This document shows positions 1 through 36,104 of a DNA stretch of 36,104 bases, in pieces. How positions within the stretch are numbered: position 1 is the stretch's first letter; the number at the start of each line of letters is the position of its first letter. The stretch is from Marinitoga hydrogenitolerans DSM 16785. Its GTDB lineage: Bacteria > Thermotogota > Thermotogae > Petrotogales > Petrotogaceae. A model generated the notes under the pieces. That model saw nothing but the letters and a program-made list of their open reading frames with translations, had not been told where the DNA came from and did no database searches. The stretch lies in the NCBI RefSeq assembly GCF_900129175.1, contig NZ_FQUI01000022.1, positions 1-36,104 of the forward strand, written 5' to 3'. The position numbers and the translations under genes are program-made.

Positions 1-342
1 AAAAGACAAACAAAATAATAAAAGAAATGATAAACACAAAAGAAAAACTACCAGAAAAGATAGAAAAAGAAATACAGGAATTAAGAGGAATAATAGAAGA
101 AATAAAATCGGAACCAAAAAAAGAAGGAATAAATAAAGATAAAGTTAGAGAAAAAGAAGAGATAAAAGAAGAAGTAAAAGAGGAAATAAAAATAGGGATA
201 AACACAGAAGAAAAAGGAAAAAAAGTCAAAGAGATAAAAGAAAAGACAAACAAAATAATAAAAGAAATGATAAATACAAAAGAAAAACTACCAGAAAAGA
301 TAGAAAAAGAAATACAAGAATTAAGAGAAATAATAGAAGGAT
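1..342 (+). repeat. 240-bp in-frame repeat inside fliK
   Basis: Bases 1-102 recur at 241-342 with only a handful of substitutions (for example at 35, 77 and 88). The period of 240 bp equals exactly 80 codons. The repeated peptide includes KTNKIIKEMINTKEKLPEK. The first copy begins at the window edge, so further copies may lie upstream. The segment between the copies is Lys/Glu-rich filler without an obvious second-order repeat. Confidence 0.9.
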
Positions 343-1457
343 TAAAATTTGAAGTAGAGAAAAAAATTGAATTAAATAAAGAAACTACTATTTTTAGCGA
401 GATTCTTTATAAAACATCATTAAAAAATATAAAAGGTCTTTTTAGCAAAAATTATAACAATAAAGTTGTAAGAATAAAGTTCAATACTGGATTAGTAGGA
501 TATGTTGAAAACACAAAAGAAGATGCATTTAAACTATTTAAATTTAATGAAAAACTAAAAAGTAGAAGTAATAGTAAAATTTTTAGAAAAGAATTAGGAA
601 ATATAATTGAAAATAAAATAAGAAATTTTGAGAAAAATAGTAAAGGGGAAATGACATTATATTCTGATAAAAAATTTGATTTAATAATAGCAAAAAAGTT
701 TTCATCAGAACAAGTAAAGGATATTTATAGATATATGTCGAAAAATATAATGTCTAAACGAAAAAAAATAAAAAAAAGTATCAATAGTAAGGAAGAAATT
801 ATATTAAACAAAAAAAATGAGAATGTTAGTGCAAGAAAAATATTTAAGTATATAGATTCAATAATATATAAAATAAACAAATATAAAAATTCAAACAATT
901 TGCTAATTAACAATAATCAACAACTATTAAAAAATAAACCTGTGAATAAGTTTATAAGTAACATTAATTATTTAAATCCAACTGTAGTAATTAACAATCA
1001 GTATTTAAGTAATAATAATGCAAATATAAAAACAGTATCGCCGAAAGAGCTATTAATACAAATGCGTAATATAACAGAAAAAGTATATGATATTCCTAAA
1101 TATTTTGAAAGAACAGTTGTAAAAATAAATCCACCTGATTTAGGTAATCTTGAAATAACAATTATAAAATCACAAAGAAATATAAAAATAGAATTTAATT
1201 TAGAAAATGATGAAAATAAAAAGGAAATTGAAAAAAGGATGGAACCGTTAATTTCGAATTTAAAGGAAAAATATGAAAAAGTGGAATTTTCAGTAAAGTC
1301 TGAATTTAAAGATACAAATGAAGAATATCAAGAGAAAGATGAAGAAAATAAAAATCAAGCAAAAAATTATGATGAAGATTTATCAAAAGAAAATGAAAAA
1401 AGAAAAAACAGAAGAAAACAATTTTGGGAACTTCTAAGAGGTGAGGGTTATGATTAA
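1..1457 (+). CDS. fliK: Flagellar hook-length control protein FliK, 5'-partial
   Basis: FliK measures hook length and switches the flagellar export apparatus from hook to filament substrates. The C-terminal third carries the Flg_hook-type domain, with the signature PPDLGNLEITI followed by an amphipathic helix pair (around bases 1050-1330). The N-terminal part is extremely Lys/Glu/Ile-rich, predicted coiled coil, and contains an 80-residue repeat. The reading frame is open to the first base of the window with no stop. The residues before the first ATG (base 27) match the equivalent part of the second repeat, so that ATG is internal and the gene continues upstream. The stop codon overlaps the start of flgD. 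FliK N-termini are always variable and unstructured, but this Lys/Glu composition is unusual. Confidence is high for the C-terminal domain; full length is unknown. Confidence 0.85.
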   Translation, partial: KTNKIIKEMINTKEKLPEKIEKEIQELRGIIEEIKSEPKKEGINKDKVREKEEIKEEVKEEIKIGINTEEKGKKVKEIKEKTNKIIKEMINTKEKLPEKIEKEIQELREIIEGLKFEVEKKIELNKETTIFSEILYKTSLKNIKGLFSKNYNNKVVRIKFNTGLVGYVENTKEDAFKLFKFNEKLKSRSNSKIFRKELGNIIENKIRNFEKNSKGEMTLYSDKKFDLIIAKKFSSEQVKDIYRYMSKNIMSKRKKIKKSINSKEEIILNKKNENVSARKIFKYIDSIIYKINKYKNSNNLLINNNQQLLKNKPVNKFISNINYLNPTVVINNQYLSNNNANIKTVSPKELLIQMRNITEKVYDIPKYFERTVVKINPPDLGNLEITIIKSQRNIKIEFNLENDENKKEIEKRMEPLISNLKEKYEKVEFSVKSEFKDTNEEYQEKDEENKNQAKNYDEDLSKENEKRKNRRKQFWELLRGEGYD

Positions 1458-2106
1458 TGGTATTAACAATTTGAATTATTTTTCAACTCCTGTGCAAAAC
1501 AATGAACCTAAAAAGGAGTTAGATAAAGATGCATTTTTAAAAATATTAATGACACAATTAAAATATCAAGATCCTACAAATACAATGAATGATAAAGAAT
1601 TTATATCACAAATGTCACAACTATCATCAACTGAACAAATAATGAATATGAGTAAATCATTTCAAGAAATGGTTTCTTCACAAATGAATTTATTTAAAGT
1701 TCAAGCTTCTAATCTTATAGGTAAAACAGTAGTTGTGGAAAATAATAAAATTAATTTAACGGGTGGATTTTCAGATGCTGTTATTTATAATCTAGAAGAA
1801 CCAACAAAAGTATATGTAGATATATATGATGAAAAAAATAATCTGGTATTTACAAAAGATTTAGGTATTCAAGAGGAAGGAATGAAAACTTTTAATTGGG
1901 ATGGAGTGGGAATAAACGGGGTGAAATTACCAGATGGGGAATACAAATATGATGTATATACGTATAGAGATGGAAAAAAAGAAAAAATTGGGGGATTGGA
2001 TGGTGGAAAAGTTGATGCTGTACAATTTGAAGATAATCAATTTTATGTGTTAATTAACGGTCAAAAATATAGTACAGAAAAAATTATTGAAATATCAGAA
2101 ATATAA
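1450..2106 (+). CDS. flgD: Flagellar hook cap / hook assembly protein FlgD
   Basis: FlgD caps the growing hook and is needed for FlgE polymerisation. The N-terminal FlgD signature is clear: LDKDAFLKILMTQLKYQDP followed by a Gln/Ser/Met-rich helix (SQMSQLSSTEQ). A FlgD Ig-like domain follows, with the FNWDGVGINGVKLPDGEY segment typical of the family. The 218-residue length is normal. I chose ATG 1450 over the in-frame GTG at 1441 because a GAGGTG ribosome site (1438-1443) sits about 6 bases before 1450 and covers the GTG. The start overlaps the end of fliK by 8 bases, which suggests translational coupling. It lies directly upstream of flgE, its substrate. Confidence 0.93.
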   Translation: MINGINNLNYFSTPVQNNEPKKELDKDAFLKILMTQLKYQDPTNTMNDKEFISQMSQLSSTEQIMNMSKSFQEMVSSQMNLFKVQASNLIGKTVVVENNKINLTGGFSDAVIYNLEEPTKVYVDIYDEKNNLVFTKDLGIQEEGMKTFNWDGVGINGVKLPDGEYKYDVYTYRDGKKEKIGGLDGGKVDAVQFEDNQFYVLINGQKYSTEKIIEISEI

Positions 2107-2134
2107 AATAATATAAATTTAGGAGGAGATTATT

Positions 2135-4768
2135 ATGTTAAGAGCTATGTTTAGTGGTCAAAGTGGTTTGAAAAATTTCCAAACACAATTAGACGTAATA
2201 GGTAATAACATTTCAAATGTAAATACCGTAGGATATAAAACCTCCAGAGTTACATTTCAAAATACATTATCTCAAACATTATCAGAGAGTAGAGGAGCAA
2301 GTGGGCAATTTGGTGGAGTTAATGCAATACAAGTTGGCCTTGGTTCTAAAATAGCATCTATAGATAAAATAATGACACAAGGTTCACTTCAAAATACAGG
2401 TAATAAAACAGATATGGCAATAAAAGGAGAAGGTTTTTTTGTTTTATCAGATGGACTCTCAAAATATTTTTCAAGAGCTGGTAATTTCACATTGGATTCA
2501 GAAGGTCATTTTGTAAATCCTTCAAGTGGAATGAAATTGCAAGGATGGAATGCGAAGGTCACAGATACTGGAAAAAGATATATAGATTCTAATGAACCAA
2601 TACAAGATATAACAATTTCTCCAAATTTAGTTATGGAAGCAAGAGAAACGACATTCTTAAATTTGTCAGATAATTTAAATTCTGATGTTGGAATAAAGGA
2701 AACAACAATGACAATAAAATCATCATCTGGAGATGTTGTTCCGGTTAAATTTACATTTGAAAGAATAATGTCCGAACAATATAAGGATAGAATTGTATAC
2801 AGATGGCATGCAGAACCGGTGGATCCAAACAAAAACTATGAGTTGCTTGGTGGAAGTAATTACGGAGAAGTCGAGCTTGATGAAGTTGGAAATGTCCTAA
2901 GATGGTCTAATTATCCAGGTCATGTTGTTAGAGCAAATGCAACAAATGATTTTAATTCATCATTTCCTGCAGGTTCAAGAATAGATTTAGGTAAAAATGG
3001 GATTGATTGGCCATTACGAGCATATGGGGATATTTCTATTTCTGATAGTAATGGAGCGCCTGTTACTTTGGCGTCTCAAGATTCTGCGGCAACTCCGGGT
3101 GATAGTAGACCAGATATTTTAATATATAGAGACGCAACAAATCCAAATCAGGTAACAATACAGGTTTCTGATAATGCTGGTACTACATATACAGGTACAA
3201 TTACAACAGATGGTACATTTTATGATTTAAATAGATTATTTGCGCAAGGCGTTACATTAACAGATGCTGGAGGAAATGAAGTTACACTGAAAAATTTAAT
3301 TCTAGATTCAGGAGTTTCGGAATCTGTAGCGTTATTGCCAGTTGGCCAGGCAAATGCATTATCTGTAGAACTTTATCAAACAAGTTCTGATGATAAAACA
3401 GAATGGGGTCTTGATGGAATATATATGACAGATACAAAAGGAGAATTAATCCCAAAATATCAAGATGAAGATAATAGATTGCAATTAACAGATGGAACCA
3501 ATCAAAGAAATGTAAAGTTTTTAGGAGGTATATCTTTAAAAGATAGCCAAAACAATGAAGTGTTTTATGATCCGCGAGATATATCATTTAGTGTAGATGC
3601 AACTGGCAATGTTACAATAACTCTAAAAGTAGAAGAAAGCGGAACATTAAAAACTGTAACGTTTACAGATGCTGATGGTGATAATGCATCTGCTGATACA
3701 GTTGAAGAATTTAATTCTAAAATGGAGAGTGGTTGGAAATCAGCAGATGGAAAATATACAATTTCTGGACTTTCTGTTATTGAAGCAAATGCCACAGATA
3801 CGTTTGTGGATACGACTACAAATGCAAGTGGAGAAACAACAGAAGCAGGAACGGTTAGATATATTGCAGCAAAAAAAATAATTCAAACACCTGTTTCAGG
3901 AGAGTTGAGATTAATTGATACAGAAAATTCGCAAAATTATAAAATAGCTGAGTATGAAAACCCGAATGTTGTGATATCTACGAAGGTTTACGATTCACTT
4001 GGAAATGATTATGATATAAATATAAAATATTCAAAAATTTCTGATAATACATGGTATTGGAAGGCAGAAACAGTTGATGGACAACCATTATATAAAATAA
4101 CAGAAGATGGTACAACAACATCAGATCCTGCGGAGGGTGTAATAGCATTTGATGGTAAAGGTCAATATTTAACCTCAAGATGGAGATTGGATTCTGTTGG
4201 ATATGTTGATTATAATACTTCAGATAATAATAATGGTTCAATAGGTTTCTGGTTTGATCCGGCAAGCACAGGCGCATCACCTAATGAAAGAGTAGCTCCA
4301 GCATCTGTTGCTGCTGCAGGACCTGTAAAAGTGAATTTGAATATGTATGATTTAACACAATTTGCGGCTCCAAATTCAGTTAATATTGCTGATCAAGATG
4401 GAAATGCAAAAGGTGTATTGCAAAACTTTACAATAAATGATTTAGGCGAAGTTTTAGGAATATTTTCAAATGGAAAATCTGATTTAATAGCTCAAGTTGC
4501 AGTAGCAAAATTTACTAACCCTGGTGGGTTAATTGATATGGGAAATTCATTATTTACTCAAAGTGAGAATAGTGGTATTGCTAAAATAGGATCATTCGGA
4601 GAAGAAGGTGCGGGAACATTAGTATCAGGAGCGTTAGAAATGTCAAATGTTGATTTATCAGAGGAATTCACAAAAATGATTACGGCTCAAAGAGGATTCC
4701 AAGCTGCAGCAAGAGTGATTACAACATCAGATCAAATATTAACAGAACTTGTAAATCTCAAAAGATAA
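2135..4768 (+). CDS. flgE: Flagellar hook protein FlgE (long form)
   Basis: FlgE is the structural subunit of the flagellar hook. The N-terminal rod/hook motif is present (residues 1-38, including LDVIGNNISNVNTVGYK). So is the conserved early segment IKGEGFFVL and the C-terminal helix (SNVDLSEEFTKMITAQRGFQ) that forms the inner core of the hook. At 877 residues it is about twice the roughly 400 residues of enteric FlgE. The extra material lies in the middle (about residues 230-640), which is beta-rich with many Asp/Thr/Ser/Gly, as expected for surface-exposed D2/D3-type domains. No cysteine occurs in the protein, so the Cys-Lys lysinoalanine cross-link known from spirochaete hooks is not possible here. 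An AGGAGGA ribosome site precedes ATG 2135. Confidence 0.95.
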   Translation: MLRAMFSGQSGLKNFQTQLDVIGNNISNVNTVGYKTSRVTFQNTLSQTLSESRGASGQFGGVNAIQVGLGSKIASIDKIMTQGSLQNTGNKTDMAIKGEGFFVLSDGLSKYFSRAGNFTLDSEGHFVNPSSGMKLQGWNAKVTDTGKRYIDSNEPIQDITISPNLVMEARETTFLNLSDNLNSDVGIKETTMTIKSSSGDVVPVKFTFERIMSEQYKDRIVYRWHAEPVDPNKNYELLGGSNYGEVELDEVGNVLRWSNYPGHVVRANATNDFNSSFPAGSRIDLGKNGIDWPLRAYGDISISDSNGAPVTLASQDSAATPGDSRPDILIYRDATNPNQVTIQVSDNAGTTYTGTITTDGTFYDLNRLFAQGVTLTDAGGNEVTLKNLILDSGVSESVALLPVGQANALSVELYQTSSDDKTEWGLDGIYMTDTKGELIPKYQDEDNRLQLTDGTNQRNVKFLGGISLKDSQNNEVFYDPRDISFSVDATGNVTITLKVEESGTLKTVTFTDADGDNASADTVEEFNSKMESGWKSADGKYTISGLSVIEANATDTFVDTTTNASGETTEAGTVRYIAAKKIIQTPVSGELRLIDTENSQNYKIAEYENPNVVISTKVYDSLGNDYDINIKYSKISDNTWYWKAETVDGQPLYKITEDGTTTSDPAEGVIAFDGKGQYLTSRWRLDSVGYVDYNTSDNNNGSIGFWFDPASTGASPNERVAPASVAAAGPVKVNLNMYDLTQFAAPNSVNIADQDGNAKGVLQNFTINDLGEVLGIFSNGKSDLIAQVAVAKFTNPGGLIDMGNSLFTQSENSGIAKIGSFGEEGAGTLVSGALEMSNVDLSEEFTKMITAQRGFQAAARVITTSDQILTELVNLKR

Positions 4769-4844
4769 TAATTTATAGATTTCAAATTAATTCACATTAG
4801 AGAAAAATGATTATTTTGTAATATAATCACCGGAGGTGTGTTAT

Positions 4845-5048
4845 TTGATAAAAGTAACTAATTTGGGTGGTAAAGAATTTTACATAAATCCAGATATGAT
4901 TGAAAAAATGGAAGAAAGACCTGATACAACAATTATTTTAAATAACGGGCATATATATATTGTAAAAGAAAAAGTCGAAAAAGTAATTGAAGAAATAATA
5001 GAATTTAAAAGTAAAATATTTTCTGTTGATTTTCGAAGAGGTGATTAG
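4845..5048 (+). CDS. flbD: FlbD-family flagellar protein
   Basis: This small (67-residue) protein matches the FlbD family found between flgE and motA in many Gram-positive, spirochaete and Thermotogota flagellar operons. The pattern IKVTNLGGKEFYINPDMIE, then DTTIILNNG and YIVKEKV, is characteristic. The family's precise role is unclear; it is linked to motility and is distinct from the Caulobacter transcription factor also called FlbD. I chose the TTG at 4845 because GGAGGTG at 4832-4838 is 6 bases upstream and homologues start with MIK(L/V)T. The in-frame GTG at 4836 lies inside that ribosome site. The stop codon abuts the ATG of motA. Confidence 0.88.
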   Translation: MIKVTNLGGKEFYINPDMIEKMEERPDTTIILNNGHIYIVKEKVEKVIEEIIEFKSKIFSVDFRRGD

Positions 5049-5819
5049 ATGGATATTTCGACGTTAGCTGGTCTTGGATTAGCAATGGCAGCGATAGTAT
5101 TAGGAGCTATTTCTGATATTGGATCATTAGTAGATATACCATCATTTTTTATAACTGTTGTCGGATCAATTGGCGGTATGTTTATTGCAAATCCAAAAGA
5201 TGTATCATTTAAGTTTTTTTCTGCAATAATGAAAGGGATTCAAGAACCTACAATTGATACAGTAGAAACCTTAAAAACATTATATTCATTTGCAGAAAAA
5301 GCACGTAGAGAAGGATTGATATCATTAGAAGCAGATCTTGAAAATTTAGATAATGAATTTATGAAAGATGGATTAAGAGCAGCAGTAGATGGAACTGATC
5401 CGGAAGAAATTAGAAAAATACTTGAAATAAAAATGGAGTTATTTGAAGAAGAAGAAGGGAAATGGTCGGGTGTTTTAAATACATGGGGATCGTTGGCACC
5501 TGCATATGGTATGATAGGTACATTAATTGGATTGATTTTGATGTTAAAAACATTGAATGATCCTACAACTATTGGTCCTAAAATGGCTATAGCTCTTATA
5601 ACTACATTATATGGAGCTTTTGTTGCAAATATTTTTACTATACCGATTGCGGAAAAAATTGGGAGAAGAACTAAGTTGCAGGTAAATATGTTAAGAATGA
5701 TAACCGAAGGAATACTTTCAATAGTTTCAGGAGAAAATCCAAGGCTTATGGAAGAAAAGTTAAAAGCATTTTTATCTCCAGCAGATAAGCAAAAATATGA
5801 GTCCGAAAAAGAAGGGTGA
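5049..5819 (+). CDS. motA: Flagellar motor stator protein MotA
   Basis: MotA forms, with MotB, the ion-conducting stator of the flagellar motor in the inner membrane. The 256-residue length and four membrane segments fit: two near the N-terminus (about residues 5-50) and two near residues 145-205. The cytoplasmic loop carries the conserved charged segment EKARREGLISLE, which contacts FliG. The LAPAYGMIGTLIGLI and LYGAFVANIFTIPIAEKI segments in transmembrane regions 3 and 4 are family signatures. The ATG follows the flbD stop without a gap. The neighbour motB starts 5 bases after the stop, as in nearly all motAB pairs. Whether protons or sodium are used cannot be decided from this sequence alone. 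Confidence 0.95.
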   Translation: MDISTLAGLGLAMAAIVLGAISDIGSLVDIPSFFITVVGSIGGMFIANPKDVSFKFFSAIMKGIQEPTIDTVETLKTLYSFAEKARREGLISLEADLENLDNEFMKDGLRAAVDGTDPEEIRKILEIKMELFEEEEGKWSGVLNTWGSLAPAYGMIGTLIGLILMLKTLNDPTTIGPKMAIALITTLYGAFVANIFTIPIAEKIGRRTKLQVNMLRMITEGILSIVSGENPRLMEEKLKAFLSPADKQKYESEKEG

Positions 5820-5824
5820 TTTGA

Positions 5825-6706
5825 ATGGCTAATAAATGTAAAAAAGATGAAGGACCACCACCACCAGCTGCATGGCTTGCAACATTTAGCGATTTAAATT
5901 CATTATTGATGACATTTTTTGTTATGTTGTTTTCTATGTCGTCAATATCGCCTGGTAAATTCCAACAAGCTGCTATAAGTTTTAGAAGTCCATTTAGTGG
6001 AACTCCACCTAGTGTATTAACTGGTGGTAGAAGTTTGTCTGAGGAGAGTTTAATAACATCTAATCCAGGGATAAGGGTTGAACTTTTTAGACTTCAAGAT
6101 AATCCAAAGTATAAAGGAAGAATCACAATAGAAGAAAATGATAAAGGTACTATAATTAAAATGCAGGATATGGCTTTTTTTGAACCTGGAAGTGCACGTT
6201 TAACGGCGGATGCAAAAGAATTGTTATATAAATTGGGTATAATATTAATAGAACACTCGAATAATGCTATTGAAATATATGGATTTACCGATGATAGACC
6301 ACCTTCAAACACATCTATTTATCCTTCGAATTGGCATTTAGGAGCGGCAAGAGCAGCAAGTGTTGCGAAGTTTTATGCTGATGAAATGAAACAAAAAAGA
6401 ATATTGGAAAGATTGGCCGAAGTAAAAGAAGGAAAATTTGATCCGGAATATTATTATAATGCAGGGAGATTCTTTCCTATAGCAGTGGGAGATAAAGAAA
6501 TAAAAAAAGATATAGACAATCTAAAGTCTAATATAGAAGCTCAGAAACTAAAGTTAAAAGAAGATTTTGAACAGGGGAAAATAAATATTTCTAATATGAA
6601 GTTAGAAGAAAAAAAATTAGATGATAAGTATAAAAATGAATTAGAAACATTAAGAAATAGATATAGAAGGATTGATCTATTAATATTAAGGCAGCGGTTA
6701 AGATAG
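5825..6706 (+). CDS. motB: Flagellar motor stator protein MotB, with an insert in the OmpA-like domain
   Basis: MotB anchors the stator to peptidoglycan and supplies the ion-binding aspartate. The N-terminus has the Pro-rich PPPPAAW segment and a single membrane helix with the essential Asp (D23 in TFSDLNSLLMTFF). The periplasmic OmpA/MotB domain begins near residue 118 and includes IEIYGFTDDRPP and YPSNWHLGAARA. After GRFFPIAVGD the usual short loop before the final NRR-V-E-I-like strand is replaced by about 50 highly charged residues predicted as coiled coil (about 225-273). The protein then closes with RNRYRRIDLLILR. At 293 residues it is somewhat long for the family. Its ribosome site (GAAGGGTGA) overlaps the motA stop. 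Confidence 0.93.
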   Translation: MANKCKKDEGPPPPAAWLATFSDLNSLLMTFFVMLFSMSSISPGKFQQAAISFRSPFSGTPPSVLTGGRSLSEESLITSNPGIRVELFRLQDNPKYKGRITIEENDKGTIIKMQDMAFFEPGSARLTADAKELLYKLGIILIEHSNNAIEIYGFTDDRPPSNTSIYPSNWHLGAARAASVAKFYADEMKQKRILERLAEVKEGKFDPEYYYNAGRFFPIAVGDKEIKKDIDNLKSNIEAQKLKLKEDFEQGKINISNMKLEEKKLDDKYKNELETLRNRYRRIDLLILRQRLR

Positions 6707-6720
6707 TGAGGTGAAATTTA

Positions 6721-7263
6721 ATGGCTGATGAAGAAATTCAGGAAGGTCAGGAAGAAGGTAAAAAAGGTCCGAATATTTTATTGCTATTAATAATTGCTAT
6801 TGTTGTATCAGTTGTTTTATCAGTTGGAGGAGCATTTTTTTTGATAAACATATTAGGAAAAAATATAGTTCAACAAGCACAACAACAAGCACAGCAACAA
6901 GCACAAGGAGTACAACAAGCTCCGCAAATAGGTTTAGCTGAAATCATTAGAGAAGGTCATCAAAGACAATTTATGCTTAAAGGTGGAAATGAAATTGCTA
7001 TAGTAAATGCTTTACAGGTGAAAGTAGGTAGTGATGATTGTCGAGCAGCTATTGCTGAATATAATGTTGAAATATTAGAAGCTATAGGGTTAATATTTAT
7101 TACAAAAACACGTGAAGATTTAACCACTGTTGAGGGAAGAGAAATATTAAAAAATCAAATAAAAAATGCTATTAATGAAATTACAGGGTTTGTAGGAGAA
7201 AAAGAAAAATTTGGTGTAATTCAAGTTATAATAGATATTGTTGTTATTACATCTGCTTATTAA
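6721..7263 (+). CDS. fliL: Flagellar basal body-associated protein FliL
   Basis: FliL surrounds the stator at the basal body and supports motor torque. This 180-residue protein has a charged cytoplasmic N-terminus, one membrane helix (about residues 18-43) and a Gln/Ala-rich linker built from repeated QQAQ units (about 51-67). A periplasmic domain follows with the FliL pattern ending in EKFGVIQVIIDIVV. Lys-Asn-Gln-Ile around KNQIKNAINEI matches the family's C-terminal helix. It lies between motB and fliM, its standard place in Thermotogota, Bacillota and spirochaetes. The ribosome site GAGGTGA is upstream of ATG 6721. Confidence 0.9.
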   Translation: MADEEIQEGQEEGKKGPNILLLLIIAIVVSVVLSVGGAFFLINILGKNIVQQAQQQAQQQAQGVQQAPQIGLAEIIREGHQRQFMLKGGNEIAIVNALQVKVGSDDCRAAIAEYNVEILEAIGLIFITKTREDLTTVEGREILKNQIKNAINEITGFVGEKEKFGVIQVIIDIVVITSAY

Positions 7264-7280
7264 AAAGGTGGTGAAGATAT

Positions 7281-8309
7281 ATGCCTCCAGAAAATGAAAC
7301 ATTGTCACAAGAGGAAATAGATGCGTTATTGCATGCTATGGAGGCAGGGTCGTTAGCTGTTTCCAATGTAAGTGAAGAAGAAGATATTATGGCCAATGTT
7401 AGGGAATATAATTTCCGAAGGCCTATGAAGTTCTCAAAAGAACAATTGAGAACTTTACAACTTATTCATGAAAATTATGCAAGGGATGTATCCACATATT
7501 TATCTTCACGTGCAAGATCATATGTAAATGTAACTTTTGCAAGTGTTGATCAAATAACATTTAGTGAATTTCAACAATCTTTGACAAGTCCGACATTTAT
7601 ATCTGTTTTTTCTACTGATATATTACCTGGAAGTGCGGTATTTCAAATGGGATTGGATATAGGATATGTTTTAGTCGATAAATTATTAGGCGGGCCAGGT
7701 ATTCCTCTTGAAACATTAAGAACACCCACTGAATTAGAATTAGCAATATTAAGGAAAGAAGGATTATCTTTAATTAAAGCTTTAAGTAAAGCATGGGCAA
7801 CAATAGTTCCATTTGATACAATACTTGAAAAAACAGAATTTAATCCGCAATTTGTTCAAATTGCGGCACCAAATGAAATGACAGTTTTAATTACATTATC
7901 TATTAACTTTAGAGATATACAGGGCTTTATTAATGTTTGTTGGCCATCTTCTCTTTTAGAACCGATTAATGAAAAATTGACCACCAGATTGTGGTCACCT
8001 GATAGAAAAACCACGCAAAAACAGATTGAAAAATTAAAAAATTCAGTATTAATGACAAAAGCAGAAGTGAAAGCAATATTAGGCGAGACTACAATTCAAT
8101 TAGGTGATTTAGTCAATATAGATGTCGGAGATGTGTTGCGTTTGAACTCATTTAATGATGAGCCGATAAATGTAACCGTTCAAGACACACCTGTTTTTAA
8201 AGGTACTCCAGGTGTTCATAAAGGTCATTACGCTATTAAAATTGAAAAAGAAGATCCTGAATTGTTAGAAAAGGTTTTAGTTGAAAGATATTTAGAAAGT
8301 CTTCAATGA
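7281..8309 (+). CDS. fliM: Flagellar motor switch protein FliM
   Basis: FliM is the switch-complex subunit that binds phosphorylated CheY and links FliG to FliN/FliY. The N-terminal CheY-binding peptide LSQEEIDALL is at residues 8-17. The middle CheC-like domain includes the GGPG loop (LVDKLLGGPGIP), which in the family binds FliG. A C-terminal SpoA/FliN-like domain ends near residue 325 (DVLRLNSFNDEPINVTV). The 342-residue length is normal. The ribosome site AAGGTGGTGA precedes ATG 7281. The gene is followed after 56 bases by fliY, the other switch protein. Confidence 0.95.
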   Translation: MPPENETLSQEEIDALLHAMEAGSLAVSNVSEEEDIMANVREYNFRRPMKFSKEQLRTLQLIHENYARDVSTYLSSRARSYVNVTFASVDQITFSEFQQSLTSPTFISVFSTDILPGSAVFQMGLDIGYVLVDKLLGGPGIPLETLRTPTELELAILRKEGLSLIKALSKAWATIVPFDTILEKTEFNPQFVQIAAPNEMTVLITLSINFRDIQGFINVCWPSSLLEPINEKLTTRLWSPDRKTTQKQIEKLKNSVLMTKAEVKAILGETTIQLGDLVNIDVGDVLRLNSFNDEPINVTVQDTPVFKGTPGVHKGHYAIKIEKEDPELLEKVLVERYLESLQ

Positions 8310-8334
8310 AAAAACGTATAAAATAAAAAGCATG

Positions 8335-8349
8335 GAAGACATTGTCTTC
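8335..8349 (+). promoter_or_regulatory. Small hairpin just upstream of the fliY ribosome site
   Basis: GAAGAC, a 3-base loop ATT, and GTCTTC form a perfect 6-bp stem. It ends 3 bases before the GGAGGTG ribosome site (8353-8359) of fliY. It could tune fliY translation or mark an mRNA processing site. It is short, so chance is possible. Confidence 0.35.
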
Positions 8350-8365
8350 ACTGGAGGTGTATCGC

Positions 8366-9607
8366 ATGTCAGATGAATTCTTATCTCAAGAAGAGTTAGA
8401 CGCTTTGCTTCAAGGATTAAATCAAGATGAAGCAAAACAAGAAAATAATAAAACAATATCATCACCACAGAGCTCTGGTGCAACTACAGTTGATCCGGTA
8501 ATATTAGATTTAGTAGGTGAAGTTGGCAATATAGCTATGGGTGCAGGTGCAACTACTTTATCAACCTTATTAAAAAGAAAGGTTGATATTTCAAGCCCTA
8601 CCCCAATTACATTATTAAAGTCGGAAATAAAAAATCAATTTTCTGGAAAATATGTTATAATTTCTATAAATTATAAAGAAGGATTAAAAGGGACAAATTT
8701 TTTCTTATTTCCTGCTAATATATCATCTATTATAGCAGATCTTATGATGGGAGGAACTGGTGAAAACGTTCCAGAAACATTTGATGAAATTTCAATAAGT
8801 GCATTGGCAGAAGCGATTAATCAAATGATGGGAGCTTCTGCAACATCTTTGTCTGAATTTTTAAATGCAAAAGTTGATATTACACCTCCAGAAGTTCAAG
8901 TATTGGATTTTGATGATCCTAATGTCTTATTTCCGCCAGAATTAGAAGGAGCTTCTGAAACAATAATAGGTATTAAATTTATGTTAAAAATTCAAGGGTT
9001 AAAAGAAGGAGAAATGTGGCAGTTCGTTCCAATTGATATAGCTAATGATATAAAAAATAAAGTATTAGCTTCTCAAAATGTTGATATGGAAAAGAAAGAA
9101 ACACCTTCACAACAACAAATGCCGACACAACAACCGATGGGGTACCCACAACAACAAATGCCGACACAACAACCGATGGGATACCCACAACAACAAATGC
9201 CGACACAACAACCGATGGGATATCCACAACAAGTGCCAACACAGCAACCAATGGGATATATCCCACCAGAACAACAGGTTAATGTACAGCCAAAAAATTT
9301 TAATTCTATTTCTGGAAAACCTATAGAACCCACGGAAAATATAGATCTTGAAAAACTTCAACTTTTATTTGATGTTCCTTTAAATGTATCTGTTGAACTT
9401 GGAAGAAGGAAATATTCGTTAAGGGATATATTGAATTTCCACCAAGGCTCTATGATACAATTAGATAAGTTAGCAGGAGAACCTGTCGATATATATGTAA
9501 ATGGTAGGCTAATAGCTCGTGGAGAAGTTGTTGTTATAGATGAAAATTTTGGTGTTCGAATTACTGAAATAGTTTCATTAGAAGAAAGGTTGAGAGCATT
9601 AAAATGA
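8366..9607 (+). CDS. fliY: Flagellar motor switch phosphatase FliY (CheC-like + FliN domains)
   Basis: FliY sits in the C-ring and, in Bacillus and Thermotoga, dephosphorylates CheY-P. The order is: an N-terminal CheY-binding peptide (LSQEELDALLQG, residues 6-17), then a CheC-type phosphatase domain. That domain has two E-x2-N active-site motifs, GEVGNIAMGAGAT (E52, N55) and LAEAINQMMGASAT, each followed by a conserved Pro. A Pro/Gln linker of 13-residue repeats (249-300) follows, then the FliN/SpoA domain (about 325-413, ending VRITEIVSLEERL). ATG 8366 has GGAGGTG 6 bases upstream; the in-frame upstream TTG at 8342 lies in a hairpin and lacks such a site. The end overlaps the next gene by ATGA. 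Confidence 0.94.
   Translation: MSDEFLSQEELDALLQGLNQDEAKQENNKTISSPQSSGATTVDPVILDLVGEVGNIAMGAGATTLSTLLKRKVDISSPTPITLLKSEIKNQFSGKYVIISINYKEGLKGTNFFLFPANISSIIADLMMGGTGENVPETFDEISISALAEAINQMMGASATSLSEFLNAKVDITPPEVQVLDFDDPNVLFPPELEGASETIIGIKFMLKIQGLKEGEMWQFVPIDIANDIKNKVLASQNVDMEKKETPSQQQMPTQQPMGYPQQQMPTQQPMGYPQQQMPTQQPMGYPQQVPTQQPMGYIPPEQQVNVQPKNFNSISGKPIEPTENIDLEKLQLLFDVPLNVSVELGRRKYSLRDILNFHQGSMIQLDKLAGEPVDIYVNGRLIARGEVVVIDENFGVRITEIVSLEERLRALK
9110..9265 (+). repeat. 39-bp tandem repeat in the fliY linker
   Basis: Four in-tandem 39-bp units occupy 9110-9148, 9149-9187, 9188-9226 and 9227-9265. They encode QQQMPTQQPMGYP three times and then a diverged QQVPTQQPMGYIP. The first three units differ from each other by only one or two silent bases; the fourth is drifted. 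This is typical of a minisatellite that can change copy number by slippage while keeping frame. It separates the CheC-like and FliN domains. Confidence 0.95.
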
Positions 9608-10236
9608 CAAAAAATAATATATCTTTTTTAATAATATTAATATTTTTAGTGAATATAATATATTCTAATGATTTAATTGGTGTGTTTTCAAAATATTCAA
9701 AATTAGGAGAATTTAAAATAGAATTAAATATAAAATTTGAGGTGGATGCATCCCCCACCTCTATTTTAATGGATATATATGTTGATAATTTTAAATATTT
9801 TTATTTTAAAATAAATGAACCAAAAATTTTATCTGGAATTGATTATTATTATAATTTACATGAAGATATATTTTTAACAGATTTAAATAAAGATGTTGAT
9901 AGTTATAATGGGATAAAGGATAATCTTGAAATATTTAGAAATTTTATTCGTATTTTATCAGTTACATATTCCCAAGATAAATTTTTTATTAAAGAAATAA
10001 AGGATAAAAACTATAAAATCTTCTATTTTTATCCTAAATCAAAAAATGCATTAAAATTTTTAGGAGTAGATTATACTCAAATGAAAATATATCTAAAAGA
10101 GCAAATGAGTGTATATTTTTTAGAAAAAATAGAATTTTTCAACTCAAATAACAAAAAAAGAGTTGATGTAAAGGTTAATATTATACCCTATAATACAGAT
10201 TTCATAAAGAAGAATTTATTAGAAATTCAAAAGTAA
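9604..10236 (+). CDS. Secreted LolA-like hypothetical protein in the flagellar operon
   Basis: I do not recognise a named family with certainty. The 210-residue product begins with a clear signal peptide (hydrophobic residues about 6-20, cleavage probably near YSND). It continues as alternating beta strands with many Phe/Tyr/Lys, in the style of the LolA/LolB-like periplasmic lipoprotein-carrier fold (strands such as FKIELNIKFEVD and VYFLEKIEFF). There is no lipobox cysteine. The start overlaps the fliY stop by ATGA, so it is probably co-translated with the flagellar switch genes. Its last 18 bases overlap the convergent hydrolase gene. A role in envelope or flagellar sheath biogenesis is an inference from signal peptide and context only. 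Confidence 0.65.
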   Translation: MTKNNISFLIILIFLVNIIYSNDLIGVFSKYSKLGEFKIELNIKFEVDASPTSILMDIYVDNFKYFYFKINEPKILSGIDYYYNLHEDIFLTDLNKDVDSYNGIKDNLEIFRNFIRILSVTYSQDKFFIKEIKDKNYKIFYFYPKSKNALKFLGVDYTQMKIYLKEQMSVYFLEKIEFFNSNNKKRVDVKVNIIPYNTDFIKKNLLEIQK

Positions 10237-10956
10237 TTCAGGATATTTATATGTATCAAAATTTTTCAATAATAAATCTTTCCCTTTTTCTTTAAAAGTT
10301 TTAAGATATTTTAATTGATTGTCAATAAGTTTTATATTGCCGGGTTTTCCATGACCTGGTATTATTGTTTTTATATCCTGTTTTTTTAGTTCTTCTAAAA
10401 TCTTTATCCAATTATCAATATTAGCTTCATTTAATTCCGAATGAACACCAGAAACAATAATATCCCCAGAAACTAAGATGTTTTCTGGATAAATTTTATA
10501 TATAGTGGAATCTTCTGTATGACCACCTAAAGAAATTCCGCTAATTATAGTTTTCGAAGATGTATTTAAATTATCATTTCTAAATACGTTGAATTTACAT
10601 TTAGCTAATTTTTTTTGTATATTTGAAAATTCAAATCCTGATTCATCTGATATTTTTTTTAATAAAATATCATCGTATTCAAATAATTTTACCAAAGTTT
10701 TTTCAGATAAAATAATTTCAATTTCTCCATGAAATATAGCCCCAAATGAATGATCAGGATGATGATGAGTTAAAAAAACTTTTTTTACAGTTTTTTTAGT
10801 TCTTAATTGAACAAGGTCTATAACTTTTTTAAATTTTTCAGGATATAAAGATGAATCAATTAGAATGACTTCCTCGTTTAATTCTACAGCAGTAACGTTA
10901 CTTGCAAAGTTTTCAAACCAAAATACTAAAACTTTATTTTCAATTACTTCTAACAT
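10219..10956 (-). CDS. Metallo-beta-lactamase-fold hydrolase
   Basis: A 245-residue MBL-fold enzyme, probably cytoplasmic, since there is no signal peptide. The zinc-binding motif H-x-H-x-D-H is at residues 64-69 (THHHPDHS). The remaining family ligands appear in order: His in GGHTEDS, Asp in SGDIIV and His in IIPGHGKPG. The latter context resembles glyoxalase-II-like and quorum-quenching-like members, but the substrate cannot be read from the sequence. A consensus AAGGAGG (10966-10972) precedes the ATG at 10956. The gene is convergent with the flagellar operon, sharing 18 bases with its last gene, and divergent from the ABC exporter genes. It appears to be a single-gene unit. Confidence 0.85.
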   Translation of the reverse strand: MLEVIENKVLVFWFENFASNVTAVELNEEVILIDSSLYPEKFKKVIDLVQLRTKKTVKKVFLTHHHPDHSFGAIFHGEIEIILSEKTLVKLFEYDDILLKKISDESGFEFSNIQKKLAKCKFNVFRNDNLNTSSKTIISGISLGGHTEDSTIYKIYPENILVSGDIIVSGVHSELNEANIDNWIKILEELKKQDIKTIIPGHGKPGNIKLIDNQLKYLKTFKEKGKDLLLKNFDTYKYPELLLNF

Positions 10957-11003
10957 TGAAGTTTTCCTCCTTAAAGTTATTTCATTTAATAATTCTTTAT
11001 ATG

Positions 11004-11032
11004 TTGATTTTTTTCCTTAAAAATGTTAGAAT
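11004..11032 (+). promoter_or_regulatory. Promoter of the ABC exporter operon
   Basis: TTGATT (11004-11009), a 17-base spacer and TAGAAT (11027-11032) preceded by TGt form a sigma-70-type promoter with an extended -10. Transcription would begin around 11039. This places the ATG at 11023 upstream of the transcript start. Confidence 0.7.
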
Positions 11033-11040
11033 TGTTAGTG

Positions 11041-12795
11041 ATGCAAACGAAGATCGGGGGTGTTAATATTATAAAAGAATTTTTTAAAAAAAATTGGTGG
11101 AGGTATTTAATAGGAATAACCTTTTTATTGGTTATCGATTATATGCAAATTTTTATTCCTAAAAGAATTGGGGATATAATGGATGATCTAAAACTTATTA
11201 AAGATTTTGAAGTAATAAAGTTATCTATTTATTCAATATTGATATTAGCAATATCAATAATGATTGGGCGATTTATATGGCGTTTTTTTATTTTTGGCAC
11301 ATCCAGATTATTTGAATTTAAAACAGCAAATATTATGTTTTCACATATTTTAGACCAATCATATGATTTTTATGATAAATGGAGAACTGGTGACTTAATG
11401 ACCAGGTTTACGGAAGATCTAAATGCAGTAAGAATGGCTATGGGGCCATCGATAGTAATGATTATAGATACTGTATTTATGTCTACTATAACGATAATAG
11501 CAATGATAAATTTTGTTAATCCTAAGTTAACGCTATTATCTTTGACACCTTTGCCGATAATAGGATTAATAACGTTGTTTTTTGGAAGGACAATAAGGAA
11601 ATTATTTAAAAATTTACAAAAAACTATATCAGATCTTTCAGATCATACCGAAGAAAGTTATGCTGGTATACATGTGGTTAAGGTGTTTTCATTAGAAAAT
11701 ACAATGAAAAAAAGATTTAATGATAGATCTATGAAATATTATGATGCACAAATGAAATTAATTAAAACATGGGGTTTAATGTTTCCGCTAATACAATTCT
11801 TAGCCTCATTATCAGGGGTTTTAGCAATATATTTTGGCGGGAAAATGGTAATAAATAATGAAATTACATTTGGGCAATTAGTAATGTTCTACTCATATAT
11901 AGGTATGCTTGTGTGGCCTATGATGGCTGTAGGTTGGGTAGTAAATGTTCTCCAAAGGGGGAAGGCTTCTTATCAAAGATTAATGGAAATAATGAAATCA
12001 AAATCATCAGTTATAGAACCAGAAAATATAGATAGAAGTTATAAATTTAAAGGTCATATAAAAATAAATAATCTTAATTTTAAATATTCTGGTTCAGAAA
12101 AATATGCTTTAAAAAATATTAATATGGAAATAAAACCAGGAGAGATGGTAGCATTTGTAGGTAAAATAGGTTCAGGTAAATCGACTCTTCCAAAATTATT
12201 ATTGAAATTTTATCCAGTTGAAGATAATACAATATTTATAGATGGAATAGATATAAATAAGATACATTCTAAGATTATTAGAGATAACATTGCATATGTT
12301 CCACAGGAATCTTTTTTATTTTCAATGCCAATAGAAGATAATATAAGTTTTGCCCATCCGAAAGAAGTTAAAAAAGCTCCAAAATATGCAAAAATAGCAA
12401 ATGTTCATGAGGATATAATAGATTTACCAGAAAAATATAAAACATTAGTAGGTGAAAGAGGAGTTACGCTTTCTGGTGGTCAAAAACAAAGGGTTTCAAT
12501 AGCCAGGGCTTTAGCTAAAAATGCTCCGTTTATTATCTTGGATGATTGTCTTTCTGCTGTTGATACTGAAACAGAAGAAGCAATAATAACTAATCTTAGA
12601 AATAATACAGTTAATAAAACAATGATTGTTATATCACACAGATTAAAAGCTGTTAGAAATGCTGATAAAATTTATGTTTTTGAAAATGGTGAAATAATAG
12701 AACAAGGAAATCATAATGAATTATTAGCATTAGAAGGTGCATATTATAGTATGTATATGAAACAGTTAATTGAAGAAAAATTAGAGGAGGAATAA
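11041..12795 (+). CDS. Heterodimeric ABC exporter subunit with degenerate Walker B (TM287-like)
   Basis: A half-transporter with an N-terminal six-helix membrane domain and a C-terminal nucleotide-binding domain. Walker A is GKIGSGKST, the Q-loop VPQESFLF, and the signature LSGGQKQR. The Walker B region reads ILDDCLSAVD, so Asp (codon at 12544) replaces the catalytic Glu. The switch His is in ISHRL. That Asp is the hallmark of the degenerate-site subunit in TM287/TM288-type heterodimers, which export drugs or lipids. The partner follows after one base. The start is uncertain: ATG 11023 precedes the predicted transcript start; ATG 11041 would be almost leaderless; the ribosome site at 11056 points to ATT 11068. 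Substrate unknown. Confidence 0.9.
   Translation: MQTKIGGVNIIKEFFKKNWWRYLIGITFLLVIDYMQIFIPKRIGDIMDDLKLIKDFEVIKLSIYSILILAISIMIGRFIWRFFIFGTSRLFEFKTANIMFSHILDQSYDFYDKWRTGDLMTRFTEDLNAVRMAMGPSIVMIIDTVFMSTITIIAMINFVNPKLTLLSLTPLPIIGLITLFFGRTIRKLFKNLQKTISDLSDHTEESYAGIHVVKVFSLENTMKKRFNDRSMKYYDAQMKLIKTWGLMFPLIQFLASLSGVLAIYFGGKMVINNEITFGQLVMFYSYIGMLVWPMMAVGWVVNVLQRGKASYQRLMEIMKSKSSVIEPENIDRSYKFKGHIKINNLNFKYSGSEKYALKNINMEIKPGEMVAFVGKIGSGKSTLPKLLLKFYPVEDNTIFIDGIDINKIHSKIIRDNIAYVPQESFLFSMPIEDNISFAHPKEVKKAPKYAKIANVHEDIIDLPEKYKTLVGERGVTLSGGQKQRVSIARALAKNAPFIILDDCLSAVDTETEEAIITNLRNNTVNKTMIVISHRLKAVRNADKIYVFENGEIIEQGNHNELLALEGAYYSMYMKQLIEEKLEEE
11056..11062 (+). promoter_or_regulatory. Ribosome binding site that conflicts with the ATG starts of the exporter gene
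   Basis: GGGGGTG is the only good Shine-Dalgarno sequence upstream of the first exporter gene. No in-frame ATG, GTG or TTG follows at a normal distance. The in-frame codons 5 and 8 bases downstream are ATT (11068) and ATA (11071). Confidence 0.55.
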
Positions 12796-12796
12796 T

Positions 12797-14716
12797 ATGC
12801 GGACAGCTCATACAGATATATTAAAAGAAGAAAATCAACGAGGTATATCCAACATAAAAATATTTAAAATGCTATGGACATATATGAAAAAATATTATAT
12901 TATATTGATATTATCTTTTTTATTTTTATTTTTATCAACAATTGTAGATTTAACTATACCAAGCGTTATGAGATATGTAATAGACAATGTTATAAATTCC
13001 GCATACAAATTTGAAAAAATAGATAATAATTTTAAATCATCACCAACAGGAGATTATACCTTAAAACAAGTAAATGAAAAGTATTATATGTCAAATGGAA
13101 AAGAAGAAATTCCTGTGAGCGGAGAGTTTGTAAATAATATAAAAAATAAAGCTTTAGATGATATTATGAAATATACATTAATAATAGTTTCTCTTTTTTT
13201 GGGTCAATTGTTGTTTAACTATGGACAAGTTATTTTTTCTAATTTAATGGGGCAAAAAGTAATTTATGATATAAGAGATGAATTGTATTCTCATATCCTT
13301 TCTGTTCCCTTGGATTTTTTCACTAAAAATCCTACTGGTAAAATTACAACAAGAACAGTAAATGATACACAAAATCTTTCTCAATTTTTTACAGATGTTT
13401 TAACTAGTTTAACAAAAGATGTGGCAATAATAATTGGAGTAATTATTGTAATGTTTAAAATGAATATAAAACTAACCACGTATGTAATAATAATGTTTCC
13501 TATAATTATTGCCGCCACATGGGTATTTGGCATTATAGATAAAAAGATTTATTCTAAAACTAGAACCAGAATTTCTGCAACAAATGCTTTTTTAGCAGAA
13601 AATATAGCAGGTGCTAATGTTACTAAATCCTTTAATCAGGAGGACAGAAAAAGGCAAGAATTTTATGATTTAAGTCATAAATTGTACAAATCTAGAATGC
13701 AACAAATTATATTAAATGGATTGTTCAGACCTATGATGAATGTTATGTATTATATTACCTTATCATTATTATTCTGGTTTGGAGCAAAATTATTTAAACA
13801 AAATATTGTATCATTTGGTGTATTAGTTGCTTTTACATCATATATAGATATGTTTTTTAGACCATTGTTTGATATAGCTGAAAAATATGATATATTACAG
13901 AATGCATTTGCATCAGCAGAAAAAATATTCAGACTAAAAGAATTAGAGCAAGAAGATTTTGGTAAAGGGAAATATAAAGAGATAAAAATGGGGAGTATAA
14001 AATTTAAAAATGTGTCGTTTGCATATGAAAAAGAGAATTATATATTAAAAAACGTATCCTTTAAAGTTGAAGCGAAAGACAATATAGCCATAGTAGGTGA
14101 AACGGGTTCTGGAAAAACCACTATAATAAAATTGATAAATGGATTATATAGACCACAAATGGGTAATATATATATAGATGAAAAAGATTTGAATGACTAT
14201 GATTTGCATGCATTAAGAAGACAAATTGCCGTAGTTCCGCAAGATGTTTTTCTATTCACAGGGACAATATTAGATAATATTAGAATGTTTGATGAGAGTG
14301 TAAGCGAAGAAGAAGTAATTGAAGCTGCAAAACAGGTTCATGCTCACGAAATGATTGAAAAATTTCCAGATAAATATTATACAAAAATTTTAGAAAGAGG
14401 AAGTACATTATCAGCAGGTGAAAGACAATTAATAGCATTAGCAAGAGCAGTAGTTTTTAAATCTAAAATAATAATTTTAGATGAAGCAACGGCAAATATA
14501 GATGTGGAAACAGAGTATTTAATTCAAAAAGCAATGGAAAATTTAATAGGTAAAGTAACAATATTATCAATAGCTCATAGACTTTCCACAATAAAAACAG
14601 CAAGAAAAATATTAGTTGTTCATAAAGGAAAAGTAGTTGAAGAGGGTTCTCATAATGAATTAATGAATAAAAGAGGGATTTATTATGATTTATATAGGTT
14701 GCAATATAGCACGTAA
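12797..14716 (+). CDS. Heterodimeric ABC exporter subunit with catalytic Walker B (TM288-like)
   Basis: A 639-residue half-transporter, partner of the preceding gene. Six membrane helices are followed by a nucleotide-binding domain with Walker A GETGSGKTT, Q-loop VPQDVFLF, Walker B ILDEATANID (catalytic Glu at codon 14483) and switch His in IAHRLST. Its signature is LSAGERQ instead of LSGGQ. In a heterodimer this would pair with the partner's Asp-containing Walker B to form one degenerate ATP site, leaving one active site. The first extracytoplasmic loop (about residues 62-118) is some 45 residues longer than usual. The start at 12797 has GAGGAGG upstream, 1 base after the partner's stop. A strong terminator follows. 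Confidence 0.93.
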   Translation: MRTAHTDILKEENQRGISNIKIFKMLWTYMKKYYIILILSFLFLFLSTIVDLTIPSVMRYVIDNVINSAYKFEKIDNNFKSSPTGDYTLKQVNEKYYMSNGKEEIPVSGEFVNNIKNKALDDIMKYTLIIVSLFLGQLLFNYGQVIFSNLMGQKVIYDIRDELYSHILSVPLDFFTKNPTGKITTRTVNDTQNLSQFFTDVLTSLTKDVAIIIGVIIVMFKMNIKLTTYVIIMFPIIIAATWVFGIIDKKIYSKTRTRISATNAFLAENIAGANVTKSFNQEDRKRQEFYDLSHKLYKSRMQQIILNGLFRPMMNVMYYITLSLLFWFGAKLFKQNIVSFGVLVAFTSYIDMFFRPLFDIAEKYDILQNAFASAEKIFRLKELEQEDFGKGKYKEIKMGSIKFKNVSFAYEKENYILKNVSFKVEAKDNIAIVGETGSGKTTIIKLINGLYRPQMGNIYIDEKDLNDYDLHALRRQIAVVPQDVFLFTGTILDNIRMFDESVSEEEVIEAAKQVHAHEMIEKFPDKYYTKILERGSTLSAGERQLIALARAVVFKSKIIILDEATANIDVETEYLIQKAMENLIGKVTILSIAHRLSTIKTARKILVVHKGKVVEEGSHNELMNKRGIYYDLYRLQYST

Positions 14717-14779
14717 TAAAAAAGAAATTATAAGAGATAGATTATAAAAAAATTGTGAAATTTATACCTTGATAATAAA

Positions 14780-14810
14780 CAAATCCCGGTTTTTACCGGG
14801 ATTTGTTTTT
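14780..14810. terminator. Bidirectional terminator between convergent operons
   Basis: An 11-bp perfect stem, CAAATCCCGGT with loop TTTT and ACCGGGATTTG (14780-14805), is followed by TTTTT on the plus strand and by TTTATT on the minus strand. It ends the ABC exporter operon. The T-run overlaps the stop codon of the minus-strand permease, so the same hairpin probably ends that transcript too. Confidence 0.9.
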
Positions 14811-15639
14811 AATCCTTTAAACTTCCTTGAGTTAAACCGGATATAATATATTTTTGTGCAATGGAAAAAACAATTATAGTTGGCAAAAGAGCTATAACTA
14901 TGCCTGCAGATAACACATTCCATTGAATTCCAGCTTTAGATACAATTGAATATAAACCTACAGGAACAGTATATTTATCTGCAGTGTTTAAAAACATAAC
15001 GGCTGTAAATAGTTCATTCCAGTTATTAACGAATGAAAAGCTTAAAATTGCAGATAATCCAGGAAGCATTAATGGAACAGTAATTTTAAATAATGATTGT
15101 ATTTCATTACATCCGTCAATTAAAGCTGCTTCTTCTATACTCTTTGGAATTCTATCAAAAAAACCTTTAGCCATAATTGTGCTAAATGCTGCACCAAAAC
15201 CGCTATATACTATTATTATACTAATTAATTTATTAATCAAATTGAATTTTGAGAACATAATGTATTGTGGAACCATAATTAGGTATGACGGTATCATTTG
15301 TGAGAAAAAAAGATATAAAATAACAATATATCTCCATTTAAACTCTTTTCGAGATAATATATATCCACTTAACATTGCAAAAATTGTTGAAATAAAAGCT
15401 GCAATAAAGGAAACAAAAATACTATTAGCAAAATATTGTTTGAAATTAACAAATTCAAATAACTTTTTATAACCATACAAACTTGGATGATTTGTCCAAT
15501 ATTTTATTGGAAAGGTGTATAATTCATATACAGGTTTAAATGAAGTTAATATAATCCAGTAAAGAGGAAATATAGCAAATAATAAGAATAATGCTAATAA
15601 TATAAATCGTACAATTTGCCATATTGTTTTTTTCTTCAT
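14809..15639 (-). CDS. Sugar ABC transporter permease, MalG type
   Basis: The inner-membrane permease has 276 residues and about six membrane helices. The EAA loop that docks the ATPase is visible as EEAALIDGCNEIQSLFKITVPLMLPGL (split: EEAALIDGCNEIQ, then FKITVPLMLPGL). This is the binding-protein-dependent inner-membrane component of carbohydrate uptake (CUT1) transporters. Its start overlaps the end of the MalF-type gene by ATGA (15636-15639), so translation is coupled. It is the last gene of the minus-strand operon of binding protein, MalF-type and MalG-type permease. No ATPase gene is present. Confidence 0.92.
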   Translation of the reverse strand: MKKKTIWQIVRFILLALFLLFAIFPLYWIILTSFKPVYELYTFPIKYWTNHPSLYGYKKLFEFVNFKQYFANSIFVSFIAAFISTIFAMLSGYILSRKEFKWRYIVILYLFFSQMIPSYLIMVPQYIMFSKFNLINKLISIIIVYSGFGAAFSTIMAKGFFDRIPKSIEEAALIDGCNEIQSLFKITVPLMLPGLSAILSFSFVNNWNELFTAVMFLNTADKYTVPVGLYSIVSKAGIQWNVLSAGIVIALLPTIIVFSIAQKYIISGLTQGSLKD

Positions 15640-16511
15640 AATGAAAACTCCTTTTTAGAAGTCAATTTTAAATACATAATAGTATATAATACAAGAACAG
15701 TAACTATGATTACACCATGGGCAGCAGCTTTACTATAATTTGATTCATAAAATACAGTATTAATCATTTTTACTGACAATATTTCTGTACTTCCAGCAGG
15801 TCCACCTCGAGTCATACCATATATAACATCCGGGAAATTCATAACCCATATTATTCTTAATAAAATAGTATTTATTAATGTAGGTTTAATATATGGAATA
15901 GTTATTTTAAAAAGTTTTGTAAAATATCCTGCGCCGTCAATTTCAGCCGCTTCATACAATGAATCTGGTATTGATTGCAATGCAGCTAAAATCATAATAG
16001 CGAAAAATGGTATGCCATACCATACATTTACCAATATAACTGAAAACATAGCTAAAGATGGATCAGATAAAAAGTTAAAACCTTCTTTAATAAAGCCTAT
16101 TTGCAATAATATATCGTTTATTACTCCAAATTGTCCATTAAGCAGCCATGACCATATTAGTCCTATAGCAAAACCAGAAATAGCCCATGGATAAAAAACA
16201 AACCCTGCATATAATCCTCTTCCTTTAAACGGTTCTTTCATTAATAATGCCAGAATAAAACCAAAGATTAATTGAAAAAATACAGAAAAGAAGATCCATT
16301 TTATTGTATTCCAGACAATATCAATATAAAAAATATCAGAAAAGATTTCTTTATAATTTTCAAATCCTACCCATTTGATTTTTCCGAAATTAAAAATAGA
16401 ATAATTTTTGAAAGAAAGCAAAACCCCACTTATCGTGGGGTATAAAATAATAAATGAAATTAAAAGAATTGTTGGCAATAGCATAAGTATAATAAATTTT
16501 CTTTGTTTCAT
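15636..16511 (-). CDS. Sugar ABC transporter permease, MalF type
   Basis: A 291-residue permease of the CUT1 carbohydrate family with about six membrane helices. The EAA motif reads YEAAEIDGAGYFTKLFKI, then TIPYIKPTL. It pairs with the MalG-type protein encoded next. It starts 8 bases after the stop of the binding-protein gene. Codons about 24-30 contain a GC-rich inverted repeat (16423-16441) that on this strand is followed by TTTT, discussed separately. The transported sugar cannot be read from the sequence. The nearby trehalose-synthase-like gene makes an alpha-glucoside such as trehalose or maltose a reasonable guess. Confidence 0.92.
   Translation of the reverse strand: MKQRKFIILMLLPTILLISFIILYPTISGVLLSFKNYSIFNFGKIKWVGFENYKEIFSDIFYIDIVWNTIKWIFFSVFFQLIFGFILALLMKEPFKGRGLYAGFVFYPWAISGFAIGLIWSWLLNGQFGVINDILLQIGFIKEGFNFLSDPSLAMFSVILVNVWYGIPFFAIMILAALQSIPDSLYEAAEIDGAGYFTKLFKITIPYIKPTLINTILLRIIWVMNFPDVIYGMTRGGPAGSTEILSVKMINTVFYESNYSKAAAHGVIIVTVLVLYTIMYLKLTSKKEFSL
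16423..16441 (-). promoter_or_regulatory. Terminator-like hairpin inside the MalF-type gene
   Basis: ACCCCAC, loop TTATC, GTGGGGT form a 7-bp, mostly GC stem in otherwise AT-rich DNA. Read on the transcribed (minus) strand the stem is followed by TTTTGCTTTC. It lies about 24-30 codons into the first permease gene, just after the binding-protein gene. It may lower permease expression or protect the 3' end of the binding-protein mRNA. Confidence 0.5.
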
Positions 16512-16519
16512 TTAATCAC

Positions 16520-17782
16520 CTATTTAATACCAGCATCTTTCCAGAAGTCTGACCATTGTTTTAAACATCTAACAACAGAAAGTTTTCCCAATAATACCTG
16601 TTGCATTGTTTTTTCCTGGAATTCATTCCATTTTCCCCAATTTTCATTATCTAATGGATATTGTGTGAATTGATAATGCTCAGGATCTTTAAACATTTCT
16701 GTCCATCCTTCGAAAATATTAGAACTAAAATACGAGTCGTATTTATAGACGGACTTTAAAATAGGTAAAGCACCATAACTCTTGCTCCAATATCCGTTAA
16801 TTTCTGAAGAACTAACAAATTTTATAAATTTCCATGCTAAATCTTTGTGTTTGGAGTATGTTGGTATTCCCCAACCAACAAAACCAAATGTTGGATAAGC
16901 TTTTCCACTTAACCCCAAAGGTAGTGGTGCAGTTTTATATTGCCCAGGTTTTAACATTTCATTTAGCATACCTGTGGTGTCAGGATCCTGGAATAATAGC
17001 GGAGTTATACCAGAAACAAAAGCGTTTACCTGTTCATCCCATCCCCAATTAACAGAATCTTTTGGAGCAGTATCTTTAAATAAGCTAACATAAAAGTTTA
17101 ATCCTTCAATAGCTCTAGGGTCATCAAAAATTAATTTCCCATCCTTTGTTAAATACATATTATTTGGATCAATATCATCAAAGAAAGAAGTTACTACAAT
17201 ATCTATAAATGCAGTAGGGTATCCTTTTCCTCTGAAGTCAAAACCATATTGATTTTTCCCAGATTCTGTAAGTTTTTTTGCCATATCGTACATTTCTTGC
17301 ATTGTTTTAGGGTAATTTTTAAATCCGTATTTAGATAAAATATCAGGTCTATAAAACAGCGTTTTTACAAATATTCCATGAGGCAACAAATAAGGTGTAT
17401 TTTTATATATGCTGGCAGCTTCTAAAACCCCATCTATTAAATCATTTTTTTCTGACCAATTATCTATATAAGGAGTTAAATCTTCTAATTTTCCCATTGC
17501 AGCTAAAGTGCTTAAATTCCAATCACCAATTTCTACAATATCAAGTGGTTGTTCTGTGCTAACCATTAAATTTATTTTTTGATAAGCTGTTTCATAAGGT
17601 GGTGAGATGACATTTATTTTTACTCCGGGATTTAATGTTTCAAACATTTCAATTATTTTGTTTAATGTAGGTGTTCTCCACGGACTTGAAAATGCTTCAA
17701 TTAGATTTAACGTGATAACTTCTTCTGAAAATACAAATAGAGAAATTAAAATGATAGAAATAATCAAAAACAACTTTTTCAT
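16520..17782 (-). CDS. Family-1 extracellular sugar-binding protein
   Basis: A 420-residue periplasmic binding protein for carbohydrates. A signal peptide (MKKLFLIISIILISLFVF, cut near SEE) precedes a mature domain with family-1 features. These are LNPGVKINVISPPYETAYQK near the N-terminus, FVSGITPLLFQDPDT in the middle and WKFIKFVSS toward the end. The start is ATG 17782, 6 bases after GGGGGTG on the minus strand; the GTG at 17791 lies inside that ribosome site. It is the first gene of a three-gene uptake operon and has its own promoter in the divergent intergenic region. The many Trp and Tyr residues fit sugar stacking. The specific ligand is unknown. Confidence 0.92.
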   Translation of the reverse strand: MKKLFLIISIILISLFVFSEEVITLNLIEAFSSPWRTPTLNKIIEMFETLNPGVKINVISPPYETAYQKINLMVSTEQPLDIVEIGDWNLSTLAAMGKLEDLTPYIDNWSEKNDLIDGVLEAASIYKNTPYLLPHGIFVKTLFYRPDILSKYGFKNYPKTMQEMYDMAKKLTESGKNQYGFDFRGKGYPTAFIDIVVTSFFDDIDPNNMYLTKDGKLIFDDPRAIEGLNFYVSLFKDTAPKDSVNWGWDEQVNAFVSGITPLLFQDPDTTGMLNEMLKPGQYKTAPLPLGLSGKAYPTFGFVGWGIPTYSKHKDLAWKFIKFVSSSEINGYWSKSYGALPILKSVYKYDSYFSSNIFEGWTEMFKDPEHYQFTQYPLDNENWGKWNEFQEKTMQQVLLGKLSVVRCLKQWSDFWKDAGIK

Positions 17783-17804
17783 ACCTAACACCCCCTGATT
17801 TATG

Positions 17805-17818
17805 ATTGTGTTTACAAT
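17805..17818 (-). promoter_or_regulatory. Candidate operator overlapping the sugar operon transcript start
   Basis: ATTGT, spacer GTTT, ACAAT form a perfect inverted repeat, placed where transcription from the minus-strand promoter would start. A repressor bound here would block the operon. The repeat is short, so this is tentative, and no regulator gene is present nearby. Confidence 0.4.
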
Positions 17819-17820
17819 TT

Positions 17821-17850
17821 ATTATATCATATTTAACATAGATTAATCAA
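17821..17850 (-). promoter_or_regulatory. Promoter of the sugar transporter operon
   Basis: On the minus strand TTGATT (17850-17845), an 18-base spacer and TATAAT (17826-17821) preceded by TGa form an extended -10 promoter. Transcription would begin about 17814, some 30 bases before the binding-protein start. Confidence 0.7.
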
Positions 17851-17890
17851 AAAGTTTTTTTCTAAATTTTACATATATTAAAAACAATTA

Positions 17891-17899
17891 TGATATACT
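17891..17899 (+). promoter_or_regulatory. Extended -10 promoter of the radical SAM operon
   Basis: TGa followed by TATACT (17894-17899) lies 31 bases before the start codon. No good -35 is seen at 16-18 bases, as is common for extended -10 promoters. It is divergent from the sugar operon promoter. Confidence 0.55.
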
Positions 17900-17929
17900 T
17901 AATCATAAAATGGTTTTAGGAGGAAATAT

Positions 17930-19732
17930 ATGAATATAGGAAAGTGGTTATTTGCATCTGGAGTTTTACATCGAGTTAGGAAACCTGCAAGATATATAGG
18001 CGGAGAATATAATTTAAGAATAAAAAAAGTGGAAAATAAAATAAGAATCGGATTGATGTTTCCTGATTTATATGAAGTTGGAATGTCTCATACAGGATTT
18101 CAAATATTAATACATTCATTTTATCAAAAGGAAAATGTCTTTGCGGAAAGAATTTTTTTACCTTGGAAAGATATGATAGAAGAAATGAAAAATGCAAATA
18201 TTCCGTTATATACTCTGGAAACATATACGCCGATAAAAGAAATGGATTTAATTGGAATAACGCTTCAATATGAGCTTTCATATACAAATATTATTCATGC
18301 TTTAAAACTTGGAAATATACCAATATATTCTAAAGATAGATCAGAAAATGATCCTATAATTATAGCAGGTGGCCCTAGTGCATCTAATCCAGAACCCATT
18401 GCTGATTTTATCGATGCTTTTTATAATGGCGACGGTGAAGCGGTGATAGATGATCTAATAGAAATATTATCTAGCGATATAACCAGAGAAGAAAAAATAA
18501 AAAGAATTTATGAAACAGAAGGTTTTTATGTGCCGAAATATTATAAATTAAAGGAGACTGAATCAGGGTTTGTAGTTCCTGATTATGAGAAAAGGATAAA
18601 AATACGAAAAATTAGAGATCTCAATAATACGTCATTTCCAACTGAACAAATTGTTCCTAAAATTAGAACTATACATAATAGAGCGATAGTAGAGATAATG
18701 AGGGGATGTAATAGAGGGTGTAGATTTTGCCATGCGGGGTTTTATTATAGACCGGTAAGAGAAAGAACAGCAGAAAAAATAATAAACTTATCTTTAGAAA
18801 CGCTTGAAAAGACAGGCTATAATGAACTATCCTTATTATCTTTAAGCACGTTAGATTATAGTGACCTTGAAATGGTATTGAATAAATTAGAACCACATCT
18901 TAAAGAAAAGAGAATTTCTATATCACTTCCTTCAAGTAGAGTTGATAAATTTGGAATAGAAATCGGAAGCAAAATATCTGGAGCAAGAAAAACGGGGTTA
19001 ACCTTTGCCCCAGAAGCAGGATCTCAAAGGTTAAGGGATGTGATTAATAAAAATATATCTGAAGAAGAAATTTTGAATGTTGTAGAATATGCTAAAAAAA
19101 GTGGCTGGAGAAGAATAAAATTATATTTTATGATAGGTCTTCCAACAGAAACAGAAGAAGATGTAAAAGCAATTGTTGAATTAACAAAAAAAATAAAAAA
19201 AGAAATAAAAATAAAGGATATAACAGTAAATGTGTCAATATTTATTCCAAAGCCGCACACACCTTTTGAAAAAGAGCGATTTTATCAACCAAAAGAGATA
19301 AAAGAAAAAATAAAAATATTAAATGAGATAAGAAAGTTTGCGAAACTGAAAATTCATGATCCGTACATTAGTTTAATTGAAGCATTATTATCAAGAGGAG
19401 ATAGAAAAATATCAGAATTAATATATAAAGTAGCATTAGAGGAAAATGCAATATTTGATGAGTGGGATGAAGAATTTGATTTCAGAAAATGGGCAAGAAA
19501 AATAAATGAATTAGGCATTGATACTAAAAAATATCTTGAAAAAATAGAAACTGATGAATTACCATGGAAAATAATAGATATTTTATTAAAGGATGATTTT
19601 ATAAATAACGAGATGAAAAAAGCAACAGAAGGAAAAACAACAGATGATTGTCGATGGGATATATGTACATTATGTGGTGTATGTATAAAAACAGGATTAA
19701 ATAATATTTTAGCTAAGCGGGTGGAAAAATGA
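17930..19732 (+). CDS. B12-binding-type radical SAM protein (TIGR03960-like)
   Basis: A 600-residue radical SAM protein. The N-terminal third (IRIGLMFPDLYEVGMSHTG and onward) has the cobalamin-binding-like Rossmann fold of this group. The radical SAM core carries C-x3-C-x2-C at Cys260, Cys264 and Cys267 (RGCNRGCRFCHAGF), with the AdoMet-contacting LTFAPEAGSQRLR segment downstream. The C-terminus has another Cys set, C574 and C579-x2-C582-x2-C585, possibly a second metal or Fe-S site. The family's reaction is unknown; relatives in clostridia often sit near ribosome or RNase G genes, and some are fused to a DUF2344 domain that is absent here. The gene begins an operon with a sugar-phosphate phosphatase and nucleotidyltransferase. 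The ribosome site is AGGAGG. Confidence 0.85.
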   Translation: MNIGKWLFASGVLHRVRKPARYIGGEYNLRIKKVENKIRIGLMFPDLYEVGMSHTGFQILIHSFYQKENVFAERIFLPWKDMIEEMKNANIPLYTLETYTPIKEMDLIGITLQYELSYTNIIHALKLGNIPIYSKDRSENDPIIIAGGPSASNPEPIADFIDAFYNGDGEAVIDDLIEILSSDITREEKIKRIYETEGFYVPKYYKLKETESGFVVPDYEKRIKIRKIRDLNNTSFPTEQIVPKIRTIHNRAIVEIMRGCNRGCRFCHAGFYYRPVRERTAEKIINLSLETLEKTGYNELSLLSLSTLDYSDLEMVLNKLEPHLKEKRISISLPSSRVDKFGIEIGSKISGARKTGLTFAPEAGSQRLRDVINKNISEEEILNVVEYAKKSGWRRIKLYFMIGLPTETEEDVKAIVELTKKIKKEIKIKDITVNVSIFIPKPHTPFEKERFYQPKEIKEKIKILNEIRKFAKLKIHDPYISLIEALLSRGDRKISELIYKVALEENAIFDEWDEEFDFRKWARKINELGIDTKKYLEKIETDELPWKIIDILLKDDFINNEMKKATEGKTTDDCRWDICTLCGVCIKTGLNNILAKRVEK

Positions 19733-20493
19733 AAGAATTTGATTTTTTGAAAGAAAAAACAATTGAAGTTGGAAAAAAACTTCTTGAATGGAGAGAAAAA
19801 GAATTTACAATATCAAGCAAATCATCAAAACATGATTTAGTAACCTCTCTTGATTTAAGAGTTCAAGAATATCTATATAACGCATTAACAAAGCAATTTC
19901 CTGAAATAGGTTTTTTTGGTGAAGAAAGCGGAAAAGATAAAAAACCTAAAACAAGTGGATATTGGGTAATAGATCCAATAGATGGAACTGTTAATTTTTC
20001 TAAAATGCTACCAATGTTTTGTATATCCGCTGCTTATGTTGAAAATGATGAACCAAAATATGGTATAATATATGCTCCAGTAATAAATCAAATTATAACA
20101 GCCGAAGAAAATAAAGGCATAAAGTATAATGATGAAAAAATTATTCCTAATTGGTCCAAAAGTTTAGAAGATGCAATGATTTCAATGGGAAACATAAGAG
20201 GAAAAACGTTTAAATTTTTTGAAGCCTTTGAGACAAAGGTAATGAGAATAAGATTACTTGGAACAGCTGCATTACAAATTGCATATGTTGGAACAGGATA
20301 TTTTGATGCATTTATTTCGGTAAAAGGAAATCCCTGGGATGTTGCAGCTGGTTATATAATAGTAAAAGAAGCCGGGGGAATAATTACTGATTATTATGGT
20401 AACAGGACAAATATATTTAACAAAAAAAATATTTATTCAAATCCATATATCTATAAAGATATAATAAAAAATTTACAGGGGGTGTTGTTGTGA
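19729..20493 (+). CDS. Inositol monophosphatase-family phosphatase
   Basis: A 254-residue Mg-dependent phosphatase of the inositol monophosphatase / fructose-1,6-bisphosphatase (SuhB-like) family. The metal-binding motifs are all present: GEESG (E65/E66), DPIDGT (D82, D85) and WDVAAG (D204), followed by KEAGGIITD. Such thermophilic enzymes act on inositol-1-phosphate and often also on fructose-1,6-bisphosphate, so the physiological substrate is open. It overlaps the radical SAM gene by ATGA and the next gene by GTGA, so the three proteins are probably produced together. No inositol-phosphate synthase gene is in the window. Confidence 0.9.
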   Translation: MKEFDFLKEKTIEVGKKLLEWREKEFTISSKSSKHDLVTSLDLRVQEYLYNALTKQFPEIGFFGEESGKDKKPKTSGYWVIDPIDGTVNFSKMLPMFCISAAYVENDEPKYGIIYAPVINQIITAEENKGIKYNDEKIIPNWSKSLEDAMISMGNIRGKTFKFFEAFETKVMRIRLLGTAALQIAYVGTGYFDAFISVKGNPWDVAAGYIIVKEAGGIITDYYGNRTNIFNKKNIYSNPYIYKDIIKNLQGVLL

Positions 20494-21563
20494 AAGCGTT
20501 AATATTGTGTGCAGGTAAAGGAACAAGATTAAGACCATTGACTTTTACAAATGCAAAACCATTAATTCCAATAGCAAACAAACCAACTATAGTATATAGT
20601 TTGGAAATGATAAAGAAAGCTGGAATTAATGATGTTGGGATAGTTGTTAATCCTGATAACAAATCTGATTTTGAAACAACTTTAGGTGATGGTTCAAGTT
20701 TAGGATTAAATATAACATATATAGTTCAGGAGGAACCAAAGGGTTTAGCGCATGCTGTAGCTATTTCAGAAGAATTTTTAAAAGATGAAGAATTCTTAAT
20801 GTATTTAGGAGATAATCTGGTTACAGTAGATCTTGGAAAATTCATAAAAGAGTTTGATAATAATGATATGGATTCATTTATATTATTAACTCCAGTGGAG
20901 GATCCATCCAGGTTTGGTATTGCTGTATTAAAAGACAACAAAGTTATAAGGGTTGTTGAAAAACCAAAAGATCCACCATCTAATTTAGCTATTATAGGTG
21001 TCTATATTTTTAAACCAATTGTTTTTGAGGCTATAAAAAATATAAAACCTTCATGGAGAGGGGAATTGGAAATAACGGATGCTATACAATGGTTATTAGA
21101 AAATAATAAAAATGTTGGAGCACATATTGTATATGGATGGTGGAAGGATACTGGAAAACCGGAAGATTTAATAGAAGCAAATAGAAAAATATTAGAACAA
21201 TTAAAAGAAAGTAAAAATGAAGGTATTGTATATGAAAATTCTTCAATACATGGAAATGTAATAATAGGAAAAAATTCAAGAATATTAAATAGTGTTATTA
21301 GGGGTCCTGTAATTATAGGAGATAATGTATTAATTTCTGATTCATATGTAGGTCCATATACAAGTATTGGAGAAAATGTAACTATAGAAAATGCAGAATT
21401 AGAAAATTCAATTATATTAGATAAAGCAACAATAGCACATTTAGAAACAAGATTAGATTCAAGTATAATTGGAGCAAATGCCACAGTTATAAGCTCAGAT
21501 TCGAAACCAAAATCAATAAAATTGGTAATAGGTGATTATTCAAAAATAGAAATTCCGAGATAG
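20490..21563 (+). CDS. Sugar-phosphate nucleotidyltransferase, RmlA long form
   Basis: A 357-residue enzyme that would make an NDP-sugar from a sugar-1-phosphate. The N-terminal catalytic domain has the nucleotide-binding GKGTRLRPLT (G-x-G-T-R-x-x-P-x-T) and KPLIPIANKP motifs, then VEKPKDPPSN and the catalytic-region Asp in GWWKDTGKPEDL. The C-terminal 110 residues form a left-handed beta-helix of hexapeptide-like repeats (INGNVIIGKNS-like turns). This arrangement matches the long-form glucose-1-phosphate thymidylyltransferase family, though the nucleotide preference cannot be fixed. It starts with GTG 20490, preceded by GGGGGGTG, and overlaps the upstream phosphatase stop. The next gene, 10 bases downstream, is a glycoside hydrolase family protein. 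Confidence 0.88.
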   Translation: MKALILCAGKGTRLRPLTFTNAKPLIPIANKPTIVYSLEMIKKAGINDVGIVVNPDNKSDFETTLGDGSSLGLNITYIVQEEPKGLAHAVAISEEFLKDEEFLMYLGDNLVTVDLGKFIKEFDNNDMDSFILLTPVEDPSRFGIAVLKDNKVIRVVEKPKDPPSNLAIIGVYIFKPIVFEAIKNIKPSWRGELEITDAIQWLLENNKNVGAHIVYGWWKDTGKPEDLIEANRKILEQLKESKNEGIVYENSSIHGNVIIGKNSRILNSVIRGPVIIGDNVLISDSYVGPYTSIGENVTIENAELENSIILDKATIAHLETRLDSSIIGANATVISSDSKPKSIKLVIGDYSKIEIPR

Positions 21564-21573
21564 AGGTGTTTTT

Positions 21574-23223
21574 ATGTTAGAACAAATAAAAGAATTATGG
21601 TTTGAAGTTTATCCTAAAAGCACAGAAAATAAATTAAATGAATTAATTGAATACTTGAAATCTGAAAAACAGCAATTTTCCGAAAAAGAATTAGATTCTG
21701 AATGGTATAAAAAGGCAGTAATATATTCACTTTATGTGGATTTATACGCAGGGAATTTTAAAGGATTAACTGATAAAATTGATTATTTGTCGGATTTAGG
21801 TATAAACACAATCTGGTTATTACCAGTTTTGGATTCGCCTCTAATGGATCAAGGATTTGATATCAGAGATTATTATAAAATTAGAAAAGATCTTGGAAAT
21901 AATGAAGATTTCAAATTGTTTCTTGATAAAGCACATGAAAATGGAATAAGGGTAATATTTGATATAGCTATTAATCACACTTCAAATGAGCATCCGTGGT
22001 TTAAATCAGCTAAGAGTTCAAAGGATTCTCCATATAGAGATTATTATATCTGGAATGAAAATACTGAGAAGTATAAAGAAGCAAGATTATTGTTTAAAGG
22101 AATGGTTAACAGTAATTGGGAATATAATGAAGAAACAAAGGACTATTATTTTCACAGATTTTATCCTTTTCAACCGGATTTAAACTATAAAAATCCACAA
22201 GTACTAATTGAAATGATAAAAATATTGGTATTTTGGAAAAAAATGGGAATAGACGGTTTTAGAATGGATGCAGCCCCATTTTTATGGAAAGAAGAAGGAT
22301 CAAATTGTGAAAATTTACCTCAAACACATGCAATATTAAAAATTTTTAGAAATTCATTAGATTATTTGGAAAAAGGTACAATATTAGTTGCAGAGGCTAA
22401 TTTGAAACCAAGGGATGTAGTAGAATATTTTGGCAATGGGGATGAATGTCATGCAGGATATCATTTTCCATTAATGCCGAAGTTTTTTCTCACGTTAGCT
22501 GAGAAAAATTATATGTATGTTTTTGAAGCTTTAAAGGTAGAAAACACGCCAAATATTCCTGAAAGTTGCAGATGGTTTACGTTCTTAAGGTGTCACGATG
22601 AGTTAACTCTTGAATTTGTAACAAAAGAAGAAAGAGAAAAGATGAATAAATATTATTTAAAAAATAGGCTTTGGACGTTTAGAGAAGGCGAAGGGATTTC
22701 AGGAAGATTATATGAATTATTAGATAAAGATATTAGAAAAGTTTTACTGTCATTTTCTCTATTGTTTACCACAGAAGGTTCTCCTATTATTTATTATGGA
22801 GATGAAATAGCTTTAGAAAATGATTATGATTTTTACAATAAAATGATTGAAAAGACAGGTTTTAAAGATTCGAGATTTTTAAATAGAGGTCCTATTAATT
22901 GGGATGAAATTGAAAAAAATTTAAAAAACAAAAGTTCAAAAGAATATATAGTATTTAATACAGTAAAAAATATGTTGAAAATTAGAAAAGAAAACATAGA
23001 ATTTTTTGAGCAAAAGGGTGAAGTTGTGCCTGTAAAGGATAAATCTATTTTTGTAGTAAAAAAGAGATTAAAGAGTAGAATGTTATGGGCATTTCATAAT
23101 TTATCTGAGGAAAATAAGAGTATTGAATTGAAAAGCGAAGGTTTTGAGTTATTTAGTAAAGAAAAAATCTCAAAAATCAAATTGAAACCTTATGAATATT
23201 CATGGGTAATTTTTGAAGGTTAA
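21574..23223 (+). CDS. treS: GH13 trehalose synthase-like enzyme (maltose alpha-glucosyltransferase type)
   Basis: A 549-residue GH13 protein without a signal peptide. The catalytic triad is Asp232 (GIDGFRMDAAP), Glu274 (LVAEAN) and Asp342 (RCHDEL), with region I DIAINH (D130 to H135). Several stretches follow the trehalose synthase pattern: QPDLNYKNPQV, VEYFGNGDECHAGYHFPLMP and CHDELTLEFVTKEER. TreS interconverts maltose and trehalose. Differences from typical TreS are a roughly 45-residue N-terminal extension, Cys340 instead of the usual Asn before HDE, and a diverged segment after YYGDEI. The enzyme may therefore be a related alpha-glucosyltransferase or hydrolase. No maltokinase fusion is present. 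Ribosome site AGAGGTG; strong terminator after. Confidence 0.75.
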   Translation: MLEQIKELWFEVYPKSTENKLNELIEYLKSEKQQFSEKELDSEWYKKAVIYSLYVDLYAGNFKGLTDKIDYLSDLGINTIWLLPVLDSPLMDQGFDIRDYYKIRKDLGNNEDFKLFLDKAHENGIRVIFDIAINHTSNEHPWFKSAKSSKDSPYRDYYIWNENTEKYKEARLLFKGMVNSNWEYNEETKDYYFHRFYPFQPDLNYKNPQVLIEMIKILVFWKKMGIDGFRMDAAPFLWKEEGSNCENLPQTHAILKIFRNSLDYLEKGTILVAEANLKPRDVVEYFGNGDECHAGYHFPLMPKFFLTLAEKNYMYVFEALKVENTPNIPESCRWFTFLRCHDELTLEFVTKEEREKMNKYYLKNRLWTFREGEGISGRLYELLDKDIRKVLLSFSLLFTTEGSPIIYYGDEIALENDYDFYNKMIEKTGFKDSRFLNRGPINWDEIEKNLKNKSSKEYIVFNTVKNMLKIRKENIEFFEQKGEVVPVKDKSIFVVKKRLKSRMLWAFHNLSEENKSIELKSEGFELFSKEKISKIKLKPYEYSWVIFEG

Positions 23224-23255
23224 AAAAAAGCTTGTGCAAAAGCACAAGCTTTTTT
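23224..23255 (+). terminator. Rho-independent terminator after the treS-like gene
   Basis: A 14-bp perfect stem: the arms end in GCTTGTGC and GCACAAGC around an AAAA loop, with A-run and T-run flanks. It begins immediately behind the stop codon and closes the radical SAM to treS operon. Confidence 0.92.
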
Positions 23256-23288
23256 AATAAAAAATTACTATAAATTTTTAAAAATCGA

Positions 23289-23297
23289 TGCTATAAT
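23289..23297 (+). promoter_or_regulatory. Extended -10 promoter of aroF-aroA
   Basis: TGc followed by a perfect TATAAT (23292-23297) lies 62 bases upstream of the aroF start. No convincing -35 is seen. The leader of about 55 bases contains a tiny ORF (23308-23340, MFLGVMVFKK) and an A6/T6 inverted repeat (23331-23347) just before the ribosome site. Confidence 0.55.
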
Positions 23298-23359
23298 AGT
23301 TTGTAAGATGTTTTTAGGTGTAATGGTTTTTAAAAAATAGTTTTTTATTGGAGGAGAAA

Positions 23360-24178
23360 ATGAATTTGAAATTAGTGAATAGAAAATCAATAAATGGAAA
23401 TACAATTATTGATTTAGGAAATGTAAAAATAGGGCAAGGTTATTTCACGATAATAGCAGGACCTTGCTCAGTTGAAAATAAAGAAATAATAGAGGAAACA
23501 GCACATTTTCTTTCAGAATTAAATATAAAAATAATGCGTGGAGGAGTTTTCAAACCACGCACTTCTCCATATTCTTTTCAGGGTTTAGGTAAAAAAGGAC
23601 TTGAATATTTGAAATTAGCAGCAGAAAAATATAATTTGAAAGTAATTACAGAGGCTTTGGATGAAGATAGCTTAAAAATGGTGAATGAATGTGCAGATAT
23701 AATTCAAATTGGTTCTAGAAATGCTCAAAATTTTGGACTGTTGAAAAAGGCAGGTAAATTAAATAAACCTGTATTATTAAAAAGAGGATTTATGATGACA
23801 ATAGAAGAATTTTTATATTCTGCAGAATATATAGTGTTTGAGGGGAATAAAAATATTATATTATGTGAAAGAGGAATAAGAACTTTTGAAACTAAAACAA
23901 GAAATACATTGGATATTTCTGCAATACCCGTTTTAAAAAAAGAAACACATTTACCAATAATTATAGATCCAAGCCATGCGGCGGGGAGAAGTGATATTAT
24001 TCCTGATTTAATAAAAGCATCTTTGGCAGTTGGAGCACATGGGATAATGGTTGAAATACATCCAAAACCTGAAAAAGCTCTGTCAGATGGAAAACAAAGT
24101 TTAAATTTTGGAAAGTTTAAGAAAATTATTGATGAAATACGTAATATATCAAAATGTTTTGGAGTTGAACTAATATGA
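23360..24178 (+). CDS. aroF: 3-deoxy-7-phosphoheptulonate (DAHP) synthase without regulatory domain
   Basis: This enzyme condenses phosphoenolpyruvate with erythrose-4-phosphate, the first step of aromatic amino acid synthesis. The 272-residue protein matches the KDO8P-synthase-like (type I-beta) DAHP synthases. The motifs are AGPCSVEN (metal ligand Cys36), GGVFKPRTSPYSFQG, EALDEDSL, IGSRNAQNF, KRGF, DPSHAAGR and MVEIHPKPEKALSDG. The catalytic barrel starts about 20 residues from the N-terminus, so the ferredoxin-like feedback domain of the Thermotoga maritima enzyme is absent. ATG 23360 has GGAGG 5 bases upstream; the in-frame TTG at 23348 overlaps that site. The gene overlaps aroA by ATGA. 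Confidence 0.95.
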   Translation: MNLKLVNRKSINGNTIIDLGNVKIGQGYFTIIAGPCSVENKEIIEETAHFLSELNIKIMRGGVFKPRTSPYSFQGLGKKGLEYLKLAAEKYNLKVITEALDEDSLKMVNECADIIQIGSRNAQNFGLLKKAGKLNKPVLLKRGFMMTIEEFLYSAEYIVFEGNKNIILCERGIRTFETKTRNTLDISAIPVLKKETHLPIIIDPSHAAGRSDIIPDLIKASLAVGAHGIMVEIHPKPEKALSDGKQSLNFGKFKKIIDEIRNISKCFGVELI

Positions 24179-25446
24179 AAATAATGCCAATAAAAAAAAT
24201 AAGAGCAAAAATAAATGTTCCTCCAGATAAATCAATATCCCATAGAATTTTAATTTTATCATCATTAGCAAATGAAAAAAGTGTTGTATATAATATTTTA
24301 AACTCAAAAGATGTAAAAAGAACCTATAATATTTTAAAAAAAATTGGTATTAAATTTAAAGGTGATTTTAATAAATTAATTATTATTCCAAATAAAATAA
24401 CCACACCAACACAACCTTTATACTGTGGAAATTCTGGAACAACAGCACGTTTAATGAGTGGCGTTTTATCCTCTAAAAACGGACTATTTATATTATATGG
24501 AGATAAATCGCTATCAAAAAGACCGATGAAAAGAATAATTGAACCATTGAATTTAATGGGAGCAGAAATAAAATCAAGAAATGGTGAAATGCCATTAATC
24601 ATTAAAGGTGGAAATTTAAAAGGTATTGAGTATACAATGCCTATACCAAGTGCTCAATTAAAGTCTTCTATAATTCTTGCAGGATTAAATGCTAAAGGAG
24701 AAACTATTGTTAGAGGAGATAAAGGTTCGAGAGATCATACAGAGAGAATATTAAAATATATGAATGCAAAAATTGAAGTGAATAATGAATTTATAAAAAT
24801 AAAAAAATCAGAATTAAAACCTATTGATAAATTTAATATACCAGGCGATTTCTCTTCAGCTGCTTTTTTTATTGCACTGGGGATATTGCATAAAAATGCT
24901 AAAGTTGAAATATATAATGTAAATTTAAATCCCACAAGAATAGGTTTTTTAAAAATATTGAAAAAAATGAATGCAAATATATATTATGAAGTAACAGAAA
25001 AATATCCAGAACCAATAGGTAAAATAGTTATTGAAACATCAAATGAGTTAGAAGGAATAAATGTACCTAAAGAGTTAATACCTAATGCAATAGATGAATT
25101 ACCATTGTTAGCATTGGTAGCTACACAAGCTAAAGGGAAAACTATTTTAAGAAATGCTAAAGAATTAAGAGTAAAGGAAAGTGATAGAATAAAAGCTGTG
25201 GTAAATAATATGGAAAGAATAGGGATTAAGATTAAAGAATTAGAAGATGGATTTGAAATAGAGGGAAAACAGAAAATAATTGGTGGGAAAATAAAAACGT
25301 ATAATGATCATAGAATAACAATGATGTTTTCAATAGCTGGACTTTTGAGTAAAGAAGGTATTGAAATAAATAATCCAAAAATAATAGATATATCTTTTCC
25401 AGGATTTTATAAAATCATAAAACATCTTGAAAAAGACGAATTTTAA
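24175..25446 (+). CDS. aroA: EPSP synthase (3-phosphoshikimate 1-carboxyvinyltransferase)
   Basis: EPSP synthase joins phosphoenolpyruvate to shikimate-3-phosphate in the sixth step of the shikimate pathway. The family motifs are in order: PPDKSISHR (Lys19, Arg24), GNSGTTARLMSG (about 85-96), SKRPMKRI, SAQLKSSIILAGL, PGDFSSAAFF, DELPLLALVA, RVKESDRI and YNDHRITMMF. The 423-residue length is normal. It is translationally coupled to aroF. The other shikimate genes are not in the window, so the pathway is either split over the chromosome or incomplete. No clear terminator follows; the next 250 bases are an AT-rich regulatory region. Confidence 0.96.
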   Translation: MKIMPIKKIRAKINVPPDKSISHRILILSSLANEKSVVYNILNSKDVKRTYNILKKIGIKFKGDFNKLIIIPNKITTPTQPLYCGNSGTTARLMSGVLSSKNGLFILYGDKSLSKRPMKRIIEPLNLMGAEIKSRNGEMPLIIKGGNLKGIEYTMPIPSAQLKSSIILAGLNAKGETIVRGDKGSRDHTERILKYMNAKIEVNNEFIKIKKSELKPIDKFNIPGDFSSAAFFIALGILHKNAKVEIYNVNLNPTRIGFLKILKKMNANIYYEVTEKYPEPIGKIVIETSNELEGINVPKELIPNAIDELPLLALVATQAKGKTILRNAKELRVKESDRIKAVVNNMERIGIKIKELEDGFEIEGKQKIIGGKIKTYNDHRITMMFSIAGLLSKEGIEINNPKIIDISFPGFYKIIKHLEKDEF

Positions 25447-25494
25447 TGTGATTTAAAATAAAAGAACTTAAGAATTTTTCGATTTGTTTTTTAA

Positions 25495-25523
25495 TTTACA
25501 TTTTTTTTACAATATATTATAAG
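25495..25523 (+). promoter_or_regulatory. Distal promoter of the peptide-type ABC operon
   Basis: TTTACA (25495-25500), a 17-base spacer and TATAAG (25518-25523) match the consensus in 5 of 6 positions each. Transcription would begin near 25530, giving a leader of about 187 bases. The leader shows only a weak inverted repeat, ATGAAA with TTTCAT, near 25539-25554. Confidence 0.55.
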
Positions 25524-25651
25524 TAAAAAGTAGAACATGAAAGAATTTTCATAATAATTAGTATTTTTGGAATATTAAGATTTATTATAACGAAATATAA
25601 AAGATAATAACTTTAGTGAAAATTTACTCCAAAGAAATGTTCATAAAGTAT

Positions 25652-25680
25652 TTGTAATTTTAATTTTTTTGTGGTAAAAT
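25652..25680 (+). promoter_or_regulatory. Proximal promoter of the peptide-type ABC operon
   Basis: TTGTAA (25652-25657), a 17-base spacer and TAAAAT (25675-25680) preceded by TGg form a good extended -10 promoter 36 bases before the binding-protein start. With the distal promoter this gives tandem control of the operon. Confidence 0.7.
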
Positions 25681-25716
25681 ATATCCGGAATAAATTTTAT
25701 ATAAGGAGGGGACTGT

Positions 25717-27552
25717 ATGAAGAAACTTTTAGTAGTATTATTGTTGGTATTTTCTATCTTCGCATTTGCTGAAGTTAAGAACCCTGATACAATTGTTGAT
25801 GTAACAATTGGAGAACCAGACACATTAGATCCTCATCAAGCATATGACACAGCAAGTGGTGAGGTAATATTTAATGTATATGATAACTTAATCGAGTATG
25901 TTGGATCAAGTTTAAGTGAATTTGCTCCAAGATTAGCAGAATCATGGGAAATCGATGGAAACACAGTTAAATTTAAAATTAGAAAAGGTGTTAAATTCCA
26001 CAGTGGAAATGAATTGACACCATATGATGTTGAATACACATTTGAAAGAGCATTAATAGGAAACCCTGGTGGAGGGCCTATCTGGATGCTTTATGAAGTA
26101 TTCTTTGGTGATTACTTTAGTTTAAAATCAGCAGTTAAAGGTTTAACAGGTCACAAATGGACAGATTTAGTAGATTCAGAAACAAAAGAACCTGTTAACG
26201 ATGAAGCAAAACAAATATTGTTAGACTTCTATAAAAAATATATCGATTCAAAAGTAGAAGTTGAAGGGGATTACGTTGTATTCCATTTAGCAGCACCAAA
26301 AGTATATTTCTTAAATATCATTGCTCAAGGTTCATCATGGGGTGCAATTTTAGATAGTAAAGCTGCAATGGGATTAGGTTTATGGGATGGAAAAGCAGAT
26401 GGATGGTGGAAATTCCATGATTGGAAAAAAGAAGATTCACCATTATATGCAAAAGAAATCGGTTCAGGTCCATATGAATTAGTAGAATGGAATAGAGCAG
26501 AGCAAAAGGTTACATTAAAAGCATTTGAAGAATATTGGAGAGGTCCAGCAAAGATTAAAAACGTAGTTATTTGGGGAGTAGACGAATGGTCAACAAGAAA
26601 AGCTTTATTAGAAAAAGGTGAAGCAGATATAGTTGCAGTACCAGCACAATACTTAAGCCAAATTAAAGGAAATCCAGATATTGAAATTATTGAAGGTTTA
26701 CCAAGTGTATCAGTTACTACATTAAACTTTAACTGGCAAGTAAAACCAGATTCACCTTATATTGGAAGCGGAAAATTGGATGGAAATGGTATCCCAACAA
26801 CATTCTTTGCAGATAAAAACGTAAGATTAGCATTTATTTATTCATTTGACTATAAAAAGATGATTGATGATGTATTAGACGGTTATGGAGAATTAGTACC
26901 AACAGCTATGCCAAAAGGATTTTTAGGTTATGATGATAATTTACCAAAACCAAAATTTGATTTAAAAGAAGCAACAAAATACTTCAAGAGAGCATATAGA
27001 GGACAATTATGGAGAAAAGGTTTCAAGATGACAATCCTTTATAATACAGGGAATGCTGCAAGACAGAAGGCTGCAGAATTATTAGCAGATTCTTTAAAGA
27101 AGATCAATCCTAAATTCCAAGCAGAAGTTAGAGGTGTTCAATGGCCAACATTCTTAGATGCTAGAAAAAATGGAAAAATGCCATTATACATCTTAGGTTG
27201 GTTAGCAGATTATCCTGATCCAAATAATTTTATTTACACATTCTATCACAGTGATGGTGATTATGGTTATTACTTTGGTGAAAAATATGCAGAATTTGCA
27301 AACAAACCTCAAGCATTCTTTGGTGGAAAATCATTAAATGAAATGATCTCTGAAGCATCAGCTTTAACAGATCCTAAAGCTAGGGAAGAAATCTATATTA
27401 AAGTACAACAATTTGTAATTAGAGAAGGTTTAGGTGTTCCATTATATCAACCGATTGGCGTAAGGGTTCACAGAAAATGGTTGAAAGGTTGGTATCCAAA
27501 TTCAATTAGACCAGGTGACGATTATTACCACTATTGGAAATCAGAAGAATAA
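25717..27552 (+). CDS. Family-5 extracellular solute-binding protein (peptide or oligosaccharide)
   Basis: A 611-residue periplasmic binding protein of the DppA/OppA family. A signal peptide (KKLLVVLLLVFSIFAFA) is followed by the family pattern: GEPDTLDPHQAYD, FNVYDNLIEY, LAESWEIDGNTVKFKIRKGVKFHSG and ELTPYDVEYTFERAL. Later come IGSGPYELVEWN and YILGWLADYPDPNNF. In Thermotogota this family binds oligosaccharides as often as peptides, so the ligand is left open. Phe TTC and Ile ATC codons are noticeably commoner here than in neighbours, which fits high expression. It heads a complete five-gene importer operon, with tandem promoters upstream and a terminator-like hairpin downstream. Confidence 0.93.
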   Translation: MKKLLVVLLLVFSIFAFAEVKNPDTIVDVTIGEPDTLDPHQAYDTASGEVIFNVYDNLIEYVGSSLSEFAPRLAESWEIDGNTVKFKIRKGVKFHSGNELTPYDVEYTFERALIGNPGGGPIWMLYEVFFGDYFSLKSAVKGLTGHKWTDLVDSETKEPVNDEAKQILLDFYKKYIDSKVEVEGDYVVFHLAAPKVYFLNIIAQGSSWGAILDSKAAMGLGLWDGKADGWWKFHDWKKEDSPLYAKEIGSGPYELVEWNRAEQKVTLKAFEEYWRGPAKIKNVVIWGVDEWSTRKALLEKGEADIVAVPAQYLSQIKGNPDIEIIEGLPSVSVTTLNFNWQVKPDSPYIGSGKLDGNGIPTTFFADKNVRLAFIYSFDYKKMIDDVLDGYGELVPTAMPKGFLGYDDNLPKPKFDLKEATKYFKRAYRGQLWRKGFKMTILYNTGNAARQKAAELLADSLKKINPKFQAEVRGVQWPTFLDARKNGKMPLYILGWLADYPDPNNFIYTFYHSDGDYGYYFGEKYAEFANKPQAFFGGKSLNEMISEASALTDPKAREEIYIKVQQFVIREGLGVPLYQPIGVRVHRKWLKGWYPNSIRPGDDYYHYWKSEE

Positions 27553-27596
27553 TAAGAAAACATTAATTATTTATTATTAATTTTAATTTAAGGGGA

Positions 27597-27630
27597 GGGG
27601 AAGACTCTTCCCCTTATTTTTTTGTTTTTT
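27597..27630 (+). terminator. Partial terminator between binding protein and permeases
   Basis: GGGGAAG, loop ACT, CTTCCCC (27597-27613) is followed by TTATTTTTTTGTTTTTT. The hairpin with its T-rich tail would stop or process most transcripts after the abundant binding protein, leaving less mRNA for the permease and ATPase genes. Confidence 0.8.
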
Positions 27631-27645
27631 AATGTTATATTTATA

Positions 27646-27654
27646 TGATATAAT
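27646..27654 (+). promoter_or_regulatory. Internal extended -10 promoter before the permease genes
   Basis: TGa followed by a perfect TATAAT (27649-27654) sits between the internal terminator and the first permease start at 27692. It may give separate expression of the last four genes. No good -35 is seen. Confidence 0.55.
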
Positions 27655-27691
27655 AAATTGGTTTATTAATAAAAGCTATGGAGGTGCTCGT

Positions 27692-28729
27692 ATGACGGCG
27701 TATATTATTAGGAGGTTACTGTTATTACCTCTTATAATTTTTGGAGTTACTCTCATTGTTTTCTCTATGATGCAATTATTAGGAGAAGACCAACTGTTAG
27801 CTGCATATGTTGATCCTAATTCTTTAGACAAAATGTCTGTGGAAGAATTAGAACTTGTAAAAGAGAAGTATGGTTTAAACGATGATCCATTTACAAAATA
27901 TGTAAAATGGATAGGATCTGTAGCTAAAGGTGATCTAGGTTGGTCTATAGTTGGTAAAGAACCAGTTAAAGATGCTATTATTAATAGGTTACCATCAACT
28001 GTTGAGTTGGCATTGTATTCTATATTTCCTATAATAGGAGTTGGGGTATGGTTAGGTGTTCAAGCGGCATTACATCGTAATAAATGGCAGGATCAATTAA
28101 TTAGAATATTTTCTATTGTTGGTTGGTCATTTCCGGATTTTGTTTTTGGTTTAATAATCCTTATGGTATTTTATAGTTGGCTCGGATGGTTCCCCCCTGG
28201 AAGAGTTAGTCTGTGGGTTGAAAATGTGTTAAATTCCCCGGACTTTCATCAATATACTAAATTAATTACTATTGATGGTTTATTAAATGGAAGATTAGAT
28301 GTGTTTTGGGATGGTTTAAGACATTTAATTGGACCTATTCTAACATTGTCATATTTATGGTGGGCTTATTTAATTAGAATTACAAGATCCTCAATGTTAG
28401 AAGTATTAAGCAAAGATTATGTAAGAACTGCAAGGGCAAAAGGGTTATCTGAAAGGGTTGTTATAAATAAACATGCAAAGAGAAATGCTTTAATTCCTGT
28501 TGCGACTGTTGCAGGGTCAATGATTATAGGATTAATAATGGGAGTTATAATAGTTGAGACAATATTTGTAAGACCTGGTATTGGAAGTTTTGCTGCAAAA
28601 GCAGCTGGACAACTAGATTATGCATCAATAATGGGTATGTTATTGTTCTCTTCGATATTGTTAATTGTTGGTAATTTGATAATTGACATATCATACGCAT
28701 TAATTGATCCAAGAATTAGATACGAGTGA
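27692..28729 (+). CDS. dppB: Dpp/Opp-type ABC transporter permease, DppB type
   Basis: A 345-residue inner-membrane permease. The N-terminus TAYIIRRLLLLPLIIFGVTLIVF is followed by a periplasmic segment and five further membrane helices. The EAA-type ATPase-docking motif YVRTARAKGLSERVVINKHAKRNALIPV (split: YVRTARAKGLSER, then KHAKRNALIPV) is intact. The C-terminus DISYALIDPRIRYE is typical of the family. I chose ATG 27692, 5 bases after GGAGGTG (27680-27686); the in-frame upstream ATG at 27632 would add 20 residues, has no ribosome site and would place the promoter inside the gene. It forms the channel with the DppC-type protein encoded next. Confidence 0.92.
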   Translation: MTAYIIRRLLLLPLIIFGVTLIVFSMMQLLGEDQLLAAYVDPNSLDKMSVEELELVKEKYGLNDDPFTKYVKWIGSVAKGDLGWSIVGKEPVKDAIINRLPSTVELALYSIFPIIGVGVWLGVQAALHRNKWQDQLIRIFSIVGWSFPDFVFGLIILMVFYSWLGWFPPGRVSLWVENVLNSPDFHQYTKLITIDGLLNGRLDVFWDGLRHLIGPILTLSYLWWAYLIRITRSSMLEVLSKDYVRTARAKGLSERVVINKHAKRNALIPVATVAGSMIIGLIMGVIIVETIFVRPGIGSFAAKAAGQLDYASIMGMLLFSSILLIVGNLIIDISYALIDPRIRYE

Positions 28730-28740
28730 GGTGAGTTGAA

Positions 28741-30111
28741 GTGAACGAAGAAGTTAAAAGGGCTCTCAGGAAGTTCTATAAAAACCCATCTGCAATGTTA
28801 GGGGTAATTTTATTAATATTTTTTATTTTAGTAGCAGCTTTTGCACCTTTATTAGCTCCACCTCAAATTCCAATTGATCCTGAAATAGAAAATATGGAAT
28901 CAATGATAGATGAATTAGAAGATACTAAAAATACATCATTAATAGAAGAATTAGTTGTATCTTTTTCTGATTATTATGACTTTACATATGGATTTTATTT
29001 AGATTATGCAGATGACATAAGAAATTTAGAAAAAGTTTTAAGCAATTATTTATCCAATAAAAATGATGAAAACTTTAATAAGCTAATAGAAACATTATCT
29101 CCATTAACAGAAGAATATATTTTAGATGAATCTTATTTATATAATTTACAAGATAATATAGATGATAAAAAAAAGTTTGAAGCAGCATTAAAAGATTTAG
29201 AAAATGGAATAAAAGCTTTTTTAGCAAAGGCAAAAAATGCTGAGAAAATGAAAGCTGAATTAGATGAAATAAATTCAAAAAATAATTCTGTAGAAGAGTT
29301 TTTACCAGCCGCAAAAAAATATTTTAAAGATTTAAAGAAATTATATATAAAGGATTTAAATTATGATCCATATTTAATGCCAATTGTGACTTATGAAAAT
29401 ACACCACAACCACCATCAAAAGAACATCCTTTTGGTATTAGTAATGGAAGAGATATATATTATGGTGTTGTTTGGGGGACAAGAACAGGGTTTAAAATAG
29501 GATTAATAGTAGTATCTGTAGCAACAATTGTGGGATTATTTGTAGGATCTATTTCTGCTTATTTTGGTGGTTGGGTTGACGAAGTATTAATGAGAATAAC
29601 TGATATATTTATGTCAATTCCATTTATGTTATCTGCTATGGTTTTAACAACTATATTAGGGACAGGACTTGATAAAGTTATGATCGCCATGATAGTATTT
29701 GGATGGATGGGATCAGCAAGATTAATTAGAGGAAATATTTTACAGGCTAAAAACGATCAATATGTATTGGCAGCAAAAGCATTGGGAGTTAAAGATTCAA
29801 AGATTATAATTAAACATATTTTACCTAATACAATATTTCCAGTGTTAATACAAGCATCTATGAGAATAGGTTCTATGGTTATAACTGCAGCAGTGTTAAG
29901 TTTCTTAGGAGTAGGAGCTCCTCAAGGTTACGCTGATTGGGGATCAATACTTAATTATGCAAGAAACTGGATTTTAGGTGGTACAGGAGGAGCATTTCAA
30001 TATTGGTATACAATAACCTATCCTGGTATTGCAATGGTATTATTTGTTTTAGCATGGAACTTAGTAGGAGACGCATTAAGAGATATCTTTGATCCGAAAC
30101 TACGCGGTTAG
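28741..30111 (+). CDS. dppC: Dpp/Opp-type ABC transporter permease, DppC type, with a large periplasmic insert
   Basis: A 456-residue permease, about 150 longer than the usual 290-310. Residues 1-40 include the cytoplasmic RRFYKNPSA-like start and first membrane helix. Normally about 25-30 residues separate this helix from the PPSKEHPFGISNGRD segment; here that segment begins near residue 223. The intervening stretch (about 47-220) is rich in Asp, Glu, Lys, Leu and Asn and looks helical. By topology it lies on the outer side of the membrane, where the binding protein docks. The rest is normal, with the docking motif YVLAAKALGVKDSKIIIKHILPN (split: YVLAAKALGV, IIIKHILPN). It starts with GTG, after GAGGTGAG. 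Confidence 0.92.
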   Translation: MNEEVKRALRKFYKNPSAMLGVILLIFFILVAAFAPLLAPPQIPIDPEIENMESMIDELEDTKNTSLIEELVVSFSDYYDFTYGFYLDYADDIRNLEKVLSNYLSNKNDENFNKLIETLSPLTEEYILDESYLYNLQDNIDDKKKFEAALKDLENGIKAFLAKAKNAEKMKAELDEINSKNNSVEEFLPAAKKYFKDLKKLYIKDLNYDPYLMPIVTYENTPQPPSKEHPFGISNGRDIYYGVVWGTRTGFKIGLIVVSVATIVGLFVGSISAYFGGWVDEVLMRITDIFMSIPFMLSAMVLTTILGTGLDKVMIAMIVFGWMGSARLIRGNILQAKNDQYVLAAKALGVKDSKIIIKHILPNTIFPVLIQASMRIGSMVITAAVLSFLGVGAPQGYADWGSILNYARNWILGGTGGAFQYWYTITYPGIAMVLFVLAWNLVGDALRDIFDPKLRG

Positions 30112-30128
30112 TTGAAAGGAGGCAAATA

Positions 30129-31136
30129 ATGAAAGAGCCAATATTAAAAGTAAATAATTTACATACATATTTTGATACAGAAGATGGCGAAGTAAGAGCA
30201 GTTAGAGGAGTTTCTTTTGATGTTCATGAAGGAGAAACTATAGCCATAGTTGGTGAATCAGGTTCTGGTAAATCTGTAACTTCGTTAAGTATAATGAGGT
30301 TGTTAGATGAAAATGGAAGAATCGCAGAAGGTGAAATAATATATAAAGAACAAGATATAAGTAAAATTCCTGAAGATGATATGAGACATATTAGAGGTAA
30401 AGAAATAGCTATGATATTCCAGGAACCTATGACAGCTTTGAATCCAGTTTTTACTGTTGGAGATCAAATAATAGAAATGATAATGCTTCATATGGGGATG
30501 GATGAAAAATCAGCGAGGCAAAGAGCAATAGATTTATTGAGAAAAGTAGGGATTCCAGAACCAGAAAAACGTGTAGATCAATATCCGCATGAGTTATCAG
30601 GTGGTATGAGACAAAGAGCGATGATTGCTATGGCGTTGTCCTGTAATCCAAAAGTATTAATAGCGGATGAACCTACTACAGCACTTGATGTTACTATTCA
30701 AGCACAAATTTTGGATTTAATGAAAGAGTTACAAAAAGAATATGGTATGGCTATTATATTTATTACACATGATTTAGGTGTTGTAGCTGAAATGGCAGAT
30801 AAAGCTGCTGTTATGTATGCAGGGAAAATTGTTGAATATGGAGATATAGTTTCTATATTTAAAAAACCAAAAAATCCATATACATGGGGATTAATGCAAT
30901 CAATACCAAAATTAAATGAAGAAGTTGATAGATTGATGTCAATACCTGGAACAGTGCCTAACCCTAGAAATTTTCCAAAAGGTTGTGGATTTTCTAACAG
31001 ATGTTTTCTTGCTAAAGAAAAATGTAAAAATGAAATGCCAGAATTGATAGAAATTGAACAAGGACATTACTCAAGATGTTTCTATATTGATGAATTAACG
31101 AAAGAAGTAGAGAAGTCAAGGGTAGGTGAAAAATAA
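30129..31136 (+). CDS. dppD: Dpp/Opp-type ABC transporter ATPase, DppD type
   Basis: A 335-residue cytoplasmic ATPase that energises uptake. It has Walker [11 protein letters not shown]-loop [12 protein letters not shown], signature [10 protein letters not shown], Walker [12 protein letters not shown] and switch His in THDLG. The C-terminal oligopeptide-transporter extension contains [15 protein letters not shown] and four cysteines ([15 protein letters not shown]). These match the conserved Cys set of OppD-type subunits, which may hold a metal or Fe-S centre. The ribosome site AGGAGG precedes ATG 30129. Its stop shares one base with the start of the next ATPase gene. Confidence 0.95.
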
Positions 31137-32317
31137 TGTCTGAAAATAAAAAAGTACTTTTACAGGTTGATAATCTAAAAAAGTATTTTCCTGTTAGGGC
31201 AGGTGTTTTCAAAAGGGTTGTTGCACATGTTCAAGCTGTAGATGATATATCATTTAAAGTATATGAAGGAGAAACAATAGGGTTAGTTGGTGAATCTGGT
31301 TGTGGAAAAAGTACAACAGGAATGACTATATTAAGATTATTAAATCCAACATCAGGAAGGATTGTTGTTGATGAGATAGATACAACACCGTTATTTTTTC
31401 CAAAATCTAAAGTACGTAAATATATAAATGAGACTTATGTTGATAGATTTAATGAATTGAAAAATAAATATAAAAGCGAAGATGACGTTATAAAAAATCT
31501 TAAAGATGAAATAGATAAAAAATATGCAAAAATATTTTTTGATAAAGGATATAATGGTTTACATCAAGAAATGTTATCAAATTTAAATGAAAAAAGAAAA
31601 TGGTTTAGAAGAAATATGCAAATAATCTTCCAGGATCCTTATTCTTCATTAAATCCTAGATTGAGAATTAGAAGTATTATTGCTGAAGGATTATTTACAC
31701 ATGGATTAGTCAAAGATGGGGCAGAAGCAACAGAAAAAGTAAAGGATTTGTTAGATAAGGTAGGATTATCTCCAGAATATATATATAGATTTCCACATGA
31801 ATTTTCTGGTGGCCAAAGGCAGAGAGTTGGTATTGCAAGGGCATTAGCTTTAAATCCTAAATTGATTGTTGCTGATGAAGCGGTATCTGCCCTTGATGTT
31901 TCTATTCAATCACAGGTCATCAATTTATTAGAAGATTTACAAAATGAATTTAAATTAACTTATGTATTTATAGCGCATGATTTGGCTGTTGTGAAACATA
32001 TTTCAGACAGAGTTGCGGTAATGTATCTTGGAAAAATTGTTGAATTGGCTGATAAAAAAGATTTATTTGCAAATCCATTACATCCATATACAGTATCGTT
32101 AATGTCAGCTATTCCAATTCCAGATCCGGAATATAAAAAGAAAAGAATAATTTTGCAAGGAGATGTTCCAAGTCCTATTAATCCTCCAAGTGGTTGTAGA
32201 TTCCATCCAAGATGTCCTATAGCAAAAGATATATGTTCAAAAAAGGAACCGCCATTGGTTGAATTAGAAAATGGACATCAAGTTGCTTGTCATTTTGCAG
32301 GTCAGTTTAAAGGATAA
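31136..32317 (+). CDS. dppF: Dpp/Opp-type ABC transporter ATPase, DppF type, with an insert
   Basis: A 393-residue ATPase partner of the DppD-type protein. Walker [10 protein letters not shown] is at residues 52-60, the Q-loop [11 protein letters not shown] begins near 165, and signature EFSGGQRQR, Walker [13 protein letters not shown] and switch His AHDLA follow. About 100 residues lie between Walker A and the Q-loop, compared with about 45 in ordinary members. The extra part (about 85-150) is Lys/Asp/Glu-rich and probably helical. The C-terminal extension has the Cys set [15 protein letters not shown] and ACHF. The signature has Phe in place of Leu (FSGGQ), a common variant. A bidirectional terminator follows. 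Confidence 0.94.
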
Positions 32318-32345
32318 AAAAATCCCGGAAATTCCGGGATTTTTT
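32316..32345. terminator. Bidirectional terminator between the importer operon and etfA
   Basis: An ATCCCGG / CCGGGAT stem with a 5-base AAATT loop is flanked by A-runs on the left and T-runs on the right. It can act for the plus-strand importer and the minus-strand etfA, whose stop codon is at 32344. Its core (ATCCCGG) is the same as in the terminator at 14780. Confidence 0.9.
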
Positions 32346-33324
32346 AATTTCTAATTTTTTCTTCTTTTAATTTGTTTATTAATTGAGGGATAACCTCATA
32401 TAAATCACCAACAATACCAAAATCAGCAATTTTAAATATAGGTGCATCTTTATTTTTATTAATTGCAATAATGCATTTAGAATCTTTCATTCCTGCAACA
32501 TGCTGTATAGCACCAGAAATTCCACATGCAATATATATTTTCGGTTTAACTGTTTTTCCAGTTTGTCCAACCTGAATTTCAGGGTTAGCCCATCCGGATT
32601 CAACAGCAGCTCTTGAAGCGCCTACACAACCATTTAGCAATTGAGCTAATTCTTCTAAAAGTTTAAAGCCATCCGGTTTTCCTAATCCTCTTCCGCCAGC
32701 TACAATTACGTTACTTTCAGAAATATCTTTTGATAATGAATTTTTATTAATAATATCCAATATTCTAATTAAGGGTTTATCATTTTTAAGTTCAATTTTT
32801 TCTACCTCATATTTAATATTTTCTGTTGGAACAGACATCTCAAAAACTCCAGGTCTTACAGTTGCCATTTGTGGAATATGTTCAGGACAATATATAGTTG
32901 CCATAATATTTCCACCGAAAGCAGGTCTAGTTTGCATTAGAAGTCCGTTTTCATCTAAATCAAGGTGTGTACAGTCTGCTGTTAATCCAGTATTTAATTT
33001 AGCAGCTAACCGTGGAGCTAAATCTCTACCAATATGAGTTGCACCAAATAATATAATATGAGGCTTTTTTTCAGTAATAATTTCAGCTAAAGCATTTGTA
33101 TATATAAGAGTGTCATAATGTTCTATATTATTATTAAATAAATGTATAATCTTTTTTGCACCATATTTTGCAATTTCATGAGATAAATCAGTTTTATTTA
33201 AATAAACAGCAACTAAATTTCCTTTTAATTTAGTAGCTAATTTTTTTCCTTCATTTAACAATTCTAAACTAACTTTTTTTATAGAATTATTTTCAGTTTC
33301 TATATAAACCCATACGTCTTTCAT
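32344..33324 (-). CDS. etfA: Electron transfer flavoprotein alpha subunit
   Basis: EtfA binds FAD and passes electrons between the beta subunit and acyl-CoA dehydrogenase. The 326-residue protein has the N-terminal Rossmann-like ETF domain. The C-terminal FAD domain carries VAGGRGLGKPDGFKLLEELA, GASRAAVESGW, QVGQTGKTVKPKIYIACGISGAIQH and INKNKDAPIF. This is the standard set of the family. It is the last gene of bcd-etfB-etfA, 11 bases after etfB. A GGGGG-type ribosome site precedes ATG 33324. No ferredoxin-like N-terminal fusion is present. Confidence 0.95.
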   Translation of the reverse strand: MKDVWVYIETENNSIKKVSLELLNEGKKLATKLKGNLVAVYLNKTDLSHEIAKYGAKKIIHLFNNNIEHYDTLIYTNALAEIITEKKPHIILFGATHIGRDLAPRLAAKLNTGLTADCTHLDLDENGLLMQTRPAFGGNIMATIYCPEHIPQMATVRPGVFEMSVPTENIKYEVEKIELKNDKPLIRILDIINKNSLSKDISESNVIVAGGRGLGKPDGFKLLEELAQLLNGCVGASRAAVESGWANPEIQVGQTGKTVKPKIYIACGISGAIQHVAGMKDSKCIIAINKNKDAPIFKIADFGIVGDLYEVIPQLINKLKEEKIRN

Positions 33325-33335
33325 GAAAAGCCCCC

Positions 33336-34118
33336 TTATATTAAATGTTTTTCTTTTAATTCGTTAATTAAAAAATCAATTTGTTCGGAAATATTTCCTT
33401 CTAAAATAATACTTTTTTTTGATATTTCAGGAGTAAATGTTTTTCTTACTTTTGTTGGGGATCCTTTAAGGCCTATAATATTTTCATCCAATTTTAATTT
33501 TTCATTAGACCATACTTCTATATTATCTTTACTACAAATATCAACTAATTTTTTTATATTCATATATCTCGGTTTATTAGCTTCTTTTAATATAGTAAAT
33601 AAAACAGGAGGAGTAACTTTAATTATTTCAATAGTATTATCCATTTCTCTTTCTATAATAAATTCACTATTATCAAAACTAATTTTTTTCACATAAGTAA
33701 CTTGAGGTATATTCAATTTTTCAGCAATTTGAGGTCCAACTTGTGCAGTATCACCATCAATAGCTTGTTTTCCTGTTAATATTAAGTCATAATCTAAATG
33801 TTTTATTGCTTCACTTAAAATGTTAGATGTAGCCCAGGTATCAGAACCACTAAACTTTTTATCACTTAATAATATTGCTCTATCTGCACCCATTGCTAAA
33901 GCTTCTTCTAGAACTTCTTTTGCTTGTTCTGGTCCCATAGAAATAACAGTTATATTTGCATTAAATTTGTCTTTTAGTTTTAGAGCTTCTTCTAAAGCAG
34001 CTTTGTCATCATAGTTCATTATTGAAGGAACACCTTTTCTTATTAATGTTCCCGTAATAGGATCTATTTTTAATTCAGTTGTATCTGGAACTTGTTTAAT
34101 ACACACAATTATATTCAT
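33336..34118 (-). CDS. etfB: Electron transfer flavoprotein beta subunit, bifurcating type
   Basis: EtfB (260 residues) pairs with EtfA. It begins MNIIVCIKQVPDT, followed by IMNYDDKAALEEALKLKD and the nucleotide-binding segment GKQAIDGDTAQVGPQIAE. This last motif is the one seen in clostridial Etf of the Bcd-Etf complex, which binds a second FAD and bifurcates NADH electrons to ferredoxin and crotonyl-CoA. Mitochondrial-type EtfB binds AMP instead and reads differently there. GAGGTGA precedes the ATG. It lies between bcd and etfA, the common order in butyrate producers. Confidence 0.94.
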   Translation of the reverse strand: MNIIVCIKQVPDTTELKIDPITGTLIRKGVPSIMNYDDKAALEEALKLKDKFNANITVISMGPEQAKEVLEEALAMGADRAILLSDKKFSGSDTWATSNILSEAIKHLDYDLILTGKQAIDGDTAQVGPQIAEKLNIPQVTYVKKISFDNSEFIIEREMDNTIEIIKVTPPVLFTILKEANKPRYMNIKKLVDICSKDNIEVWSNEKLKLDENIIGLKGSPTKVRKTFTPEISKKSIILEGNISEQIDFLINELKEKHLI

Positions 34119-34127
34119 AAATTCACC

Positions 34128-35267
34128 TCACTTTAGAATATTAGCAGCAATTACCATTTTTTGTATTTCGGTAGTTCCCTCGTAAATTTCTGTAATTTTT
34201 GCATCTCTCATCATTCTTTCAACATCATATTCTTTAGTATATCCATATCCTCCGTGTAATTGAACAGCTTTTCTTGTAATTTCCATTGCAATATCGGAAG
34301 CATAATATTTTGCCATAGCAGCCTCTAATGAATAATCATGATAATTCATTTTTTTTAATGCAGCATTATATACTAATGTTCGAGCAGCTTCTAATTTTGT
34401 TTTCATTTCAGCAATTGTAAATTGTATTGATTGAAATTTAGCTATGGGTCTTCCGAATTGTTCTCTTTGCTTAATATATTTTATCGTTTCATCAAAAGCG
34501 CCTTGAGCAATTCCCAGTGCTTGTGCGGCAATTCCAATTCTACCCCCATCTAAAGTTTTTAAGGCTATTTTGAATCCTTTATTTTCTTTCCCTAATAAAT
34601 TTTCTTCTGGAATTATAACATTATCGAATATTAATTCAGCTGTTGCAGATCCTCTAATTCCCATTTTATTTTCTATCTTGCCTATTTTAAATCCTGGAGT
34701 ATTTCTTTCAATAATAAAAGCAGAAATGCCTTTTGCGCCTAATTCTTTTTTAGTTGACGCAAAAACAATGTAAATATCAGCAGCACCTCCATTTGTGATG
34801 AATATTTTTGTTCCGTTTATTATCCATTTATTACCATCTTTTATAGCAGTTGTACTTTGATTTCCAGCATCACTTCCTGCATTAGGTTCTGTTAAAGCAA
34901 ATGCACCAAGTTTTTCCCCTTTTGCTAAAGGCACTAAAAATTTTTCTTTTTGATAATCATTTCCATAATAATATATTGGCCAGCAAGCTAATGAGTTGTG
35001 AGCTGATAAAATAACCCCAGTTGTAGCACAATATCTTGAAATTTCTTCAACAGCAATAACATATGATAGGTCGTCAGCACCTGCGCCTCCATATTCTTTT
35101 GGTATATTCATACCTAAAAGATTATATTTTTTTAGTTTTTCGACATTCTCTTTTGGGAAGTTTCCAGTTTCATCGATTTCTTGTGCAATTGGTTTAAATT
35201 CTTTTTCTGTTAATTCACGTGTGGCTTTTCTAATTAATTTTTGAAGTTTTGTGAGTTGAAATTCCAA
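34128..35267 (-). CDS. bcd: Short-chain acyl-CoA dehydrogenase (butyryl-CoA dehydrogenase type)
   Basis: A 379-residue FAD-dependent acyl-CoA dehydrogenase, standard length. Signatures are ALTEPNAGSDAGNQ (FAD/substrate loop), GTKIFITNGG, RNTPGFKIGKIENKMGIRGS, REQFGRPIAKFQSIQF and the catalytic Glu in the C-terminal EIYEGTTEIQ. With EtfAB it would reduce crotonyl-CoA to butyryl-CoA, or oxidise short acyl-CoAs. The start codon is TTG 35267, with AGGGGGGAA upstream on the minus strand; the following residues MEFQLTKLQ suit the family. No thiolase, hydroxybutyryl-CoA dehydrogenase or crotonase gene is adjacent: upstream lie a terminator and insertion sequences. Confidence 0.94.
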   Translation of the reverse strand: MEFQLTKLQKLIRKATRELTEKEFKPIAQEIDETGNFPKENVEKLKKYNLLGMNIPKEYGGAGADDLSYVIAVEEISRYCATTGVILSAHNSLACWPIYYYGNDYQKEKFLVPLAKGEKLGAFALTEPNAGSDAGNQSTTAIKDGNKWIINGTKIFITNGGAADIYIVFASTKKELGAKGISAFIIERNTPGFKIGKIENKMGIRGSATAELIFDNVIIPEENLLGKENKGFKIALKTLDGGRIGIAAQALGIAQGAFDETIKYIKQREQFGRPIAKFQSIQFTIAEMKTKLEAARTLVYNAALKKMNYHDYSLEAAMAKYYASDIAMEITRKAVQLHGGYGYTKEYDVERMMRDAKITEIYEGTTEIQKMVIAANILK

Positions 35268-35328
35268 AGTAATTCCCCCCTAATTGTGAAATTTATAACT
35301 TTTATAAAATGAATTAATTCTCATATAC

Positions 35329-35334
35329 ATTATA
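35329..35334 (-). promoter_or_regulatory. Candidate -10 box of the bcd-etfBA operon
   Basis: A perfect TATAAT on the minus strand lies about 62 bases upstream of the bcd start in a very AT-rich region. There is no TG extension and no good -35, so this is tentative. Confidence 0.35.
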
Positions 35335-35390
35335 ATAAAAAAATATTATTAAAACATATATGAATTATTTCACAAGTATAAAGAAAGGTT

Positions 35391-35418
35391 AAAGATATAT
35401 AAATAAAGATATATAAAT
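35391..35418. repeat. 14-bp tandem duplication upstream of bcd
   Basis: AAAGATATATAAAT occurs twice in direct tandem (35391-35404 and 35405-35418), between the bcd leader region and the minus-strand terminator. Confidence 0.85.
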
Positions 35419-35442
35419 AAAAAAGGCGGAGATTTCCGCCTT
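35414..35442 (-). terminator. Minus-strand terminator upstream of the bcd operon
   Basis: AAGGCGGA, loop GATT, TCCGCCTT form an 8-bp stem. On the minus strand it is followed by a run of T, the signature of a terminator for leftward transcripts. It would insulate bcd-etfBA from transcripts arriving from the insertion-sequence region. Confidence 0.75.
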
Positions 35443-35595
35443 AATCAATAATTTTTTGAACTATTTGATAACCTAAATGTTTCCGTTCTCCTGACTTTGA
35501 CAGTTGTTTTTTTTAGAAAAAGAGATAACGCTGAAATATAGCGAAAAATATCGATTGTTAACTTTTTATTAAAAGCAAAAGTGTCACCACACCCC
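35443..35595. other. Non-coding scar between terminator and transposase remnant
   Basis: No gene or convincing small ORF is seen. It is AT-rich with a few denser stretches such as CCGTTCTCCTGACTTTGACAG (35482 onward). That stretch lies at a plausible distance behind the transposase tail to hold the outer end of the older insertion sequence, but the matching inverted repeat is outside the window. With 35268-35442 it completes the intergenic region upstream of bcd. Confidence 0.4.
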
Positions 35596-35745
35596 CTAAA
35601 TTTTATATTTTTCTTTAAATTCATTATAAGGTGTTATTATTTTTGGCAATGGGATATTTAATACTTTTAATATCTTTTGTCCTAACTTATTTATTTTTGT
35701 TCGGACTATTAAATGTTGTTTTGCTGTTTTAAATTCTATGTTTTC
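35596..35745 (-). pseudogene. C-terminal remnant of a transposase-like gene, cut by an IS21-type element
   Basis: Only the last 49 codons remain, reading ENIEFKTAKQHLIVRT, then KINKLGQKILKVLNIPLPK, and ending NEFKEKYKI. The composition and the KILKVLNI(P)LPK pattern resemble the tail of DDE transposases of the IS4/IS1634 kind, but I cannot assign the family with certainty. Upstream (higher coordinates), the frame passes at about 35746 into the A/T-rich end of the IS21-type element and becomes meaningless Phe/Leu-rich sequence. The 5' part of the gene is therefore displaced beyond the inserted element or lost. Confidence 0.5.
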
Positions 35746-35823
35746 TGTAAATGGTAAAATAAAAAAGAACAAAAAGAGGAAAATAAAAATGAACAAAAAT
35801 GTACAAAAAGGATAAAGAAATAA

Positions 35824-35856
35824 TGGTATCCTTCTATTTCGGAAAGGAGGATACCA
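35824..35856 (+). promoter_or_regulatory. Hairpin that sequesters the istA ribosome binding site
   Basis: TGGTATCC (35824-35831) pairs with GGATACCA (35849-35856). Further T-A, T-G and C-G pairs extend the stem to about 11 bp, around an 11-base loop. The right arm contains GGAGG (35846-35850), the ribosome site of istA. Folding would block transposase translation. Confidence 0.6.
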
Positions 35857-35859
35857 AAG

Positions 35860-36104
35860 ATGGAGAAAGTAAAACAACAACTAGAAATAATAAGGATGAT
35901 GGGAATGAAACCAAATTTTTCTGAATTAGGAAGAATATATGGATATGACAGAAGAACAATAAAAAAATATTGGGAAGGATATGAAGGGAAACCAAAAAAA
36001 AGAAATAAGAAAAGCAAATTGGATAAATATTTAAAGAGGATAGAAGAATTGTTATCAATAAAAGGAATTACAATACGAGCATTATATGAAAAATTAAAAG
36101 ATGA
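35860..36104 (+). CDS. istA: IS21-family transposase IstA, 3'-partial
   Basis: The visible 81 residues contain a helix-turn-helix (ELGRIYGYDRRTIKKYWEG, about residues 22-40) followed by Lys-rich sequence and a second helical segment (LDKYLKRIEELLSIKGITIR). That is the DNA-binding start of IstA-type transposases, whose DDE domain would follow. The start ATG 35860 has AAGGAGG 9 bases upstream. The frame stays open to the last base of the window, so the gene is cut by the window and not necessarily broken. The partner ATPase gene istB is expected downstream. Confidence 0.8.
   Translation, partial: MEKVKQQLEIIRMMGMKPNFSELGRIYGYDRRTIKKYWEGYEGKPKKRNKKSKLDKYLKRIEELLSIKGITIRALYEKLKD

Follow-up and report, generated by a model that had tools for sequence, protein, structure and literature searches.

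The ribosome site of the transposase gene istA is buried in an RNA hairpin near the left end of an IS21-type element of Marinitoga hydrogenitolerans, and comparable locks, built from other sequences, appear to recur across the IS21 family. In the explanation that fits best, to which we give a probability of about 0.68, the hairpin acts as an RNA lock that holds back translation of istA except from messages initiated at an internal start. Computation established the hairpin, the conservation of its pairing, the surplus of such locks among family members and the placement of −10-like motifs beside them. The reasoning extends to many members of a family the protection from outside transcription that an earlier, sequence-only reading had suggested for this one element.

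The istA hairpin and its relatives

The window (36,104 nucleotides, the whole of one contig in a 2.3-Mb draft genome) ends inside the element at position 36104. Its relevant features are as follows.

35746–36104, + strand: left part of the IS21-family element, from the TGTAAATGG... terminus to the contig end; the match to the flanking repeat stops at 35745.
35755–35760, + strand: TAAAAT, by its sequence the likely −10 of a putative IS21-type terminal/junction promoter.
35824–35832, + strand: TGG-TATCCT, inside the 5' arm, a possible extended −10, with no −35, of an internal istA promoter.
35824–35835, + strand: 5' arm of the hairpin, from the fold, with its pairs kept in relatives.
35836–35844, + strand: loop of the hairpin, from the fold, with a predicted transcript start near 35839.
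35845–35856, + strand: 3' arm of the hairpin, from the fold, containing the SD core AGGAGG at 35845–35850.
35860–36104, + strand: istA, first 81 codons, from the translation and a match to model NF033546, cut by the contig end.

The terminus TGTAAATGG at 35746 also starts other copies in the same genome, and the G085 relatives begin with the same bases. Against the IS21 transposase model NF033546 the window istA gives a weak match (E 1.1e-7), under the cut-off on account of the protein's truncation where the contig stops. Its 81 codons are 72% identical to the N terminus of a relative in locus L064, which passes the same model (241.5 bits against a cut-off of 160) and whose IstA resembles the IS5376 IstA chains in the PDB; the partial match and the relative above the cut-off together place the element in the IS21 family by its transposase. 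The G085 relative element is 2130 bp long (two copies compared base by base, the ends of five inspected). Downstream of the istA pieces in the L035 relative lies a frame that we take, from its motif, to be IstB-like, IstB being the helper ATPase that accompanies istA in the family. Searches with the window piece as query found a match in 7 of the 21 genomes of the organism's family, and with a longer relative as query in 33 of the 103 genomes of the phylum.

The sequence flanking the element, 35486–35745, is another repeat, matching the ends of three further contigs of this genome at about 99% identity; there it continues beyond the insertion point and reads as a gene end on the other strand, so that the IS21 copy has apparently landed within a second multicopy element. 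The same genome holds further left-end copies (L007, L008, L009 and L011), several of which stop at contig ends or after tens of bases; the element is therefore multicopy or has left remnants. At L031, positions 245–1450 form an open frame in which, read from the protein, an N-terminal IstA portion is fused to a C-terminal IstB portion, and this fusion apparently arose by an internal deletion in the element.

Folding confirms the hairpin over the istA SD. On the + strand, 35824–35835 pairs with 35845–35856, enclosing the AGGAGG that lies upstream of the istA ATG at 35860; the stem that the sequence-only reading had seen burying this site is thus recovered, with its length corrected from 11 bp to 12 pairs, one of them U-G. 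The fold of 35790–35900 has an energy of −17.3 kcal/mol (z −3.25), equalled by 2 of 200 dinucleotide shuffles. For a read-through message, the predicted cost of opening the six SD bases is 8.3 kcal/mol, and only 5 of 142 ordinary genes have an SD opening energy of at least 8 kcal/mol. No intrinsic terminator was found in 35600–36104. A leader peptide starting from an ATG in the 5' arm (ATGGTATCC) was considered and rejected because the ATG is absent in four relatives (L106, L108, L109 and L137) and the frame relative to istA is not kept among relatives.

The sequence-only reading had staked the stem on its being preserved, with paired substitutions, in other IS21 copies, and it is preserved: across 17 aligned relatives 97.3% of 187 cells pair, compared with 42.0–67.9% for slid versions of the same arms. 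In three pairs both partners have changed, and none of the five measures is attained by any of 500 shuffles; the both-side changes amount to 5 cells, of which the close pair L108/L109 supplies two, leaving about four events. The arms read GGTATCC/GGATACC in the window, GATATCC/GGATATC in L070, GCTATCC/GGATAGC in L108 and L109, and TTGTATAC/GTATACAA in L137. Loop length, and with it the spacing of the arms, varies among the relatives, and one stem position is U-G in 12 of the 17. Compensatory substitutions combined with loops of varying length indicate that the stem is an RNA structure. A second clade of seven sequences is 90.9% paired and also has three pairs changed on both sides, a count reached by 6 of 500 shuffles; as for further pair types, 108 of 500 shuffles have as many. 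Some copies depart from the pattern: L022, left out of leader alignment A4, keeps a short outer stem with a different interior, L025 has no stem, L023 and L030 miss the usual left end, and L005 is a decayed copy with one pair broken and the ATG absent. As far as comparison of sequences can tell, the window stem is conserved as an RNA structure and exemplifies a trait that recurs in the IS21 family.

SD opening energies across the IS21 family

IstA-like frames were drawn from the phylum search, from named genome contigs, from 18 genomes of such loci and from four taxonomic classes. The scan of named contigs gave 250 pattern matches, of which 146 were confirmed and 80 loci kept. The classes were those of a Succinivibrionaceae MAG (26 of 274 genomes over the cut-off), Clostridium uliginosum (76 of 391), Amphibacillus (131 of 398) and a Flavobacteriales MAG (32 of 295); each class search contributes at most 30 loci, among the matches listed. 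A profile built here identified 293 IstA-like frames in 277 loci. We dropped 47 of them (28 short, 9 without an N terminus, 5 too near an end and 5 without a start), and the 246 that were left reduced to 156 at 80% identity. Excluding a further 26 whose SD was weaker than −6 kcal/mol, or which contained N, gave 130 dereplicated istA starts. The survey loci are L036–L329; the window copy lies outside the 130, and 12 named plasmid copies were examined apart. As a control we used 142 ordinary genes from the window and from loci L104–L183.

The median SD opening energy is 7.1 kcal/mol for the istA starts (n = 130), 2.0 for the ordinary genes (n = 142) and 4.0 for shuffled leaders. At least 6 kcal/mol is reached by 86 of the 130 istA starts, by 13 of the 142 ordinary genes and by 22.8% of the shuffled leaders; at least 10 kcal/mol, by 36 istA starts (28%), 3 ordinary genes and 3.1% of shuffles. 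Judged against their own shuffles, 47 of the 130 istA starts stand out at p ≤0.05. Within the 90 of the 130 elements that have a callable istB start, istA reaches 6 kcal/mol in 60 and istB in 16 (P 1.3e-8), with paired medians of 7.5 and 3.3 kcal/mol, istA being the more locked. The istA excess persists in four GC bins, which take in 123 of the 130 starts. Many of the surveyed sequences are related, and single linkage at 50% identity joins them into 49 clusters; with one member per cluster, 34 of 49 reach 6 kcal/mol and 17 of 49 attain p ≤0.05, and in 23 of 49 some member combines at least 8 kcal/mol with p ≤0.05 against its own shuffles. Since shuffled leaders reach 6 kcal/mol so often, the mild locks are partly due to chance; the strong ones are well beyond it.

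Individual groups vary. The Lachnospiraceae group has 8 of its 12 loci among the 130; 6 of these 8 open at 6 kcal/mol or more, and none of the 8 stands out from its own shuffles at p ≤0.05. Two dyads picked by eye fail as locks, that of L139 and similar loci opening at 2.0 kcal/mol in L139 and that of L083, at the start chosen by rule, at 0.6 kcal/mol. Five of the 12 named plasmid copies reach 6 kcal/mol, namely IS21 (6.7), IS100 (11.9), ISSen3 (14.9), IS1326 (11.0) and a Mesobacillus element (8.6); the other seven lie below it: ISCfr8 (5.0) and the copies from Niallia (4.7), B. glumae (3.7), S. meliloti (3.6), L. innocua (3.2), Sphingobium (2.4) and L. plantarum (0.9).

Three further arrangements were seen by inspection. 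Just upstream of istA, IS100 (L331) and ISSen3 (L333) have tight SD hairpins that, by eye, differ at matching positions, with arms GCTCTCCTG/CAGGAGAGC and GCTCCTCTG/CAGGGGAGC, respectively. In the Niallia circulans copy (L335, about 400–431; opening 4.7) the SD apparently lies in the hairpin loop, outside the stem (ACTAGTC...GACTAGT). In L053 (G039), of a distant IS21 type, it is the start codon that falls within a stem (CATCTGAATATCTC with GGAGGTATTCAGATG), and the SD opening energy is 7.5 kcal/mol.

Transcript starts, the 5' arm and rival explanations

In the mechanism that we propose, a transcript entering from outside, or begun at the terminal promoter, would carry both arms; the stem would then pair with the SD and ribosomes would initiate poorly, so that the hairpin would lower istA translation. 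The 5' arm would overlap or adjoin the −10 of an internal promoter, mostly of the extended −10 kind. Polymerase starting at that promoter would begin in the loop and leave the 5' arm untranscribed, and the resulting message would have a short leader with an open SD. Transposase would thus be made at the rate of the element's own weak promoter, whatever the landing site, and the benefit of the lock would be insulation from neighbouring transcription.

Candidate −10 hexamers were scored with a −10 matrix, and the start was predicted 12 bases downstream of the hexamer's first base. Of the hexamers that begin 75 to 20 bases before the ATG, the window has a single one scoring at least 3.5, TATCCT at 35827–35832 with a TG at 35824, and the predicted start near 35839 falls inside the loop. 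From that start the predicted SD opening energy is 0.6 kcal/mol, and from 35831 it is 0.4, compared with 8.3 for read-through. A consensus scan of 35600–36104 found 0 −35/−10 pairs, against 3.6 in shuffles. The sequence-only reading had held that a transcript beginning inside the left arm of the element would leave the site open. The predictions bear this out for a start within the hairpin and not for one elsewhere in the left arm, given that a message from the terminal TAAAAT, which includes the whole hairpin, is still predicted to need 8.3 kcal/mol; in the folding model, the SD is freed only if transcription begins inside the stem's 5' arm or beyond it. The lock in the window is solid, and a key in the form of an internal start is plausible.

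Elsewhere in the family, many 5' arms look like −10 boxes, as with TGATATACTTC in L130 (opening 10.7 kcal/mol), TGTTATAATCC in L142 (13.0), TGGTATAAT in L158 (10.1), TGTATACTTT in L137 (7.8) and TATAATTGTACC in L141 (7.1). The −10 tests used the 78 of the 86 locked starts that had a 5' arm in the minimum-energy fold. In 43 of these 78 the best −10 hexamer and the 5' arm region overlap, compared with an expectation of 19.2 under uniform placement and of 27.0 with arms exchanged between elements. Among the 62 locked elements with a −10-like motif, 28 have a predicted start 0–5 nt past the last base of the arm, against 11.1 with exchanged arms (P 0.0002), in a bin that was chosen after the histogram had been seen; a start so placed would free the SD. 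The count is 10.3 of 28 against 4.1 when weighted by cluster (P 0.0004) and, again cluster-weighted, 8.2 of 27 against 3.7 when the TG bonus is removed (P 0.005); equally locked shuffled leaders place the start there in 12.8% of 587 cases. With a wider bin and one member per cluster the excess is not significant (13 of 28 against 10.5, P 0.18). Where the −10 scores at least 5, the predicted own transcript loses at least 4 kcal/mol of the lock in 32 of 40 locked elements, and the other 8 keep it. No clear excess of −35 boxes appears in the 28 best-placed cases (6 of 28 at p ≤0.1); a TG precedes the −10 in 19 of the 28, under a scoring that favoured TG. From this placement we infer that the internal promoter is used.

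A group from the Amphibacillus class (L274, L276, L278, L285 and L293) carries hairpins of the CTCTCTCC...GGAGAGAG type over the SD, upstream of istA. Their best −10 lies far from the arm, and those of them that were tested are predicted to stay locked in their own transcript.

IS21 itself is described as having a −10 in its left end and a −35 in its right end, a promoter that is weak alone and strong in tandem (PMC10122671). The relatives here have the same layout, with the −10 on the left and the −35 on the right: a distance of twelve bases separates the terminus from TTGACT and TTGACA at the right ends of the G085 and G070 relatives, whose right termini (L064–L068 for G085, L070–L072 for G070) read ...TTGACTTTTACA and ...TTGACATTTACA, respectively. 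Of the marks of IS21 ends (a terminal CA, repeats in the ends and this −10/−35 layout), the window thus supplies a left end with TAAAAT, and the relatives the right end. In tandem copies with a 2-bp spacer the right-end −35 would, by our own count, stand 17 bp from the −10. The right-end −35 and the left-end TAAAAT would fit an IS21-type junction promoter. That control, as described in the available portion of the source, is transcriptional, and no translational lock is mentioned there (PMC10122671). The junction message would carry the hairpin, and either the lock leaks under strong transcription, or the muting is intended, or the hairpin is a general damper; this conflict weighs most against a model in which the start of a message decides how it is read. 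We put at somewhat under an even chance the fuller proposition that a dual-use arm has arisen repeatedly across a large part of the IS21 family, with the istA −10 region doubling as the 5' half of the SD hairpin, the start site setting transposase output and even the strong tandem-junction promoter being translationally muted.

The main rival to a lock that spares internally started messages is a plain translational damper, which would hold istA translation low on every transcript and leak by design; its messages would come from the terminal or junction promoter, and no internal promoter would function. Several observations suit it: the 0 −35/−10 pairs in window positions 35600–36104, the lack of a clear −35 enrichment in the 28 best cases, the −10 at the terminus and the −35 at the right end that relatives share with IS21, and the Bacilli leader group that has tight hairpins and no −10 in the arm. 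ISPpu9, moreover, is a tested case of a transposase ribosome site buried on the element's own message (PMC8450116, in the part available). We nevertheless consider a damper unlikely, as predicted starts just past the 5' arm are commoner than with exchanged arms or in equally locked shuffles. The inverted repeat might instead serve as DNA, an operator or a transposase binding site with the RNA stem as a by-product. A palindrome beside a promoter could covary too, and IstA, on binding, is presumed to occlude the end promoters (PMC10122671); however, the varying loops and the U-G in 12 of 17 relatives, which breaks DNA symmetry and keeps RNA pairing, favour RNA over a DNA operator, and the dyad is positioned on the SD. 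A transposase end site in particular was rejected, given that the last 300 bp of the G085 element contain no GGTATCC/GGATACC. We regard a DNA role as very improbable.

Less probable again is a switch that responds to a signal, be it temperature, an antisense RNA or a protein, instead of to where the transcript begins. Close relatives do occur in thermophiles such as Thermoanaerobacter and Thermosipho, and the available part of PMC8450116 has the ISPpu9 leader opened by an antisense RNA. Against this, warming is predicted to lower the opening energy of the window read-through message, 8.3 kcal/mol at 37 °C, only to 7.2 at 60 °C and 5.7 at 70 °C, a dependence too weak for an RNA thermometer, which was rejected, and Rfam has no family at gathering score in 35400–36104, its one sub-threshold match lying on the other strand (E 0.36). 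Chance or composition, in that AT-rich leaders with a purine-rich SD will occasionally fold, is the explanation to which we give the least credence. The 22.8% of shuffled leaders at 6 kcal/mol speaks for it, as do the Lachnospiraceae leaders, several of which pass that value with 0 of 8 beating their own shuffles at p ≤0.05; it does not account for covariation in two clades, for the istB control, for the persistence across GC bins or for 28% of starts at 10 kcal/mol or more against 3.1% of shuffles. Chance is refuted for the window's clade and stays in play for single mild cases elsewhere.

Relation to known elements and meaning

In IS10 and IS50, transcripts from outside fold back over the transposase ribosome site, and the transcript started inside lacks the 5' arm. 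To our knowledge, how a mobile element escapes activation by its landing site is understood in only a handful of cases, those of IS10 and IS50. The window hairpin belongs with them in placing a stem over the ribosome site of a transposase gene in outside transcripts. It differs in that another transposase family is concerned, with many members and arms of different sequence, and in that the IS21-type terminal promoter lies on the locked side. For the element's own start, which in IS10 and IS50 lies beyond the 5' arm, the window offers a prediction from one extended −10 without a −35, and the placement of motifs across the family favours it.

Other elements share single features with this arrangement. 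The leader of ISPpu9 forms a structure that buries the ribosome site, like the IS21 lock, and weakening it raised translation in a reporter; as the available text of PMC8450116 describes it, that leader differs in being a long one on the element's own message (start at +245), opened by antisense RNA and unconnected to outside transcription. IS1 likewise has host transcription running into the element, and differs in that read-through is productive there, blocking of upstream transcription having lowered transposition (PMC12428005, in the part available). Our searches of the open full-text literature turned up no report of an SD hairpin in IS21 elements.

If the lock holds, many members of a common transposase family would carry an insulator against the transcription of their surroundings, the IS100 and IS1326 copies perhaps among them. 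Transposition could then not be read off transcript levels, and the role of the IS21 junction promoter would need another look.
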